From Lysobacteraceae bacterium (GTDB taxonomy: Bacteria > Pseudomonadota > Gammaproteobacteria > Xanthomonadales > Ahniellaceae), in NCBI GenBank assembly GCA_021299185.1, contig JAJTHZ010000131.1, positions 1 to 64,000 of the forward strand: 64,000 nucleotides of DNA, in the 5' to 3' direction. The position numbers and the translations under genes were made by a program. The notes below the pieces were generated by a model. That model ran no database searches, was not told the origin of the DNA, and saw only the letters and a list, made by a program, of their open reading frames with translations. Shown piece after piece: positions 1 to 64,000 of this stretch (position 1 is the stretch's first letter; each line of letters starts with the position of its first letter).

Positions 1-411
1 ACCCACTGCCAGCGTCGGTGGTGAACTTGCCGAGCGCGCCCGGTCGAAACGAGATCTCGAACGCACCAACACCGATCACCGAGGGGCGAAAATGACAGTG
101 AACTCGTGAGCCGACTGTCTCAAAGGTGTTGACGCGTTCCGGTCCGAGACGGGGTCGTACCAGGAGTACACTCGGACGCACGCTCCAATGGTCGGGTTGA
201 ACTCGTACCAAGCGGAGTTATGCCCAAATCCTACGCTTGTGCCGGCATTGAGGGCCGTCGACTCAGGTTGCGTGGCTGCGCTAGTCGCGAGAGGGCCTAT
301 CCCCTGCGGTTGAGGGCATGCGATCGCGGCGGGGGGCGCAGCAAAGCCTGCCGTGATGAACGCAAACAGCAGCACGGCAGATGCAGTGGGCTTGCGGTGG
401 GTCGTTGGCAT
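1..411 (-). pseudogene. Secreted protein of unknown function, frameshifted and cut by the left edge
   Basis: The ATG at 411 follows a GGAG motif at good spacing. The first ~31 residues look like a signal peptide (basic start, then a run of Ala, Leu and Phe, then AIA before Cys). The starting frame stops at 76-78. A second frame, starting near position 150 and open to the left edge, has natural composition (for example PERVNTFETVGS and GVGAFEISFRPGALG). Restoring one G to the GG pair at 144-145 joins DPVS to GPERVNTFE smoothly, so a one-base loss is the likely cause. The composition is less G+C-rich than the neighbours. No family is recognised. It could be a real pseudogene or a sequencing error. 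Confidence 0.5.
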
Positions 412-622
412 ACCGATTCTCCGTTCATCCTGTCGGGATCATGCGATGTGCCGGCGCTTGGCATGGGCCCCTGAAGCCAGCCTGTCAGCGTGTTGGACGT
501 TAGCTGCCCGAAAGTGGCCGATCAAGTGCTGTAGCGTCGATCCTGCGCTTTGTTGGGGGGTGTGAAGAGTTAGTGCGTTCTGTGCGACTGTAGACGTCTC
601 GACGCCTGCGACGCTGACAGCG
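412..622. other. Intergenic gap, no gene seen
   Basis: The gap lies between the divergent left-edge gene and the glycosylase gene. Short open frames cross it, but none has a ribosome binding site or recognisable product. It is visibly less G+C-rich than the rest of the window and probably holds the divergent promoters. I cannot assign -35/-10 boxes with confidence. Confidence 0.4.
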
Positions 623-1312
623 ATGAGCGATTCGTCCGCCCGCCCCGCCCGCAAGCCGCATCCCCGCGGCTTCGACCTCGCCGCCGCGCAGGCCGCGCTG
701 GCCAAGGCCGACAAGCCGCTCGCGAAGTGGATGGCCCGCATCGGGCCGATCGAGACGCGCTGGCGCGAACCGTTCGAGCCGGTGGATGCGCTGGCGCGCG
801 CGATCCTCTACCAGCAGTTGTCGGGCAAGGCGGCGGCGACCATCGTCGCGCGGGTCGAGGCCAGGCTGCCGCGCGGGCCGCACTTCCATCCGGAGGACCT
901 GCGCGACATCGCGGTGGAGGACCTGCGCGCGTGCGGCGTCAGCGGCAACAAGGCGGTGGCGCTGAAGGACCTCGCGGCGAAGGCGCTGGATGGCGTGGTG
1001 CCGCCGGTGCAGGAGCTGCGCTGGCTCGACAACGAGGCGCTGATCGAGCGCCTGACCGCGGTGCGCGGCATCGGCCGCTGGACGGTGGAGATGATGCTGA
1101 TGTTCCGCCTCGGCCGGCCCGACGTGCTGCCGGTCGACGACCTCGGTGTCCGCCGCGGCGCGCAGGTGCTGCGCCGCCTCGCCGAGCCGCCGAAGCCGAA
1201 GGAACTGCTGGTGCTCGGCGAACGTTGGGCGCCGTGGCGCACGCTGGCCAGTTTCTACCTGTGGCGCATCGCCGACCTCGGCAAGCCGCCGGTGAAGCGC
1301 TCGCAGTCCTGA
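623..1312 (+). CDS. alkA: DNA-3-methyladenine glycosylase II family (AlkA-like, HhH-GPD)
   Basis: This 229-residue protein is a base-excision-repair glycosylase of the HhH-GPD superfamily, expected to remove alkylated purines from DNA. The helix-hairpin-helix is visible at about 147-154 (VRGIGRWT). The following LPVDDLGV, about residues 169-176, carries the acidic residue that family members use as the catalytic Asp. It has the length of the short AlkA/Mag-type enzymes and lacks the N-terminal Ada or AlkA extension of the E. coli enzyme. It is a single gene, convergent with dsbC, whose stop lies 16 bases away. The substrate range cannot be read from the sequence. Confidence 0.9.
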   Translation: MSDSSARPARKPHPRGFDLAAAQAALAKADKPLAKWMARIGPIETRWREPFEPVDALARAILYQQLSGKAAATIVARVEARLPRGPHFHPEDLRDIAVEDLRACGVSGNKAVALKDLAAKALDGVVPPVQELRWLDNEALIERLTAVRGIGRWTVEMMLMFRLGRPDVLPVDDLGVRRGAQVLRRLAEPPKPKELLVLGERWAPWRTLASFYLWRIADLGKPPVKRSQS

Positions 1313-1328
1313 TCCGGCGCGCGGGGTT

Positions 1329-2054
1329 TCAGCGGCCGGAGGCCGGCGCGAGGCCAAGCGCGCCGGTGAGTTGCTCCACGGTCAGGTAACCGCCGAGCAC
1401 GCGGCCGTCGGCGGCGACCACGGTCGGCGTGTTCGACACGCCCAGGCGGCGCGCCAGCGCGGCGTGCTCGTCGATCGGATTGGGGCAGACCTTGTGCGGC
1501 GGCTGCTGCCCGCGCTTGGCTTCGGTCAGCGCCTCGGCGCGGTCGGCGGCGCACCAGGCCGAGACCGCCGTCGCGTGCGAGGGCGAATCGGCGCCCGCGT
1601 GCGCCAGCAGCAGGTACTCGACGCTGATGCCCGCCGCGTTGATCTGCTCGACCTGCTCGTGCAGGCGGCGGCAGTAGCCGCAGTCGATGGCGGTGAACAC
1701 GGTCACGGTGGCGCGTGGCTGCCCCGCGGCGAACACGAAGCGCCGCGTCGCCGGCACGGTCGCGAGCACCTCGCGCCGCACGTCGGCCAGCAGCGGCTCG
1801 GACAGGTTGCGCTGCGCGCGCAGGTCCCACAGCGCGCCCGCCATCAGGTAGCGGCCGTCGGCGCTGACCACCACCGTCTGCCCGCCGACTGCCGCCTCGT
1901 AGAAGCCCGGCATCGCGGCCTTGCGCAGGCCGTCCACCGGGGTTCCCGGGGCCAATCGCGCAAGCGCCTCGGAGACCGCCGATGGGACGCCCTCCTCGGT
2001 GGCGAAGGTCGGCGCGGCGAGCACGCCGAGCAGCAACAGGATCGGCGCGCGCAT
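1329..2054 (-). CDS. dsbC: Thiol:disulfide interchange protein DsbC
   Basis: This 241-residue periplasmic protein is expected to isomerise wrong disulfides in exported proteins. Residues 1-19 form a signal peptide. An N-terminal dimerisation-type domain follows, and a thioredoxin fold carries the active site CGYC at 125-128. The cis-Pro loop (SNTPTVV) lies near the end, and a second Cys pair (WC and KVC) sits in the C-terminal half, as in DsbC. I chose the ATG at 2054 because GGAGGG lies just upstream and the signal peptide begins there; an open frame continues further upstream but is not needed. It is divergent from the S9 peptidase gene. Confidence 0.93.
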   Translation of the reverse strand: MRAPILLLLGVLAAPTFATEEGVPSAVSEALARLAPGTPVDGLRKAAMPGFYEAAVGGQTVVVSADGRYLMAGALWDLRAQRNLSEPLLADVRREVLATVPATRRFVFAAGQPRATVTVFTAIDCGYCRRLHEQVEQINAAGISVEYLLLAHAGADSPSHATAVSAWCAADRAEALTEAKRGQQPPHKVCPNPIDEHAALARRLGVSNTPTVVAADGRVLGGYLTVEQLTGALGLAPASGR

Positions 2055-2175
2055 GGTCTTCCCTCCGGAGTGTCGGAGACTCGGACCCGGTCGGGCGCCG
2101 CGAGTTCCCGCGCCGCGCTTGGAACCGTTCGTGGCGCGGTGGATACTGACGTTCTGCCCGCCATGGAATCCGCCG

Positions 2176-4215
2176 ATGCGCCTGCTGCTCGCCGTCGTCC
2201 TGCTGTCCGCCGGCGGTTCCGCCGCCGCCATGCCGCCACCGCTGTCGCCGCAGGACGTGTTCGCGCTCGAGTGGGCCGAGCGCCCGCAGCTGTCGCCGGA
2301 CGGCCGCCGCATCGTCTACCAGCGCACGTTCTTCGATCCGATGAAGGACGTGCGGCGCAGCAACCTGTGGCTGGTCGACGTCGCCAGCGGCGCGCAGCGC
2401 CCGCTGACCACCGGCGCGACCAACGATCGCGGCGCGGTCTGGTCGCCGGATGGCCGCCGGATCGCGTGGGTGGCGAGCGACGGGACCTCGACGCAGATCT
2501 TCGTGCGCTGGCTGGACGGCGGCGAGACCGCGCGCATCACCCGCCTGCAGCAGTCGCCCGGCAACCTCGCTTGGTCGCCGGATGGCCGCCGCATCGCCTT
2601 CACCGCGCGGGTGCCGGCGGAATCGAAGCCGCTGGCGACCGACCTGCCGAAGCCGCCGAAGGGCGCCGAGTGGGCGCCGCCGATGAAGGTCATCGAGCGC
2701 TTCACCTGGCGCTTCGACGGTGCCGGCGAGATCGAGCCGGGCTACAGCCACCTGTTCGTGGTCTCCGCCGACGGCGGTGCGCCGCGCCAGGTCACGCAGG
2801 GCGAGCACGACTTCGACGGGCCGCTGGCATGGACCCGCGACGGCGGTTCGATCCTGCTGGCGGCGAACCCGGTCGACGGCGCCGAGCTCGATCCGCTGGA
2901 AAGCGATCTCTACCGGGTGGCGCTCGCCGATGGCGCGCTGACCCGCCTGACCACCCGCGACGGGCCCGACAACAGCCCTTCGCTGTCGGCAAACGGGCGC
3001 TACGTGGCGTACGTCGGTTTCGAGGACCGGCGCCTCGGCTACCAGAACGCGGTGCTGTCGGTGCTGGACCTTCAGACCGGCGAGACCCGCGCGCTCACCG
3101 GCGGCTTGGACCGCACGATCGACAATCCGCAGTGGGACGGCGATCGCGGGATCTGGTTCCACTTCGACGACCGCGGCGTGACCCGCATCGGCTGGATCGC
3201 CGCGCGCGGCGGCGAGGTGCAGGTGGTCGCGAGCGACCTCGGCGGCACCGCGATGGGGCGTCCCTACGACGGGGGCTCGCTGCATGCGGTGGGCGGTCGC
3301 GTGGCCTACACCCACAACAGCAATGAACGGCCGGCCGACGTGGCGGTGGTCGAGCGCGGCGGTCGCCCGCGCGTGCTGACCGCGCTCAGCGAGGACCTGC
3401 TCGCCGCGCGCACCCTCGGCAAGGTCGAGGAACTCACCTGGAAGTCGTCCTTCGACCAGCGCGAGGTGCAGGGCTGGCTGGTCTACCCGCCGGGCTTCGA
3501 TGCGACGAGGAAGTACCCGCTGCTGCTCGAGATCCACGGCGGCCCGTTCGCCAACTACGGCCCGCGTTTCGCGCCCGAGATCCAGCTCTACGCCGCCAGG
3601 GGCTACCTGGTGCTGTTCACCAACCCGCGCGGCAGCACCAGCTACGGCGAGGAATTCGCCAACCTGATCCACCACAACTATCCGGGCCAGGACTACGACG
3701 ACCTGATCAGCGGCGTCGACGCGGTCATTGCGCGCGGCAACGTGGACGAGAAGAACCTGTTCGTCACCGGCGGCAGCGGCGGCGGCGTGCTCACGGCCTG
3801 GATCGTCGGCCACACCGACCGCTTCCGCGCGGCGGTGGTGGCCAAGCCGGTGATCAACTGGTACTCGTTCGTGCTGACCGCCGATGCCTACGGCTTCTTC
3901 TCGCAGTACTGGTTCCCGGGCAAGCCCTGGGACCACGTCGAGCATTACATGAAGCGTTCGCCGATCTCCTACGTGAAGAACGTCCGCACGCCGACCATGC
4001 TGATCACCGGCGAGGCCGACCTGCGCACGCCGATCTCGGAATCGGAGCAGTACTTCCAGGCGCTGAAGCTGCTCGGCGTGCCGACCGCCCTGGTACGGAT
4101 CCCCGGGGCCTCGCATTCGATCAACCAGCGCCCGAGCCAGATGGTCGGGCAGGTGCTGAACAGCGCCGCGTGGTTCGAGCGCCACCGCCATCGCGACGAG
4201 GCGGCGGCGAAGTAG
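2176..4215 (+). CDS. S9 family prolyl oligopeptidase-like peptidase, secreted
   Basis: This 679-residue protein has a short signal peptide (about 1-18), a TolB/WD40-like beta-propeller with several SPDGRRI repeats (about 40-390), and a C-terminal alpha/beta-hydrolase domain (about 430-670). The catalytic triad can be placed at Ser534 in GGSGGG, Asp615 in GEADLRTP and His647 in GASHSIN. The nucleophile elbow has Gly where many S9C enzymes have Tyr. Such enzymes cut short peptides in the periplasm or outside the cell. The ATG at 2176 is chosen for the signal peptide; the open frame extends upstream without a better start. It may be a dipeptidyl- or acylaminoacyl-peptidase; the specificity is not visible. 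Confidence 0.93.
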   Translation: MRLLLAVVLLSAGGSAAAMPPPLSPQDVFALEWAERPQLSPDGRRIVYQRTFFDPMKDVRRSNLWLVDVASGAQRPLTTGATNDRGAVWSPDGRRIAWVASDGTSTQIFVRWLDGGETARITRLQQSPGNLAWSPDGRRIAFTARVPAESKPLATDLPKPPKGAEWAPPMKVIERFTWRFDGAGEIEPGYSHLFVVSADGGAPRQVTQGEHDFDGPLAWTRDGGSILLAANPVDGAELDPLESDLYRVALADGALTRLTTRDGPDNSPSLSANGRYVAYVGFEDRRLGYQNAVLSVLDLQTGETRALTGGLDRTIDNPQWDGDRGIWFHFDDRGVTRIGWIAARGGEVQVVASDLGGTAMGRPYDGGSLHAVGGRVAYTHNSNERPADVAVVERGGRPRVLTALSEDLLAARTLGKVEELTWKSSFDQREVQGWLVYPPGFDATRKYPLLLEIHGGPFANYGPRFAPEIQLYAARGYLVLFTNPRGSTSYGEEFANLIHHNYPGQDYDDLISGVDAVIARGNVDEKNLFVTGGSGGGVLTAWIVGHTDRFRAAVVAKPVINWYSFVLTADAYGFFSQYWFPGKPWDHVEHYMKRSPISYVKNVRTPTMLITGEADLRTPISESEQYFQALKLLGVPTALVRIPGASHSINQRPSQMVGQVLNSAAWFERHRHRDEAAAK

Positions 4216-4251
4216 GCGGTTTCGCGCGGGAACCGGTTGGCGGGAGCAATG

Positions 4252-4350
4252 AGGGCCCAGGGCTCAGGGCCCAGGGCCCAGTGCGCAGGGCCCAGGGCGC
4301 GATGATCACACCGGCTTTTCTGGGCCCTGTACCCTGGGCCCTGGGCCCTG
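4252..4350. repeat. GGGCCCAGGG repeat array with inverted arms (locus 1)
   Basis: This gap between two convergent genes carries a left arm (4252-4297) with repeated GGGCCCAGGG units. After about 22 bases comes a right arm (4320-4350) with the reverse complement CCCTGGGCCC, including one TACCCTGGGCCC unit. The two arms can pair into a long hairpin. Similar arrays lie at 16302, 37410 and 54801. It may act as a bidirectional terminator, but there is no clean T-run. Its origin is unknown. Confidence 0.85.
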
Positions 4351-4402
4351 ACCGCAACAAAAACGCCAGACCGCACGGACGCGACGCCAACGACTACCCC
4401 AA

Positions 4403-4909
4403 TCAGCCGACCTCGCAGGCAATCCGCCGCAGCGCCAGCGCGAACGCGCCCTGCTGGCGGTCGGCGACCATCAAGCCGAGCGTGCTCACTGCGGCGGGAT
4501 CGAGCGGCGGGGCGGCGACCGTGCGCCCGCGGAACGTCGGCGCGAAGGCGGCGGTCGGCAGCCGCACCTCGCTCCATTGGTCGGTCGCGGGCGTGAACGC
4601 CGCCTGGTAGTTGACGTCGTCGAAGCGCCCACCGGTGCGCAGGTTGAGCTTGTAGCGGCGGCCGTCGCCGCGCACGACCAGCGCGAAGGCATGGATCGCG
4701 CCGATTGCCGTCGGCATCGCGACAGGTGCGCGAACCGACGCGAAGCCGCCGCCCCGGTCGAGCGACAGCAGGCCCTCGAACACGGCGTGCCCGGCGGGAT
4801 CGTGGCGCACGCGGCTGCGCGAGACGCCGCCCATCACGCGATCGTCGACCGGCTCCCAGGCGGCGGCGACGCGTGCGTCGTCGAACCGCATCAGGTCCAC
4901 GCTCGGCAT
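4403..4909 (-). CDS. CIA30-like (NADH:ubiquinone oxidoreductase intermediate-associated protein 30) domain protein
   Basis: This 168-residue protein matches the CIA30/beta-jelly-roll family in its ordered motifs: DDRVMGGVSRS near residue 25, FEGLLSLDRGGGFASVR near 45-62, then a core ending in FRGR and GLMVADRQQGAFAL. Bacterial members are of unknown function; the name comes from a mitochondrial complex I assembly factor. No signal peptide is visible. The gene lies 14 bases downstream of the stop of the oxidoreductase gene on the same strand, so the two are probably co-transcribed. The frame stays open upstream, but the ATG at 4909 fits the family start. Confidence 0.8.
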   Translation of the reverse strand: MPSVDLMRFDDARVAAAWEPVDDRVMGGVSRSRVRHDPAGHAVFEGLLSLDRGGGFASVRAPVAMPTAIGAIHAFALVVRGDGRRYKLNLRTGGRFDDVNYQAAFTPATDQWSEVRLPTAAFAPTFRGRTVAAPPLDPAAVSTLGLMVADRQQGAFALALRRIACEVG

Positions 4910-4923
4910 GTCGCCGCCCCGGA

Positions 4924-6159
4924 TCAGTCGTCGAGGAACGCGAAGCGCACGCCGGCGTGCGCGACCAGGCGCTCGACGAGGCGGTCGCCGAGCACGGTCG
5001 CCGGCGTCCAGAAGCCGCCCGGCCGGCGCTTCCGCCCGCGGTCGCCGGCCAGCGCGATCGCCGCCTCGCCGAACATCTTGCCGGTGGAGCCGTAGCCCGG
5101 GTCGCGGTCGCCAGTCACCTGCAGGACGAGGCGCGCATCGCCCGGGCCCTCGCCGAAAAAGCGCAGTTCCCAGCGGCCGTGGCGCTGCTGCTCCGGGCTC
5201 GGGCCCTCGCCGGGCGCCGGCAACACGAAGCGCTGCAGCGCGGCGCGCAGCGGCGGCAGCACGCCCGCCGCGAGGCCCGCCGCCAGCGCGCCGGCCATCG
5301 CGGTGGCGCGCGCGCGGCCGGCGAGGCCCGGGCCGCAGTACACCGCCTCGTCGTAGCGGAAGCCGCGGCCGTAGGCCTGCCCGGACAGCGCATTGGAGCG
5401 ATGCACCACGCGGGTGTTGATTGCCGCCATCACGAACGGCGCGACCCAGGCGCGCGCTGCATCGTCGTACTCGGGCAGGCGCACCTCGGGCTGGCGCGGG
5501 CGCCTGGCGCGCGAACTTGGGCACAGCGCGTAGGGATCGGCCAGGGTGCGCCGCAGCGCCGGGTCGCGCCGCGCCTCGTCGACCACGTTGAGCAGGCTGG
5601 CGATGGTGCCGCCGGAGAACCCGCCGCGCATGGTCCACACGCGCGCCCTGATGCGCTCGAGGGGCGCGCCGAAGCGGGCCACGGCCTCGCGCTGCAGCAC
5701 GTGCACGCCGAGGTCGGAGGGCAGGGAGTCGAAGCCGCAGCAGTGCACGATGCGGGCGCCGCTGCGGACGGCCGCGCGCTGGTGGCGCGCGATCATCCGG
5801 CGTACCCACTGGACTTCGCCGGTCAGGTCGCAGTAATCGGTGCCGGCGGCCACGCAGGCGGCGACCAGCGGGTCGCCGTACAGCGCGTAGGGGCCGACGG
5901 TGGACGCCACGACCCGGGTGCGTGCGCACAGCGCGCGCAGCGCCGCGTCGTCGCCGGCATCGGCGACGATCACCGGCAACTTCGCCGCGGCACGGCCGAG
6001 CAGGTCGCGCAGCGCGTGCAGGCGCTCGGGCGAGCGACCGCTGATCGCCCAGCGCAGGTCGCGGCCGACGCCATGCGTCGCGACCAGGTGTTCGGCCACG
6101 ATGCGGCCGACGAAACTGGTGGCGCCGTGCAGCACGAGATCGAAGGCGGGGCGGGGCAT
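4924..6159 (-). CDS. Saccharopine dehydrogenase-like NAD(P)-binding oxidoreductase (trans-acting enoyl reductase type)
   Basis: This 411-residue protein has an N-terminal Rossmann fold whose glycine motif reads LHGATSFVGR (about residues 10-19). TYCDLTGE and the CCGFDSLPSDLG signature are both typical of the saccharopine-dehydrogenase-like family that includes mycobacterial trans-acting enoyl reductases and eukaryotic SCCPDH. A hydrophobic stretch (AMAGALAAGLAAGVLPPL) near residue 300 could touch a membrane. The ATG at 6159 has GGAGG at ideal spacing; another ATG at 6183 lacks one. It is probably transcribed with the CIA30-like gene. The substrate is unknown; lipid-related reduction is a family-level guess. 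Confidence 0.85.
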   Translation of the reverse strand: MPRPAFDLVLHGATSFVGRIVAEHLVATHGVGRDLRWAISGRSPERLHALRDLLGRAAAKLPVIVADAGDDAALRALCARTRVVASTVGPYALYGDPLVAACVAAGTDYCDLTGEVQWVRRMIARHQRAAVRSGARIVHCCGFDSLPSDLGVHVLQREAVARFGAPLERIRARVWTMRGGFSGGTIASLLNVVDEARRDPALRRTLADPYALCPSSRARRPRQPEVRLPEYDDAARAWVAPFVMAAINTRVVHRSNALSGQAYGRGFRYDEAVYCGPGLAGRARATAMAGALAAGLAAGVLPPLRAALQRFVLPAPGEGPSPEQQRHGRWELRFFGEGPGDARLVLQVTGDRDPGYGSTGKMFGEAAIALAGDRGRKRRPGGFWTPATVLGDRLVERLVAHAGVRFAFLDD

Positions 6160-6252
6160 GGCGGGGTCCTCCGGGCGACCCATGATCATACGCCGGCGCG
6201 TGGCGGCGGATCGCGCTACGCTTTTGCGCGACGCGATCGGGGAGGATCGGAC

Positions 6253-6654
6253 ATGGCGCGCGTGACCGGCATCGGTGGCATCTTCTTCAAGGCCCGCGAC
6301 CCGGCGGCGCTGGCAGCGTGGTACCAGCGCCACCTCGGGATCGACCTGCAGCCCTGGGGCGGCGCGGCGTTCACCTGGTCCACGCCCGGCCGCGTCGAGC
6401 CCGACGGCGGCGTGACCGTGTGGAACATCATGCCGGCGTCGTCGACCTATCTCGACCCGAGCACGGCACCGTTCATGGTCAACTACCGCGTCGACGACCT
6501 CGACGCGCTGCTGGCGAAACTGCGCGCCGAGGGCTGCGCGGTGGACGCCAAGGTCGAGCGCTCGGAGTACGGCGCCTTCGGCTGGGTGATGGACCCCGAG
6601 GGCCACCGGATCGAACTCTGGCAGCCGCCCGCGGGCGGACCGCCCGGCGCCTGA
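6253..6654 (+). CDS. VOC superfamily protein (glyoxalase/bleomycin resistance-like)
   Basis: This 133-residue single-domain VOC protein has the paired beta-alpha-beta-beta-beta halves. The first starts with GIGGIFFKARDPAALAAWY, and the second ends in FGWVMDPEGHRIELWQP, where the Glu of IELW is the usual metal ligand. GGAGGATCGGAC before the ATG at 6253 is a good ribosome binding site. Substrate and metal are not predictable. The stop codon is directly followed by the stop of the convergent ppx gene, with no bases between. Confidence 0.88.
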   Translation: MARVTGIGGIFFKARDPAALAAWYQRHLGIDLQPWGGAAFTWSTPGRVEPDGGVTVWNIMPASSTYLDPSTAPFMVNYRVDDLDALLAKLRAEGCAVDAKVERSEYGAFGWVMDPEGHRIELWQPPAGGPPGA

Positions 6655-8160
6655 TCAGCCCGCCGCGACCTGCAGCTTGAGGTTCAGGTCGCCGAGGTAT
6701 TTGCGCTCCTGCTCGAGGTCGGCGCGGGTCAGCGGGTGGGTGTCGAGCCACTGCCGCGGCAGGGCGAGGCGCAGCGATTTTTCGCCGGCCTTGAGCGCCA
6801 GCGGCGGCAGCGGTTCCGGCGCGCGCGCGCGGTGCAGCAGCGCGGACAGCCGCAGCAGCACGGCCAGTCGCGCGGCAGGTACCGCGAGGCGGCCGGGCAG
6901 GGCGTTGAGCACGTCGAGCGGGATCGAACGCCGCTGCGCGCGCACCACGAAGGCCAGCGCCTGCTGCTCCTGGTGGCCGAAGCCGAACAGGTCGGACTGG
7001 CCGACCAGGTAGGCGCCGTGCACGTGGTGCTGGCTGTGCGCGATGGTCAGCCCGATCTCATGCACGCGCGCGCACCAGGCCAGCCACATGCGGTGGTCGT
7101 CGTCGAGTTCCCAGTCGGCGGCGACCTGGTCGAACAGGGTCAGCGCGGTGGCCTCGACGCGGCCGGCCTGCGCACGGTCGGCGCCGTAGCGGCTGGCGAG
7201 CCCCTCGATGCTGGCCTCGCGCGGGTCGGTGTGCGCGGCGCGCCCGACCATGTCGTACAGCAGGCCCTCGCGCATCGCCGTGTCGCAGACGCGCATGCGC
7301 TCGATGCCGAGCGCGCGGAACACGGTGTCGAGGATCACCGCGCCGCCGGCGATCACCGGCCGGCGGTCTTCGGACAGGCCCGGCAGGCGGATGCGCTCGA
7401 TCTCGGCCGCGTCCAGCAGGCGCTCGCGGATCTCGTCGAGGCCGGCGCGCGTGACCACGTTGTCGCCGTGCCCGAGCGCCTCGTTCACCGCGCCGAGCGC
7501 GCGCGCGGTGCCGGACGACCCGATCGATTCCTTCCAGCCCACCGCGCGGTAGGCGGCGGCGAACTGCTGCAGTTCGACCTCGATCTCGGTCTGCGCCTTC
7601 TGCCAGCGCTTGCGGGTGAGCTTGCCGTCGTCGAAGAAGCGCAGGGTGCTCGCCACGCAGCCCATCTGCAGGCTCTCGGTCTCCAGCGCCTCGAACTCGC
7701 GGCCGATGATGAACTCGGTGCTGCCGCCGCCGATGTCGACCACCAGGCGGCGCTCGCGCGAGCGCGGCAGGCCGTGCGCCACGCCGAGGTAGATCAGGCG
7801 CGCCTCTTCGCGGCCCGACACCACCGAGATCGGCTGGCCGAGCGCGGTCTCGGCGGTGAGCAGGAAGGCGCGCGGGCTGCGCAGGCGGCGCACGGTGTTG
7901 GTGGCTACCGCGCGCACCCGTTCCGGCGGGAACTCGCGCAGGCGCTGGCCGAAGCGGGCCAGGCACGACAGCGCCTTGCGGTGGCGCTCGGGTTCCAGCG
8001 TGCCGTCGGGGCGCAGGCCGAGCGCCATCCGCACGGTCTCGCGCACGCGGTCGATCACCCGCAGGTCGCCGTGCTCGAAGCGCGCCACCACCAGGTGGAA
8101 GCTGTTCGAGCCGAGGTCCACCGCCGCCAGCAGGTCGCCTTCCTTCAAGCGCGTGTCCAT
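6655..8160 (-). CDS. ppx: Exopolyphosphatase Ppx
   Basis: This 501-residue Ppx/GppA phosphatase has the ASKHA-fold start DLGSNSFHLVV (about 17-27) and the phosphate-binding loop DIGGGSTEF (about 140-150), which contains the catalytic Glu. An HD-like C-terminal half carries the VHEIGLTIAHSQHH stretch. It releases phosphate from the ends of polyphosphate chains. It starts 10 bases after the ppk stop, so the enzymes that make and break polyphosphate are in one transcript. The GppA alternative is less likely given the ppk neighbour and full two-domain length. Confidence 0.95.
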   Translation of the reverse strand: MDTRLKEGDLLAAVDLGSNSFHLVVARFEHGDLRVIDRVRETVRMALGLRPDGTLEPERHRKALSCLARFGQRLREFPPERVRAVATNTVRRLRSPRAFLLTAETALGQPISVVSGREEARLIYLGVAHGLPRSRERRLVVDIGGGSTEFIIGREFEALETESLQMGCVASTLRFFDDGKLTRKRWQKAQTEIEVELQQFAAAYRAVGWKESIGSSGTARALGAVNEALGHGDNVVTRAGLDEIRERLLDAAEIERIRLPGLSEDRRPVIAGGAVILDTVFRALGIERMRVCDTAMREGLLYDMVGRAAHTDPREASIEGLASRYGADRAQAGRVEATALTLFDQVAADWELDDDHRMWLAWCARVHEIGLTIAHSQHHVHGAYLVGQSDLFGFGHQEQQALAFVVRAQRRSIPLDVLNALPGRLAVPAARLAVLLRLSALLHRARAPEPLPPLALKAGEKSLRLALPRQWLDTHPLTRADLEQERKYLGDLNLKLQVAAG

Positions 8161-8170
8161 CGGCGCGGGC

Positions 8171-10237
<2,067 letters not shown>

Positions 10238-10299
10238 GGGGTATCCCGGGGCGTGGGGCGATTATCGCGGCCGCGCGCGACGGTTCAAGGCGGGAGCGC

Positions 10300-11634
10300 T
10301 CAGGGCGCGGGCTCGCCGACCGGGGGCAGGCCGGCGGTCGCGGGGAACACGCAGGCGAAGGTGCTGCCGCGGCCGACTTCGCTCTCGATCTCCAGCCGCG
10401 CGTGGTGCAGGGCGAGGGCGTGCTTGACGATCGACAGGCCGAGCCCGGTGCCGCCGTGCGCGCGCGAGCGGCTGGTCGACACGCGGTAGAAGCGCTCGGT
10501 GATCCGCGGCAGGTGCTCGGCCGGGATGCCGTAGCCGGTGTCGACCACGCGGAAGCGCAGCTCGTCGCCGCGGCGCTCCCAGTGGATGTCGATGCGACCC
10601 TCCGGCGTGTAGCGGACCGCGTTGCTGACCAGGTTGGAGAACGCACTGTGCAGGTACTGGTTGGACCCGCGCAGGTCGAGGTCGCAGTCGACGTGCAGGG
10701 CTACCGCCTGCCGGCCCTGGCCGAGCGCCTCGGCGTCGCGCTTGAGCGAGGCGAGCAGCGGGCGCATCGCGACGCGCTCGTCGGGCGCCTCCTGCTGCGC
10801 CTCCAGCCGCGACAGGGTGAGCAGGTCCTCGACGATCTGCGCCATGCGCCGCGACTGCGCGCGCAGGTCGGCCAGCATCGGCGCCCATTCCGGCGCGTCG
10901 TCCGGCTCGAGCATGTCGAGGTAGCCGTGCAGGACGGTGAGCGGGGTGCGCAGTTCGTGCGAGACGTTGGCCACGAAGTCGCGCCGCACCTGCTCCAGCC
11001 GCATCAGGTTGCTGATGTCGCGCACCACCAGCATGGTCTGGTCGCCCGCGTAGTGGATCAGGCGGAACGACAGCCGCATCGCCTCGTCGTGCGGCGCCGG
11101 GACGTCGATCAGGGGCTCGTGGTTGGGGCCGTCGACCAGCCACTTGCGCGCGGCCAGCGGCACGAAGTCGTCGACCCGCTTGCCGCGGTCGCGCGGTGTC
11201 GCCAAGCGCAGCAGGCGGCCGGCGCTCTCGTTGAACCACCGCACGCCACGCTCGCGGTCGAGCACCACCACGCCGTCGGGCAGCGCCGCCGCGGCCTCGC
11301 GGAACGCGCGCAGCAGGGCCACCAGGCGGCGCTTGCGCGAGCGTTCGGCACGCTGCTTGCGCCAGATGAACTCGGCCAGGTCCGACCACGCGCCGTGGCC
11401 CTCGGGCGGCGGCCCGCGGCGCCGCGCGCGCAGCCAGCGCTGCATCCGGTACAGGCTGAGCAGCTGCCAGCAGGCGTAGCCGAACAGCGCGGCCGCCAGC
11501 ACCGGCAGCACGTGGCCGAGCACGAAGCCGACCACGCCGGCGGCGGCCAGCAGCAGGGCGAAGCGGCCCAGCGAAACCTGCCAGGCGTGGCTCAGGGGGG
11601 CGTCGGGGCGCATGGGATCGCGGAAGCCGGGCAT
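10300..11634 (-). CDS. phoR: Phosphate regulon sensor histidine kinase PhoR
   Basis: This 444-residue inner-membrane sensor kinase has two close transmembrane helices at about 25-60, a PAS-like domain (VVVLDRERGVRWFNESAGRLLRL), and the dimerisation/phosphoacceptor box FVANVSHELRTPL. The ATPase domain has N, G1 (DTGYGIP) and G2 (GGTGLGLSIVKHAL) boxes. It begins 33 bases after the phoB stop. Family members sense phosphate status through PstSCAB/PhoU, which are not in this window. Two ATGs are possible (11634 and 11613); neither has a clear ribosome binding site. Confidence 0.95.
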   Translation of the reverse strand: MPGFRDPMRPDAPLSHAWQVSLGRFALLLAAAGVVGFVLGHVLPVLAAALFGYACWQLLSLYRMQRWLRARRRGPPPEGHGAWSDLAEFIWRKQRAERSRKRRLVALLRAFREAAAALPDGVVVLDRERGVRWFNESAGRLLRLATPRDRGKRVDDFVPLAARKWLVDGPNHEPLIDVPAPHDEAMRLSFRLIHYAGDQTMLVVRDISNLMRLEQVRRDFVANVSHELRTPLTVLHGYLDMLEPDDAPEWAPMLADLRAQSRRMAQIVEDLLTLSRLEAQQEAPDERVAMRPLLASLKRDAEALGQGRQAVALHVDCDLDLRGSNQYLHSAFSNLVSNAVRYTPEGRIDIHWERRGDELRFRVVDTGYGIPAEHLPRITERFYRVSTSRSRAHGGTGLGLSIVKHALALHHARLEIESEVGRGSTFACVFPATAGLPPVGEPAP

Positions 11635-11667
11635 CCGCGAGCGTAGCAGCGCCGCGCCGCCGCGGCG

Positions 11668-12381
11668 TCAGACCGTGGTCGAGAAGCGGTAGCCCGAGCC
11701 GCGCACCGTCTGCACCAGGCCATCCAGGGCGAACGGCTCCAGCGTCTTGCGCAGGCGGCGGATGTGGACGTCGACCGTGCGCTCCTCGACGTAGACGTTG
11801 CCGCCCCAGACGTGGTCGAGCAGTTGGCCGCGCGAGTACACGCGCTCCGGGTGGGTCATGAAGAAGTACAGCAGGCGGTATTCGGTGGGACCGATCGGCA
11901 CCGGCTTGTCGCCGGCGAACACGCGGTGCGCGGGGCCGTCGATGCGCAGGCCGCCGAGTTCGACCGTTCCCTGTTCGGTCTCGCTCTGCGTGCGGCGGAT
12001 GACCGCCTTGATGCGCGCGACCAGTTCGCGGGTCGAGAACGGCTTGACCACGTAGTCGTCGACCCCGGCTTCGAGGCCGCCGACGCGGTCGTTCTCCTCG
12101 CCGCGCGCGGTGAGCATGATGATCGGCACCTCGCGGGTCATCTCCTCGCGGCGCAGGCGGCGCGCGAATTCCAGCCCGCTCATGCCCGGCAGCATCCAGT
12201 CGAGCAGGATCAGGTCTGGCACGCGCTGCATGATCGCGTCCTGCGCGGCGCGGGTGTCCCCGGCGTGCACGGGCTCCAGCCCGGCGCGGGTCAGGGCGAA
12301 GGCCACCATGTCGCGGATGGCGGGTTCGTCTTCGACGATGAGGATCTGCTTCTGCACGGTCGCTCGGCGTCCCGCGGCCAC
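11668..12381 (-). CDS. phoB: Phosphate regulon response regulator PhoB
   Basis: This protein of up to 237 residues has an OmpR/PhoB-type receiver domain beginning [15 protein letters not shown]. The phosphoacceptor Asp lies in [13 protein letters not shown], and the conserved Lys in [10 protein letters not shown] winged-helix domain ends [11 protein letters not shown]. The start is one of two GTG codons. That at 12381 has GGAG eight bases upstream; that at 12357 aligns better with the usual family N-terminus. It heads the phoB-phoR-ppk-ppx operon and probably controls itself through the upstream Pho-box-like site. Confidence 0.95.
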
Positions 12382-12405
12382 CGTGGCCGCTCCGAGGGTG
12401 ATTCC

Positions 12406-12423
12406 ACTACAGATTTATTGCCG
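12406..12423 (-). promoter_or_regulatory. Candidate Pho box upstream of phoB
   Basis: On the minus strand, 25 bases before the GTG at 12381, the sequence reads CGGCAAT-AAAT-CTGTAGT. The Pho box consensus is two CTGTCAT-like 7-mers separated by an AT-rich 4-mer. The second half matches 5 of 7 bases, the first 4 of 7, and the AAAT spacer is ideal. It is an AT-rich island in a G+C-rich gap, as expected for phoB autoregulation. Confidence 0.5.
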
Positions 12424-12462
12424 GAGCGTGACATCGGCCGGAGGCCGCGTCCCGCCTCGTCG

Positions 12463-14109
12463 TCAGACCTGTCCCGGCAGCATGCGGCGGCGCTGTTCCA
12501 GCGCGACCGGCGTGATCTGGGCGATGCGCGCCTCGATGCGGGCGCGCTGGTAGTAGTCGACGTCGGTGCGCCGCAGCAGGTCGCCGAGCTGCTTGAGCGC
12601 GTCGTCGAAGCGGCCATTGAGCAGGGCGACCTCGGCATGCGCCTCGCCGGCCCGGATCTCGTCGCCGGCCAGTTGGCAGGCCCGTGCGAAGGTGAGGTGC
12701 AGCAGCGCATCCTCGCTGCCGGTGGCCAGCAGCGGCCGCAGGCGTTCCACCGCGGTGGCGGCGGCCTGGCGCGAGCCGCTGGCGACCAGTTGCTGGGCGT
12801 GGGCGATCGCCACCGCGCGGTGCGCGGGGAAACGGGTCGACAGCGCGTTGAGGCGGTCGCGCGCGAGGTCGGCGCGCCCGGCGGCGTCCTCGGCCTCGGA
12901 CAGTGCCAGCGCGTACGCGATCTCGTCGGGCGCGGCGGCGACCAGCGGCCGCAGGACGTCGATCGACTGCGTGGCCTGGCCGGCGCGGGTCAGCGCCAGC
13001 GCGAGGCCGTAGCGCATCGCGGTCGTGTCGCCGTCGGCGGCGTCGATCGCGCGGCGATAGAACGGCACCAGGTCGCCCGGGTTGTCGGCGCCGAGGACCC
13101 GCGCGCGCTCGCGGAAGCGCAGGAACGCGCCGGGGTCGTTGGGCGGCGGCGGGGCGGCGGCGCGCAGGGCGCGCAACTCGCGCGCGAACTCGGCCTGTTC
13201 GCGCATCGACGGCACGCCGTCGAGCGCGACCGTGCGTCCGCCGGTCGCCGCCGGCGGGGCGACCAGGGCCAGCACGCCGGCGTCGGCGGCCACCGTCGGC
13301 GCCGACTGCGGCAGTTCGCGCGCGATCTGCGTGGCGCGATCCTTGGCTTCGGAGACGCGGGTCGCGGTCACCGGGTGGGTGCGCAGGAACTCCGGCACGC
13401 CCTCGCCGGTGTTGGCGCGGGTCGCGCGACCCATGCGCCAGAAAAACGTCGCCATCGCCTGCGGGTCGTAGCCGGCGCGGGCGAGGATCTGGATCCCGAT
13501 CCGGTCGGCCTCGTATTCGTTGGCGCGGGTGAAGTTGATCTGCTGCTGCTGCAGCAGCGCCGAACCGCCGATCACCGCCGCCTGCGCGGCGTCGCCGCTG
13601 GACGCGCCCTGGGCGGCGATCAGCGCGCCGAGCATGGCGAGCATGATCGGCAGCGAGACCTGCTGCATGCTCTCCACCGCGCGCAGGATGTGGCGCTGGG
13701 TGACGTGCGCGACCTCGTGCGCCAGCACGGCGGCGACCTCGGATTCGTTCTCCGCGGTGGCGATCAGGCCGGTGTTCATGCCGATGTAGCCGCCGGGCGC
13801 GGCGAAGGCGTTGATCTGCTCGGAGCGGACCACGAAGAAGGTGAACGGCTGCTCCGGGCGCTCGCTGTGCGAGACCAGGCGGTAGCCCATCGCGGCCAGG
13901 TACTCGTCCAGCAGCGGGTCGTCGGCGACCGCGTTGGCGCCGCGCAGGCTGCGCAGCATCTGCTCGCCGATCTGGCGCTCCTGGTCGGGGCTGATGATGG
14001 CCGCCGCCGAGGAGCCGATGTCGGGCAGGCGCAGGTCCTCGCGCGCGCCGGCGGCCATGCTGACGCTGGCGGCGAGGAGGGCGGGCAGGGCGCGCTGCAG
14101 GAGTTTCAT
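12463..14109 (-). CDS. M48 family metalloprotease with TPR tail (BepA/YfgC-like)
   Basis: This 548-residue protein has a signal peptide (1-22). The M48 catalytic domain carries the zinc motif HEVAH (in AVLAHEVAHVTQRHIL) and the downstream NEYEADRIG that supplies the third ligand. A long C-terminal region of TPR-like helices follows. This is the architecture of E. coli BepA, a periplasmic protease and chaperone for outer-membrane assembly (LptD). The ATG at 14109 follows GGAG-like CTGCAGGAG and starts the signal peptide. It is upstream of phoB on the same strand, but the 80-base gap with a Pho box suggests separate control. Confidence 0.92.
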   Translation of the reverse strand: MKLLQRALPALLAASVSMAAGAREDLRLPDIGSSAAAIISPDQERQIGEQMLRSLRGANAVADDPLLDEYLAAMGYRLVSHSERPEQPFTFFVVRSEQINAFAAPGGYIGMNTGLIATAENESEVAAVLAHEVAHVTQRHILRAVESMQQVSLPIMLAMLGALIAAQGASSGDAAQAAVIGGSALLQQQQINFTRANEYEADRIGIQILARAGYDPQAMATFFWRMGRATRANTGEGVPEFLRTHPVTATRVSEAKDRATQIARELPQSAPTVAADAGVLALVAPPAATGGRTVALDGVPSMREQAEFARELRALRAAAPPPPNDPGAFLRFRERARVLGADNPGDLVPFYRRAIDAADGDTTAMRYGLALALTRAGQATQSIDVLRPLVAAAPDEIAYALALSEAEDAAGRADLARDRLNALSTRFPAHRAVAIAHAQQLVASGSRQAAATAVERLRPLLATGSEDALLHLTFARACQLAGDEIRAGEAHAEVALLNGRFDDALKQLGDLLRRTDVDYYQRARIEARIAQITPVALEQRRRMLPGQV

Positions 14110-14202
14110 CCGCGGTCCGATGGGGGCGATGTGCCGGGAACGCAACCGCACGGGGCTGTGACCCGGTAGTCTACGGGAAAGTTCGCACGCGACTGTTCAG
14201 GA

Positions 14203-14559
14203 ATGGTTTTTTCGATCCTCGTCACCGCCCCCCCGGTCGGCGGCAGCGGCGCGGCCGCGGCGCTGCGCTTCGCCCGCGCCGCGCTGGCGGCGGGGCACGG
14301 GGTGCGCCAGGTGTTCTTCCACGGCGACGGCGTCGCCGCGCTGGTGGCGGTCGATCCGCCGGGCGGCGCGCCCGACCTCGCCGCGGGCTGGGCCGAACTG
14401 TCGTCGGCGCATGGTTTTCCCCTGCTGGCCTGCGAGACCGCGCTGGCGCGGCGCGGGCTCGACCGCTGCGCCGCCACCGGTCCGGTCCGGCCCGGCACCC
14501 TCGGCCAGTTCATGGTCGCGCTGTCCGATGCCGGGCGCGTGGTGCAGTTCCGGGACTGA
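14203..14559 (+). CDS. tusD: Sulfurtransferase TusD (DsrE family)
   Basis: This 118-residue DsrE/TusD protein is the catalytic subunit of the TusBCD sulfur-relay complex, which passes persulfide sulfur from TusA to TusE for 2-thiouridine in tRNA. The active cysteine is Cys77 in PLLACETALARRG, matching Cys78 of the E. coli protein. The start TILVTAPP-like strand (FSILVTAPPVGG) is typical. It heads tusD-tusC-tusB-tusE, with two bases between it and tusC. Confidence 0.95.
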   Translation: MVFSILVTAPPVGGSGAAAALRFARAALAAGHGVRQVFFHGDGVAALVAVDPPGGAPDLAAGWAELSSAHGFPLLACETALARRGLDRCAATGPVRPGTLGQFMVALSDAGRVVQFRD

Positions 14560-14561
14560 GC

Positions 14562-14912
14562 ATGGCGCGCATCGTGCTGCTGTTCGCGCACGGGCCAGAC
14601 GCCGGTGGCGCGGCCCGCGACGGCCTCGACGCCGGCCTCGCGGCGCTGGCGTTCGACCACGACCTGCGGGTGCTGTTCGACGGCGCGGGCGTGTCCCTGC
14701 TGCGCCCCCCGCATGCGCCGGGCGACGGTCTGCCGGACTGGCGGCGCGGCCTGCGCGCGCTGCCGCTGCACGGCGCGACGATCGGCGCGGATTGCGCGGC
14801 GCTGGCGCTGCACGGCCTCGACGGCGGCGCGCTGCTGCTGGACGCGCAGGCGCTGGACCCCGGCGCCCGCCGCCGCTGGCTCGCCGAAGCCGATGTCGTC
14901 CTCGCCTTCTGA
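14562..14912 (+). CDS. tusC: Sulfur relay protein TusC
   Basis: This 116-residue DsrF/TusC-like subunit of the TusBCD complex begins [27 protein letters not shown]. The aligned TusC start is a beta-strand followed by a basic/polar loop, and the family lacks the catalytic cysteine of TusD. Residues 30-45 hold the usual HDLRVLFDGAGV stretch. Order and spacing (2 bases after tusD, 7 before the tusB start) support the call; on its own the sequence would be less certain. Confidence 0.92.
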   Translation: MARIVLLFAHGPDAGGAARDGLDAGLAALAFDHDLRVLFDGAGVSLLRPPHAPGDGLPDWRRGLRALPLHGATIGADCAALALHGLDGGALLLDAQALDPGARRRWLAEADVVLAF

Positions 14913-14919
14913 GCGGCGC

Positions 14920-15222
14920 GTGCTGCACATGGTCGTGCGCCCGCCCTGGGCCGGCGATGCGCTCGCGCGCGCGCTCGACGCGCTCGGCCACGACGATGTC
15001 CTGCTGCTGGCCCAGGACGCCGTGGCGGTCGCCTGCGCGCCCGCGGCGCTCGAACCCCGCATCGCGGCGCGACTCGCCGCCGCCGGCGCCCACGTGCTGG
15101 CCCACGACCTCGCCGCGCGCGGCCTCGCCGATGCCGCGCTGCCCGCGGGCCTGGTGGTGGTCGACGACGTGGCGTGGGTGGGTCTCGCCGCCACCTGCGA
15201 CGTCTGCGTGACCTGGGCATGA
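14920..15222 (+). CDS. tusB: Sulfur relay protein TusB
   Basis: This 100-residue DsrH/TusB-like subunit, from the GTG at 14920, aligns with the family start: VLHMVVRPPW corresponds to the E. coli MLHTLHRSPW. The conserved DDVLLLAQDAV stretch follows. An ATG at 14893 in the same frame would give nine extra residues and overlap tusC; I prefer the GTG on alignment. The stop overlaps the ATG of tusE (ATGA), so the genes are translationally coupled. Confidence 0.9.
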   Translation: MLHMVVRPPWAGDALARALDALGHDDVLLLAQDAVAVACAPAALEPRIAARLAAAGAHVLAHDLAARGLADAALPAGLVVVDDVAWVGLAATCDVCVTWA

Positions 15223-15563
15223 GCGGCGCCCGCGAGATCGCGTTCGAGGGGCGCACGATCGCGCTCGACGAACGCGGCTACCTGCGCCAGCCCGACGACT
15301 GGAGCGAGGCGCTGGCCACCCACCTCGCCGCCGCCGACGGGATCGAACTCGGGCCCGCGCACTGGGAGGTGCTGCGCTTCCTGCGTGCCTACCATGCCGA
15401 CTACGGCCTGTCGCCGCCGATGCGCCTGCTGGTGCGCGAACTGTCGGCGCGGATCGGCGGCGAACGCGGCTCCAGCCGCGCCCTCTACCGTCTGTTCCCC
15501 GAAGGCCCGGCCAAGCAGGCCTGCCGCTACGCCGGGCTGCCGCGGCCCTTGAGTTGCATCTGA
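15219..15563 (+). CDS. tusE: TusE/DsrC family sulfur relay protein with two C-terminal cysteines
   Basis: This 114-residue protein accepts sulfur from TusBCD and hands it to MnmA for tRNA thiolation. The fold signatures are RGYLRQPDDWSEALA near residue 20-35 and LRFLRAYHADYGLSPPMRLL near 50-70. The flexible tail carries the essential penultimate Cys (LSCI). A second Cys lies 11 residues before it (ACRYAGLPRP), the spacing known for DsrC proteins and usually absent from TusE. No dsr genes are nearby, and the operon is a tus operon. It overlaps tusB by four bases. Confidence 0.93.
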   Translation: MSGAREIAFEGRTIALDERGYLRQPDDWSEALATHLAAADGIELGPAHWEVLRFLRAYHADYGLSPPMRLLVRELSARIGGERGSSRALYRLFPEGPAKQACRYAGLPRPLSCI

Positions 15564-15597
15564 GCGGCCGCATCTGGTGCCCTTCACGGAGCCCGCC

Positions 15598-15861
15598 ATG
15601 CCGAAGATCGAGATCTACACCACCGCGGTCTGCCCCTACTGCGTCGCCGCCAAGAACTACCTGGTCGAGAAGGGCGCGCCCGGCTACGAGGAGATCCGCG
15701 TCGACCGCGATCCGCAGCGCTTCGGCGAGATGCTCGCGCGCAGCGGCAATCGCCGCACGGTGCCGCAGATCTTCATCGCCGGCACCCACGTGGGCGGCTT
15801 CGACGACCTGGTCGCGCTGGATCGCGCCGGCGGGCTGGCCCCGCTGCTGGCCGCCGGCTGA
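15598..15861 (+). CDS. grxC: Glutaredoxin 3
   Basis: This 87-residue dithiol glutaredoxin has the CPYC active site at 12-15, TVPQIFI with the cis-Pro near 54-60, and GGFDDL for glutathione binding near 66-71. It is a glutathione-dependent thiol-disulfide oxidoreductase in the cytoplasm. GGAG lies seven bases before the ATG at 15598. It follows tusE by 34 bases and may be co-transcribed with the thiol-based sulfur relay. Confidence 0.96.
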   Translation: MPKIEIYTTAVCPYCVAAKNYLVEKGAPGYEEIRVDRDPQRFGEMLARSGNRRTVPQIFIAGTHVGGFDDLVALDRAGGLAPLLAAG

Positions 15862-15926
15862 AGCCCGCCGCCCGACGTCTTCCCCACCGCGCGCCGCCAC
15901 CCGGCGCGCCGCCGCCGAGGCCTGCC

Positions 15927-16292
15927 ATGAGCGACCGCGTCCAGCAGTTCACCGAATTCCGCAAGCGCATGAACGAGCGCATCCTCGAGCACGACAACCA
16001 GGTCGTGCGGCGCTTCTTCGCGCTGGACACGCAGACCTACAAGGACGGCGCGCTGCCGCTCAAGACCAAGGAACTGCTCGGCCTGGTCGCCTCGCTGGTG
16101 CTGCGCTGCGATGACTGCGTGTCGTACCACGTCGCCCAGTGCAAGGACGCCGGCGTCACCCGCGATGAATTCTTCGAGACCTTCAGCGTCGGCCTGGTGG
16201 TCGGCGGGTCGATCGTGATCCCGCACCTGCGAAGGGCGGTGGATTTCCTCGACCAGTTGGAGGCGAGGGACGGGGCGGCGGCCGAGGATTGA
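15927..16292 (+). CDS. Carboxymuconolactone decarboxylase/AhpD-like protein
   Basis: This 121-residue single-domain protein has the AhpD core motif CDDCVSYHVAQC (about 58-69). The CxxC and following His form the peroxidase-type redox centre of this family. Many members of this short class have unknown substrates; alkylhydroperoxidase or thiol-peroxidase activity is likely. GAGG before the ATG at 15927 supports the start. It follows grxC on the same strand after 65 bases, which may point to a redox role. Confidence 0.9.
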   Translation: MSDRVQQFTEFRKRMNERILEHDNQVVRRFFALDTQTYKDGALPLKTKELLGLVASLVLRCDDCVSYHVAQCKDAGVTRDEFFETFSVGLVVGGSIVIPHLRRAVDFLDQLEARDGAAAED

Positions 16293-16301
16293 TTCCGATT
16301 T

Positions 16302-16385
16302 CGGGGCCCAGGGTATAGCGCCCAGGGTATAGGCCGATTGGCTCCGCCTGCGGCTGCGCCCCTATACCCTCTTCCCTATACCCTC
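16302..16385. repeat. GGGCCCAGGGTATAG repeat array with inverted arms (locus 2)
   Basis: The left arm (16304-16333) has GGGCCCAGGGTATAG and GCCCAGGGTATAGG. After a 28-base loop the right arm (16361-16385) has CCTATACCCT and CCCTATACCC, the reverse complement of the TATAG-bearing unit. A single CTGGGCCCTGG follows at 16439. The array sits between two genes on the same strand, so it is not restricted to convergent ends. Confidence 0.85.
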
Positions 16386-16502
16386 GTTCGGTTGACAGCG
16401 CGCGGGCTTGAACTGCCCGGCCGAGCGTTTCGTGCGAACTGGGCCCTGGCCCCTCCCAAAGCCGACTGGCCCCCGCACCCGCCCATCCGCGATAATCATG
16501 GG

Positions 16503-16511
16503 TTATCCACA
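16503..16511 (+). promoter_or_regulatory. DnaA-box-like 9-mer upstream of isocitrate dehydrogenase
   Basis: TTATCCACA, a perfect match to the strong DnaA box of E. coli, lies 36 bases before the ATG at 16547. It is just downstream of a -10-like GATAAT (16491-16496) that lacks a good -35. It is a single box, so it is not an origin. It might tie this promoter to DnaA, or be chance. Confidence 0.35.
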
Positions 16512-16546
16512 CGAGGGCGCACTCCCCGCGCCCGGAGAGGAACCCG

Positions 16547-17551
16547 ATGAGCAACAGGATTTCGGTGATCCGCGGCGACGGCATCGGCCCGGAGATCATG
16601 GACGCCACGCTGCGCGTGCTCGACGCGCTGAAGGCCGGACTCGACTACGAGTTCGTCGACGCCGGCATGGCTGTGCTCGACAAGCACGGCGAGTTGCTGC
16701 CGGCCGCCACCCTGGAGTCGATCGCGCGCAACCGGATCGCGCTCAAGAGCCCCTTGACTACCCCGGTCGGCGAGGGCTTCACCTCGATCAACGTCGAACT
16801 GCGCAAGCGCTTCGACCTCTACGCCAACGTGCGCCCGGCGATCTCGTTCCCCGGCACCAAGGCGCGCTACGAGAACATCGACATCATCACCGTGCGCGAG
16901 AACACCGAGGGCGCGTACATCGGCGAAGGCCAGGCAATGTCGCTCGACGGCCAGACCGCCACGCTGGCGCAGAAGATCACCGTGAAAGGTTCGCAGCGCA
17001 TCGTGCGCTACGCCTTCGACCTCGCGCGCGCGATCGGCCGCCGCAAGGTGACCGTGGTGCACAAGGCGAACATCCTCAAGAGCACCTCCGGCCTGTTCCT
17101 GAAGGTCGCGCGCGAAGTCGCCGCCGACTATCCGGACATCGAGAAGCAGGAGATGATCGTCGACAACACCTGCATGCAGCTGGTGATGAATCCCTGGCAG
17201 TTCGACGTCATCGTCACCACCAACCTGTTCGGCGACATCCTGTCCGACCTGTGCGCGGGCCTGGTTGGCGGGCTGGGCCTCGCGCCGGGGGCCAACATCG
17301 GCAGCGAGGCGGCGATCTTAGAGGCGGTGCACGGCTCGGCGCCCGACATCGCCGGGCGCGGCATCGCCAACCCCTGCGCGCTGCTGCTCGCCGCCTGCCA
17401 GATGCTCGACCACATCGGCCAGCCGGACAACGCGCGGCGACTGCGGCTGGCGATCCGGGCGACCCTCGACGCGCGCGATCGCACCACACCCGACCTCGGC
17501 GGCAGCGGCAGCACGGCGAGCCTCGCCGAGGCCGTGATCTCGCGCCTCTGA
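16547..17551 (+). CDS. icd: NAD-dependent isocitrate dehydrogenase
   Basis: This 334-residue isocitrate/isopropylmalate dehydrogenase family enzyme is expected to oxidatively decarboxylate isocitrate to 2-oxoglutarate in the TCA cycle. Visible motifs are GDGIGPE near the start, the substrate loop ENTEGAYIGEG, VHKANILK with the catalytic Lys, the metal-binding TNLFGDILSDLCAGLVGGLG, and HGSAPDIAGRGIANP. The HGSAPDI stretch and short length fit the NAD-using class rather than the long NADP-IDH. Homoisocitrate or tartrate dehydrogenase are less likely alternatives. GGAGAGGAA precedes the ATG. It is convergent with the metallopeptidase gene. Confidence 0.92.
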   Translation: MSNRISVIRGDGIGPEIMDATLRVLDALKAGLDYEFVDAGMAVLDKHGELLPAATLESIARNRIALKSPLTTPVGEGFTSINVELRKRFDLYANVRPAISFPGTKARYENIDIITVRENTEGAYIGEGQAMSLDGQTATLAQKITVKGSQRIVRYAFDLARAIGRRKVTVVHKANILKSTSGLFLKVAREVAADYPDIEKQEMIVDNTCMQLVMNPWQFDVIVTTNLFGDILSDLCAGLVGGLGLAPGANIGSEAAILEAVHGSAPDIAGRGIANPCALLLAACQMLDHIGQPDNARRLRLAIRATLDARDRTTPDLGGSGSTASLAEAVISRL

Positions 17552-17603
17552 GGGCGCGCCCCGCGGACGCGAGCAGGGACGGGCTGTGCCCGTCCCTGCA
17601 CCG

Positions 17604-19937
17604 TCAGCGCCGCGGTTCGCTGACCAGGCTGATCGGCAGGTCGCGCTGGAAGCGACCGCCGGGTGCGCTGCCGTAGGTGACGTCGAAGGCGGCGCGGTTG
17701 CCTGCGTTGGAAGCCTGCGAGGCGGAGGACAGGGTCATGCGGATGGTGCCGATCGGCGTGTCGACGGCCGCGCCGGCGGGCGTGGGACAGGTGCGGCAGT
17801 AGCCCTGGCGCTGGAACAGTTGCAGCGTGTTGGGCGTGGTCGGCGAAGTGGTGACGAACGTGGCCCAGCGGCCGTCGTTGTTGGCGTCGGGGAAGTAGAG
17901 CAGGCCGCTGAGGGTGTCGGTGCCGGCGGCGCGGAAGCTCAGCAGGTCGATCCCCCAGCCGGAATCGGTCGAGCCCCAGAGACCGGTGAAGTCCGGGGTG
18001 GCGCGGAGCGCCGGGTCTTCGCCGAGGATCGCCTCCATGCACCAGTTGCGATTGACGTCCGCGCCGAGCGACCAGGTCATGACGGCCAGCGGCGAGTCGC
18101 TGGGCCGGGGCACGCCGTCGTTGCAGGCGGGCGCGAGGCGGGCCTGGTTGAAGTCGAGGCGGATCTGGCCGGAGGCGGCGGGGACGAGTTCGGGGTCCTG
18201 GCCCTGCCGATAGCGAAAGCGCAGCAGACTGACGCCGGTGGCGGAATCGGGCCTGGCGAGGAAGACGCCATCGACGACCGGACCCGCGGACAGGTACCAC
18301 TCGGGGTTACCGGACGCGTCGTAGGTGTAGAAGATGGCGTAGTAGACGTTGCCGGCGACGCGCCCGAAGGCGATGCCGTGGTTGTTGCGGGTGCGGTCGT
18401 AGTAGAGCGTGGGTCGCGGGAGGTTGTCGGTCGGTACGACCGCCGGCTCGTTGGACCAGCCCACCGCCGACAGCATCGGCGCCGCGATGCCGAGGCGGCG
18501 CGGCGCGCCGGTGATCGCCGGCAGCATTAGCCCGGCGTCGACCCCGGTGCCGGTGACGTGGCTGAGCGTGGAGCCGGGCTGCAGCGGGTCGGGCGCGAAC
18601 AGGCGCACGAAGTTGTCGGGCGCCGTGAACGTGCGATTGACGTTGTCCGGCGACGCCACCGCCTCCGCGCCATCCCAGCGCAACTGGGTGAACGACTTCA
18701 TCGCCGCCTCGCGCTGCGCGTTGCTGATCTCGGTGAAGCGCGACACCGCGCCCGTGGTGGCGTCGACGCTGACCACGTTGGACGAGTAGATGTCGTCGTA
18801 GCCGAGCAGTTCGGAGCCGACCGGTCGCGTGGTGCTGCCGCCGGTGTTGACCAGGCTGGCGAAGCCAAGGCCGTGGGTGATCTCGTGCTTCGCGGTGCCG
18901 ACGAAGTCCACGCCGGTGGCCGGCGACTGCGCGGCGAAGCCGTACCACCAGTTGCGGCCGCCGAGCACTTCGGCCTGGCCGATGCGGTTGTTGAAGGTGA
19001 TCCGGATCTCGTAGTCGGTGGCGCAGCGGCCGCCGACCAGCCCGCAGGTGGGCGTGCCCGCGAGTTTGGTGGTGGCGGTTCCGAGGTAGAAGGTCTGCGC
19101 GCGCGGTAGCGCCGGCACGTACAGCCCGGTGTCGACCACCAGCGCGCCGTTGCTGCGGGTCTGGCTCTGCGCGCGGATAAAGACATCCTGCGCGCTGGCG
19201 AAGGCCAGCGTCGCGCCGGTCGCCGTGCAGCGGTTGCTGTCCACGCCCGGCGTGTTCGGGTCGTCGCAGGCGTCGGTCCAGCAGGCCTTGACCTTGATCG
19301 GCACCGGGCTGCGCAACTCGTTGGACAGCAGGCGCGCGGCCTCCAGCACGGCGTTGCGCCGTTGCGCGCCCACCGTGGTGCCGCTGTTGCCGCCGGCCGG
19401 CGTGGCCGGTGTCGGGTCGTTCCACTCGCTGATCGAGCAGGCGCCGGCGCCGTCGGTCGAGCCGTCGTCGAACACCACGTTGATCGGTACCGGCCCCGGC
19501 GCGGAGGTCGAGGTGTTCACCCTCACGCTGGCGTTGCTGGGCGTGGCGTCGAAGTTGAGCACCACGATGTACCAGCGACCGGCGCGGGCCGGCTGCACGT
19601 TGTAGCGGCCGATCGCGATGCGCTCGGACGTCTCGCCGCTGATCGAACGGTACTGCGCGCCCTCCAGCAGGTACTCCGGGGTGGGGGTCGCGCCCGGTTC
19701 GGTGCCCGGGAACGGCGTGCCGTAACGCACCAGCAGGTCGAGGTCGGTGTTGCCGCTGACCTCGAACTGGATCTGCGCGGCGTCGGCCGGCGCATCGAAA
19801 TAGAAGGCGTCGGTGAAGGCATTGCCACCGAGCGCGAAGCTGCGCGGGGTGCCGGCGGAGAGCGGCGTGTCCGGCGCGGCGTGGACGAACGGCGATGCGA
19901 CGAGCAGCGCCAGCGAGGCGAAAGCGATGCGGATCAT
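17604..19937 (-). CDS. Secreted metallopeptidase-like protein with PPC-like N-terminus and two C-terminal WY-rich modules
   Basis: This 777-residue protein has a signal peptide (1-20). The N-terminal beta domain (about 25-135) resembles bacterial pre-peptidase C domains (DAFYFDAPADAAQIQFEV, NTDLDLLVRYG). The central catalytic region has HEITHGLGF at 351-359. Two related C-terminal modules begin near 525 (YDRTRNNHGIAFG...YTYDASGNPEWYL) and 665 (GLWGSTDSGWGIDLL). The zinc motif is HExxH with GxGF after it, but position 11 is Ser, so the third His of metzincins is absent. At least ten cysteines suggest disulfides. It starts one base after the stop of a small secreted-protein gene. The substrate is unknown. 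Confidence 0.8.
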   Translation of the reverse strand: MIRIAFASLALLVASPFVHAAPDTPLSAGTPRSFALGGNAFTDAFYFDAPADAAQIQFEVSGNTDLDLLVRYGTPFPGTEPGATPTPEYLLEGAQYRSISGETSERIAIGRYNVQPARAGRWYIVVLNFDATPSNASVRVNTSTSAPGPVPINVVFDDGSTDGAGACSISEWNDPTPATPAGGNSGTTVGAQRRNAVLEAARLLSNELRSPVPIKVKACWTDACDDPNTPGVDSNRCTATGATLAFASAQDVFIRAQSQTRSNGALVVDTGLYVPALPRAQTFYLGTATTKLAGTPTCGLVGGRCATDYEIRITFNNRIGQAEVLGGRNWWYGFAAQSPATGVDFVGTAKHEITHGLGFASLVNTGGSTTRPVGSELLGYDDIYSSNVVSVDATTGAVSRFTEISNAQREAAMKSFTQLRWDGAEAVASPDNVNRTFTAPDNFVRLFAPDPLQPGSTLSHVTGTGVDAGLMLPAITGAPRRLGIAAPMLSAVGWSNEPAVVPTDNLPRPTLYYDRTRNNHGIAFGRVAGNVYYAIFYTYDASGNPEWYLSAGPVVDGVFLARPDSATGVSLLRFRYRQGQDPELVPAASGQIRLDFNQARLAPACNDGVPRPSDSPLAVMTWSLGADVNRNWCMEAILGEDPALRATPDFTGLWGSTDSGWGIDLLSFRAAGTDTLSGLLYFPDANNDGRWATFVTTSPTTPNTLQLFQRQGYCRTCPTPAGAAVDTPIGTIRMTLSSASQASNAGNRAAFDVTYGSAPGGRFQRDLPISLVSEPRR

Positions 19938-19938
19938 G

Positions 19939-20235
19939 TCAGCGCTCCTGGCCGCCGTTGCGGGCGATGCGCTCGCGCCACGCACGGAAGGCCGGATTCT
20001 CGGCTTCGCCGCAGCGGATCACCACGCGGCCCTGCGCGTCGAGGGTCGCGGACGACACCGTCATCATCGGCGGGGGCATGCGCGGGGCGTCCTTCAGCGC
20101 CGCCTTCCAGGACGTGGGCGTGCCGCCCAGCGGGCGCGAGATCGGTTCGGCGCCGAGGGCCGCGCCGGCGACGCCGAGCAGCAGGAGGCCGGACGACAGG
20201 AGGACGACGACGGCCGTCCGCGGGGTGTGGATCAC
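19939..20235 (-). CDS. Small secreted protein of unknown function
   Basis: This 98-residue protein from the GTG at 20235 has AAGGAG at ideal spacing. It has a strong signal peptide or anchor (residues 8-28, VVVLLSSGLLLLGVAGAALGA). The mature part of about 70 residues contains SWKAALKDAPRMPPPMMTVSS, one Cys, and a basic C-terminus (FRAWRERIARNGGQER). No family is recognised. Its stop is one base from the metallopeptidase ATG, so the two are an operon. It may be a partner or inhibitor of the peptidase; this is inferred from position only. Confidence 0.7.
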   Translation of the reverse strand: MIHTPRTAVVVLLSSGLLLLGVAGAALGAEPISRPLGGTPTSWKAALKDAPRMPPPMMTVSSATLDAQGRVVIRCGEAENPAFRAWRERIARNGGQER

Positions 20236-20312
20236 GGGTGACTCCTTAGCGCGTTCGAAATGAATGACGCCCCTGGACGGCGATTGTGACACGCACGCAC
20301 GTGCAAGCCCGA

Positions 20313-21128
20313 TCATCGCGCTGCATTCCGCCAACCGTGCGCGAGCACCGACACCGGACCGCGGCCGGGCCGCGTCGCGGCGCGCAGCGCGCCGTGGATG
20401 TAGTCGACGGCATCGGCCACCGCGCGCGGCAATGCAGCCCCGCGGGCGAGGTTGGCGGCCACCGCGGCCGACAGCGTGCAGCCGGTGCCGTGGCCGTCGA
20501 CGCGCAGGCGGCGATGGCGGATCTCGAGCTGGTTGCCGTCGCGGTCGAGGTACAGGTCGGAGACCATCGCGCCGCCGGCGTGGCCACCCTTGAGCAGCAC
20601 CGCATGCGAGCCCATCGCGAGCAGTTCGGCGGCGGCCCTGGATGACGCATCGCGTCCGGCGATGCGTCGGCCGAGCAGCAGTTCGGCTTCCGGCAGGTTG
20701 GGGGTGAGCAACGTGGCCCGGGGCAGCAGCAGCCGGCGCAGCGCGCCGATGGCTTCCGGGCGCAGCAGCGTGGCGCCGCTGGAAGCCACCATCACCGGAT
20801 CGAGCACCACCGGCAGGCCGGGATGGCGCACCAGGGCCGACGCGACGGCGACCACCAGGCGCGGCGTGCCCAGCATGCCGATCTTGACCGCGCGGATGTC
20901 GAAATCGTCGAACACCGCTTCGATCTGGGCATGCACCACCCGCACCGGCACCGGGTGCACGGCGGTGACCGCGCGGATGTTCTGAGCCGTCACCGCCGTC
21001 ACGGCCGTCAGGCCGTGGACCCCGTGGGCGGCGAAGGTCTTCAGGTCCGCCTGGATGCCGGCACCCCCGCCGGAATCGGAGCCGGCGATCGAAAGGGCGG
21101 ACACAGGACGGCGGGGTATGCGGGCCAT
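20313..21128 (-). CDS. thiD: Bifunctional hydroxymethylpyrimidine kinase/phosphomethylpyrimidine kinase ThiD
   Basis: This 271-residue ribokinase-fold enzyme phosphorylates HMP twice for thiamine synthesis. It has the signature [26 protein letters not shown] (residues about 10-35), [28 protein letters not shown] and the catalytic [13 protein letters not shown] near 230. I chose the ATG at 21128 by family alignment; the frame extends slightly upstream. A short hairpin (TGTTG/CAACA) sits at the ribosome binding site, but no TPP riboswitch consensus is visible upstream. It is divergent from the outer-membrane protein gene. Confidence 0.95.
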
Positions 21129-21208
21129 TTGTTGTTCCCGGGCAACACGGACTTGCAGTCTAGCGGCCAAGGGTTCGACGGGACAGGGAAAAAAGGCCTA
21201 TCCCGGCG

Positions 21209-21237
21209 TTGACAGGCTGTGGTGTTTTTGCGAACCT
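21209..21237 (+). promoter_or_regulatory. Possible promoter of the outer-membrane protein gene
   Basis: A perfect -35 TTGACA at 21209-21214 is followed after 17 bases by GAACCT, a poor -10. It lies 57 bases before the ATG at 21294, within the thiD divergent gap. Confidence 0.3.
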
Positions 21238-21293
21238 GTGGCTCGATGGCAACAGGGGTTGCCACGAGCGCCTTTCGGGGATTGCGCCAGTCC

Positions 21294-22430
21294 ATGGATT
21301 CACGCCGCAACGGCCTTCGCCTCCTCGCCTTCTGCCTGCTTGGTGCAGGCGGCAGTGCGCATGCCGACGACGCCAGCCTGGGCGCGTGGCAGCAGTATGC
21401 GCTGCGTGGCATCACGCCCGACTTCGACTGGGCGGATCGCCCAGACGCGGCCAGCGTCGAGCCCACCGTGTTCGAAGGCGCGCTCGCGCGCACCGGCCTC
21501 GCCCCGCGCGTCGAACTGACCTTCGGCCAGGCCGCGAGCCCGCTGAGCGTGTCCATCTCGCGTTCGCTGGCCGGCGACACCCCGCTGTTCGAGGGTGGCG
21601 CCGTCGCGCCGCAGCGGCTGACCGGCGTCGGCGTCGGCCTGGAGCGCACCCTGGTCGCGCCGGCCCTCACCCGCAGCGTCAGCGACAGCGCCGACCTCAC
21701 GGTCGGTGCGGTGTTCGTGCAGCAGGCATTCGCGTCCTGGGGCCTCGGCGCCGGCGTGCGCACCTACAACAGCGCGGTCAGCACGGCGCCGGCGTCGTTC
21801 CTCGGCACGTCCTACGGCAGCGGCGTCCGCCTCGGCTTCGACCAGTCGCTGGGCGATGCGCTGGTGCTGCGCACGAACTACCAGTCGACGATCGACATGT
21901 CGGCGCTGCAGAACTACCGCGGGCTGTACGCGCGCCCCGGCGACTTCGACCTGCCCGCGGTGGCCAGCACGGACCTCGCGTGGCGGCCGGGCGACGCCAG
22001 CCGCGTCACGTTCGGCGTGTCGCGCGTCATGTACAGCGACATCGCGCCGTTCACCAGCGCGGCACTGCCGGTCCGTTTCCTGAGCCTGATCGGCGACGCC
22101 TCGACGCCGACCTTCGCCTGGCGCGACCTGACCGTGTTCCGGATGGACTGGGAGTGGTCGCCCACCGCGGACGCCACGCTCGGCTTCCACTACGCCACCC
22201 GGCAGCAGCCGGAGCCCACCTCGCGCGCGCTGCGCGACGCGCTGGCCGGCGAGTTCACCGACGACAACTTCGGCCTGTCGGTGACGCGCCGCTTCGACGG
22301 TTTCGGCTCGCTGCGCTTCGCGGCCAGCTATGCGCCCGCCCAGTATTTCCTCGGCAACGCCTCGTTCGGCAACCGCGATGCGCGCGGCGAACAGGTCGAA
22401 GTGGAAGCCGTCTGGGCGATGGCGTTCTGA
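21294..22430 (+). CDS. Predicted outer-membrane beta-barrel protein, function unknown
   Basis: This 378-residue protein has a signal peptide (1-24, ending in SAHA). The body has alternating hydrophobic/polar segments of beta-strand type (for example [23 protein letters not shown] and [20 protein letters not shown]). It ends in VEAVWAMAF, a terminal Phe with aromatic spacing typical of outer-membrane barrels recognised by BamA. No specific family is recognised. The frame stays open upstream to 21219; the ATG at 21294 is chosen because the signal peptide starts there. A strong terminator follows 38 bases after the stop. Confidence 0.75.
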
Positions 22431-22468
22431 CCCTTTTCTGTTAGCACCAAGGCTTCAGGGCATCTTGC

Positions 22469-22497
22469 GGGGCTCCATCGGAGCCCCGTCTTTTTTT
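22469..22497 (+). terminator. Rho-independent terminator after the outer-membrane protein gene
   Basis: An 8-bp perfect stem GGGGCTCC / GGAGCCCC with a 3-base loop is followed within three bases by TTTTTTT. It ends transcription of the gene ending at 22430 and lies just before the convergent phoH-like gene. Confidence 0.95.
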
Positions 22498-22507
22498 CCG
22501 CGCCCGC

Positions 22508-23908
22508 TCAGAGCGATTCGGACGCGAAGTCCGCCAGCCGCGAGCGCTCGCCGCGGCGCAGCGTGATGTGCGCCGAGTGCTGCCAGGCCTTGAAGCGGTC
22601 GACCGCATAGGTCAGGCCCGAGGTGGTCTCGGTGAGGTAGGGCGTGTCGATCTGCTCGACGTTGCCGAGGCACACCATCTTGGTGCCGGGGCCCGCGCGC
22701 GTGAGCAGGGTCTTCATCTGCTTGGGCGTGAGGTTCTGCGCCTCGTCGATGATCACGTAGCGCGACAGGAAGGTGCGCCCGCGCATGAAATTGAGCGAGC
22801 GGATCTTGATCCGCGAGGCAAGCAGGTCGTTGGTCGCCGCGCGGCCCCAGGAGCCGCCCTCCTGCGGGTCGGCCAGCACCTCGAGGTTGTCGGTCCGCGC
22901 CCCCATCCAGGGCGTCATCTTCTCCTCCTCGGTGCCGGGCAGGAAGCCGATGTCCTCGCCGACCGACACCGTGGCGCGGGTCATGATGATCTCGCGATAG
23001 CGCTGCTGGTCCATCACCTGCGCGAGCCCCGCGGCCAGCGCGAGCAGGGTCTTGCCGGTGCCCGCGGTGCCGAGCAGGGTGACGAAGTCGACGTCGGGGT
23101 CCATCAGCAGGTTGAGCGCGAAGTTCTGCTCGCGATTGCGCGCGTGGATGCCCCACACGCTGTGGTTGCTCTGCTCGTAGTCGTCGGGGATCTGCAGCAC
23201 GGCCTTGCCGTCGGCCACGCGCAGCACGCGGAACTCGGGTTCGTTCTCGCCCGGCAGGTAGAGGCACTGGTGCGGGTACCACTGCTCGTCCTTGCGCAGC
23301 TTGACCTCGTAGAAGGTGCGGCCGCGCTCCGACCACGAGCGCACCTCGGGATGGCGGTCCCAGAACTTCGGCGACAGTTCCGTGTGGCCGGCGTACAGCA
23401 GGCTGAAGTCGTCCAGCGCGCGGTCGTTCTCGTAGTCCTCGGCGGGCACGCCGTAGATCGAGGCCTTGATGCGCAGGTTGATGTCCTTGGACACCAGCAC
23501 CACCGGCGTGCCCGGGCGTGCGTCGCGCAACTCGAGGATCGCGGCGAGGATGCGGTTGTCGGGCACGCGGCCATCGGCGTGCGCGGGCTGCGTGGTGCGC
23601 TGCGTGGTCTGGAACAGCAGGCGGCCGATCTGCGCCGCGCCGCGCAGGCGCAGGTCCTTCGGCCGCGTGAGGCGCAGTCCGGCATCGATGTCGCCGCCGC
23701 CGTTGCCCTCGATCAGTTCGTTGATGAAGCGGCTGACCTGGCGCGCGTTGCGCGAGACCTCGGAGGTGCCCTTCTTGGCGTGGTCGAGTTCCTCCAGCAC
23801 GGTCATCGGGATGAAGACGTCGTGCTCCTCGAAGCGGAACAGCGAAGTCGGGTCGTGCATGAGCACGTTGGTGTCCAGCACGTAGACGCGCTTGCCTTCG
23901 GACATCAT
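22508..23908 (-). CDS. PhoH family ATPase with N-terminal PIN domain (YlaK-like)
   Basis: This 466-residue protein has an N-terminal PIN nuclease domain (VYVLDTNVLMHDPTSL, with the conserved acidic residues and DNRILAAILEL downstream) fused to a PhoH ATPase domain. The ATPase part has the Walker A GTAGTGKTLLALAAGL and Walker B FLSRYVIIDEAQNLT. PIN-PhoH proteins are thought to act on RNA; in vivo roles are poorly known. Two tandem ATG codons (23908, 23905) are possible. The 173-base gap upstream, shared with the next gene, shows no clear promoter. Confidence 0.93.
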   Translation of the reverse strand: MMSEGKRVYVLDTNVLMHDPTSLFRFEEHDVFIPMTVLEELDHAKKGTSEVSRNARQVSRFINELIEGNGGGDIDAGLRLTRPKDLRLRGAAQIGRLLFQTTQRTTQPAHADGRVPDNRILAAILELRDARPGTPVVLVSKDINLRIKASIYGVPAEDYENDRALDDFSLLYAGHTELSPKFWDRHPEVRSWSERGRTFYEVKLRKDEQWYPHQCLYLPGENEPEFRVLRVADGKAVLQIPDDYEQSNHSVWGIHARNREQNFALNLLMDPDVDFVTLLGTAGTGKTLLALAAGLAQVMDQQRYREIIMTRATVSVGEDIGFLPGTEEEKMTPWMGARTDNLEVLADPQEGGSWGRAATNDLLASRIKIRSLNFMRGRTFLSRYVIIDEAQNLTPKQMKTLLTRAGPGTKMVCLGNVEQIDTPYLTETTSGLTYAVDRFKAWQHSAHITLRRGERSRLADFASESL

Positions 23909-24081
23909 TTCGGGGCGGCCTCGGGGGGCGGGTGACGGGGCGGTGGAGCGGCGGGCCGGCGGTTGGCTGCGCAGGAGGGCGGGATCGGTATCGCGGGCGG
24001 GGTGGCGCGGGGGGCGCTGGCTCAACGGCGGACTCCGGCGGCGGGGAAGGGGGTCATCGCGCGGTCGTGGGCCCGGGTCCT

Positions 24082-24642
24082 TCAGTACTTCATGGGGTCC
24101 ATGATCGCATCGAGGTTCTGCGCATCGCAGAACTCGAGGAAATCGTCGCGCAGGGAGGCGATGTGGGTCTTGGCGGGGATGCCGATCGTGATCTGCGCGC
24201 TGAACATGTCGGCGCCGGTCTGCATCGCGCGGTAGCGGCTGGACGACAGCTGCTCGATGGCGATCCCGCGGCTGGCGAAGAATTCGGTCAGCTGGAACAG
24301 CGCGCCGGGGCGGTCGGCCGCCACCACCTCGACCACGTAGGGCATCAGGTTGGCCTGCGGCTCGCGCGCCCCGGTGCGGCGGATCGCGACCTTCAGGTCC
24401 TCCTCGCGCTCCAGCCGCGCCACCGCCGATTCCAGCTTGGCGATCGCGTCCCAGGGGCCGGAGACCAGCAGCGAGACGACCACTTCCTGGCCGAGGCACG
24501 ACACGCGCGCCTCGACCACCCTACAGCCGCACTCGTTCACGCGCTTGGTCAGCGGCAGCAGGGCCGCGGTCGGCTGCGGGACGGCGGCGAGCAGGAGGAC
24601 GAAGTTTTCGCTGGCGTTCGGTCTTGCCACGAGGCCCCGCAT
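24082..24642 (-). CDS. gcvR: Glycine cleavage system transcriptional repressor-like protein (tandem ACT domains)
   Basis: This protein of about 186 residues has two ACT domains. The first (about 12-85) includes RVVEARVSCLGQEVVVSLLVSG. The second (about 100-180) includes VVEVVAADRPGALFQLTEFFASRGIAIEQLSSSRY. This is the architecture and length of GcvR, which modulates GcvA in response to glycine. The start is uncertain: ATG 24642 lacks a ribosome binding site, and GTG 24630 is an alternative. It is divergent from dapA with a gap of about 105 bases. The regulatory target is inferred from the family. Confidence 0.82.
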   Translation of the reverse strand: MRGLVARPNASENFVLLLAAVPQPTAALLPLTKRVNECGCRVVEARVSCLGQEVVVSLLVSGPWDAIAKLESAVARLEREEDLKVAIRRTGAREPQANLMPYVVEVVAADRPGALFQLTEFFASRGIAIEQLSSSRYRAMQTGADMFSAQITIGIPAKTHIASLRDDFLEFCDAQNLDAIMDPMKY

Positions 24643-24747
24643 CGGCGCCGTTCGGCACGGCGTCCCCAACCGATTGTGCCTGCGCCGGGCGACGGGCGGA
24701 ATACTTGTGCCCCGGCCGGTCGGGCCATACCATGCCCGCCTCCCCCA

Positions 24748-25692
24748 ATGTCCCGCAGCCGCCCGCACCGCGTGAGACTCCAAGGCAGCCTCTGCGCCCT
24801 CGTCACGCCGTTCGACGCCGACGGCGCGCCGGACTTCGATGCGTTCGCGCGCCTGCTCGACGTGCACCGCGGGGCCGGCACGCACGGCGTCGTGGTCGCC
24901 GGCTCCACCGGTGAGTCGGCCGCGCTCGACGAGGGGGAATTCCGCGCGCTGCTGGAACTGGCGGTCGAGCGCGTGGGCGGTCACCTGCCGGTGGTCGCGG
25001 GCTGCGGCGCGGCGGCGACCCACAAGGCGCGCCACCTGCTGCGCATCGCGGAAGCCGCCGGCGCGCATGCCTCGCTGGTGGTGACGCCGTACTACGTGCG
25101 CCCGACCCAGGAAGGGCTGTACCGCCACTACGCGTCGCTGGCCGACGCGTCGCCGCTGCCCCTGGTTCTGTACAACGTGCCCGGCCGCACCGGCTGCGAC
25201 CTGTTGCCCGACACCGTGGCGCGGCTGGTCGGCACCGGCAGCATCGCCGGCATCAAGGAAGCGCGGCCCGAGGCCGAGCGCATGCAGCAGTTGCTGGCCT
25301 TGCGCGGGCCCGGCTTCGCGGTACTCAGCGGCGACGACCCCACTGCGCTGCGCGCGCTGCTGGCCGGCGCGGACGGCGTGATCTCGGTCGCCGCCAACGT
25401 GTGCCCGGCGGCGTTCCGCGCCCTGGTCGACCTCGCGCGCGCCGGGCGCGCCGACGATGCCCGCGCGCTCGATGCGCGGCTGGCGCCGCTGTACCGCGCG
25501 CTCGCGCTGGAGTCCAACCCGATCCCGGCCAAGTGGATCCTGCACCGGCTCGGCCTGTGCGGCGCGGGCCTGCGCCTGCCGCTGGTCGAACTGTCCGAGG
25601 CGCATCGCGCCGAGGCCGACGCGTCCGCCGCGCTGGCGCGCTCGCTCGACGCCGCGCATCCCGCGCCGGCGGCCGGAACCCGCGCCGCCTGA
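24748..25692 (+). CDS. dapA: 4-hydroxy-tetrahydrodipicolinate synthase
   Basis: This 314-residue DHDPS-family aldolase joins pyruvate and aspartate semialdehyde in lysine and peptidoglycan synthesis. It has the N-terminal GSLCALVTPFDADGAPD, the binding motif GSTGESAALDEGE, the catalytic YNVPGRTGCD Tyr, and the Schiff-base Lys in GIKEARPE. bamC follows 34 bases later, an order also found in E. coli, which supports DapA over other NAL-family aldolases. The C-terminal tail is Ala-rich and about 20 residues longer than usual. Confidence 0.94.
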   Translation: MSRSRPHRVRLQGSLCALVTPFDADGAPDFDAFARLLDVHRGAGTHGVVVAGSTGESAALDEGEFRALLELAVERVGGHLPVVAGCGAAATHKARHLLRIAEAAGAHASLVVTPYYVRPTQEGLYRHYASLADASPLPLVLYNVPGRTGCDLLPDTVARLVGTGSIAGIKEARPEAERMQQLLALRGPGFAVLSGDDPTALRALLAGADGVISVAANVCPAAFRALVDLARAGRADDARALDARLAPLYRALALESNPIPAKWILHRLGLCGAGLRLPLVELSEAHRAEADASAALARSLDAAHPAPAAGTRAA

Positions 25693-25726
25693 GGCGGTGC
25701 CAAGAACGCAAGACGGAGAGTTGCCG

Positions 25727-26308
25727 ATGAACCGTTCCACCCTGCGCCTGACCGCCGCCGCGACGCTCGCCCTGCTGCTCGCGGGATGCTCCATGTTCGG
25801 CGTGCGCAGCGACTACGAACAGGCGCGCGAGACGCGCCCGCTGGAGATCCCGCCCGAACTCGACGCCCCCGCGCAGTCCGGCACGATGCGCGTGCCCGAG
25901 GTGTCCGGCGCGCCGGCGACGCCCGCATCGGCGGCGTCCAGCGTGCCGTCCGCGATCCCCGCGGGCGAGGCCACGTCGCTGGCGATCGCCGACGGCGTGG
26001 CGGGCGCCTGGCGCCGGGTCGGCCTCGCGCTGGAGCGTTCCGGCGTGGCCGAGCTCACCGCGCGCGACGAGGCGGCCGCCACCTACACCGTGAGCGGGAC
26101 GTCCACCCTGGAACGGCGCGCCGAAGGCGGCTTCTTCAAGCGGCTGTTCACGCGCGACGAGGCGACCACCGCGCAGGTGACGCGCGTGGTGCGCATCGTC
26201 GCCGACGGCAGCGGCAGCGTGGTGCGGGTCGAGGACGAGCAGGGCCAGCCGGCGGACGACGAACTCGCGCGCCGCGTGATCGAAGCGATCCGCCAGCGCC
26301 TGGGTTGA
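25727..26308 (+). CDS. bamC: Outer membrane assembly lipoprotein BamC (short form)
   Basis: This 193-residue protein has the lipoprotein signal LALLLAGCS (acylated Cys about residue 21). An extended low-complexity stretch follows, with ETRPLEIPPELDAP, the BamC N-terminal part that binds BamD. Then comes one helix-grip domain (AWRRVGLALERSGVAEL to the end). E. coli BamC has two such domains and 344 residues, so this is a single-domain form. The dapA-bamC order supports the call. GGAGAG precedes the ATG at 25727. Confidence 0.85.
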   Translation: MNRSTLRLTAAATLALLLAGCSMFGVRSDYEQARETRPLEIPPELDAPAQSGTMRVPEVSGAPATPASAASSVPSAIPAGEATSLAIADGVAGAWRRVGLALERSGVAELTARDEAAATYTVSGTSTLERRAEGGFFKRLFTRDEATTAQVTRVVRIVADGSGSVVRVEDEQGQPADDELARRVIEAIRQRLG

Positions 26309-26363
26309 AGCCCGGCGTCGGGGCCGGGCGCGGGATTGCGGCCGGCGCGGTGCGCCGGCTCGC

Positions 26364-26687
26364 TCAGCGCTCGAGCAGCTTGAGCTTGCCCTCGCGGCCT
26401 TCCCACTCCTTGGCGTCGGCCGGTGGTTCCTTGCGCTCGGTGATCACCGGCCAGGCGGCCGAGAGTTCCTTGTTGAGGGCGATGAAGCCCTCCTGCCCCG
26501 CCGGCACGTCGTCTTCGGGGTAGATCGCATTGACCGGGCATTCCGGCTCGCACAGCGTGCAGTCGATGCACTCGTCGGGATCGATGACGAGGAAGTTCGG
26601 GCCTTCATGGAAGCAGTCGACCGGGCAAACCTCGACGCAATCCGTGTACTTGCACTTGATGCAATTCTCGATGACGACGAACGGCAT
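26364..26687 (-). CDS. fdxA: Ferredoxin FdxA (7Fe type)
   Basis: This 107-residue bacterial ferredoxin has two cluster motifs. [18 protein letters not shown] (about 9-26) lets one cluster become [3Fe-4S]. [12 protein letters not shown] (about 40-51) binds [4Fe-4S]. The C-terminal extension ending in [19 protein letters not shown] is typical of the Azotobacter ferredoxin-I class. It is a small electron carrier in the cytoplasm. It is convergent with bamC and is followed upstream by the tRNA gene on the same strand. Confidence 0.96.
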
Positions 26688-26738
26688 GGGGCCGTGGCTC
26701 CGGTCTGCTCGCTGGCGGGGCTGCCCGGGACGGGCCGG

Positions 26739-26814
26739 TGGCGCTCCCTACGAGGTTCGAACTCGTGTTCCCGCCTTGAGAGGGCGGTGTCCTAGACCAC
26801 TAGACGAAGGGAGC
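26739..26814 (-). tRNA. tRNA-Glu (anticodon CTC)
   Basis: The 76-base cloverleaf has acceptor GCTCCCT pairing with AGGGAGC, discriminator G and an encoded CCA (TGG at 26739-26741 on the plus strand). The anticodon stem CCGCC/GGCGG encloses loop CTCTCAA, with anticodon CTC at 26778-26780 reading GAG. The T loop is TTCGAAC. The body closely follows E. coli tRNA-Glu. Confidence 0.98.
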
Positions 26815-26844
26815 GTTGCTTGAGGTCCCGGAAACAGGCCGCGT

Positions 26845-26872
26845 AGTATAACGTTTTTCCAACGCCCGACAA
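26845..26872 (-). promoter_or_regulatory. Promoter of tRNA-Glu
   Basis: On the minus strand, -35 TTGTCG (26867-26872) and -10 TATACT (26845-26850) are 16 bases apart. A G+C-rich discriminator (ACGCGGC) follows, typical of stringently controlled stable-RNA promoters. The tRNA starts 30 bases downstream. Confidence 0.75.
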
Positions 26873-26921
26873 CGCGGCCCGCGGCCCCCCGCCGGCGCCG
26901 GGCCGCTGCGGATTCCACTTC

Positions 26922-28259
26922 GTGACCGAACCCCAGAAGCGCCCGATGCCGCAGGCTCGCGTGATCCCGCGCGAGCAGCACGGCATCTCGCGCCGGAACA
27001 TCAGCCCGAACGCGCTGCGCGTGCTCTACCGCCTCAAGGAGGCGGGCTACGGCGCGTACCTCGTCGGCGGCGCGGTGCGCGATCTCCTGCTCGGCGGCCA
27101 TCCGAAGGACTTCGACGTCGCTACCGACGCCACGCCCGAGCAGGTCAAGGCGCTGTTCCGCAACTGCCGCCTGATCGGCCGCCGCTTCCGCCTCGCGCAC
27201 GTGGTGTACGGCCCCGAGATCATCGAGGTCGCCACCTTCCGCGGGCTCGGCGACGACGGCTCGGGCGACCGCCACGTGGTCGACGGACTGATCGTGCGCG
27301 ACAACGTGTACGGCACGATCGAGGAAGACGCGCTGCGCCGCGACTTCACCGCCAATGCCCTCTACTACGCGATCGAGGACTTCAGCGTCCGCGACTACGT
27401 CGGCGGCTTCGAGGACGTGCGCCAGCGCACCCTGCGCCTGATCGGCGACCCCGCGCAGCGCTATCGCGAGGATCCGGTGCGCATGCTGCGTGCGGTGCGC
27501 CTCGCGGCCAAGCTCGGCTTCCGCATCGACGACGCCGCATGGGCCGCGATCTTCGAACTGGCGCCGCTGATCGTGGAGGCCGCGCCCGCGCGGCTGTTCG
27601 ACGAGATGCTGAAGCTGTTCCTCGGCGGCCACGCCTACGAGAGCATGCGCTGGCTCGAGGCCTCGAGCCTGCTGCGCGAGCTGCTGCCGTCGACCGCCGC
27701 GGCGATCGAGGCGCGCGGCGGCGACGAGATGCCGAGGATGATGGAGGCCGCGCTCAAGGGCACCGACCTGCGGCTGGCCGAGGGCAAGTCGGTGACCCCG
27801 GCCTTCCTGCTCGCCGCCCTGCTGTGGCCGGCGGCGCAGCATGCGCACGCCGCCGAGGTGGCGCGCGGGGTCGAAGTGCAGGCCGCGTGGCTGCGTGCGG
27901 CCGACAAGGTGGTGCGCGAACAGGCCTCGCGGATCGCGATGCCGCGCCGCTTCAGCCTGCCGATGACCGAGGTCTGGGCGCTGCAGGCACGGCTGGAAAG
28001 CGCCACCCGCAAGCGCGCCGCGCGGCTGCTCGCGCATCCGCGCTTCCGCGCCGCGTACGATTTCCTGGTGCTGCGCGCGCTCGACGATCCGCGCCTGCGC
28101 GAGCTGGTCGATTTCTGGACCGCCGCACAGGCCGGCAGCGCGCCGGCCGCGGCCTCAGCGGACGCATCCGCCGATGCCGCCGAGGCCGACGAACCAAAGA
28201 AGCGCCGCCGTCGCCGGCGGCGTCCTGGCGCCGCCGCCGCGCCGGCCGATGACGCCTGA
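26922..28259 (+). CDS. pcnB: Poly(A) polymerase I
   Basis: This 445-residue class II nucleotidyltransferase adds 3' A-tails to RNA. The head domain has the helical start RVLYRLKEAGYGAYLVGGAVRDLLLGGHPKDFDVATDATPEQ, including the GGxVRD motif and the catalytic DFD. DALRRDFTANALYY, with RRD(F)T(I/A)N, follows. The tail is strongly basic (KKRRRRRRRPG). It is PcnB rather than CCA transferase by length, basic C-terminus and the pcnB-folK-panB order. GTG 26922 is taken as the start; ATG 26946 is possible. The stop overlaps folK. Confidence 0.94.
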   Translation: MTEPQKRPMPQARVIPREQHGISRRNISPNALRVLYRLKEAGYGAYLVGGAVRDLLLGGHPKDFDVATDATPEQVKALFRNCRLIGRRFRLAHVVYGPEIIEVATFRGLGDDGSGDRHVVDGLIVRDNVYGTIEEDALRRDFTANALYYAIEDFSVRDYVGGFEDVRQRTLRLIGDPAQRYREDPVRMLRAVRLAAKLGFRIDDAAWAAIFELAPLIVEAAPARLFDEMLKLFLGGHAYESMRWLEASSLLRELLPSTAAAIEARGGDEMPRMMEAALKGTDLRLAEGKSVTPAFLLAALLWPAAQHAHAAEVARGVEVQAAWLRAADKVVREQASRIAMPRRFSLPMTEVWALQARLESATRKRAARLLAHPRFRAAYDFLVLRALDDPRLRELVDFWTAAQAGSAPAAASADASADAAEADEPKKRRRRRRRPGAAAAPADDA

Positions 28260-28794
28260 TCAGGGCTGGCGGCGCGGCGTCTTCATCGGGCTCGGCGCCA
28301 ACCTCGGGGATCCGCTGGCGCAGATGCGTGACGCGCTCGCGCGCCTCGGCGCGATCCCGGGCGTGCGCGTGCTGCGCGACTCCGGTCCGTGGCGCAGCCC
28401 GCCGTGGGGCGTGCTCGAACAGCCGCCGTTCGTCAACGCGGTCGCCGAACTCGAGACCGCCCTTGCGCCGGATGCCCTGCTGCAGCGGCTGATCGAGGTC
28501 GAGCGCGCGGGAGGGCGCGAACGCGGCGGCGCGCGCTGGGGTCCGCGCACGATCGACCTCGACCTGTTGCTCGACGGCGAGGCCGAAGTCGACCTGCCGG
28601 GCTGCAGCGTGCCGCATCCGCGGATCGCGCAGCGCGCCTTCGTGCTGGTGCCGCTGGCCGTGCTCGCGCCCACCGCGCGCGTCCCCGGCCACGGCGTGGT
28701 GCGCGAACTGCTGGACGCGCTCGATCCCGCCGAGCGCGCCGCGGTGCAGCCGATCGACGCCACGATTGACCCGTGCGCCGCGGCCCGCCGATGA
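28249..28794 (+). CDS. folK: 2-amino-4-hydroxy-6-hydroxymethyldihydropteridine diphosphokinase
   Basis: This 181-residue HPPK transfers pyrophosphate from ATP to hydroxymethyl-dihydropterin in folate synthesis. It has the start [19 protein letters not shown], the [10 protein letters not shown] stretch, [13 protein letters not shown] with the magnesium-binding DLDLL, and [16 protein letters not shown]. It overlaps pcnB by 11 bases, and its TGA overlaps an ATG (28791) upstream of panB, so translation of the cluster is coupled. Confidence 0.96.
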
Positions 28795-28817
28795 TCGAGG
28801 ACCCTCCGGAGGCGCCC

Positions 28818-29645
28818 ATGGCCTACGCCGATCCCCACGCCACGCCACCCCAGCCCTTGACTGTCGACGGCCTTGCCCGGCGCAAGCGCGACGGCGTGCG
28901 ACTGTCGGTGCTGACCGCCTACGACGCCAGCATCGCGCGCGCCGCCGAACGCGCCGGCATCGACATCCTGCTGGTCGGCGACTCGCTGGGCATGGTGGTG
29001 CAGGGCCAGCACACGACCTTGCCGGTGACCGTCGACCACATCGTCTACCACGGCGCCGCGGTGGCGCGCGGCGCGCGCCACACGCTGCGCATCGCCGACA
29101 TGCCGTTCGGCTCCGCGCCCGATCCGGCCACCGCGTACCGCAATGCCGCGCGGCTGGTCGCCGAGGGCGGCGCCGACATGGTCAAGCTGGAGGGCGCGGG
29201 CCACATGCTCGACGTGATCCGCTACCTCGTCGAGCGCGACATCCCGGTGTGCGCCCACCTCGGCCTGACGCCGCAGTCGGTGCTGAAGCTCGGCGGCTAC
29301 CGCGTGCAGGGCCGCGAGGACGCCGCCGCCGAGCGCGTGCGCACCGAGGCGCGCGCGGTCGCTGAGGCCGGCGCCAGCCTGCTGGTGCTCGAATGCGTGC
29401 CGGTCGCGCTGGCGCAGGCGATCACCGCGCGCCTGCTGATCCCCACCATCGGCATCGGCGCCGGGCCGCACTGCGACGGCCAGGTGCTGGTCAGTACCGA
29501 CCTGCTGGGGCTCGGCGACGGTCGCCGCCCGCGCTTCGTGCGCGATTTCCTGGCCGGCCGTGGTTCGATCGAAGACGCCTTCCGCGCCTATGCCGCCGCG
29601 GTGCGCGACGGATCGTTCCCGACCGCCGAGGAGTCGTACGCGTGA
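28818..29645 (+). CDS. panB: 3-methyl-2-oxobutanoate hydroxymethyltransferase
   Basis: This 275-residue enzyme adds a hydroxymethyl group to ketoisovalerate, the first committed step to pantothenate. Key motifs are [33 protein letters not shown], with the metal-binding Asp of VGDS, then VKLEGA and [18 protein letters not shown] at ideal spacing before the ATG at 28818 decides the start over ATG 28791. It is followed by panC with a GTGA overlap. Confidence 0.96.
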
Positions 29646-30499
29646 CCATGCTGCGCGCATCCCGCATCGTCGACGTGCGCGAGATCGTCCGCGGCTGGCA
29701 CCGCGCCGGCGCAACGGTCGCCTTCGTGCCCACCATGGGCAACCTGCACGACGGGCATTACGCCCTCGTCGAGCACGCGCGGCGCATCGCGACGCGCGTG
29801 GTGGCCAGCGTGTTCGTCAATCCGACCCAGTTCGGTCCCAGCGAGGACTTCGCGCGCTACCCGCGCACGCTGGATGCCGACGCCGCGGGGCTGGCCGGAC
29901 GGGGCTGCGACCTGTTGTTCGCGCCGCCGGTGGAGGAAATGTATCCGCGCGGCCTGGACGGGCTGGTGCAGGTGCGGGTGCCCGGGCTCGAGGACATCCT
30001 GTGCGGGGCCTTCCGGCCCGGACACTTCGCCGGCGTGGCCACCGTGGTGGCGCGTCTGCTCGGCATCGTGCAGCCCGATCGCGCGGTGTTCGGCGCCAAG
30101 GACTGGCAGCAGCTGCAGGTCGTGCGCCGGGTGGTGGACGAGCTCGCGCTGCCGGTGGTGATCGACGCCGGCGCGACCGTGCGCGAGCCGGACGGGCTGG
30201 CGATGAGTTCGCGCAACCAGTACCTCGAGCCGGCCGAGCGACGCACCGCGGCGCGGCTGTACGCGGTGTTGTCCGCCGTGCGCGACGCGTTGCGCGGGGG
30301 CGCCGATCCGCACGCGGCCGAGGCGCACGCCCTGTCGGAATTGCGCGCGGCGGGGTTCCGTCCGGACTACGTCGCGGTGCGGCTCGCCCACGACCTGGCG
30401 GCCCCGCTCGTCGCCGGCGCGCCACGGATCGTGCTGGCGGCGGCCTGGCTCGGGCGGACCCGTCTCATCGATAACCTCTTGATCGACGGAGAAATCTGA
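29642..30499 (+). CDS. panC: Pantoate--beta-alanine ligase
   Basis: This protein of about 285 residues condenses pantoate and beta-alanine with ATP. It has the HIGH-like nucleotide motif [48 protein letters not shown], and [15 protein letters not shown]. The final ATP-binding stretch is [10 protein letters not shown]. The GTG at 29642 overlaps the panB stop and has GGAG eight bases upstream; ATG 29648 is an alternative. panD follows after a 296-base gap with a terminator and candidate sRNA. Confidence 0.96.
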
Positions 30500-30505
30500 C
30501 GCCGA

Positions 30506-30540
30506 CTGTTGTGAATCCGCAACAGCCGATCGATTTTTTT
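30506..30540 (+). terminator. Possible terminator after panC
   Basis: A stem CTGTTG/CAACAG with an 8-base loop lies 7 bases after the panC stop. A run of seven T follows, but 8 bases separate stem and T-run, so it is weaker than a standard intrinsic terminator. Confidence 0.45.
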
Positions 30541-30561
30541 GGTCCGCACGCAACAAAGGTG

Positions 30562-30590
30562 TTGCTTTTCGCCATCGCCCGGCTTAGACT
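30562..30590 (+). promoter_or_regulatory. Sigma-70-type promoter of candidate sRNA
   Basis: -35 TTGCTT (30562-30567) and -10 TAGACT (30585-30590) have an ideal 17-base spacer. A start near 30597 leads into a structured RNA that ends at the terminator at 30673-30702. Confidence 0.7.
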
Positions 30591-30596
30591 CGGCTC

Positions 30597-30702
30597 CGTG
30601 ATCCGGGAAGACCGCTCGGCGGTTCCCGGGACGCAGGGCGCAGTTTCTGAGGTAATCGTCACTCCGATTCAACCCTCGCCGGAAGGCTGAGGGTTTTTTT
30701 TT
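30597..30702 (+). ncRNA. Candidate small RNA between panC and panD
   Basis: About 106 nt run from a good promoter to a strong terminator. The 5' part folds into a long hairpin: CCGGGA pairs with TCCCGG, and ACCGC with GCGGT, around a TCG loop (30603-30629). A single-stranded-looking middle (30630-30672) follows, then the terminator hairpin with a GGAA tetraloop and nine T. No open frame with a ribosome binding site fits. panD has its own promoter further down, so this is not just a panD leader. No match to a named sRNA family is claimed. Confidence 0.55.
30673..30702 (+). terminator. Rho-independent terminator upstream of panD
   Basis: Stem CCCTCGCC / GGC-T-GAGGG (one bulged T) with GNRA loop GGAA is followed directly by nine T. 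It ends the candidate sRNA and any read-through from panC. Confidence 0.92.
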
Positions 30703-30721
30703 GCCCCGACGGCGGTGTGTG

Positions 30722-30750
30722 TTGCAACGCGGGAGCCGAGGCCGCATAAA
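30722..30750 (+). promoter_or_regulatory. Promoter of panD
   Basis: -35 TTGCAA (30722-30727) and -10 CATAAA (30745-30750) are 17 bases apart, 46 bases before the panD ATG and downstream of the terminator. panD is therefore transcribed separately from panBC. Confidence 0.65.
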
Positions 30751-30795
30751 GGCCAGCCCCGGCCGGGCCCGTCCCGCCGCCCTGGAGAGCCCGCG

Positions 30796-31176
30796 ATGCA
30801 GTTGAACTTCCTCAAGGCCAAGATCCACCGCGCCACCGTGACCCATGCGGAGCTGCACTACGAAGGGTCCTGCGCGATCGACGGCCGCCTGCTGGACGTT
30901 TCCGGCACCCGCGAGTACGAGCAGATCCACATCTACAACGTCAACAACGGCGAGCGCTTCGTCACCTATGCGATCCGCGCCGAGGAAGGCAGCGGCACCA
31001 TCTCGATCAACGGCGCGGCCGCGCACAAGGCGCAACCGGGCGACATCATCATCATCTGCGCCTATGCGCAGATCGACGCCGCGGCGGCGGCCGAGTTCAA
31101 GCCGACCCTGGTCTACGTCGACCACCAGAACCGGCTGACGCACACCAACCATTCCATCCCCCGGCAGGCGGCCTGA
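30796..31176 (+). CDS. panD: Aspartate 1-decarboxylase precursor
   Basis: This 126-residue pyruvoyl enzyme makes beta-alanine from aspartate for pantothenate. It begins [16 protein letters not shown], with Lys9 of the active site. The self-cleavage site Gly24-Ser25 lies in YEGSCAIDG, and Ser25 becomes the pyruvoyl group. [13 protein letters not shown] and the essential Tyr/Asn residues are present. GGAGAG before the ATG supports the start. It is followed by pgi three bases later. Confidence 0.97.
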
Positions 31177-31179
31177 GCC

Positions 31180-32736
31180 ATGCCCGCCGGCGCTGTCGCG
31201 TGGGCTGCACTCGAGCATCACGCTGCTCGCCTGCGCGCGCGAACGCTCGGCGAGCTGTGCACCGATCCGGCGCGCCCCGCGCGCCACGCGCTGGCGGCGG
31301 CGGGCGTGCACCTCGACGGTTGCCGCCAGCATGTCGACGACGCGGCGCTCGACGAACTGCTCGCGCTCGCCGCGGAAGCTGGTCACGCCGCGGCGGTGGC
31401 GGCGCTGGTCGGCGGCGAGGTCGTCAATCCGACCGAGGGTCGTCCGGCGCTGCACACGGCGCTGCGCGACCTTGACGGCTGGGCGCCGACGCCGCGGGCC
31501 GCCGCGGCCGCGCGCGAAGCGGCGGTGGTGCGCGCGCGCATGCGTGCGATCGCCGAGGCCTGGCACGCCGATCCCGGCACCACCGACGTGGTGCACGTCG
31601 GCATCGGCGGCTCCGACCTCGGTCCGCGCCTCGCCTGCGAGGCGCTCTCCACGCCTGCGCCACCGCGCCTGCGCGTGCACTTCCTCGCCAACGTCGATGG
31701 CCACGCGGCCGCGGCCCTGCTGCCACGGCTCGATCCGCGGCGCACCCGCGTGTGCCTGGTCTCCAAGAGCTTCGGTACGCAGGAGACCCTGCTCAACGGC
31801 GCGCTGCTGCGCGAATGGCTGGGACCCGCGGGCGGCGAGCGCATGCTCGCCGTCACCGCGCGGCCCGCGGCCGCCGCCCAGCTCGGCATCGCCGAGGATG
31901 CGGTGCTGCCGATGTGGGACTGGGTTGGCGGGCGCTACTCCTTGTGGTCGGCGGTCGGCCTGCCGATCGCGTTGATGCACGGCATGGATGCCTTCGAGGC
32001 CCTGCTCGCCGGCGCGCAGGCGATGGACCGCCACTACGCCGAGGCTTCTTCGCACGACAACCTCCCGCTGCGCCTCGCGCTGCTCGGCGTGTGGAACCGC
32101 AGCGTGCTGGGGCTGCCGACGCTGGCGCTTGCCCCCTACGACGACCGCCTGCGCCTGCTGCCGGCCTGGTTGCAGCAGGCCGACATGGAATCCAACGGCA
32201 AGGGCGTGGCGGTCGACGGCCGCCCGCTCGCGCGCGCCGGCGCGCCGGTGGTGTGGGGCGATGTCGGCACCAACGCCCAGCACGCCTACTTCCAGTCCCT
32301 GCACCAGGGCGTGGACACGGTGCCGGTGGACTTCATCGGCGTCGCCAACGCGGACCACGGGTTCCGCGCCAACCACGACGCACTGCTCGCCAACCTGCTG
32401 GCCCAGGCCGCCGCGCTGGCGCAGGGCACGGACGGCGGCGAGGGTCCGCTCGCCCCGCACCGCGCCTGCCCGGGTGGCCGTCCCAGCAACCTGCTGCTGC
32501 TCGATCGACTCACGCCGCGGCGCGTCGGCGCCCTGCTCGCACTGTACGAGCACAAGGTGCACGCCCAGGGCGTGCTGTGGGGCATGAACTCCTACGACCA
32601 GTGGGGCGTCGAGCTGGGCAAGAAGCTCGCCAACGGGCTGCTGCCGGCGATCGCCGGTGGCGGCCCCGCGGTGGGCGCCGATGCCGTGACCGAAGCGCAA
32701 ATCGCGCTGCTTCGCGGACTGCGCGGCCGCTCCTGA
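31180..32736 (+). CDS. pgi: Glucose-6-phosphate isomerase
   Basis: This 518-residue PGI interconverts glucose- and fructose-6-phosphate. The visible motifs are VHVGIGGSDLGPRLACEAL (sugar-phosphate loop), LVSKSFGTQETLLNG, GRYSLWSAVGLPIAL, the catalytic-Glu region MESNGKGVAVDG, and the C-terminal GVELGKKLANGLLP with the catalytic Lys. It is slightly shorter than the E. coli enzyme. It sits three bases after the panD stop, so the two probably share a transcript. It is convergent with queG. Confidence 0.96.
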   Translation: MPAGAVAWAALEHHAARLRARTLGELCTDPARPARHALAAAGVHLDGCRQHVDDAALDELLALAAEAGHAAAVAALVGGEVVNPTEGRPALHTALRDLDGWAPTPRAAAAAREAAVVRARMRAIAEAWHADPGTTDVVHVGIGGSDLGPRLACEALSTPAPPRLRVHFLANVDGHAAAALLPRLDPRRTRVCLVSKSFGTQETLLNGALLREWLGPAGGERMLAVTARPAAAAQLGIAEDAVLPMWDWVGGRYSLWSAVGLPIALMHGMDAFEALLAGAQAMDRHYAEASSHDNLPLRLALLGVWNRSVLGLPTLALAPYDDRLRLLPAWLQQADMESNGKGVAVDGRPLARAGAPVVWGDVGTNAQHAYFQSLHQGVDTVPVDFIGVANADHGFRANHDALLANLLAQAAALAQGTDGGEGPLAPHRACPGGRPSNLLLLDRLTPRRVGALLALYEHKVHAQGVLWGMNSYDQWGVELGKKLANGLLPAIAGGGPAVGADAVTEAQIALLRGLRGRS

Positions 32737-32752
32737 GCGGCGACCCGCGCGC

Positions 32753-33838
32753 CTATCCGCCGCGCGCCGCCCCGGCGCGCTGTCGCGCCAGCGCCCAGGC
32801 GACGTGTTCGCGCACCACGGGCGATGGGTGCGCGGCGCGCGCTTCGAGCGCGGCCACGATGTCGGCCGCGGGTGGCGCGTTGCCCAGCGCCACCGCCAGG
32901 TTGCGCAGCCAGCGCTCGTGGCCGATGCGGCGGATCGCCGAGCCCTCCGTCAGGCGCAGGAACTGCGCCTCGTCCCACGCGAACAGTTCCAGCAGGCTGG
33001 CGCGCGCCAGCCCGTGGCGTTCGCGGAAGTCGGGTTCGGCGGCGAGGCGGGCGAACTTGTTCCACGGGCAGACCATCTGGCAGTCGTCGCAGCCGTAGAT
33101 GCGGTTGCCCATCAGCGGGCGCAGGTCCTCGGGGATCGCGCCCGCGTGCTCGATGGTGAGGTAGGACACGCAGCGCCGCGCGTCCAGCCGGTAGGGCGCG
33201 ACGATGGCCTGCGTGGGGCAGGCCGCGATGCAGCGCGTGCAGGTGCCGCAGTGGTCGCGCGCGGGCACGTCCACCGGCAGCGGCAGGTCGATGTAGATCT
33301 CGCCGAGGAAGAACCACGACCCGGCGTCCTTGTCGATCACGTTGGTGTGCTTGCCGATCCAGCCGAGGCCGGCGTCGCGTGCCAGCGGCTTTTCCAGCAC
33401 CGGCGCGGAGTCGACGAACACACGATGCCCGAACGGCCCGATCGCGTCCGCGATGCGCTCGGCGAGGCGTTGCAGCCGGCCGCGCAGCACCTTGTGGTAG
33501 TCGCGCCCCAGCGCATAGCGCGACACGTAGGCGCGGGTGCCGTCGTCGAGCACGCGCTGCATCGATTCGCCGTCGGCGAGGTAGTCCATGCGCGCCGACA
33601 CCACGCGCAGGGTGCCCGGCACCAGTTCCGCCGGTCGCGAACGCTTGCTGCCGTGGCGCGCCATCCAGTCCATGTCGCCGTGCCAGCCGAGGTCCAGCCA
33701 TTCCTGCAGGCGCCGTTCGTCTTCCGCGAGGTCGATGCCGGCGATGCCGATGCGCTGGAATCCGAGTTCTGCGCCCCAGCGGCGGATGTCGTCGGCGAGT
33801 GCCGCAGGGTCGAAGGCGGGGGCTGGGACGACGGACAT
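32753..33838 (-). CDS. queG: Epoxyqueuosine reductase QueG
   Basis: This 361-residue cobalamin-dependent enzyme performs the last step of queuosine synthesis in tRNA. Two [4Fe-4S] motifs are visible: CGTCTRCIAACPTQAI (about 195-210) and CDDCQMVCPWNKFA (about 250-263). The preceding CVSYLTIEH and the N-terminal GFQRIGIAGIDL are typical. A HEAT-repeat-like C-terminus (PSPVVREHVAWALAR) completes the usual architecture. ATG 33838 fits the family start. It is divergent from nnrD across a REP-bearing gap. Confidence 0.95.
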   Translation of the reverse strand: MSVVPAPAFDPAALADDIRRWGAELGFQRIGIAGIDLAEDERRLQEWLDLGWHGDMDWMARHGSKRSRPAELVPGTLRVVSARMDYLADGESMQRVLDDGTRAYVSRYALGRDYHKVLRGRLQRLAERIADAIGPFGHRVFVDSAPVLEKPLARDAGLGWIGKHTNVIDKDAGSWFFLGEIYIDLPLPVDVPARDHCGTCTRCIAACPTQAIVAPYRLDARRCVSYLTIEHAGAIPEDLRPLMGNRIYGCDDCQMVCPWNKFARLAAEPDFRERHGLARASLLELFAWDEAQFLRLTEGSAIRRIGHERWLRNLAVALGNAPPAADIVAALEARAAHPSPVVREHVAWALARQRAGAARGG

Positions 33839-33883
33839 GGCGCGAGTATAGGCAGCGGGGTCCACCCTGGCGCGCACCCCCTG

Positions 33884-33955
33884 TGTGGGAGCGCTGCGTG
33901 CAGCGCGATCGTCCTTGCGGCTGGACAGGCGCATCGCGGCGTACGCGCCGCTCCC
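33884..33955. repeat. Inverted pair of REP-like palindromes (GTGGGAGCG family)
   Basis: 33884-33910 reads GTGGGAGCG followed by the palindrome GCGCTGCGTGCAGCGC and GATCG. 33930-33955 is a second copy in reverse orientation, GCATCGCGG to CGCTCCC, with 19 bases between. The head GTGGGAGCG and tail CGCGATG match the REP elements common in Xanthomonas and Pseudomonas relatives. It lies in the queG/nnrD divergent gap. Confidence 0.85.
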
Positions 33956-34051
33956 TCCGCGCGGCTCGCCGCGGCTGCCGATCGGTGGCGCGGCGCCCGG
34001 CGATCCGTGCGTCGACTCGCACAGGGTCCGTCCATGCGATCTAATGGCGGC

Positions 34052-35533
34052 ATGGACATGCCGTCGCGGCTCTACACCAGCGCGCAGGTGCGCGCGATCG
34101 ACCGCCGTGCGATCGCGGCCTGCGGCGGCGAGGGCGTGCTGCTGATGCAGCGCGCGGGCGCGGCCGCGTTCCGTCGCCTGCGCGCGCGCTGGCCGGAGGC
34201 GCACCGCATACTGGTCGCCTGCGGGCGCGGCAACAACGGCGGCGACGGCTGGGTGGTGGCGCGGCTGGCGCGCGAAGCCGGGCTCGCGGTCGAGGTGCTG
34301 GCGCTGCCGGGAGAGCCCAACACGGCCGACGCGCGCGCCATGCGCGAGGCGGCGCTGGCGGCCGGTGTGCCGGCCCGCGAAGCGAACGCGCACGACGGAT
34401 TGCCCGCGGCCGACGTGGTGGTCGACGGCGTGTTCGGCATCGGGCTGTCGCGCGCGCCCGACGGCGTGGCCGCCGGCTTGATCGCGGCGCTGGTGCGGCA
34501 GCCGGCGCCGGTGCTGGCGCTCGACGTGCCGTCGGGTCTCGACGCCGACACCGGACACGCGCCCGGTGCCTGCGTGCGGGCCTCGATGACCGTGACCTTC
34601 ATCGCCGCCAAGCGCGGCCTGTTCACCGGCGATGCGCCGGCGCACGCCGGTGCGGTGGTGCTGGAACGCCTCGATGTCGATCCCGCGCTGGTCGACGCGG
34701 AGTCCGGCGCCGTGCACGCATGGACGCGCGACGACCTGCGCCGCGCCCTGCCGCCGCGCGCGCCCACCTTGCACAAGGGCCAGGCCGGCCATGTGCTGGT
34801 GGTCGGCGGCGACGAGGGCTATGGCGGTGCGGTGCGGCTCGCCGCGGAAGCCGCCGCCCGCAGCGGCGCGGGCCTGGTCAGCGTGGCCACGCGGGGCGCC
34901 AACGTGGGTCCGATCCTCGCCGCCCGCCCGGAACTGATGCCGCGCCCGGTCGAGGATCCGCACGCCCTCGCGGCGCTGGCCCTGCGCGCCGACGTGCTCG
35001 CGATCGGGCCGGGCCTGGGGCAGGGCGACTGGGGCCGGACGCTGTTCGACGCAGCACTCGCGCTCGGCAAGCCCTGCGTGCTGGATGCCGATGCCCTGAA
35101 CCTGCTCGCCGCCGCGCCGCGCGCGCTGCCGGCCGGCAGCGTGCTCACCCCGCATCCGGGCGAGGCCGCGCGCCTGCTCGGCAGCGACGCGCGCGCGGTG
35201 AACGCCGATCGCTTCGCCGCCGCCGCCGCGCTGGCGCAGCGGCATGCCGCGGTCGTGCTGCTCAAGGGCGCCGGCACCGTGATCGCGGCGCCCGACGGCA
35301 TGCTCTCCCTGTGCCCGGTGGCCGAGCCGGGCATGGCCACCGGCGGCATGGGCGACGTGCTCACCGGCGTGGTCGCTGCCTTGCGCGCGCAGGGGCTCGA
35401 CGCCTGGCGCGCGGCCGGCTGCGGCGCGCTGGCGCATGCGCGGGCCGCGGCGTCCGCCGCGCGTGCCGGCGGCGCGCGTGGCCTGCTGGCGGGTGACGTG
35501 ATCGACGCCCTGCGGCGCGAACTCAACCCGTGA
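34052..35533 (+). CDS. nnrD: Bifunctional NAD(P)H-hydrate epimerase/dehydratase
   Basis: This protein of about 493 residues repairs damaged NAD(P)H hydrates. The N-terminal YjeF_N epimerase domain has VACGRGNNGGDGWVVARL (about 50-68) and VDGVFGIGL. The C-terminal ribokinase-like dehydratase domain has KGQAGHVLVVGGDEGYGGAVRLAAEAAARSGAGLV, TPHPGEAARLL and PGMATGGMGDVLTGVVAAL. Starts at 34034, 34052 and 34058 are all possible. The stop overlaps the GTG of tsaE by four bases (GTGA). Confidence 0.94.
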   Translation: MDMPSRLYTSAQVRAIDRRAIAACGGEGVLLMQRAGAAAFRRLRARWPEAHRILVACGRGNNGGDGWVVARLAREAGLAVEVLALPGEPNTADARAMREAALAAGVPAREANAHDGLPAADVVVDGVFGIGLSRAPDGVAAGLIAALVRQPAPVLALDVPSGLDADTGHAPGACVRASMTVTFIAAKRGLFTGDAPAHAGAVVLERLDVDPALVDAESGAVHAWTRDDLRRALPPRAPTLHKGQAGHVLVVGGDEGYGGAVRLAAEAAARSGAGLVSVATRGANVGPILAARPELMPRPVEDPHALAALALRADVLAIGPGLGQGDWGRTLFDAALALGKPCVLDADALNLLAAAPRALPAGSVLTPHPGEAARLLGSDARAVNADRFAAAAALAQRHAAVVLLKGAGTVIAAPDGMLSLCPVAEPGMATGGMGDVLTGVVAALRAQGLDAWRAAGCGALAHARAAASAARAGGARGLLAGDVIDALRRELNP

Positions 35534-36003
35534 CCGACGCGCGCGACCAATGGGCGCCGGATGCCGCGGCCACCGAAGCCTGCGGCGCCGCGCTCGCGCA
35601 GGCGCTGCTGCCGGGCCTGGTGGTGCACCTGCATGGCGACCTCGGTGCCGGCAAGACGACCTTTGCGCGGGGCCTGCTGCAGGCCCTGCTGCCGGGCCAG
35701 CGGGTGAAGAGCCCGACGTACACCCTGGTCGAGCGCTACCGCGCGGGCACGCTCGATGTGCTGCATCTCGACCTGTATCGACTCGCCGATCCGGAGGAAC
35801 TGGAGTTCCTCGGCGTGCGCGAAGACGTCGGCCGCGCGGTGCTGCTGGTCGAGTGGCCGCAGCGCGCCGGCGACCGCCTGCCGCCGGCCGATGTCGACGT
35901 GGCCCTTGAGCCCGCTGCCGGCGGACGCTCGATCCGCTGGACCGCACGCACGCCGGCCGGCCGACGTGCCCTGGCCCGCCCGCCGGACCTTGACCCGACC
36001 TGA
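35530..36003 (+). CDS. tsaE: tRNA threonylcarbamoyladenosine biosynthesis ATPase TsaE
   Basis: This 157-residue P-loop protein works with TsaB/TsaD on t6A37 of tRNA. It has Walker A HGDLGAGKTTFARG (about 36-49), the switch-like VKSPTYTLVERY, and LHLDLYRLADPEELEFLG. VLLVEWPQRAGDRLP contains the conserved EW. It starts with GTG inside the nnrD stop, so it is translationally coupled. The nnrD-tsaE-amiC-mutL order is also common in other gammaproteobacteria. Confidence 0.96.
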   Translation: MTDARDQWAPDAAATEACGAALAQALLPGLVVHLHGDLGAGKTTFARGLLQALLPGQRVKSPTYTLVERYRAGTLDVLHLDLYRLADPEELEFLGVREDVGRAVLLVEWPQRAGDRLPPADVDVALEPAAGGRSIRWTARTPAGRRALARPPDLDPT

Positions 36004-36077
36004 AGAAAGGCTTGCAGGTTACGGATCGTAAAGGAAAATTGCTTGCAATCCGCGGCGCGTCAGGGTTCAATCCGCGC

Positions 36078-37391
36078 ATGCTCGCGCGTGTCCTCCGCCT
36101 GTGCCTGTTCCTGCTGCCGCTCGCCCTCGCGCTGGCACCGGCCGCACGCGCCGAGGTCGAGGTGCGCGACGCGCGGGTCAGCGAAGAAAAAGGCTTCACG
36201 CGCGCGGTGTTCGAACTCTCGCGCCCGGGCGAGTACAAGATCTTCAGCCTCGCCGACCCGGCGCGCGTGGTGATCGACCTCGAAGGCGCGCGGCTCGGCA
36301 GCGGGTTCAAGGCGCCGACCGGCGCCGGCGTGGTGAAGGGCGTGCGCAGCGGCGCGCCGCAGCCGGGCAGCCTGCGCGTGGTGCTGGACCTCAGCGATGC
36401 GGCGAAGCCGCGCTCGTTCGTGCTCACGCCCGGCCCGCGCGCGGGGCATCGGCTGGTGGTCGACCTGACGCCGCCGAAGTCGCAGCCGGTGAAGTCGGTG
36501 GAGAGCATCGCCGCGGGCGCGCCGCGCGACGTGGTCATCGCGATCGACGCCGGCCACGGCGGCCAGGACCCCGGCGCGATCGGCCCGCGCGGCACGCGCG
36601 AAAAGGACGTCACCCTGCAGATCGCGCGCCGCCTCGCCAAGGCGATCGACGCCACGCCGGGCATGAAGGCCGTGCTGATCCGCGACGAGGACGTGTTCCT
36701 GCCGCTCAAGCGCCGCTACGAGAAGGCGCGCGACGCCAAGGCCGATCTGTTCATCTCCCTGCACGCCGACGCGATCGCGTCCGGGCGCGCGGCCGGCTCC
36801 TCGGTGTACATGCTGTCCACCCGCGGCGCGAGTTCCGAGGCCGCGCGCTGGCTGGCCGACCGCGAGAACGCCTCCGACCTGGTCGGTGGCGTGTCGCTGT
36901 CCGACAAGGACGACACCCTGGCCGCGGTCCTGCTGGATCTGTCGCAGGGCGCCACGCTGGGCGCCAGCGACGCCGCGGCCAACCACGTGCTGCTGGCGCT
37001 GTCGCGCTTCGGGCGCGTGCACAAGCAGGAGGTGCAGCACGCCAACTTTGTGGTGCTGCGCTCGCCCGACGTGCCGTCGATCCTGGTCGAGACGGCGTTC
37101 ATCTCCAACGCCGAGGAAGAAAAGCGCCTGCGCGACCCGCGCCACCAGCAGAACCTCGCGCAGGCGATCACCGAGGGCGTCACCAACTATTTCTACACCG
37201 CGCCGCCGCCCGGCACCTTCATCGCGCAGAACCCGCGCAAGGCGCGCGAGCACATCGTCTCGCGCGGCGAAACCCTGGCCCTGATCGCGCAACGCCACGG
37301 CGTCAGCCTCGCCAGCCTGCGTCGCGCCAACGGCATCCGCGGCGATATCGTCAAGCCGGGGGATGTGTTGCGGATTCCGGGGACGGGGTGA
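36078..37391 (+). CDS. amiC: N-acetylmuramoyl-L-alanine amidase AmiC-like (AMIN, amidase_3, LysM)
   Basis: This 437-residue periplasmic amidase splits daughter-cell peptidoglycan. A signal peptide (1-24) is followed by an AMIN targeting domain (about 25-125, FSLADPARVVIDLEGARLG). The zinc amidase_3 domain (about 150-370) has IDAGHGGQDPGAIGPRGTREKDV and FISLHADAI with the metal residues. A C-terminal LysM (about 390-435, HIVSRGETLALIAQRHGVSLASLRRAN) is found in this lineage and absent from E. coli AmiC. ATG 36078 is chosen because the signal peptide begins there. A repeat-filled gap of 531 bases follows. Confidence 0.94.
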   Translation: MLARVLRLCLFLLPLALALAPAARAEVEVRDARVSEEKGFTRAVFELSRPGEYKIFSLADPARVVIDLEGARLGSGFKAPTGAGVVKGVRSGAPQPGSLRVVLDLSDAAKPRSFVLTPGPRAGHRLVVDLTPPKSQPVKSVESIAAGAPRDVVIAIDAGHGGQDPGAIGPRGTREKDVTLQIARRLAKAIDATPGMKAVLIRDEDVFLPLKRRYEKARDAKADLFISLHADAIASGRAAGSSVYMLSTRGASSEAARWLADRENASDLVGGVSLSDKDDTLAAVLLDLSQGATLGASDAAANHVLLALSRFGRVHKQEVQHANFVVLRSPDVPSILVETAFISNAEEEKRLRDPRHQQNLAQAITEGVTNYFYTAPPPGTFIAQNPRKAREHIVSRGETLALIAQRHGVSLASLRRANGIRGDIVKPGDVLRIPGTG

Positions 37392-37409
37392 TTGTTGGCG
37401 GTGAGGGAT

Positions 37410-37832
37410 GAGGGCCCAGGGCCCAGGGCCCGGAACCTTGATGGTGCTCGGTACGGTGCAGGATTTGGCTTCGTTCCTTGGTGCGCGGGTATAGGGCCCA
37501 GGGTATAGCCGAAGGTTGGGTGGCTCGCGGGATCGATTCGGCCGTGGGGGACCACCGTCTCGCACCGGCATCGATGCGTGCCACGGCCCCCGCATCGCAC
37601 CTGTACCCTGGGCCCTATACCCTTGCACGAAGAAGCGAAGCGGCGACCTCGTTCCTGCTGATCGCCCACCAGGTTCTGGACCCTGCTCGCGACGGCATCG
37701 TGGTGTGCCACGGTCTCCGCACCGCACCTATACCCTGGGCCCTATACCCGCGCACCCTGGAGCGAAGCGGCTATCTCGTTCCTGCTGATCGCCCACCAGT
37801 TTCTGGGCCCTGGGCCCTGAGCCCTGGGCCCT
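37410..37832. repeat. Large GGGCCCAGGG/GGGTATAG repeat array (locus 3)
   Basis: Most of the 531-base amiC-mutL gap is repeat. Direct units lie at 37410-37432 (GGGCCC repeated) and 37490-37508 (GGGTATAGGGCCCAGGG). Reverse-complement units lie at 37601-37623, 37728-37749 (CTATACCCTGGGCCC) and 37803-37832. AGCCGAAGGT next to the unit at 37507 recurs inverted at 54917. The outer and inner units are nested and could fold into one large structure. No gene with a ribosome binding site is seen. Confidence 0.85.
37568..37821 (+). repeat. 127-bp imperfect tandem repeat
   Basis: Two adjacent copies, about 37568-37694 and 37695-37821, have a constant 127-base offset. Shared blocks include GCATCG..GTGTGCCACGG, CGCACCT.TACCCTGGGCCC, GCGAAGCGGC and CTCGTTCCTGCTGATCGCCC. 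The copies differ at scattered positions, so the duplication is not very recent. Confidence 0.8.
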
Positions 37833-37922
37833 TTCAGAAACAACGCCCACCGCCGCGCGCCGCAACTCCCCCCCCAACCGCCCCTGCCGTATCATCCGGG
37901 ACCCGCCACGCCCCGATCGCCC

Positions 37923-39737
37923 GTGCGCATCCGCCAACTCCCCGAGCAACTGATCAACCAGATCGCCGCCGGCGAGGTGGTCGAGCGCCCGGCCTCGGTG
38001 GTGAAGGAATTGCTCGAGAACGCGCTCGACGCCGGCGCGCGACGGATCGAGATCGACCTGGAGGCGGGCGGTGCCAAGCTGGTGCGCCTGCGCGACGACG
38101 GCGGCGGGATCGCGCTGGACGACCTGCCGCTCGCGCTGTCGCGCCACGCGACCAGCAAGATCGCCAGCCTCGACGACCTCGAAACCGTGCGCACCCTGGG
38201 CTTCCGCGGCGAGGCGCTGCCGAGCATCGCCTCGGTCTCGCGCTTCGAGCTCGTTTCCCGCGAGCGCGGCGCCGAGCGCGCGTTCGCGATCGTTGCCGAG
38301 GACGGGACGCTCGGCGCGGTGAAGCCCGCGCAGCATCCCGAGGGCACCTCGGTGATCGCGCGCGACCTGTTCTTCAACGTGCCGGCGCGGCGCAAGTTCC
38401 TGCGCGCGGAGCGGACCGAACTCGGGCACGTCGAGGAACTGGTGCGCGCGCAGGCGCTGGCCAATCCGCACGTCGCCTTCCGCCTCAGCCACAACGGCAA
38501 GGTGCTGTCGAATCTCCTGCCGGTCGACGACCCGCAGCGGCGCGTGGCCGACGCGGTCGATCCGGATTTCGCCGCCGGCGCGTTGCGCATCGACGCCGAG
38601 GCCGGTGGTATCCGGCTGCACGGCTGGATCGGTGCGCCGACCGCCTCGCGCGGGCAGGCCGACCGGCAGTTCTTCTTCGTCAACGGGCGCATGGTGCGCG
38701 ATCGGCTGATCGCGCATGCCGTGCGCCAGGCGTATGCCGACGTGCTGTTCCACGGGCGCCATCCGGCGTTCGTGCTGGAACTGCGCATCGATCCGGCGGC
38801 GGTGGACGTCAACGTGCACCCGCAGAAACACGAGGTGCGCTTCCGCGACAGTCGCCTGGTGCACGACTTCGTGTTCCGCAGCCTGCATGCCGCGCTGGCG
38901 GACACGCGTGCGGGCGCGGCGGCGCCGATCGCAGCATCCCCGGCGCCCGCGTTCGCGCTGCCGGCGGCGAACGGAGGCGAGGGCGGAGCGTGGGCGCAGG
39001 CGCGGCTGGGGCTGCCCACGCGCGTCGCGTCGGTCCCGCTCGCCACCTATGGCGCGCTGTACGGCAACGCCGCGGCCGCCACGCCCGCGCCGGTGGGCGC
39101 GATCGCGGACGCCGCATCCACGCCGCAGCCGCTGCCGGAATCGCCCGCCGACCTGCCGCCGCTCGGCTTCGCGCTGGCGCAGTTGCGCGGCATCTACATC
39201 CTGGCCGAGAACGCACACGGCCTGGTGCTGGTCGACATGCACGCCGCGCACGAGCGCATCACCTACGAACGGCTCAAGGACGCGCGCGCCTTCGGCGCGG
39301 TGCCGTCGCAGTTGCTGCTGGTGCCGCCGACGTTGCGCGTGTCGCCGCGCGAGGCCGATGCGGTGGAGGAACACCAGGCGCGCTTCGCGGCGCTCGGCTT
39401 CGAGATCACCCGCAGCGGCCCGGATCGCGTGGTCGTGCGGCGCATCCCGTCCGCGCTGGAGGGCGCCGACGTCGAGCGGCTGGTCGGCGACGTGCTGGCC
39501 GATCTCGTCGAGCACGGTTCCGACGCGCGCCTGGTCGAGTACGAGAACGAACTGATGGCGACCATGGCCTGCCACGCCTCGGTGCGCGCCAACCGCCGGC
39601 TCACCCTCGCCGAGATGAACGGCCTGCTGCGCCAGATGGAGCAGACGGAGCGCAGCGGGCAGTGCAATCATGGTCGCCCGACCTGGGTCCAGTTGACGCA
39701 GGCCGAACTCGACCGCCTGTTCCTGCGTGGCCGCTGA
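37923..39737 (+). CDS. mutL: DNA mismatch repair protein MutL
   Basis: This 604-residue GHKL ATPase links MutS mismatch recognition to strand removal. It has N-terminal [43 protein letters not shown] and [14 protein letters not shown]. The C-terminal domain has [12 protein letters not shown], which fits the metal endonuclease motif DQHA(x)2E(x)4E except for Met in place of Gln, and QCNHGRPT near the end. This fits a nicking MutL of bacteria without MutH. It starts with GTG at 37923. Confidence 0.96.
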
Positions 39738-39753
39738 CCTGGAGTCGTTCCCG

Positions 39754-40638
39754 ATGCGCTTTCCGCTCGCCCTGCTCGCCGCTGCCATCACCGCCATGCC
39801 CGCGATCGCCATGGACCCTGCAACGCACCGCGATGAAGTCCAGCAGTGGCGCGAGGCCCGCGCCGCGCGCCTGACCGCGCCGGAAGGCTGGCTGAGCCTG
39901 GTCGGCCTGCACTGGGTCGAGCCGGGCACGCACCGGATCGGCAGCGCAGCCGACAACGACCTGGTGCTCGCGGTGGGGCCGGCGCACCTCGGCACGCTGG
40001 CGCTCGCCGACGACCGGATCACGCTGTCGCTCGCCGACGGCGTGGACGCGAAGATCGGCGACGGCGACGCCCGCGTCGGCGCGCTCGCGCCCGACAGCAG
40101 CGGTGCGCCCACCATCGTGCGCTTCGGCGAGGCATCGTTCAGCGTGATCGAACGCGGCGGCAAGTTCGGCCTGCGCGTGCGCGATCCGCAGGCGAAGACC
40201 CGCACCGGCTTCGCCGGGATCGACGCCTTCGAGATCGACGCCGGCTGGCGCTTCGAGGCCCGCTTCGAGCCGCATCCGCCCGGGCGCACGATCGACATCG
40301 TCAATGTGCTCGACATGCTCGAGCCGATGAACAACCCCGGCGTGGTGGTGTTCGAGAAGGATGGCAAGGAGTATCGCTTGGAGGCCCTCGACGACACCGG
40401 CGACGGCCAGCTGTTCCTGATCTTCGCCGACCGCACCAACGGCAAGCTCACCTACGGCCCGGGCCGATTCCTCTACGCCCCGCCGCCGGTCGATGGCAAG
40501 ACCATCGTCGACTTCAACCGCGCCTACAACCCGCCGTGCGCGTTCACGCCGTACTCGACCTGTCCGCTGCCGCCGCCGGAGAACCGGCTGGATCGCGCGG
40601 TCGAAGCGGGAGAGAAGAAGTACGCGGCGGCGCACTGA
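39754..40638 (+). CDS. DUF1684 family exported protein
   Basis: This 294-residue protein has a signal peptide (1-21). It matches the DUF1684 family: EVQQWREARAARLTAPEGWLSLVGLHWVEPGTHRIGS at the start, FAGIDAFEIDAGWRFEARFEP in the middle, and DFNRAYNPPCAFTPYSTCPLPPPENRL at the end. Family function is unknown. GGAG lies nine bases before the ATG at 39754. It is 16 bases after the mutL stop. Confidence 0.88.
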   Translation: MRFPLALLAAAITAMPAIAMDPATHRDEVQQWREARAARLTAPEGWLSLVGLHWVEPGTHRIGSAADNDLVLAVGPAHLGTLALADDRITLSLADGVDAKIGDGDARVGALAPDSSGAPTIVRFGEASFSVIERGGKFGLRVRDPQAKTRTGFAGIDAFEIDAGWRFEARFEPHPPGRTIDIVNVLDMLEPMNNPGVVVFEKDGKEYRLEALDDTGDGQLFLIFADRTNGKLTYGPGRFLYAPPPVDGKTIVDFNRAYNPPCAFTPYSTCPLPPPENRLDRAVEAGEKKYAAAH

Positions 40639-40797
40639 CCACGCGGCGCGCGGGTCCGGACGCGCCGCCTGCGCGCCGCCGCGCGCCGTGCGCGAACAGG
40701 GCGTTAACGCCCGCCCCGCGATGCTGTGCAGGCCGTGCGCAAGGCGATGGTTCGCGGTGCACGCATCAGGCCCCCGATGCTGCGGAGTGCATGCACC

Positions 40798-41172
40798 ATG
40801 GACGAAGCCCATTTGCGACGCCTGAATCTCGTGCTGGCCGGGTTGATCGCGGCCTTGCTCGCGCTGGTGGCTTCTGCGAGTCCTTGGGGATCGATCGGGC
40901 TGTCCGCATGGACGGCGTTGCCGGTGCTGGTGTTCGTGCCGCTGGTGCTCCTCGCGAGGGCTCGCGTCGGGCAGCAGGTGGCGCTGGGTGCGCTGGCGGT
41001 GTACGGCGTCGTGGCACTCGCGTTGGTCGGCAGCGGCACGGCTTCGATCGATCCGTTCTCGGCATTCGTGGTGTGGGTGCTGCCGGCCACCTTGTTCGTG
41101 TTGGCGGTCATGTTGACGTCGTGCGCGGCGCTGGTGGCGGCGCGCTGGGCGGCGCGGTCGGGAAATCCCTGA
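40798..41172 (+). CDS. Small integral membrane protein, unknown function
   Basis: This 124-residue protein has four predicted transmembrane helices (about 10-28, 33-52, 60-80, 88-112), separated by short loops. No conserved motif is recognised. GGAG lies 11 bases before the ATG at 40798; the earlier ATG at 40777 is possible. The 159-base gap before it has no clear promoter. The helical composition supports a real gene. Confidence 0.6.
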   Translation: MDEAHLRRLNLVLAGLIAALLALVASASPWGSIGLSAWTALPVLVFVPLVLLARARVGQQVALGALAVYGVVALALVGSGTASIDPFSAFVVWVLPATLFVLAVMLTSCAALVAARWAARSGNP

Positions 41173-41184
41173 GCCGGCACGTCG

Positions 41185-43017
41185 TCAGAGCCGCCACGAC
41201 AGGATCGGCCACAGGCCGTAGGCGGCAAGCAGCGCGAACAAGGCGATGATCGAAACGCCCGCCGCAAGCCGTACGCCGTCGATGGTCGGCCTGGCGCGGC
41301 GCGATCCTGCGCGCAGGCACTCCCACGCCGCCGCGAACGGTAGCGCGAGCGATCCGAGTGCGAGCGCGATCGTCGCCGGCGTCGGATCGCCGAGTTGCTG
41401 CCACGGCTGCAGCGCCACGGCGCCGATGCCGAGCCCGAAGACCGAGGCGCCGACGAAGCCCGGCTCGCGCCAGGCGCCGCGCACGGTGCGCCGCCGGCAC
41501 AGCGGTGCGACGAGGAAGTACAGCAGGGCGACGACGCCCGCGATGGTGACGATCCACAACGCCGCGAACTCGAACGGGCTGATCCTGCGCAGCGTGAGAT
41601 AGCTCGCGCTCAGCGTCGGCGTGCCGTCGGCGCCTTCGGTCAGTGCGAAGGTGGCCTGGACGCGGTCGTCCTGCCGATAGCGGCGATCGCCGAGGGATTC
41701 GAGTGCGCGCACCGGGCCCGAGGCGGGGGCCAGCGAGGGTGGCGCGGCGTCGAGGTCGAGCATCCAACTGCCGAACAGTTGGTCGGCGAGGGTCGCGAAG
41801 GAGAGCCGCGACGGGGCGGGCACGTAGCGGCCGGACCAGCGCCGATCGTCGGGTGGCGCGGCATCGGCGGGTGCGGGCGGCACCCTGCGCGCGACACCGA
41901 GGTGCTCGACGAAGCGCGCGTCGAAGCGGTCGTAGGCCGCGCCTTCGTGGTCGGCGTTGTGGGCGGCGAAGAATCCGCGACCGCGGTCCGGATAGATGCA
42001 GAACATCGCGCGCCAGCCGGCGATGCTGCCGCCGTGGCACCGGCCGACCGCGCCATGGCGATCGCGGGTGAACAGGCCGAGGCCATAGCCGGTGTCGAGC
42101 CCGGCGCGCGCGGCGTCGGTGTCCGCGGCGTGGCCCATCGCGCGCAGGAGGTCGCTGCGGATCACCACGCGGCCGTCGGAGGTGCCGTCGCCGAGCAGGA
42201 ATCGCATCAGGGTTGCCATGTCGGCGGCGTTGGTGAGGAACTGCGCGGCGGGGCGGACCGCGACCGGGATCGGAAGGATGGGTTCGCCAGCGTCGAGGTG
42301 GCCGCTCGCCAGCGGCGCATGGCGGGTCGCATCCGGAAACGCCGTGCTCGACGCAGGCATGCCGATCGCCTGCAGCACTTCGCGATCGAGGAAGTCCTCG
42401 TAGTGCTCGCCCGTGATCGCCTCGATCACCATGCCGGCGAGATGGAAGCTGGTGTTCGAGTAGGAAAACACGCGGCCGGGTTCGGTGCGCAGGCGCAGCA
42501 GCCGCTGATCGCCGTCCACCGCCGTCGCGAGCGGCTGGCCCGGCGTGTTGCGCGTGCTGAAGAAATGGCGCAGGCGGATGTCGTCCAGCCCGCCGGTCAT
42601 GTCGATCAAATGGCGCACGCGCAGCGGGCTGCGCTCGGCCCACGGGTTGTCGATCGGCAGATCGGGCAGCACGGCGTCCACCGGCGAGTCGAGGTCGAGC
42701 CGGCCCTGGGTGACGAGACGCAGCACGCCCAGCGCGGTGACGGTCTTGGCCACCGATCCGAGCAGCACCCGGTGCTCGGCGCGCATCGGTTCGGCGCGTG
42801 CGACGTCGGCGAGGCCGACCGCGCCGACCTGCGTCGCGTCGCCGTCGATCGTGGCGTAGACGAGGCCGGCGAGTTGCTCCTCCGCCAGCAGCCGGGCGAA
42901 GTCGGCATCGAGCGGGGGCGGTGCCGCGGCATGCACGGGCGCGGCGGCGGCGCCCAGCGCGAGCACGAGGCAGGCCGCGCGGCGCAGCGCGCCGCGGCCC
43001 AGGGTCGGGGTGGTCAT
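41185..43017 (-). CDS. Serine hydrolase (beta-lactamase/class C PBP family) with C-terminal membrane anchor
   Basis: This 610-residue protein has a signal peptide (1-30). The serine-hydrolase domain has SVAK at 88-91 (nucleophile Ser88) and YSN at 186-188. A linker domain follows, and four transmembrane helices end the protein (about 450-605). Such proteins act on D-amino-acid peptides or esters in the periplasm; lactamase activity is not implied. Its ATG overlaps the stop of the histidine kinase gene (ATGA), so translation is coupled. It may belong to the output or input of that two-component system. Confidence 0.88.
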   Translation of the reverse strand: MTTPTLGRGALRRAACLVLALGAAAAPVHAAAPPPLDADFARLLAEEQLAGLVYATIDGDATQVGAVGLADVARAEPMRAEHRVLLGSVAKTVTALGVLRLVTQGRLDLDSPVDAVLPDLPIDNPWAERSPLRVRHLIDMTGGLDDIRLRHFFSTRNTPGQPLATAVDGDQRLLRLRTEPGRVFSYSNTSFHLAGMVIEAITGEHYEDFLDREVLQAIGMPASSTAFPDATRHAPLASGHLDAGEPILPIPVAVRPAAQFLTNAADMATLMRFLLGDGTSDGRVVIRSDLLRAMGHAADTDAARAGLDTGYGLGLFTRDRHGAVGRCHGGSIAGWRAMFCIYPDRGRGFFAAHNADHEGAAYDRFDARFVEHLGVARRVPPAPADAAPPDDRRWSGRYVPAPSRLSFATLADQLFGSWMLDLDAAPPSLAPASGPVRALESLGDRRYRQDDRVQATFALTEGADGTPTLSASYLTLRRISPFEFAALWIVTIAGVVALLYFLVAPLCRRRTVRGAWREPGFVGASVFGLGIGAVALQPWQQLGDPTPATIALALGSLALPFAAAWECLRAGSRRARPTIDGVRLAAGVSIIALFALLAAYGLWPILSWRL

Positions 43018-44246
43018 TTCCAGAGACTCGCTTGCGCGAGCCCATCGCGCTGGCAGAAGGTGAAGTGGGCGCCGTGGCGTTCGAGCAGGCGGCGCAGGAT
43101 GTCCTGGCCGAGCCCGAGGCCTTCGCGCGGCGCGGCGAGCTCGGCCGCGCGCGGCGGATCGGCCGCGTTCTCGACCTGCAGCGCGCCGTCGACGAAGGCG
43201 ATCCGCACGGTGCCGCCGGGTCGGCCATGGGTGAACGCGTTCTCGAGCAGGATGGCGACCGCGCGCTCGAGCACCGGGACCGGTAACGGCAGCGCATCGC
43301 CGCGCGCCAGCGCCACGTCCAGCACCATGTCGCGACGGTCGATCCAGTCGGCGTGCGCGAGCACCCACGACTCCACCAGCGGCAGCAGGGCGGTAGGTCC
43401 GGGCGCGGTCGCCGACGGCGCGGGTTCGCGCGCGAGCAGCAGCAGGGTGTCCACGGCCTGGCGCATCTGCGCGGTGGCGGCCTGCATCGACTGCAGTGCC
43501 TGCACATCCGCGGCGTCGCGCCCGGGCGTCGCCAGCAGGCGCTCGAGGGCCATGCCGAGCACCGACAGCGGCGTGCGCAGTTCGTGGCTGACGTCGCGGG
43601 TGAAGGCCTGCTCGCGGGCGATGAACGAACGGGTGCGATCGAGCAGGGTCTCGAAACGCCGCGCAAGGTCGCCAATCTCGTCGTCGCGGGTCGCGTCCGA
43701 GAGGCGCTCCGGCAGTCGCTCGGGGCTGCCACGCGACACCTCGCGCGCGAGGCGCTCCAGCGGCTGGCTGATCCGACGCGCGAGCCACCATCCGAGGCCC
43801 AGCGCCAGCAGGGCGATCGCGCCGGCCCAGAGCGCGAACCAGCGCAGCAGCTTGTCGCGTATCGGCCGTACCACCAGTTGCTGGCTCACTTCGATGACCA
43901 GCCACGGCGGCTGGCCGGGCTGCAGCAGGGCGCGCACGTGGTAGTGGCGCCCGGCGTCGCCGGGCGCTTCGCGGCGCAGCGGCTCCTCGGTGAGACTGCG
44001 GGCGAGGTCGGCCGGCAGCGCGGTCGCATCCGCGATGAGCTGCACGCCCGGGGTCGTCGGCGGCGTCCAGTCGCCGGTCCGCGCGCGATGCTCGCGCTGG
44101 CGCCCGGCTTCCTGCGTCAGGGCACGCTCCAGCAGTCGATCCTCGACGGTGTAGATGAACATGAAGGCGAACAGCGCGTACAGCGCGCTGACGGCGAGCG
44201 TGAACAGCGCGAAGGGCAGCATGAGGCGGCGGCGCAGGCGGCTCAT
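43014..44246 (-). CDS. Sensor histidine kinase (HAMP type)
   Basis: This 410-residue inner-membrane kinase has transmembrane helices at about 8-30 and 135-157, with a periplasmic sensor of about 105 residues between them. Then come HAMP (WWLARRISQPLERLAREV), the H-box DVSHELRTPLSVLG, and an ATPase domain with LLENAFTHG (N box) and GLGLGQDILRRLL (G2). The G1 box is degenerate (VENAADPP). The signal is unknown. It follows the response-regulator gene by 83 bases, a gap that holds a REP-like palindrome. Confidence 0.92.
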   Translation of the reverse strand: MSRLRRRLMLPFALFTLAVSALYALFAFMFIYTVEDRLLERALTQEAGRQREHRARTGDWTPPTTPGVQLIADATALPADLARSLTEEPLRREAPGDAGRHYHVRALLQPGQPPWLVIEVSQQLVVRPIRDKLLRWFALWAGAIALLALGLGWWLARRISQPLERLAREVSRGSPERLPERLSDATRDDEIGDLARRFETLLDRTRSFIAREQAFTRDVSHELRTPLSVLGMALERLLATPGRDAADVQALQSMQAATAQMRQAVDTLLLLAREPAPSATAPGPTALLPLVESWVLAHADWIDRRDMVLDVALARGDALPLPVPVLERAVAILLENAFTHGRPGGTVRIAFVDGALQVENAADPPRAAELAAPREGLGLGQDILRRLLERHGAHFTFCQRDGLAQASLWK

Positions 44247-44280
44247 GTCAGGGCGTCGGCAGGCCGCGGGTCGAAACGCC

Positions 44281-44304
44281 CGCGGCGCACGCGCCGCTCC
44301 CGCC
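44281..44304. repeat. Single REP-like palindrome between response regulator and kinase genes
   Basis: CGCGGCGCACGCGCCGCTCCC closely matches the right-hand element at 33930-33955 and is the reverse of the GGGAGCGGCG head. A lone copy inside an operon could form a hairpin in the mRNA and uncouple expression of the two genes. Confidence 0.7.
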
Positions 44305-44329
44305 ACCCGCCACGGTCATGGCGTGGGCC

Positions 44330-45037
44330 TCATGCATCGCCATCGTCCGGTTCGAGGCGCAGCCCCACGCCGTGCACGGTGCGCAGCATCGGCCGTGCCG
44401 GCGGGCGGTCGAGCGCCTGTCGCAGTTGGTACAGATGGGTTCGCAGCGGGTCGGATTCCGGCGGGTCGCCGTCCCACAGGCGGGTGATGATCTCGCTGCG
44501 GGTCAGCGCGCGCGGCGACGCCTCCGCCAGCAGCAGCAGCAGGCCGAAGGCCGTGGGGCCGACCTGCAGCGGACGACCGTCGCGCCAGGCCGCGCGTGAA
44601 CGGCGGTCGATGCGCAGCGTGCCGATGCGCAGTTCGTAGTCGGCGTGCGCGGTGGGCCGTCGGCCGAGGGCGCGCACGCGGGCCAGTAGCTCCGCGCCCG
44701 CGAACGGCTTCACGAGGTAGTCGTCGGCGCCGGCGGCGAAGCCGTCGATCTTGTCGGGAAGGGCATCGCGCGCGGTCAGCATCAGCACCGGCACGTGGCG
44801 ATCGGCCTCGGCGCGCAGTCGCTCGCACAGGCGCAGTCCGTCAATGCCGGGCAGGCCGAGGTCGAGCACCAGCACGTCGGGTGGCGCGGCGAGTGCGGCG
44901 GCCAGCCCCGTACGCCCGTCGGCGGCTTCGTCGACGCGGTGACCCGCGTCGCGCAGCAGGGCCGCGACCTGCGCGCGCAGCGGCGCGTGGTCTTCGACCA
45001 GCAGCACGCGCAGGGCCTCGGGCGAGGGTCGGTTCAC
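44330..45037 (-). CDS. Response regulator, OmpR/PhoB family
   Basis: This 235-residue protein has a receiver domain with VLLVEDHAPLRAQVAALL, phosphoacceptor Asp in VLVLDLGLPGIDG, and Lys in DDYLVKPFA. The winged helix ends RTVHGVGLRLEP. The start is the GTG at 45037, whose GTGA overlaps the stop of the restored PfpI-like frame. Because of a frameshift there, the frame continues upstream without a stop and would fuse this protein to the PfpI-like domain. The Arg/Ala-rich joining stretch shows that the fusion is not natural. It pairs with the downstream histidine kinase. Confidence 0.92.
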   Translation of the reverse strand: MNRPSPEALRVLLVEDHAPLRAQVAALLRDAGHRVDEAADGRTGLAAALAAPPDVLVLDLGLPGIDGLRLCERLRAEADRHVPVLMLTARDALPDKIDGFAAGADDYLVKPFAGAELLARVRALGRRPTAHADYELRIGTLRIDRRSRAAWRDGRPLQVGPTAFGLLLLLAEASPRALTRSEIITRLWDGDPPESDPLRTHLYQLRQALDRPPARPMLRTVHGVGLRLEPDDGDA

Positions 45038-46174
45038 CGCGTGGCCGGCAGGCGATCGAGCAGTTCGCGCGCCGCGGCGTCGTCGGGCGTCTCGCGCAGC
45101 ACTTCGGCCAGCAGTTCGCGCGCGCGGTCGGGCGCGCCGAGCGCCAAGTGCGCGCGCCATGCCAACGCGCAGGCGCGGGTGCGGGAAGTGCGGCGCGGCC
45201 AGTTCCATGATCGACAGCGCCTGCCGGCGCACCGCGTCGTCGTTGGCGGCTTCATGCTGGTAGTAGCCGAGCATCGCCACCAGGTCGAGCTTGTAGCGCG
45301 CGGCGTCGCGGGCGAGTTCGTCGCGCACCGCGTCGCGGTCGCCGTCCAGCCAGCGCGTCACCAGGCGCATCGTCGCCTCCTCGCGGTAGATCGTGCGCGG
45401 TCCGGGTTCGTTGCCGAGCGCGGTGAGCACGGCCTCCACCACGCCCGGCGTGGCGAAGGGATTCTGGCCGGTGACCCAGCGACCGTCCACCACGACCTTC
45501 GGCATCATCAGCGCGGCTTCTTCCCAGCGCGCGCCCTGGCGGCGCAGTTCGGTTTCCAGCAGGAACGGGAACTGCTTCACCCATTCCTTGCCGAATACGG
45601 CCTCCTCCTCGTCGGTGAAGCCGGTGATGCGGCGCCCGGCCACCAGCGGCCGCCCGTCGGCGCGCGTCGCGCCGGCGAAGGCCGCCGGCCCGTGGCATAC
45701 CGCCGCCACCACGCCGCCGCGCGCATCGTGGGCCGACAGCAGGCGCGCCAGGGCCTCGTCCTTCGGCAGGTCGAGCATCGCGCCCTTGCCGCCGATGACC
45801 ATGATTGCGTCGTGCTCGCCGGCGGCGATGTCGGCCGTGCGCCGCGTGGCGCCGAGGCGCTGCTTCGCGTCCGCGTCGGCCATCAGGGCGACGATGTGGT
45901 CGTCCTCGGGCTTGAACTTGCCGAGGTCGACTGCGCCGCCGGCCGGGCTGGCCACGTCGGCGACGATCCCGTTGTCGCGCAGCACCAGCCAGGCCTGGGC
46001 GAACTCGTCGAGGTCGAAGCCCGGCCGGGTCTCGCCGCCGTCGCGGCCTTCGCTGCTGATCACCAGCAGCACGCGGGGTGCGTCGGTGGCGTCGGGCATG
46101 GAGGCCGCGCGCACGGGCGTCGCGGCGAGGAGCACGGCGAGCAGGCAAGCGATCGAGGTGGCGATAAAGCGCAT
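45034..46174 (-). pseudogene. DJ-1/PfpI (Hsp31-like) exported protein with TPR-like tail, frameshifted
   Basis: A signal peptide (1-23) is followed by a class-I glutamine-amidotransferase-like domain. It has RVLLVISSEGRDGGETRPGFDLDEFAQAW and the nucleophile elbow VVAAVCHGPAAF (Cys160). A C-terminal helical tail follows. The reading frame changes near 45177-45179: removing one base from the GGG there joins APHFPH to RACALAWRAHLALGAPDRARELL, a natural TPR-like continuation that stops at 45034 within GTGA of the response-regulator start. AAGGA lies before the ATG at 46174. It may be a true +1 mutation or a sequencing error. If intact, it would be a periplasmic chaperone, glyoxalase or protease-like protein. 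Confidence 0.75.
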
Positions 46175-46313
46175 GGCGGATCCTTGGCGTTGGGTGGTGC
46201 GACCGTAGCCGCGGCGGATCAAGCCAGCTTCAAGGCGCCGCCCGCACCGCGACCGTCCCCTCTGCCGGAAGTCACGTTGCCGCCGCCGACGTTCGTGCTT
46301 AGCATATGTGGCC

Positions 46314-46667
46314 ATGACAGATATTGACACCCGCACGCTCGACCGCGAGATGAAGAAGGGCTCGGCCGAGCTGGTCATCCTCGCCTGCCTGGAGGCGCGC
46401 GCGCTGCACGGCTACGAGATCAGCAAACGCATCGAGCAGCGCTCGGCCGGGCGGATGAAGTTCCACATCGCCTCGCTCTACCCGCTGCTGTACCGGCTGG
46501 AGGAACGCGGATGGCTGAAGGGACGCTGGGTGGAGAAGGCCGGCCAGCGCCGCCGGCGCTACTACGAACTCACGGCCCAGGGCCACCGCGTGCTCGCGCG
46601 CCAGCGCGAGACCTGGAAGACCTTCGTGGAGGCGATGTCGATGATCACGGGAGCGGACCATGGCTGA
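46314..46667 (+). CDS. PadR family transcriptional regulator
   Basis: This 117-residue PadR repressor has [31 protein letters not shown]. The winged-helix signature [23 protein letters not shown] follows, then [14 protein letters not shown]. The first codon could also be GTG 46308. It overlaps the permease gene by eight bases, the usual regulator-permease pairing of this family. CATATG and TGGCCA palindromes lie around the start codon and may be part of an operator. Confidence 0.93.
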
Positions 46668-49392
46668 GTGGACGAACGAACTCCGCGAGCGCCTCGCGCG
46701 GCTGTCGCTGGCGCCGGAACGCGCGGCCGAGATCGAGGAGGAACTGTCCCAGCACCTCGACGAGCGCCACGCGGAACTGCTGGCCGAAGGCCACGATGCT
46801 GCCGAGGCGCGCCGCATCGCGCTGGCGGAGCTCGATGCACCGCTGGCGCTCGCGCCCCAGCTCGCGCCGCTGCGCCAGGCGCGGCAACCGGAACCGGCGC
46901 CTTCCGGTGCGGCCGTCCGCCGCGGCTGGGCGGGCCTCGCGCACGACCTGCGGCATGCCGCCCGCGTGCTGCGTGCGCAGCCACTGTTCACCCTGGTCGC
47001 GGTGCTGACCCTGGCGCTGGGCATCGGCGCCAATGCCGCCATATTCGCGGTGGTCGACGCCAGCCTGCTCCGGCCCTTGCCGCTGCCCGAACCCGACCGC
47101 GTGCTGGCGATCGCCGAACGCACGGCATCCGAAACGCACGCCAACGTATCGCCGCTCAACCTGCGCGACTGGCGGCAGCGCAGTCGCACGTTCGCCCACC
47201 TCGGCGCGACCCAGGATGGCGTCGGCGGGATGGTCATGACCGGCGCCGACGGCGAGGCCGAGATGGTGTCGCGCCAGTGGGTGACGGCCGGCATCTTCGA
47301 GGCGCTGGGCCTGCGCGCGATCGTCGGCCGCACGTTCAGCGAGGACGACGATCGCGCCGGTCGCAACGCCGTGGTGTTGAACGAGTCGTTCTGGCGCGCG
47401 CGCTACGGCGCCGACCCGGCGATCGTCGGCACCGAGGTGCGCCTCGACGGCGAAATGTTCACCATCGTCGGCGTGGTGCCGTCGAGCGCCGAGATCATCG
47501 GTCGCAGCAATCTGTGGGGCTTGGCCCCGCTGCAGTCGATGGGCGAGCGCATGCGCGGCGTGTACTTCCTGCGCGCCTACGGCCTGCTGGCGCCCGGCGC
47601 CTCGATCGACGCCGCGACAGCCGAACTGGCGGCGATCGCCGATACGCTGGCGGCGGAGCATCCGGCGACCAACGCCGGGCGCGGGGTGGCGATCGATCCC
47701 CTGCAGACGCGGGTGGTCGGCGAGGACCTGCGCCGCACGGCCCTGCTGTTCCTCGCCGTGGTCGGCTTCGTGCTGCTGATCTGCTGCGCCAACGTGGCGA
47801 GCCTGATGCTCGCGCGCGCCGGCGCGCGCTCGCGCGAACTGGCGCTGCGCGCGGCGCTCGGCGCGAGCCGTGCCCGCATCGTGCGCCAGTTGCTGGTCGA
47901 AAGCGCGCTGCTGGCTGCCGCCGGCGGCGCCGCCGGCCTGCTGGTCGGCGCGGGAATCCTCGCGCTCGCGCCGTGGCTGGTGCCGGACGGGCTGCTGCCG
48001 CCCACCGTCGCGCCGACGCTGGACGTTCGCGTGGTGGGGTTCTGTGCGCTGGCGACGGTGCTGGTCGGACTCGCGTTCGGCCTGTTGCCGGCGTGGCAGG
48101 CGACCGCGGGTTCGCCGGCACGCATCATTGCCTCCGAAACGCGCGGCAGCACCGCGGGTGGCGGTCGACTGCGCGAGTGGGTGGTGATCGGCGAGGTGGC
48201 GACTGCGGTGGCGCTGCTGGTCGGGGCGGGGCTGCTGCTGCGCACGCTGCTCGCGGTCGAGGGCGTCGATCGCGGCTACCGCGCCTCCGGCGTGCTCACC
48301 CTGCTGGTCGACCCGATCTCCGACCGATACCCGACGCCGGCCGACCTGCTGCGCTTCTACGACGCCGTGGAAGGCGAAGTGTCCGCGCTGCCGGGGGTCG
48401 AGCGCGTGGCCTGGGCGACTACGCGGCCGCTCGGCGGTTCGTCGTTCGGCAGCGCGTTCGTGTCGGTCGACGGCCTGCCGGTGACCGAAGGCGACCGCCG
48501 GCGGACCGCGGACTACCAGATCGTGAGCAACGGCTACTTCAGCGCGGTCGATCTGCCGCTGGTCGCCGGGCGGGCGTTCGATGCGCGCGACGGCAGCGAT
48601 TCGGCACCGGTCGCGATCGTCAACGAGGCGTTCGTCCAGCACCACTTCGCCGACGCCGGCGCCGATCCGCAGGCGCGGCTTGCCGCCGCGCTCGGGCGCC
48701 GGGTCGCGGTCCGCCTGTCGGCGCGGCCGGACGCCGAGGTCGTGCAGCGCTTGATCGTCGGCGTGGCGCGGCAGGTCAAGGCGCGTCCGGACGAGCGCGA
48801 GGACTTCGTGCAGGTCTACGTGCCGCTGGCGCAGAACCCGGTGGACGACATCTTCCTGTTCGTGCGCACGCCGTCGGGCGATGCCGGCGCACTGGCCGAC
48901 GGCGTGCGCCGCGCGATCGGGCGCATCGACACCGAGCGGCTGGTCGGGATCCGCGACGTGCTCACCCTGGACGGTGTCGTTGCCGAGGCGACGGCGCGGC
49001 ACCGCTTCCGCGCCGTGCTGGTCGCCGCCTTCGCCGGGGTCGCGCTGCTGCTGGCGATGGTCGGCGTGTTCGGCGCGCTGGCGTGCTCGGTGCAGCAACG
49101 TGCGCGCGACTCCGGCGTGCGGCTCGCGCTCGGCGCGGCGCCGCGCGACGTGTTCCGGGTCGTGCTGCGCGACGCCGGGCGCATGCTCGCGCTCGGCATC
49201 GCGCTCGGTGTGGCGGGCGCCGCCGTGTTCGGCCAATGGCTGTCCGGCGTGCTGTATGGCGTGCAGCCGCTGGACCCGCCGACGCTGCTCGGCGCCCTGT
49301 CGTTGCTGCTGGCCGCGGCCGGGGCCGCGCTCGCGTTGCCGGCATGGCGCGCGTCGCGCGTCGATCCGGTGGTCGTGCTGCGCGGCGAATAG
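46660..49392 (+). CDS. ADOP-type ABC transporter permease (MacB/FtsX-like, orphan)
   Basis: This 910-residue protein has an N-terminal helical segment typical of ADOP permeases ([24 protein letters not shown], about 20-43). Then come MacB_PCD and FtsX modules twice: helix near 105-130, large periplasmic domain, three helices near 360-470, second periplasmic domain, and three helices near 790-905. No ATPase gene is adjacent, as usual for this class. A PadR gene overlaps upstream. The function is unproven; export or mechanotransmission is inferred from MacB. Confidence 0.9.
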
Positions 49393-49578
49393 CGTTGGGA
49401 ACGGGCAGGCGAGGGGGCGCGCGCCGACCGCCGATGCCAACCACGAACGGGCTGCGTCGTGGCCGGGTCGCGTGCGGTGCGGCGAGGGTAGGCGGTCCCC
49501 CGCGCATGGACCTCGACGCCCGGCAAGCGGCATGATCGTGCAGGCGTCGATCCGACGACTCCGATGAGGGTGCCTGCG
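49393..49578. other. Intergenic gap, no gene seen
   Basis: The 186 bases between the permease stop and the next start show no clear promoter, terminator or repeat. No supported open frame was found. Confidence 0.4.
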
Positions 49579-49887
49579 ATGCCCGATCCGTCGATCCCTG
49601 CGTCCGAGCTCGATCCCGCGGAGCGCTTCGTCGTCCTGCAGGTGCTCAACCAGGACGCGTTCGCCGGCCGCTTCTACGAGGCGGCATCGCTGCTCCCTGC
49701 GCTGTTGCTGGTCGGGTTCGGGCTGCACCATGACTCGGCCGCGGCGATCGTCGCGGCGTTCACGATCGTGGTGACCTTCCGCGCCTGGGCGCTGCTGCAC
49801 GAGCGCAGGACCGCGCCCGTGCTCAAGTCGGCGCTGCGCAAGCTGGTCGCGCGCGCGGATCCGGCCGGGATCGGCCTGGCGCTCTGA
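49579..49887 (+). CDS. Small membrane protein, unknown function
   Basis: This 102-residue protein from the ATG at 49579 has GAGG at good spacing; the ATG at 49564 has none. Two hydrophobic helices (about 35-52 and 56-74) are separated by a short charged turn (LHHDS). The N-terminus is acidic and the C-terminus basic. No family is recognised. It is convergent with the enoyl-CoA hydratase gene nine bases away. Confidence 0.6.
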   Translation: MPDPSIPASELDPAERFVVLQVLNQDAFAGRFYEAASLLPALLLVGFGLHHDSAAAIVAAFTIVVTFRAWALLHERRTAPVLKSALRKLVARADPAGIGLAL

Positions 49888-49896
49888 CCGGGCGCC

Positions 49897-50679
49897 TCAG
49901 CGCCCGGCGAACTGCGGCTTGCGCTTTTCCATGAAGGCGCGCGTTCCCTCGCGCATGTCCTCGGTCGAGGCGCACACGGCGAAGGCGCGGCTCTCGAACT
50001 CGAGCCCCGCGTCCAGCCCGCACTCGCCGCCGATCAGCACCGCGTCGAGGATCGCGCGCAGCGCGTGCGGGGCTGAGGCGGCGAACTGCGCGGCCAGCGC
50101 GCCGACCTCGGCATCGAGCTGGTCGACCGGCACCACGCGGTTGACCAGGCGGAGTTCCAGCGCCCGCGATGCGGTGATGGTCGCGCCGGTGAGCGCGAGT
50201 TCCAGCGTGGCCGCGCGGCCGGCCAGCCGCAGCGTGCGCTGGGTGCCGCCGAAGCCGGGCAGGATGCCGAGGTTGATCTCCGGCAGGCCGAGTTTCGCGG
50301 TATCGGCGGCGATCCGCAGGCTGCAGGCCAGCGCCAGTTCCAGGCCGCCGCCCAGCGCGAAGCCGTTGATCCGGGCGATGCTGGGCTTGCCGAGGCGCTC
50401 GATCGCGCTCATCAGCTCCTGGCCGTGGCGCGAAAAGGCCAACGCATCGGCCGGGCTGGCCTGGGCGAACTCGGTGATGTCGGCACCGGCGACGAAGGCC
50501 TTGGGGCCGGCGCCGGTGAGCACCACCACGCGCACCCCGTCGTCGTCCCGGGCGGCGCCGAAGGCGACCTTCAGTTCGCTCAGGGTCTCGCGGTTGAGGG
50601 CGTTGAGCTTGTCAGGGCGGTTGACGGTGATGGTCCGGACGGTGCCGGCGTCGGCGGTGAGCAGGTTGCGGAAGGCCAT
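49897..50679 (-). CDS. Enoyl-CoA hydratase/isomerase family protein
   Basis: This 260-residue crotonase-fold protein has the oxyanion-hole regions KAFVAGADITEFA (about 65-77) and INGFALGGGLELALACSLRIA (about 105-125). LGLPEINLGILPGFGGTQRTLRLAG carries both catalytic Glu positions of enoyl-CoA hydratase (EINLG region). It is therefore likely an active hydratase in fatty-acid or amino-acid breakdown. It is a single gene divergent from fkpA. Confidence 0.9.
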   Translation of the reverse strand: MAFRNLLTADAGTVRTITVNRPDKLNALNRETLSELKVAFGAARDDDGVRVVVLTGAGPKAFVAGADITEFAQASPADALAFSRHGQELMSAIERLGKPSIARINGFALGGGLELALACSLRIAADTAKLGLPEINLGILPGFGGTQRTLRLAGRAATLELALTGATITASRALELRLVNRVVPVDQLDAEVGALAAQFAASAPHALRAILDAVLIGGECGLDAGLEFESRAFAVCASTEDMREGTRAFMEKRKPQFAGR

Positions 50680-50866
50680 GCGGGGACCCCGGGGGCAGGA
50701 AGCCCCCGATTCTATCCAGTGGCTGAACTTCCGGCGCCGGCTGCGATCCCAGCGGGGGTGCCGCGTGGCGGGGCGGGGCCGGGTTGGCTAGAATCCCCCG
50801 GTTCAAGCCCCACGCCCGCGGGCTCCTCACGAATTCCGAACGAATCCCGTTCCCCGGAGACGACGC

Positions 50867-51580
50867 ATGAAGTTCCGCTGGATGATGTCCGCCCTCCTGC
50901 TCGCCGGTGCCGGCAGCGCGTTGGCGCAGGGCGGCACCCCCGCCACGGCGACTGCCGGCGGCGCGGCCCCCGCCGTCGACCGCAACAAGGTCTCCTACGC
51001 GATCGGCTACGAGATCGGCCGCGATTTCGTGGAAAAGAAGATGGACGTCGACCTGCAGACGGTCATCCGCGCCATCCAGGACGGCTACGCCAAGCGCAAC
51101 CCGGCGGTGCCGGAGGAGCAGATGCGCGAGGCGATGGGCGTGATGCGCGAGAAGATGCTCGCCGAGGCGCGCACCCGCTTCGAGGCATTGGCACGCGAGA
51201 ACAAGGCCAAGAGCGACAAGTTCCTGGCCGAGAACCGCAGCAAGAAGGGCATCGTCGCGCTGCCCTCGGGCATCCAGTACCGGGTGATCGAGGACGGCAC
51301 CGGCAAGCGCGCCACGCCGACCGCCGAGGTCACCGTGCATTACCGCGGCTCGCTGTCCTCCGGCCTCGAGTTCGATTCGTCCTTCGCGCGCGGCCAGCCG
51401 GCCTCGTTCAAGGTCGACAGCGTGATCGAGGGCTGGAAGGAGATCCTGCCGATGATGAAGGTGGGCGACCACTGGCAGGTGTTCCTGCCGCCGGAGAAGG
51501 CCTACGGCGTGCGCGGCCAGGGCCCGATCGGTCCCAACGAGGCGCTGGTGTTCGACATCAAGCTGGTCGACGTCAAGTAA
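50867..51580 (+). CDS. FKBP-type peptidyl-prolyl isomerase (FkpA/Mip-like)
   Basis: This 237-residue exported isomerase has a signal peptide (1-22). The N-terminal helical dimerisation domain (about 40-125) includes KVSYAIGYEIGRDFVEKKMDVDLQTVIRAIQDGY. The C-terminal FKBP domain (about 140-237) includes VTVHYRGSLSSGLEFDSSFARGQPASFKV and GVRGQGPIGPNEALVFDIKLVDV. It assists folding of periplasmic or outer-membrane proteins. CCGGAGACGACGC before the ATG is a good ribosome binding site. A -10-like TAGAAT lies at 50789-50794. Confidence 0.95.
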   Translation: MKFRWMMSALLLAGAGSALAQGGTPATATAGGAAPAVDRNKVSYAIGYEIGRDFVEKKMDVDLQTVIRAIQDGYAKRNPAVPEEQMREAMGVMREKMLAEARTRFEALARENKAKSDKFLAENRSKKGIVALPSGIQYRVIEDGTGKRATPTAEVTVHYRGSLSSGLEFDSSFARGQPASFKVDSVIEGWKEILPMMKVGDHWQVFLPPEKAYGVRGQGPIGPNEALVFDIKLVDVK

Positions 51581-51665
51581 GCCGTTCCCCGGTCGCCGCG
51601 CCCACGGGGCGCGGCGACCGTCGTCGCCACGCCGTGGCGACGTCCCTCCTGCGAGTCTCGCGCCC

Positions 51666-51857
51666 ATGTGGGGCCAAGCCGCCAGACCCATCCTGACGCC
51701 CTGCATCGGCGTCTGCACCCTCGGGGCCGACGGGCTCTGCGAGGGCTGCCACCGCTCGGGCGCCGAGATCGCCGCCTGGTCGAGCATGGACGATGCGACC
51801 CGGACGCGGCTGATGCTCGAGGTGTTGCCGGCCCGCGAGGCCGCGCGCGGCGGATGA
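51666..51857 (+). CDS. DUF1289 family small protein
   Basis: This 63-residue protein has the DUF1289 pattern PCIGVCTLGADGLCEGCHRSGAEIAAW, with four cysteines in CxxxC and CxxC arrangement (residues 13-29) that probably bind metal. Function is unknown. The TGA overlaps the ATG of the NUDIX gene (ATGA), and the sulfurtransferase gene follows, so it belongs to a coupled three-gene operon. Confidence 0.9.
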   Translation: MWGQAARPILTPCIGVCTLGADGLCEGCHRSGAEIAAWSSMDDATRTRLMLEVLPAREAARGG

Positions 51858-52474
51858 GCGCCGCCATGGCCCTGCTCGACCAGTTGCGGCTCGCGGGCCA
51901 CCCGCTGCATCAACCGCCGGGCGGCACCCCCTGGAACCAGGCCGAGATCGACGACCTCGTCGGCCCGCAGGAGGGCCTGCGCGAAGCGGCCGTGCTGGTG
52001 CCCGTCGTGCGCCGCGACGGCGAGCCCCGACTGATCCTGACCCGGCGCAACGACAGCCTGCGCCACCACGCCGGCCAGATCAGTTTTCCCGGTGGGCGGA
52101 TCGAAGCCGACGAGTCGCCGCTGCGTGCCGCGCTGCGCGAGGCCGAGGAAGAGATCGGCCTGCCGCCGGACGCCACCGAGGCGCTGGGCTACCTCGATCC
52201 GCTGGCCACCATCACCGGCTTCCGGGTGGTGCCGGTGCTGGGCCTGGTGCACGGCGAGCCGATCCTGCGGCCCGACCCCGGCGAGGTCGCGGAGACCTTC
52301 GAGGTCCCGCTCGCCTTCGTGCTCGATCCGGCCAACCTGGAGGAGCACGCACGCGAGTTCCGCGGCCGCGTGCGCCACTACCACGTGATCCGCTGGCGCC
52401 ACTACGACATCTGGGGCGCCACCGCATCGATGATCGCCAATCTCGCGCGGCGCCTGCGCGGGGAGTGCCCATGA
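51854..52474 (+). CDS. NUDIX CoA pyrophosphatase (NudL/YeaB-like)
   Basis: This 206-residue hydrolase has the NUDIX box GGRIEADESPLRAALREAEEEIGL (about 78-101) with the REAEEEIG core. The preceding LILTRRNDSLRHHAGQISFPGG is the CoA-specific signature (UPF0035) of CoA pyrophosphatases. It hydrolyses CoA and its derivatives to phosphopantetheine and 3',5'-ADP. It is coupled to the DUF1289 gene and overlaps the next gene by four bases. Confidence 0.93.
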   Translation: MSAAMALLDQLRLAGHPLHQPPGGTPWNQAEIDDLVGPQEGLREAAVLVPVVRRDGEPRLILTRRNDSLRHHAGQISFPGGRIEADESPLRAALREAEEEIGLPPDATEALGYLDPLATITGFRVVPVLGLVHGEPILRPDPGEVAETFEVPLAFVLDPANLEEHAREFRGRVRHYHVIRWRHYDIWGATASMIANLARRLRGECP

Positions 52475-53328
52475 CGCTGCCACCCGTGATCGCCCCCGAG
52501 GTCGCCGCTGCCGCGATCGCCGCCGGCGCGCGCGCGGTCGACTGCCGCTTCGACGTCGTCGCCCCCGGTGGCGACACCGGGCGCGGCGAGCGCGACTGGC
52601 GCGCCGCGCACCTGCCGGGCGCGGTGTATGCGCATCTCGACCGCGACCTCGCCGACCTGTCGGTGGTCGGACGCGGCCGGCATCCGCTGCCGTCGGACCA
52701 TGCGTTCGCCGCCACGCTCGCGCGCTGGGGCATCGCGCCGACCACGCCGGTGATCGCCTACGACGACGGCAGCGGCGCGATGGCGGCGCGACTGTGGTGG
52801 CTGCTGCGCCTCGCCGGGCATGCCGACGTCGCCGTGCTCGACGGCGGGATCGCCGCCTGGCGCGCCGCAGGTCTGCCGGAGGAGTCCGCGCCGCCGCCGA
52901 CCACGCCGGTGGCGCACGCTGTGCGGTTCGATGCCGCCGCGATCGCCGACAGCGCCGAGGTGGCCACGCTGGCCGCCGACCCGTCGCGCCTGCTGCTGGA
53001 CGCCCGCGCGGCGCCGCGGTACCGCGGCGAGGTGGAACCGATCGACCCGGTCGCCGGCCACGTGCCCGGCGCGCGCAACCGGCCGTTCTCCGACAACCTC
53101 GGCGCGGATGGGCGCTTCAAGGCCCCGTCCGCCTTGCGTGCGGAGTTCGACGCCCTGCTCGCCGGCCGCGCGCCGCGCGACGTGGTGCTGATGTGCGGCT
53201 CGGGCGTGACCGCCTGCCACAACCTGCTGGCGATGGCGCATGCCGGCCTCGACGGCGCGCGGGTGTACGCCGGGTCGTGGAGCGAGTGGATCGTCGATCC
53301 GTCGCGGCCGGTGGCGCGCGGCGACTGA
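52471..53328 (+). CDS. sseA: Thiosulfate/3-mercaptopyruvate sulfurtransferase (two rhodanese domains)
   Basis: This 285-residue tandem rhodanese has an inactive first domain (about 1-130, AVDCRFDVVAPGGDTGRGERDWRAAHLPGA). The active second domain has GHVPGARNRPF and the catalytic loop CGSGVTACHNLLAM. CGSGVTA favours 3-mercaptopyruvate over thiosulfate (CRKGVT) as substrate. GGGAG is six bases before the ATG at 52471. It transfers sulfur to cyanide or thiols. Confidence 0.92.
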   Translation: MTLPPVIAPEVAAAAIAAGARAVDCRFDVVAPGGDTGRGERDWRAAHLPGAVYAHLDRDLADLSVVGRGRHPLPSDHAFAATLARWGIAPTTPVIAYDDGSGAMAARLWWLLRLAGHADVAVLDGGIAAWRAAGLPEESAPPPTTPVAHAVRFDAAAIADSAEVATLAADPSRLLLDARAAPRYRGEVEPIDPVAGHVPGARNRPFSDNLGADGRFKAPSALRAEFDALLAGRAPRDVVLMCGSGVTACHNLLAMAHAGLDGARVYAGSWSEWIVDPSRPVARGD

Positions 53329-53433
53329 GCGGCGCGCAGCGTCCGTGTGACACGCGCGGCGACAACCGTCATCTGCGTGGAACCGGTCGGTAACCGGCGC
53401 GGATGACACTGGGCGGCTGTATCGGCCGCCCGT

Positions 53434-54801
53434 ATGCGCACCATGCCATTCGCCGCCATCGCGCGCTGCCTCGGCGCGCTCGTCCTGGTCTTCGTTGCAC
53501 TTCCGTCCGCCGCGCAGGAGCAGGTGCTGCGCCTGCACGGCTCCAACACCGTCGGCCAGCGGCTGGCGCCCGCGCTGGTGCGCGAGTGGGCCGCCGCGCG
53601 CGGCCTGGCGGAGGCCGGCAGCGCCCGTCTCGCGGAGGAAGAACTGCGCCTGAGCTTCAGCGGCGGTGGGCGCAGCCTGGTGGTCGACGTGCATTCGCAC
53701 GGCACCGGCACCGGCTACCGCGACCTGCTCGATGGCAAGGCCGACCTGTGGATGGCCTCGCGGCCCGCCACCGTGGTTGAAGTCGCCGGCGCGGTGCGTG
53801 TCGGGCGCCTCGATTCGCCGGCACAGGAGCATGTGATCGCGCTCGATGGCCTCGCCATCATCGTCCACCCCGCGAACCCCGTACGGGGGCTCACGGTCGA
53901 GCAGGTGCGGGACCTGTTTTCCGGACGGATCGACGACTGGTCGGCGGTCGGCGGCCGCCCCGGTCCGGTCAAGCGGTATGCGCGCGACGACAAGTCCGGC
54001 ACCTACGACTCCTTCCGCAGCATGGTGATGCGCGATGCCGGCCTGGCCGCCGGCACCTCGCGCTTCGAGTCGACCGACCAGTTGGCGGCGATGGTGGCGG
54101 CCGACCCGGCCGCGATCGGCTTCGTCGGGCTGGCCGGCGTCGGTCCCGCGCGCGCGGTGCCGGTCGCCGACGCCGGCACGCGGGCGCTGGCCGCCGACCG
54201 CGTCACCGTGGGCACCGAGGACTACGTGCTGTCGCGCCGGTTGTTCCTCTACCACCGCGAGCTGCCGTCCGCGCTGGCCAGCGACTTCATCGAGTTCGCG
54301 CTCGGCGCGCGCGGCCAGGCCGTGGTGGAGCGCATCGGCTTCGTCTCGCAGGACGTGGCGGCGGTGGACGTGGCGCCGCGCACCGACGTCTCGAACGAGT
54401 ATCTCGGCCTGGTGCAGGGCGCGCGGCGGCTGTCTCTGAACTTCCGTTTCGGCGCCCGTGCGGCCCTGCTCGACAACAAGGCGCTGCGCGACGTCGAGCG
54501 ACTGGCCGACTACCTGCGCCGCCCGGGCGTGGGCGAACTGGACGTGATCCTGCTCGGCTTCACCGACGGCCACGAGATCGGCACCTACCAGGCCATCAGC
54601 CTGTCCAACGAGCGCGTGGACCTGGTGGCGCAGGCGCTCGGCGAGCGCGGCGTCGGCGCGCGTCGCGTGCGCGGCATGGGTTACGTCGCGCCAGTCGCCA
54701 GCAACGAAACCGACCTCGGCCGCGCACGCAATCGTCGCGTCGAGGTCTGGGTGCGACCGCGCGACGCGGCAGGGTCGCCGGCGGTGGCGAGGGGGCCTTA
54801 G
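53434..54801 (+). CDS. PstS-like substrate-binding domain fused to OmpA-like domain
   Basis: This 455-residue protein has a signal peptide (1-27). The PBP-like domain (about 30-315) starts VLRLHGSNTVGQRLAPALV, with TGTGYRDLLDGKADLWMASRPA, GLAIIVHPANPV and DDKSGTYDSFRSMV, all resembling PstS-type phosphate-binding proteins. The C-terminal OmpA-like domain (about 335-440) has ILLGFTDGHEIGTYQAISLSNERVDLVAQAL and GRARNRRVEVWV, which bind peptidoglycan. No pst transporter genes are next to it. The ligand may be phosphate or another anion. Terminal residues are Ala/Gly/Pro-rich and meet the repeat array. Confidence 0.88.
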   Translation: MRTMPFAAIARCLGALVLVFVALPSAAQEQVLRLHGSNTVGQRLAPALVREWAAARGLAEAGSARLAEEELRLSFSGGGRSLVVDVHSHGTGTGYRDLLDGKADLWMASRPATVVEVAGAVRVGRLDSPAQEHVIALDGLAIIVHPANPVRGLTVEQVRDLFSGRIDDWSAVGGRPGPVKRYARDDKSGTYDSFRSMVMRDAGLAAGTSRFESTDQLAAMVAADPAAIGFVGLAGVGPARAVPVADAGTRALAADRVTVGTEDYVLSRRLFLYHRELPSALASDFIEFALGARGQAVVERIGFVSQDVAAVDVAPRTDVSNEYLGLVQGARRLSLNFRFGARAALLDNKALRDVERLADYLRRPGVGELDVILLGFTDGHEIGTYQAISLSNERVDLVAQALGERGVGARRVRGMGYVAPVASNETDLGRARNRRVEVWVRPRDAAGSPAVARGP

Positions 54802-54957
54802 GGGATAGGGCCCAGGGTATAGGGCCCAGGGCCCAGGGATGGCGTGCGTTGTCGCAGATCAGAGGGTGTGGGCGGCAGTTCGGCGCGCAGCCGTCGGGCA
54901 CCGCCGCAAGAGTGTTACCTTCGGCTGGGCCCTGGGCCCTGTTTCCTGGGCCCTGAG
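54801..54957. repeat. GGGCCCAGGG/TATAG repeat array with inverted arms (locus 4)
   Basis: This array fills the whole gap between two convergent genes. The left arm (54801-54838) has GGGATAGGGCCCAGGG, TATAGGGCCCAGGG and GCCCAGGG. The right arm (54925-54957) has CTGGGCCCTGGGCCC and CCTGGGCCCTGAGG. The 86-base interior is unique except for ACCTTCGGCT (54917-54926), the reverse complement of AGCCGAAGGT beside a unit at 37507. The shared flank supports one element family. Confidence 0.85.
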
Positions 54958-54967
54958 GGCCAAGCCC

Positions 54968-55723
54968 TCACGCCTTGGCCTTCAACCGCGCCACCAGCGC
55001 CCTCAAGGTCGTCTGCGTCTCGTCGCTGAACCAGCGTTCGAGGAACGCGCTGTCGTCGGCGCGCTGGGCGTCGTCGAGCGCAGCGTGCAGGTCGGCGCGC
55101 GCGATGCGGCGGGTTTCGGCCATCGCCTCCGGGGGCAGCGCGAGGTGGGCCCGGCACCATTCGATCGCGCGCGCGACCACGGCGTCGGCATCGGCGAGTT
55201 CGTCGACGAAGCCGATGCGATGCGCCTCGTCGGACTCGATCATCGCGCCGGCGACCAGCAGGCGCTCGGCGCGGTGCGCGCCGAGCAGGCGGCGCAGCGC
55301 GAACTGGATCGCGGCCGGCACCGACAGGCCGACCTGCACCTCGTTGAGGCCGATGCGATACGCGCCGCGCGCCATCACGCGCCAGTCGCAGAACAGCGCC
55401 AGCACGGCGCCGCCGGCCGGGCTGTGGCCGCCGATCGCGGCCGCCACCGGCAAGGGGCTGCGGCCGAGCGCGGCCATCACACCGTTGAAGTCGGCCCAGA
55501 AGGCGCGCATGCCGGCGCGATCGAGCGCCAGCAGCGCCGGCACGTCGAGTCCCGCGGAGAACAGGCCGGGGCGCCCGGACAGCACGATCGCGCGCGCGCC
55601 ACCTGCGGGGGCCGCCTGCACGGCCTCGCGCAGCGCGCGCACCAGCGCGGGGTCGAGCGCGTTCGCCGGCGGGCGTGCGAGGCGCAGTTCCAGCACGGCG
55701 TCGTGGCGGATCGTTTCCAGCAT
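54968..55723 (-). CDS. Enoyl-CoA hydratase/isomerase family protein
   Basis: This 251-residue crotonase-fold protein has the oxyanion-hole turns GLFSAGLDVPALLALD (about 52-67) and GHSPAGGAVLALFCDWRVMA (about 98-117). In the catalytic segment, LNEVQVGLSVPAAIQFALRR keeps one Glu, and the second hydratase position is not obvious. This resembles delta3,delta2-enoyl-CoA isomerases more than hydratases. The reaction is uncertain. It is divergent from the copper chaperone gene. Confidence 0.87.
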   Translation of the reverse strand: MLETIRHDAVLELRLARPPANALDPALVRALREAVQAAPAGGARAIVLSGRPGLFSAGLDVPALLALDRAGMRAFWADFNGVMAALGRSPLPVAAAIGGHSPAGGAVLALFCDWRVMARGAYRIGLNEVQVGLSVPAAIQFALRRLLGAHRAERLLVAGAMIESDEAHRIGFVDELADADAVVARAIEWCRAHLALPPEAMAETRRIARADLHAALDDAQRADDSAFLERWFSDETQTTLRALVARLKAKA

Positions 55724-55786
55724 GGGCTTCGCGGATCGTCGATGGGGTGGGGCTATGATACGGTGGCCTCTCCATGGAGTTCGCCG

Positions 55787-56239
55787 ATGCGTGCCCTCTT
55801 CGCTGCCATCCTGCTCGCTGCCTCGACCCTAGCCGTCGCCAAGGACCCGGTCATCGACCGCGCCTGGATCCGCGAGGCGCCGCCCGGCGCGCCCGCGCAT
55901 GCCGGCTTCATGTCGATCGAGGGCGGTTCGCGCGACATCGAGATCGTCGGCGCGCGCAGCGACGACTTCGGCCGCGTCGAGATCCACGAGATGCTGGAGG
56001 AGAACGGCATGATGAAGATGCGCCCGCTGGAGCGGCTGGAGGTCGCGGCGGGCGCGCGGGTCACGCTGGCGCCGGGTGCCGAGCACCTGATGCTGTTCGA
56101 CGCCAAGCGGCCGCTGGCGGCGGGCGACAAGGTCACGATCACCTTCGAACTCGCCAAGGGCGATCCGGTCGCGGTCGAGTTCGCCGTCGCCAAGGCCGCG
56201 CCCGCCAAGGGCGACGAACACGCCCACCACGGGCACTGA
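55787..56239 (+). CDS. Copper chaperone PCu(A)C family protein
   Basis: This 150-residue periplasmic protein has a signal peptide (1-18). The cupredoxin-like PCu(A)C domain has PGAPAHAGFMSIE and VEIHEMLEENGMMKMRPL, where His and Met ligands form the copper(I) site. APGAEHLMLFDAKRPLAAGDKVTITFEL follows. The His-rich tail (EHAHHGH) may bind more metal. It delivers copper to cytochrome oxidase in related bacteria. It is a single gene. Confidence 0.93.
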   Translation: MRALFAAILLAASTLAVAKDPVIDRAWIREAPPGAPAHAGFMSIEGGSRDIEIVGARSDDFGRVEIHEMLEENGMMKMRPLERLEVAAGARVTLAPGAEHLMLFDAKRPLAAGDKVTITFELAKGDPVAVEFAVAKAAPAKGDEHAHHGH

Positions 56240-56264
56240 CGGCCGCGGTCGTCGCGCCGCCGCC

Positions 56265-56665
56265 TCAGGTGGCGGCGGCGCGCACGGCGTCGGGCAGCGG
56301 GATGCTGCGCCCGCTGGACGGGTCGATCCAGACCAGCACGCTGTTGCCGTCTGCGTGCACGCGCGCGGTGTCGTCCGCGCTGGCGATCGTGAAGCCGATC
56401 GTGAGGCTGCTGTTGCCAACGCGTTCCACCGCCAAGGCCACGCGCAGGACCGCGGGCCATTCGACCTGGCGCCGGTAGTTGATGGTCTGCGCGGCGATCA
56501 CCGGCGCGCTGTCGGGCGTGCGCCACGGACCGGGCAAGGAGGCGAACCAGCGCAGCCGCGCCTCCTCCACATAGGTCGCGTAGGTCGCGTTGTTGACGTG
56601 GCCGTAGGCGTCCATGTCGCCCCAGCGCACGTCGATCCGCGCGTCCAGCAAACGCCTGCCTTCGC

Positions 56666-56669
<4 letters not shown>
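56265..56669 (-). CDS. Acyl-CoA thioesterase, 4HBT/hotdog family (YbgC-like)
   Basis: This 134-residue hotdog-fold protein has the 4HBT signature [30 protein letters not shown] (about 13-42), where the Asp of WGDMD is the catalytic residue. [15 protein letters not shown] follows. It hydrolyses acyl-CoA thioesters; chain length is not predictable. It begins with GTG at 56669, which overlaps the UvrA stop by four bases (GTGA), so translation is coupled to uvrA. Confidence 0.9.
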
Positions 56670-59512
<2,843 letters not shown>

Positions 59513-59660
59513 GGTGCGGGGAATCGCCGGGTGACGGACTGCGCATGATATCTCCCGCGCGTGAAGGCGTCCCCGCGACGGGCGCGGCCCGCGCCGATCC
59601 TGCCAGCCCGCTGTCAGCATCCATCCGTCGCACGAGGCCCCGGCTGCGAGCCGCGGTGTG

Positions 59661-61640
59661 CTATTCGAAGCTGTCGGCGAAGATCGGGTCGGGCACGAAC
59701 TCGACGGCGCCGAGGTCCTCGACGTCGGTGCCGGTCGCGATGGTCCGCTGGATCTTGGGCCGCCCGTAGAAGTCGCGGGTCGGGGCCAGCAGGAGCGGCG
59801 TGCAGCGATCGCGCAGGATCGGGGGCGGCGCGAAGCTCGCGTCGAAGCTGTAGCTGCCGAACACGGGATTGAAGGTGCCGGTCCCGGGGTCGGCCAGTCG
59901 GGTCACCGCGACGTAGTCCGGGTCGGTCGCGCTGGGGAATTGGCCGCACCAGCGCAGCGTGAGGTTGGTCGCCGCCGCGGTCCCGAAGCGCAGTCGAGGG
60001 CTGGTCGAGGCCGTGAACACATTGGCCCACAGTTCGGCCGTCGCCGCGCCGTCCAGTTGCAACAGCCCGTCCTGGGTGTTGCGGGCGAAGGTGTTGCTGG
60101 TGAGCTGCATCGACGAGCCACCCGGCGTGCCGGCGAAGTCGTCGACCCGCAGCAGCGTGCTGGAGGCGCCCGCCACGATGTTGTCCACCATCAGGCTGCT
60201 GCGGAGCCCGCCGCTGGATGCCCCACCGTCGGGGCTGCCGCGCAGTTCGAACAGCGTCTGCACCGCCTCGTTGTCCTCGATCCTCGCTCGGCGCAGGGTC
60301 ACCGGGCCGCTCACGAGGGGAAGGAAATCGGTGGCGCCGGGCACGCCGTCGTAGGCGTTGCCGGTGATCCGGACGCAGGCGCCGCACTGCAGCAGGCTGC
60401 AGTCGTCGAGCGCAGGCTCCAGCACGAGTTCGCTGATCTGCCGCGCAACGCGGAGCGCGCTGGCGAAGTCCCCGCCGCCGGGGTTGGTGTTGCGGCTGGC
60501 GGGTCGCGCCGTGTTCTGGTCCAGCCAGACGTTGCGCAGCCGGAAACTCGGCTCGGTGGCCGGTGGCGGCGAGGCGCCGCTGCGGGTGTTGTAGCCCAGC
60601 ACGCACATCCCGCCGCTGTTCTGGCCGCGATTGTTCGCGATCCACAGCACGCCGGACTCGCCCGGTGCCGCGCCGAGGTCGCGATAGCTGCTGCCGGCGG
60701 TCGGCGCGACGCCGAGATCGAGCGAGATGGCGAGAGGGCAGGCGATGGCGAGCAGTGGATCGTTCTCGATGTTGCCGAACACGAGCGCGGCGCCGCCATC
60801 GACCGGGCGCGGCTGGTAGCCGCCACCGGCGTAGCTGCCCTGGCAGAACATCGCCGATCCGAAGCGCGCCTGGTTGTTGATGATCGAACCGGACGCGTGC
60901 ACCACCGATGCGTGCCGCGTGCTTTCCGGCAAGATGCCGGCCGTGCGGCTGCCACCGCAGAAGATCCCGCCGCCCTGGTTGAGCGCGATGTTGGCGTCGA
61001 TCTCCGCGCCTTCGGTGATGAACAGGTCGACCCGCTCGAAGGGTTCACTGGTGATCGTCCGGCTGCCGCCGGCCGCGATTCCGCCGCCGTAAACGGCGGT
61101 GTTGCCCCCGATCACCGTGCCGAACCCGAGCAGCACCGACGCCGCGCCGAACACCGACAGCCCGCCCCCGGAGCTGAAGCGGTCCTCGGGGCCGGTGGCA
61201 TCGCCGCGCCGGATGGCGACGCGGCGGATCTGGACGCTCCCGACGCGGCCGTCGATCTGCAACGAAAGCACCGTGCGCGGCAGGCCGCCGGCGCCGTCGA
61301 GCACGGCCCGCGCCGCATCGCCGCTGACCGCCGGGTTGCCGCTCGGCGCGGCATCGCTGCAGTTGGCGTAGCCGCCTTCGATGCGCACGAATCCCTGCGC
61401 CACGGTCGGCTGGTAGACCGCCCCGTTCGCCACCGCATGCGTCTGCGTGCGGAGGTGGATGCGGTGGTCGCCGCTCAAGGGCTCCAGCGCATCGAGGGCG
61501 TCCTGCAGGGTGGCGTGGGTGCAGCCGGCGCCGGTACCGACCGAGACGGTCAGTGCGTGTGCGCCGGGCGTGCAGCCGAGCGTCGCCAGCAGGGCCAGCA
61601 GGGCGTGAAATCGGGACGTCCGGCGGGTGGTCGGGGACAT
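59661..61640 (-). CDS. Secreted beta-helix-like protein, C-terminal IFADSFE
   Basis: This 659-residue protein has a signal peptide (1-29, ending GAHA). It then carries many Gly/Asn-rich segments of parallel beta-helix type ([49 protein letters not shown]). A terminal segment ([20 protein letters not shown]...DFYGRPKI) resembles choice-of-anchor domains. The extreme C-terminus is DPIFADSFE; similar short acidic-aromatic ends recur in exported proteins of this order and may be a sorting signal (inferred). GGAG precedes the ATG at 61640. Function is unknown. Confidence 0.78.
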
Positions 61641-61739
61641 GGAAGGCTCCGTGCACAGCGGGGTGCTGCCGGGCCCTACCGGAATCCGGTGGCGAAACAG
61701 GACAGCGGCCGCAAACCGCGGCCGGGCGCGCGCCGTCGG

Positions 61740-64000
61740 TCAGCGCCTGGCGACCGCGTCCGCGAGCTGGCGGTGCTGGGCGATCACGCTGGGTTCGGTG
61801 GTCGACCCGGTCGCATCCGCCTGCGCGAGCCGTCGCCGCGCGAGGGGCTGGTCACCCGTCACCACGGCGGCGAGGCCGGCCAGGACGTGGGCGTGCACGC
61901 GCAGTTCGACCTCGTCCTTGCCCGCCCCGTCGAGCAGGGCAAGCGTCGCTTCCGCCGCGCGCCGCGCGCGCGCGTGATCGCCGACCCGGATCGCGGCGTC
62001 GGCGAGGTAGCGCTGGCCGTCGGCCATGAGCGTCGCATCGTCCGGCGCGCGCGCGCGGTCGAGGCCGATCCCCTCGTCGCAGTCCGCGAGCGCTGCCGCG
62101 TCGCCGGTCACCGCGCGTCCCATGCAGCGGACGAAAAGGGCCACTGCCCGCAGATCGTCGCGGCGGGTTCCGGTCGCCTGCAGCGCCGCGAGCGCCGCAT
62201 CCGCATGCGTCCATGCCGCGACGCCATCGCCGCCGCGCCATGCGGCCTCCGCGAGATTGTTGTTGAGCGTGACGGCATCGAGCGATGGCGCCTGGCCGGG
62301 TGCTGCCAGCAGACCGAGGGCGCGCCGCCAGTCCTCGGCCGCGCGCAGGCGATCACCGCCTTCCCAGGCGGCCCAGCCCAGGTTGGTGAGGATGCGCACG
62401 CGCTGCGGGATCGTCGCAGCGTCGCCGTCGCGTTCGCGCAGGCGAAAGGCCTCGTCGAAGGACGCGCGGGCTGCCGCGAGGTCGCCTTCGCGAAGCTGCA
62501 CGGCACCCAGCGCCAGCAGGGGATCGGCGCGCAGGTTGCTGTCGGTGGCGGTGTGTTGCTCGAACAGCGCGTAGGCCTCGCGGGTCAGTGCCGCCTCGTC
62601 CTCCTGGCGGCCCTGCAGGCCCGCCACGGTCGCGCGGTCGAAGCGCAGCGACGCGCGCTCGTACCAGTAACTGGTGTCGGTGTCGGCGGACGCGAGGGCC
62701 GCTTCCGCGGCTTCGAGCACCGCCGCGGCCTCGTCAGGACGCTTGAGGTCACGCAACAGTCTGCCGAGCGTGCGCTCGGCGCGCGCGAGGCTGCCGGGAT
62801 CGAAGCCGGGCGTCGTGCGGCAGCCGTCCAGCGCGCCGCGCAGCGCCGCCTGCGCGGCCCCGGGGTCCGACTTCGCCCGCGCATCGGCCAGCGTGGACTG
62901 CGCGCGGCACCACGTCGCCGGCGCTTCCGCGCGCAGGTCGGGGTCGGCGACGAACCAGGCCGCGAGCGCCGCCTCGGCCTCCGCGGCGCGCCCCAGCATC
63001 ACCAGGCTGGCCGATCGCAGGTGCTGCGCGTTGCACCAGACGGCCCGTCCCTCGGGCCCCGAGTGCTGCGCGGCGGCGATCGCCGCGTCCAGGGTGGACA
63101 CCGCGGCCGCGGCCTGGAAGTTCAGGACCTGCAGCTCGCCGACCGGGGTGAGCACCTCGGCGCGCAGCAGGCCATCGCCCGGGAACCTGCGACCGGCGGT
63201 GGCCGCCGCCGTCGCGAGCACATCCTCGATGCGCGACGGGCGGCCACCACGGGTGCGCGGATTGGCCTCGGCGAAGGTGTCGCGCAGGAACTGCTGCGTG
63301 GCCAGGGCCCGCTGCGAAGCGGCCTCCGCGGCGGACCGGGCCTCGATGTTCACCACCAGCGATGCCGACAGGGCGAACAGCGACAGCGCGCCCAACGCGG
63401 TCCCGAGACGGTGCCGGCGGACGAACTTGCGCAGGACGTAGCTGCGCTCGCCGCGGCGGGCGGCGACCGGCCGTCCCTCGAGCCACGCGCGCAGGTCGGC
63501 GGCCAGCGCGTCGATGGTCGCGTATCGCGCCTCGGGCTCGTCGCGGGTCGCCCGTCGCGCGATCGCGAACAGATCGCGATCGGCGCCTGCGACGCTCTCG
63601 CGCGTCGACGGCCTGGAGCGGTCGGGCTTGCCGCCGAGCAGGCACTGCAGCAGCACGCCGGTGGCGAAGATGTCGATCGCGGTGGTGGTGGGTGCGCCGG
63701 CGATCTGCTCGGGCGCCGCGAACTCGGGCGTGAAGGCGCGCCACACGGTGTGCGTGCGGGGCGAATCCTGGTCGGCGTCGAGCAGGCGCGCGATGCCGAA
63801 ATCGAGCAACCGGAGACGTCCGTTCGCGTCCACCAGCACGTTGGCCGGCTTGACGTCGCGGTGGACCACCAGGTGCCGGTGCGCGAAGGCCAGTGCGTCG
63901 GCGAGCTGCAGCAGCAGGCGAACGCGGGCGTGCGCGTCGAGATCGCGGGCCCGGCAGTGGCTGAGCACGTCCTCGCCGTCGATGAACTCCAAGGCCAGGT
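61740..64000 (-). CDS. Ser/Thr protein kinase with TPR-rich C-terminus, cut by the right edge
   Basis: The visible ~753 residues lack the N-lobe of the kinase. The C-lobe has HRDVKPANVLVD (catalytic loop), LLDFGIARLLD (magnesium loop) and FAAPEQIAGA (activation-segment end). A transmembrane helix (GTALGALSLFALSASLVVNIEA) follows near residue 210 of the visible part. A long cytoplasm-excluded region of TPR-like helices extends to the end. This layout is that of Hanks-type kinases with TPR-type sensor tails, abundant in this group. The start lies beyond 64000. The substrate is unknown. Confidence 0.9.
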   Translation of the reverse strand, partial: LALEFIDGEDVLSHCRARDLDAHARVRLLLQLADALAFAHRHLVVHRDVKPANVLVDANGRLRLLDFGIARLLDADQDSPRTHTVWRAFTPEFAAPEQIAGAPTTTAIDIFATGVLLQCLLGGKPDRSRPSTRESVAGADRDLFAIARRATRDEPEARYATIDALAADLRAWLEGRPVAARRGERSYVLRKFVRRHRLGTALGALSLFALSASLVVNIEARSAAEAASQRALATQQFLRDTFAEANPRTRGGRPSRIEDVLATAAATAGRRFPGDGLLRAEVLTPVGELQVLNFQAAAAVSTLDAAIAAAQHSGPEGRAVWCNAQHLRSASLVMLGRAAEAEAALAAWFVADPDLRAEAPATWCRAQSTLADARAKSDPGAAQAALRGALDGCRTTPGFDPGSLARAERTLGRLLRDLKRPDEAAAVLEAAEAALASADTDTSYWYERASLRFDRATVAGLQGRQEDEAALTREAYALFEQHTATDSNLRADPLLALGAVQLREGDLAAARASFDEAFRLRERDGDAATIPQRVRILTNLGWAAWEGGDRLRAAEDWRRALGLLAAPGQAPSLDAVTLNNNLAEAAWRGGDGVAAWTHADAALAALQATGTRRDDLRAVALFVRCMGRAVTGDAAALADCDEGIGLDRARAPDDATLMADGQRYLADAAIRVGDHARARRAAEATLALLDGAGKDEVELRVHAHVLAGLAAVVTGDQPLARRRLAQADATGSTTEPSVIAQHRQLADAVARR

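Follow-up and report, generated by a model that had tools for sequence, protein, structure and literature searches.

A convergent-pair array of AGGG-YNY heptamers between amiC and mutL of a Lysobacteraceae bacterium, a probable member of a dispersed repeat family

The 531 bases between amiC and mutL (37392-37922) contain an array of heptamers, which we consider likely to be one locus of a dispersed, non-coding family of (AGGG-YNY)n convergent pairs. The family would be a lineage-specific variant of the Xanthomonas GGGNATC class that is tolerated behind stop codons, reshaped by recombination and able to form hairpins. Coordinates refer to the window, i.e., the whole stretch of 64,000 nucleotides that was analyzed.

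Heptamer arms in the amiC-mutL gap

The gap is preceded by an open reading frame for an amiC-type N-acetylmuramoyl-L-alanine amidase (36012-37391, + strand, exact start uncertain; Pfam AMIN, Amidase_3 and LysM) and followed by mutL (37923-39737, + strand; Pfam MutL_C and DNA_mis_repair). The first-pass annotation had found no supported gene in it, and this was borne out: a profile search of the reading frames in the gap gave no Pfam match, and a codon model detected no coding signal.

The annotation had also distinguished GGGCCC and TATAG as separate nested units. When the gap is read at period seven, AGGGCCC, AGGGTAT, AGGGTAC and AGGGCTC are all heptamers of the type AGGG+NNN. GGGCCC and GGGTATAG have this 7-base period in common and represent two forms of the same heptamer, AGGG-YNY, in which the last three bases are mostly CCC, CTC, TAT, CAC or TAC. 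Two arms on the + strand at the left of the gap lie opposite three arms on the - strand at the right, which agrees with the direct and reverse units, and the several possible pairings, described before. The outer left arm (37404-37431, +) has four G-tracts and consists of AGGGATG followed by three AGGGCCC units, and the inner left arm (37486-37507, +) consists of CGGGTAT, AGGGCCC and AGGGTAT followed by a single A. On the other side, two inner right arms are present, with the unit orders TAT-CCC-TAC (copy 1, 37602-37623, -) and TAT-CCC-TAT (copy 2, 37729-37750, -), and the outer right arm (37804-37832, -), which also has four G-tracts, reads AGGGCCC, AGGGCTC, AGGGCCC and AGGGCCC plus a final A. 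The outer arms thus do not contain GGGCCC units only, as had been proposed, because the left one opens with AGGGATG and the right one includes AGGGCTC. Nor is the gap built almost entirely from repeats: the heptamer arms sum to about 123 of its 531 bases (about 23%).

An inverted repeat and a tandem duplication in the array

The two ends of the array, 105 bases each, make up one imperfect, ungapped inverted repeat that includes the filler: the left half, composed of outer arm, filler and inner arm (37404-37508, +), agrees at 78 of 105 positions with the right half (37728-37832, -) when the latter is reverse-complemented. In addition, a segment of 127 bases is tandemly duplicated (37559-37685 and 37686-37812, both +; 108/127 identical), and the third reverse unit is due to this duplication. 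As both 105-base arms carry the nested order together with non-repeat filler, the nested order is older than the inversion or duplication. The earlier suggestion that units had been inserted into each other was therefore rejected in favor of the inverted repeat plus the tandem duplication.

The array belongs to a genome-wide family

Chance was excluded as the source of the array: the pattern AGGGNNNAGGGNNNAGGG is matched 530 times across the genome and its reversed control once, and GGGTATAGG occurs 8 times in the window versus 0.03 times expected. Three further arrays of the same family are present in the window, at 4252-4349 and 54801-54941, both between convergent genes, and at 16304-16455. 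With 429 bases, the amiC-mutL array is indeed the largest in the window, as first noted (98, 141 and 152 bases for the others).

Forty loci were taken around the first matches and three more were added later; the context counts cover 44 loci. The sampled loci are the best matches to the amiC-mutL gap and not a random sample of the family. The assembly consists of 270 contigs, and some arrays are located at contig ends. One of its contigs (C50:21-164) contains a long one-sided heptamer array of about 20 units near the contig end, which is probably a longer array broken by the assembly.

The closest known counterpart is the class of GGGNATC/GGGAATC heptameric G4 repeats of Xanthomonas, which are dispersed between genes and whose function is not known (Rehm et al. 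2015, PMC4692102). These repeats show a preference for four units, lie near stop codons and are rare between divergent genes, and convergent pairs in close proximity number 70 in Xcc and 75 in Xac (PMC4692102). Like them, the present repeats are tandem heptamers with a GGG tract that are dispersed through the genome. Four G-tracts is the most common arm length (48 of 127 arms). Convergent pairs are likewise present: 24 loci have the simple "+-" layout, and at each of the 40 loci that have more than one arm, a + arm comes first and a - arm last. The spacers between paired arms of the sampled loci range from 16 to 238 bases. When internal heptamers were scored without demanding a match to the middle unit, AGGG was intact in 238 of 254, and loop positions 5 and 7 were nearly always pyrimidines.

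The placement relative to genes is also similar to that in Xanthomonas. According to the flanking genes, 23 of the 44 loci are codirectional, 19 convergent and only 2 divergent. With orientation calls from a home-made simple codon model and a single window as the baseline, the divergent placement is depleted relative to window gaps of more than 100 bases (p = 0.003) and borderline relative to all gene pairs (p = 0.06), and the convergent placement is enriched relative to all pairs (19/44 versus 11/55, p = 0.016) and to long gaps (p = 0.045). At codirectional loci the arrays lie a median of 20 bases behind the upstream stop codon and 61 bases ahead of the next start codon.

The unit itself differs from GGGNATC/GGGANTN: it is AGGG-YNY, and its commonest form contains the self-complementary GGGCCC. 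The present arrays, which are found in other genomes, are moreover composite: they combine outer with inner arms and include duplicated segments of greater length. As every architectural feature tested was found here and the unit sequence was not, we regard the family as a variant of the Xanthomonas class that lies outside the GGGNATC family; given the different unit, we do not claim common descent.

The short heptamer arrays also resemble the TAACTGA repeats of the Beggiatoaceae in being intergenic and patchily distributed. The latter have no known mechanism, and their distribution suggested horizontal transfer (MacGregor 2015, PMC4679880), but they are not G-rich, are almost all direct and mostly lie just upstream of start codons.

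Relatives lack the array at amiC-mutL

In seven genomes of the same family, the amiC-mutL gap measures 40-98 bases and contains no heptamers, and the mutL-proximal remainder of our gap (37833-37922, +) is about as long as such a whole gap. The gap is 4-183 bases long at 79 other loci in more distant genomes, and heptamers are present in none of them. Together with the duplications within loci, which are present at 5 of the 44 loci (amiC-mutL, L047, L049, L058 and L065), the short gaps of the relatives indirectly support the earlier view that the array is dynamic. We propose that slippage, along with recombination between heptamers, alters the arrays, and that the 127-base duplication at amiC-mutL may be a product of these processes.

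Of 398 genomes in the order, 218 have generic G3N4 heptamer arrays; in some of these, simple G-runs are counted as well. In five of the genomes (G022, G067, G159, G365 and G373), G3N4 matches run into the hundreds or thousands, with other loops or G-runs. The AGGGCCC type is present in the source genome (G000) and in genus g29 of another family, f11 (589 matches in G043, 77 in G055 and 1 in G049); elsewhere, a single match was found, in G370. The inner core GGGCCCAG-N0-3-AARAGC has a similar distribution, with 49 matches in the source genome, 139 in G043 and 10 in G055; none of the nine same-family genomes has more than one. The distribution of the AGGGCCC type is patchy, comprising the source genome plus one genus of another family, and would be explained by repeated losses of the family, by two origins or by movement between families.

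Alternative explanations

The last of these possibilities would fit a mobile, non-autonomous element of the MITE or REP type, with heptamer ends and a transposase acting in trans. In its fullest form, this alternative holds that AGGG-YNY arms and the AARAGC core make up an element that was transferred horizontally between two families of the order and then amplified in each genome. We regard both versions as rather unlikely. The unit type and the GGGCCCAG-N0-3-AARAGC core shared by the source genome and g29, but hardly found in same-family genomes, would be expected for such an element, and many loci share the unit order CCC-CTC-CCC-CCC. Direct words at the array edges are not in excess, as target-site duplications would be (p = 0.29), and a search for outer inverted words at these edges was negative. 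After masking of the heptamers, most spacers show no relationship from one locus to another; the shared sequences are a palindromic repeat of the GTAGGGTGCAATGAG type, present at five loci, and short inner words. Finally, the array sequences tested had no match in viral contigs or plasmids.

The presence of four Y1 (RAYT-type) transposase genes in the genome would also fit a mobile element. REP and BIME elements, which are associated with RAYT transposases, have a GTAG/GTGG head tetranucleotide followed by a short palindrome (PMC3686654). The present arrays resemble them in being numerous, dispersed, intergenic and palindromic in a genome with RAYT-type genes, but they lack this head and short palindrome. 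No heptamer array is present at any of the four RAYT loci; three of them carry GTGGGAGC-type REPs instead. The source genome has separate GTAG/GTGG-type REPs besides its heptamer arrays. At L174, L176 and L177, GTGGGAGC/GCTCCCAC repeats lie close to the Y1 genes, and these genes and repeats are likely the REP/RAYT system of the source genome. A separate palindromic repeat, GTAGGGTGCAATGAGCGCAGCGAATTGCACC, which resembles a GTAG-headed REP, is located in or beside arrays at L034, L035, L037, L045 and L061.

A second alternative, for which we see still less probability, is that the arrays are functional 3' elements, the hairpins of which end transcription from both sides or protect mRNA 3' ends. 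Their location close behind stop codons, the excess of convergent contexts and the extremely stable hairpin predicted on both strands are in line with such a role, as is the finding that Xanthomonas transcripts start or stop at repeats of this type more often than at controls (PMC4692102). On computational folding, which the first-pass annotation had suggested, the RNA of the array strand reaches -258.9 kcal/mol with z = -10.6, a value that also argues against chance, and three short elements have energies of -66 to -86 kcal/mol whichever strand is folded. However, none of 78 array ends has five or more Ts in the next nine bases, and no U-tract follows the arms at amiC-mutL. Hence, the array is not an intrinsic terminator, and a hairpin followed by a U-tract was rejected. 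Unit types common to the left and right arms of one locus are not above chance (p = 0.12), and neither is extension of the stem by the sequence just inside the arms (p = 0.75); covariation of the arms was thus not found, and these results give no support for selection on the hairpin. Mere tolerance, moreover, predicts the identical placement. In Rfam, no match exceeded the gathering score, weak miRNA models far under their cut-offs being the only ones detected.

That the arrays act as G-quadruplexes, as put forward for the GGGNATC repeats, appears very improbable: the gap has three four-tract motifs (37405-37428 on the + strand, and 37733-37757 and 37808-37831 on the - strand) and four tracts is the commonest arm length, but the regular inner-arm heptamers supply only three tracts, and since the GGGCCC of the commonest unit can pair with itself and every arm lies opposite its complement, a hairpin or duplex should be more likely to form.

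Possible mechanism and meaning

Our preferred reading remains that the amiC-mutL array is a stop-tolerated locus of the dispersed AGGG-YNY family. Each convergent pair has its G-rich strand at the left and its C-rich strand at the right. We propose that the 3' placement arises because arrays are tolerated just behind stop codons and would be harmful in promoters. Transcription of an array would yield a long hairpin of great stability that, like those of REP or BIME elements, could protect the upstream mRNA at its 3' end or impede polymerase or exonuclease. By analogy, then, a REP-like protective effect of the hairpin is possible.

Among the short tandem DNA repeats located between prokaryotic genes, heptamer arrays are reportedly the commonest, and they have no clear function (PMC6344855). 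The AGGG-YNY variant, with its self-complementary unit and its patchy distribution across families, provides a test case for distinguishing hairpin from quadruplex formation, and also local expansion from transfer.
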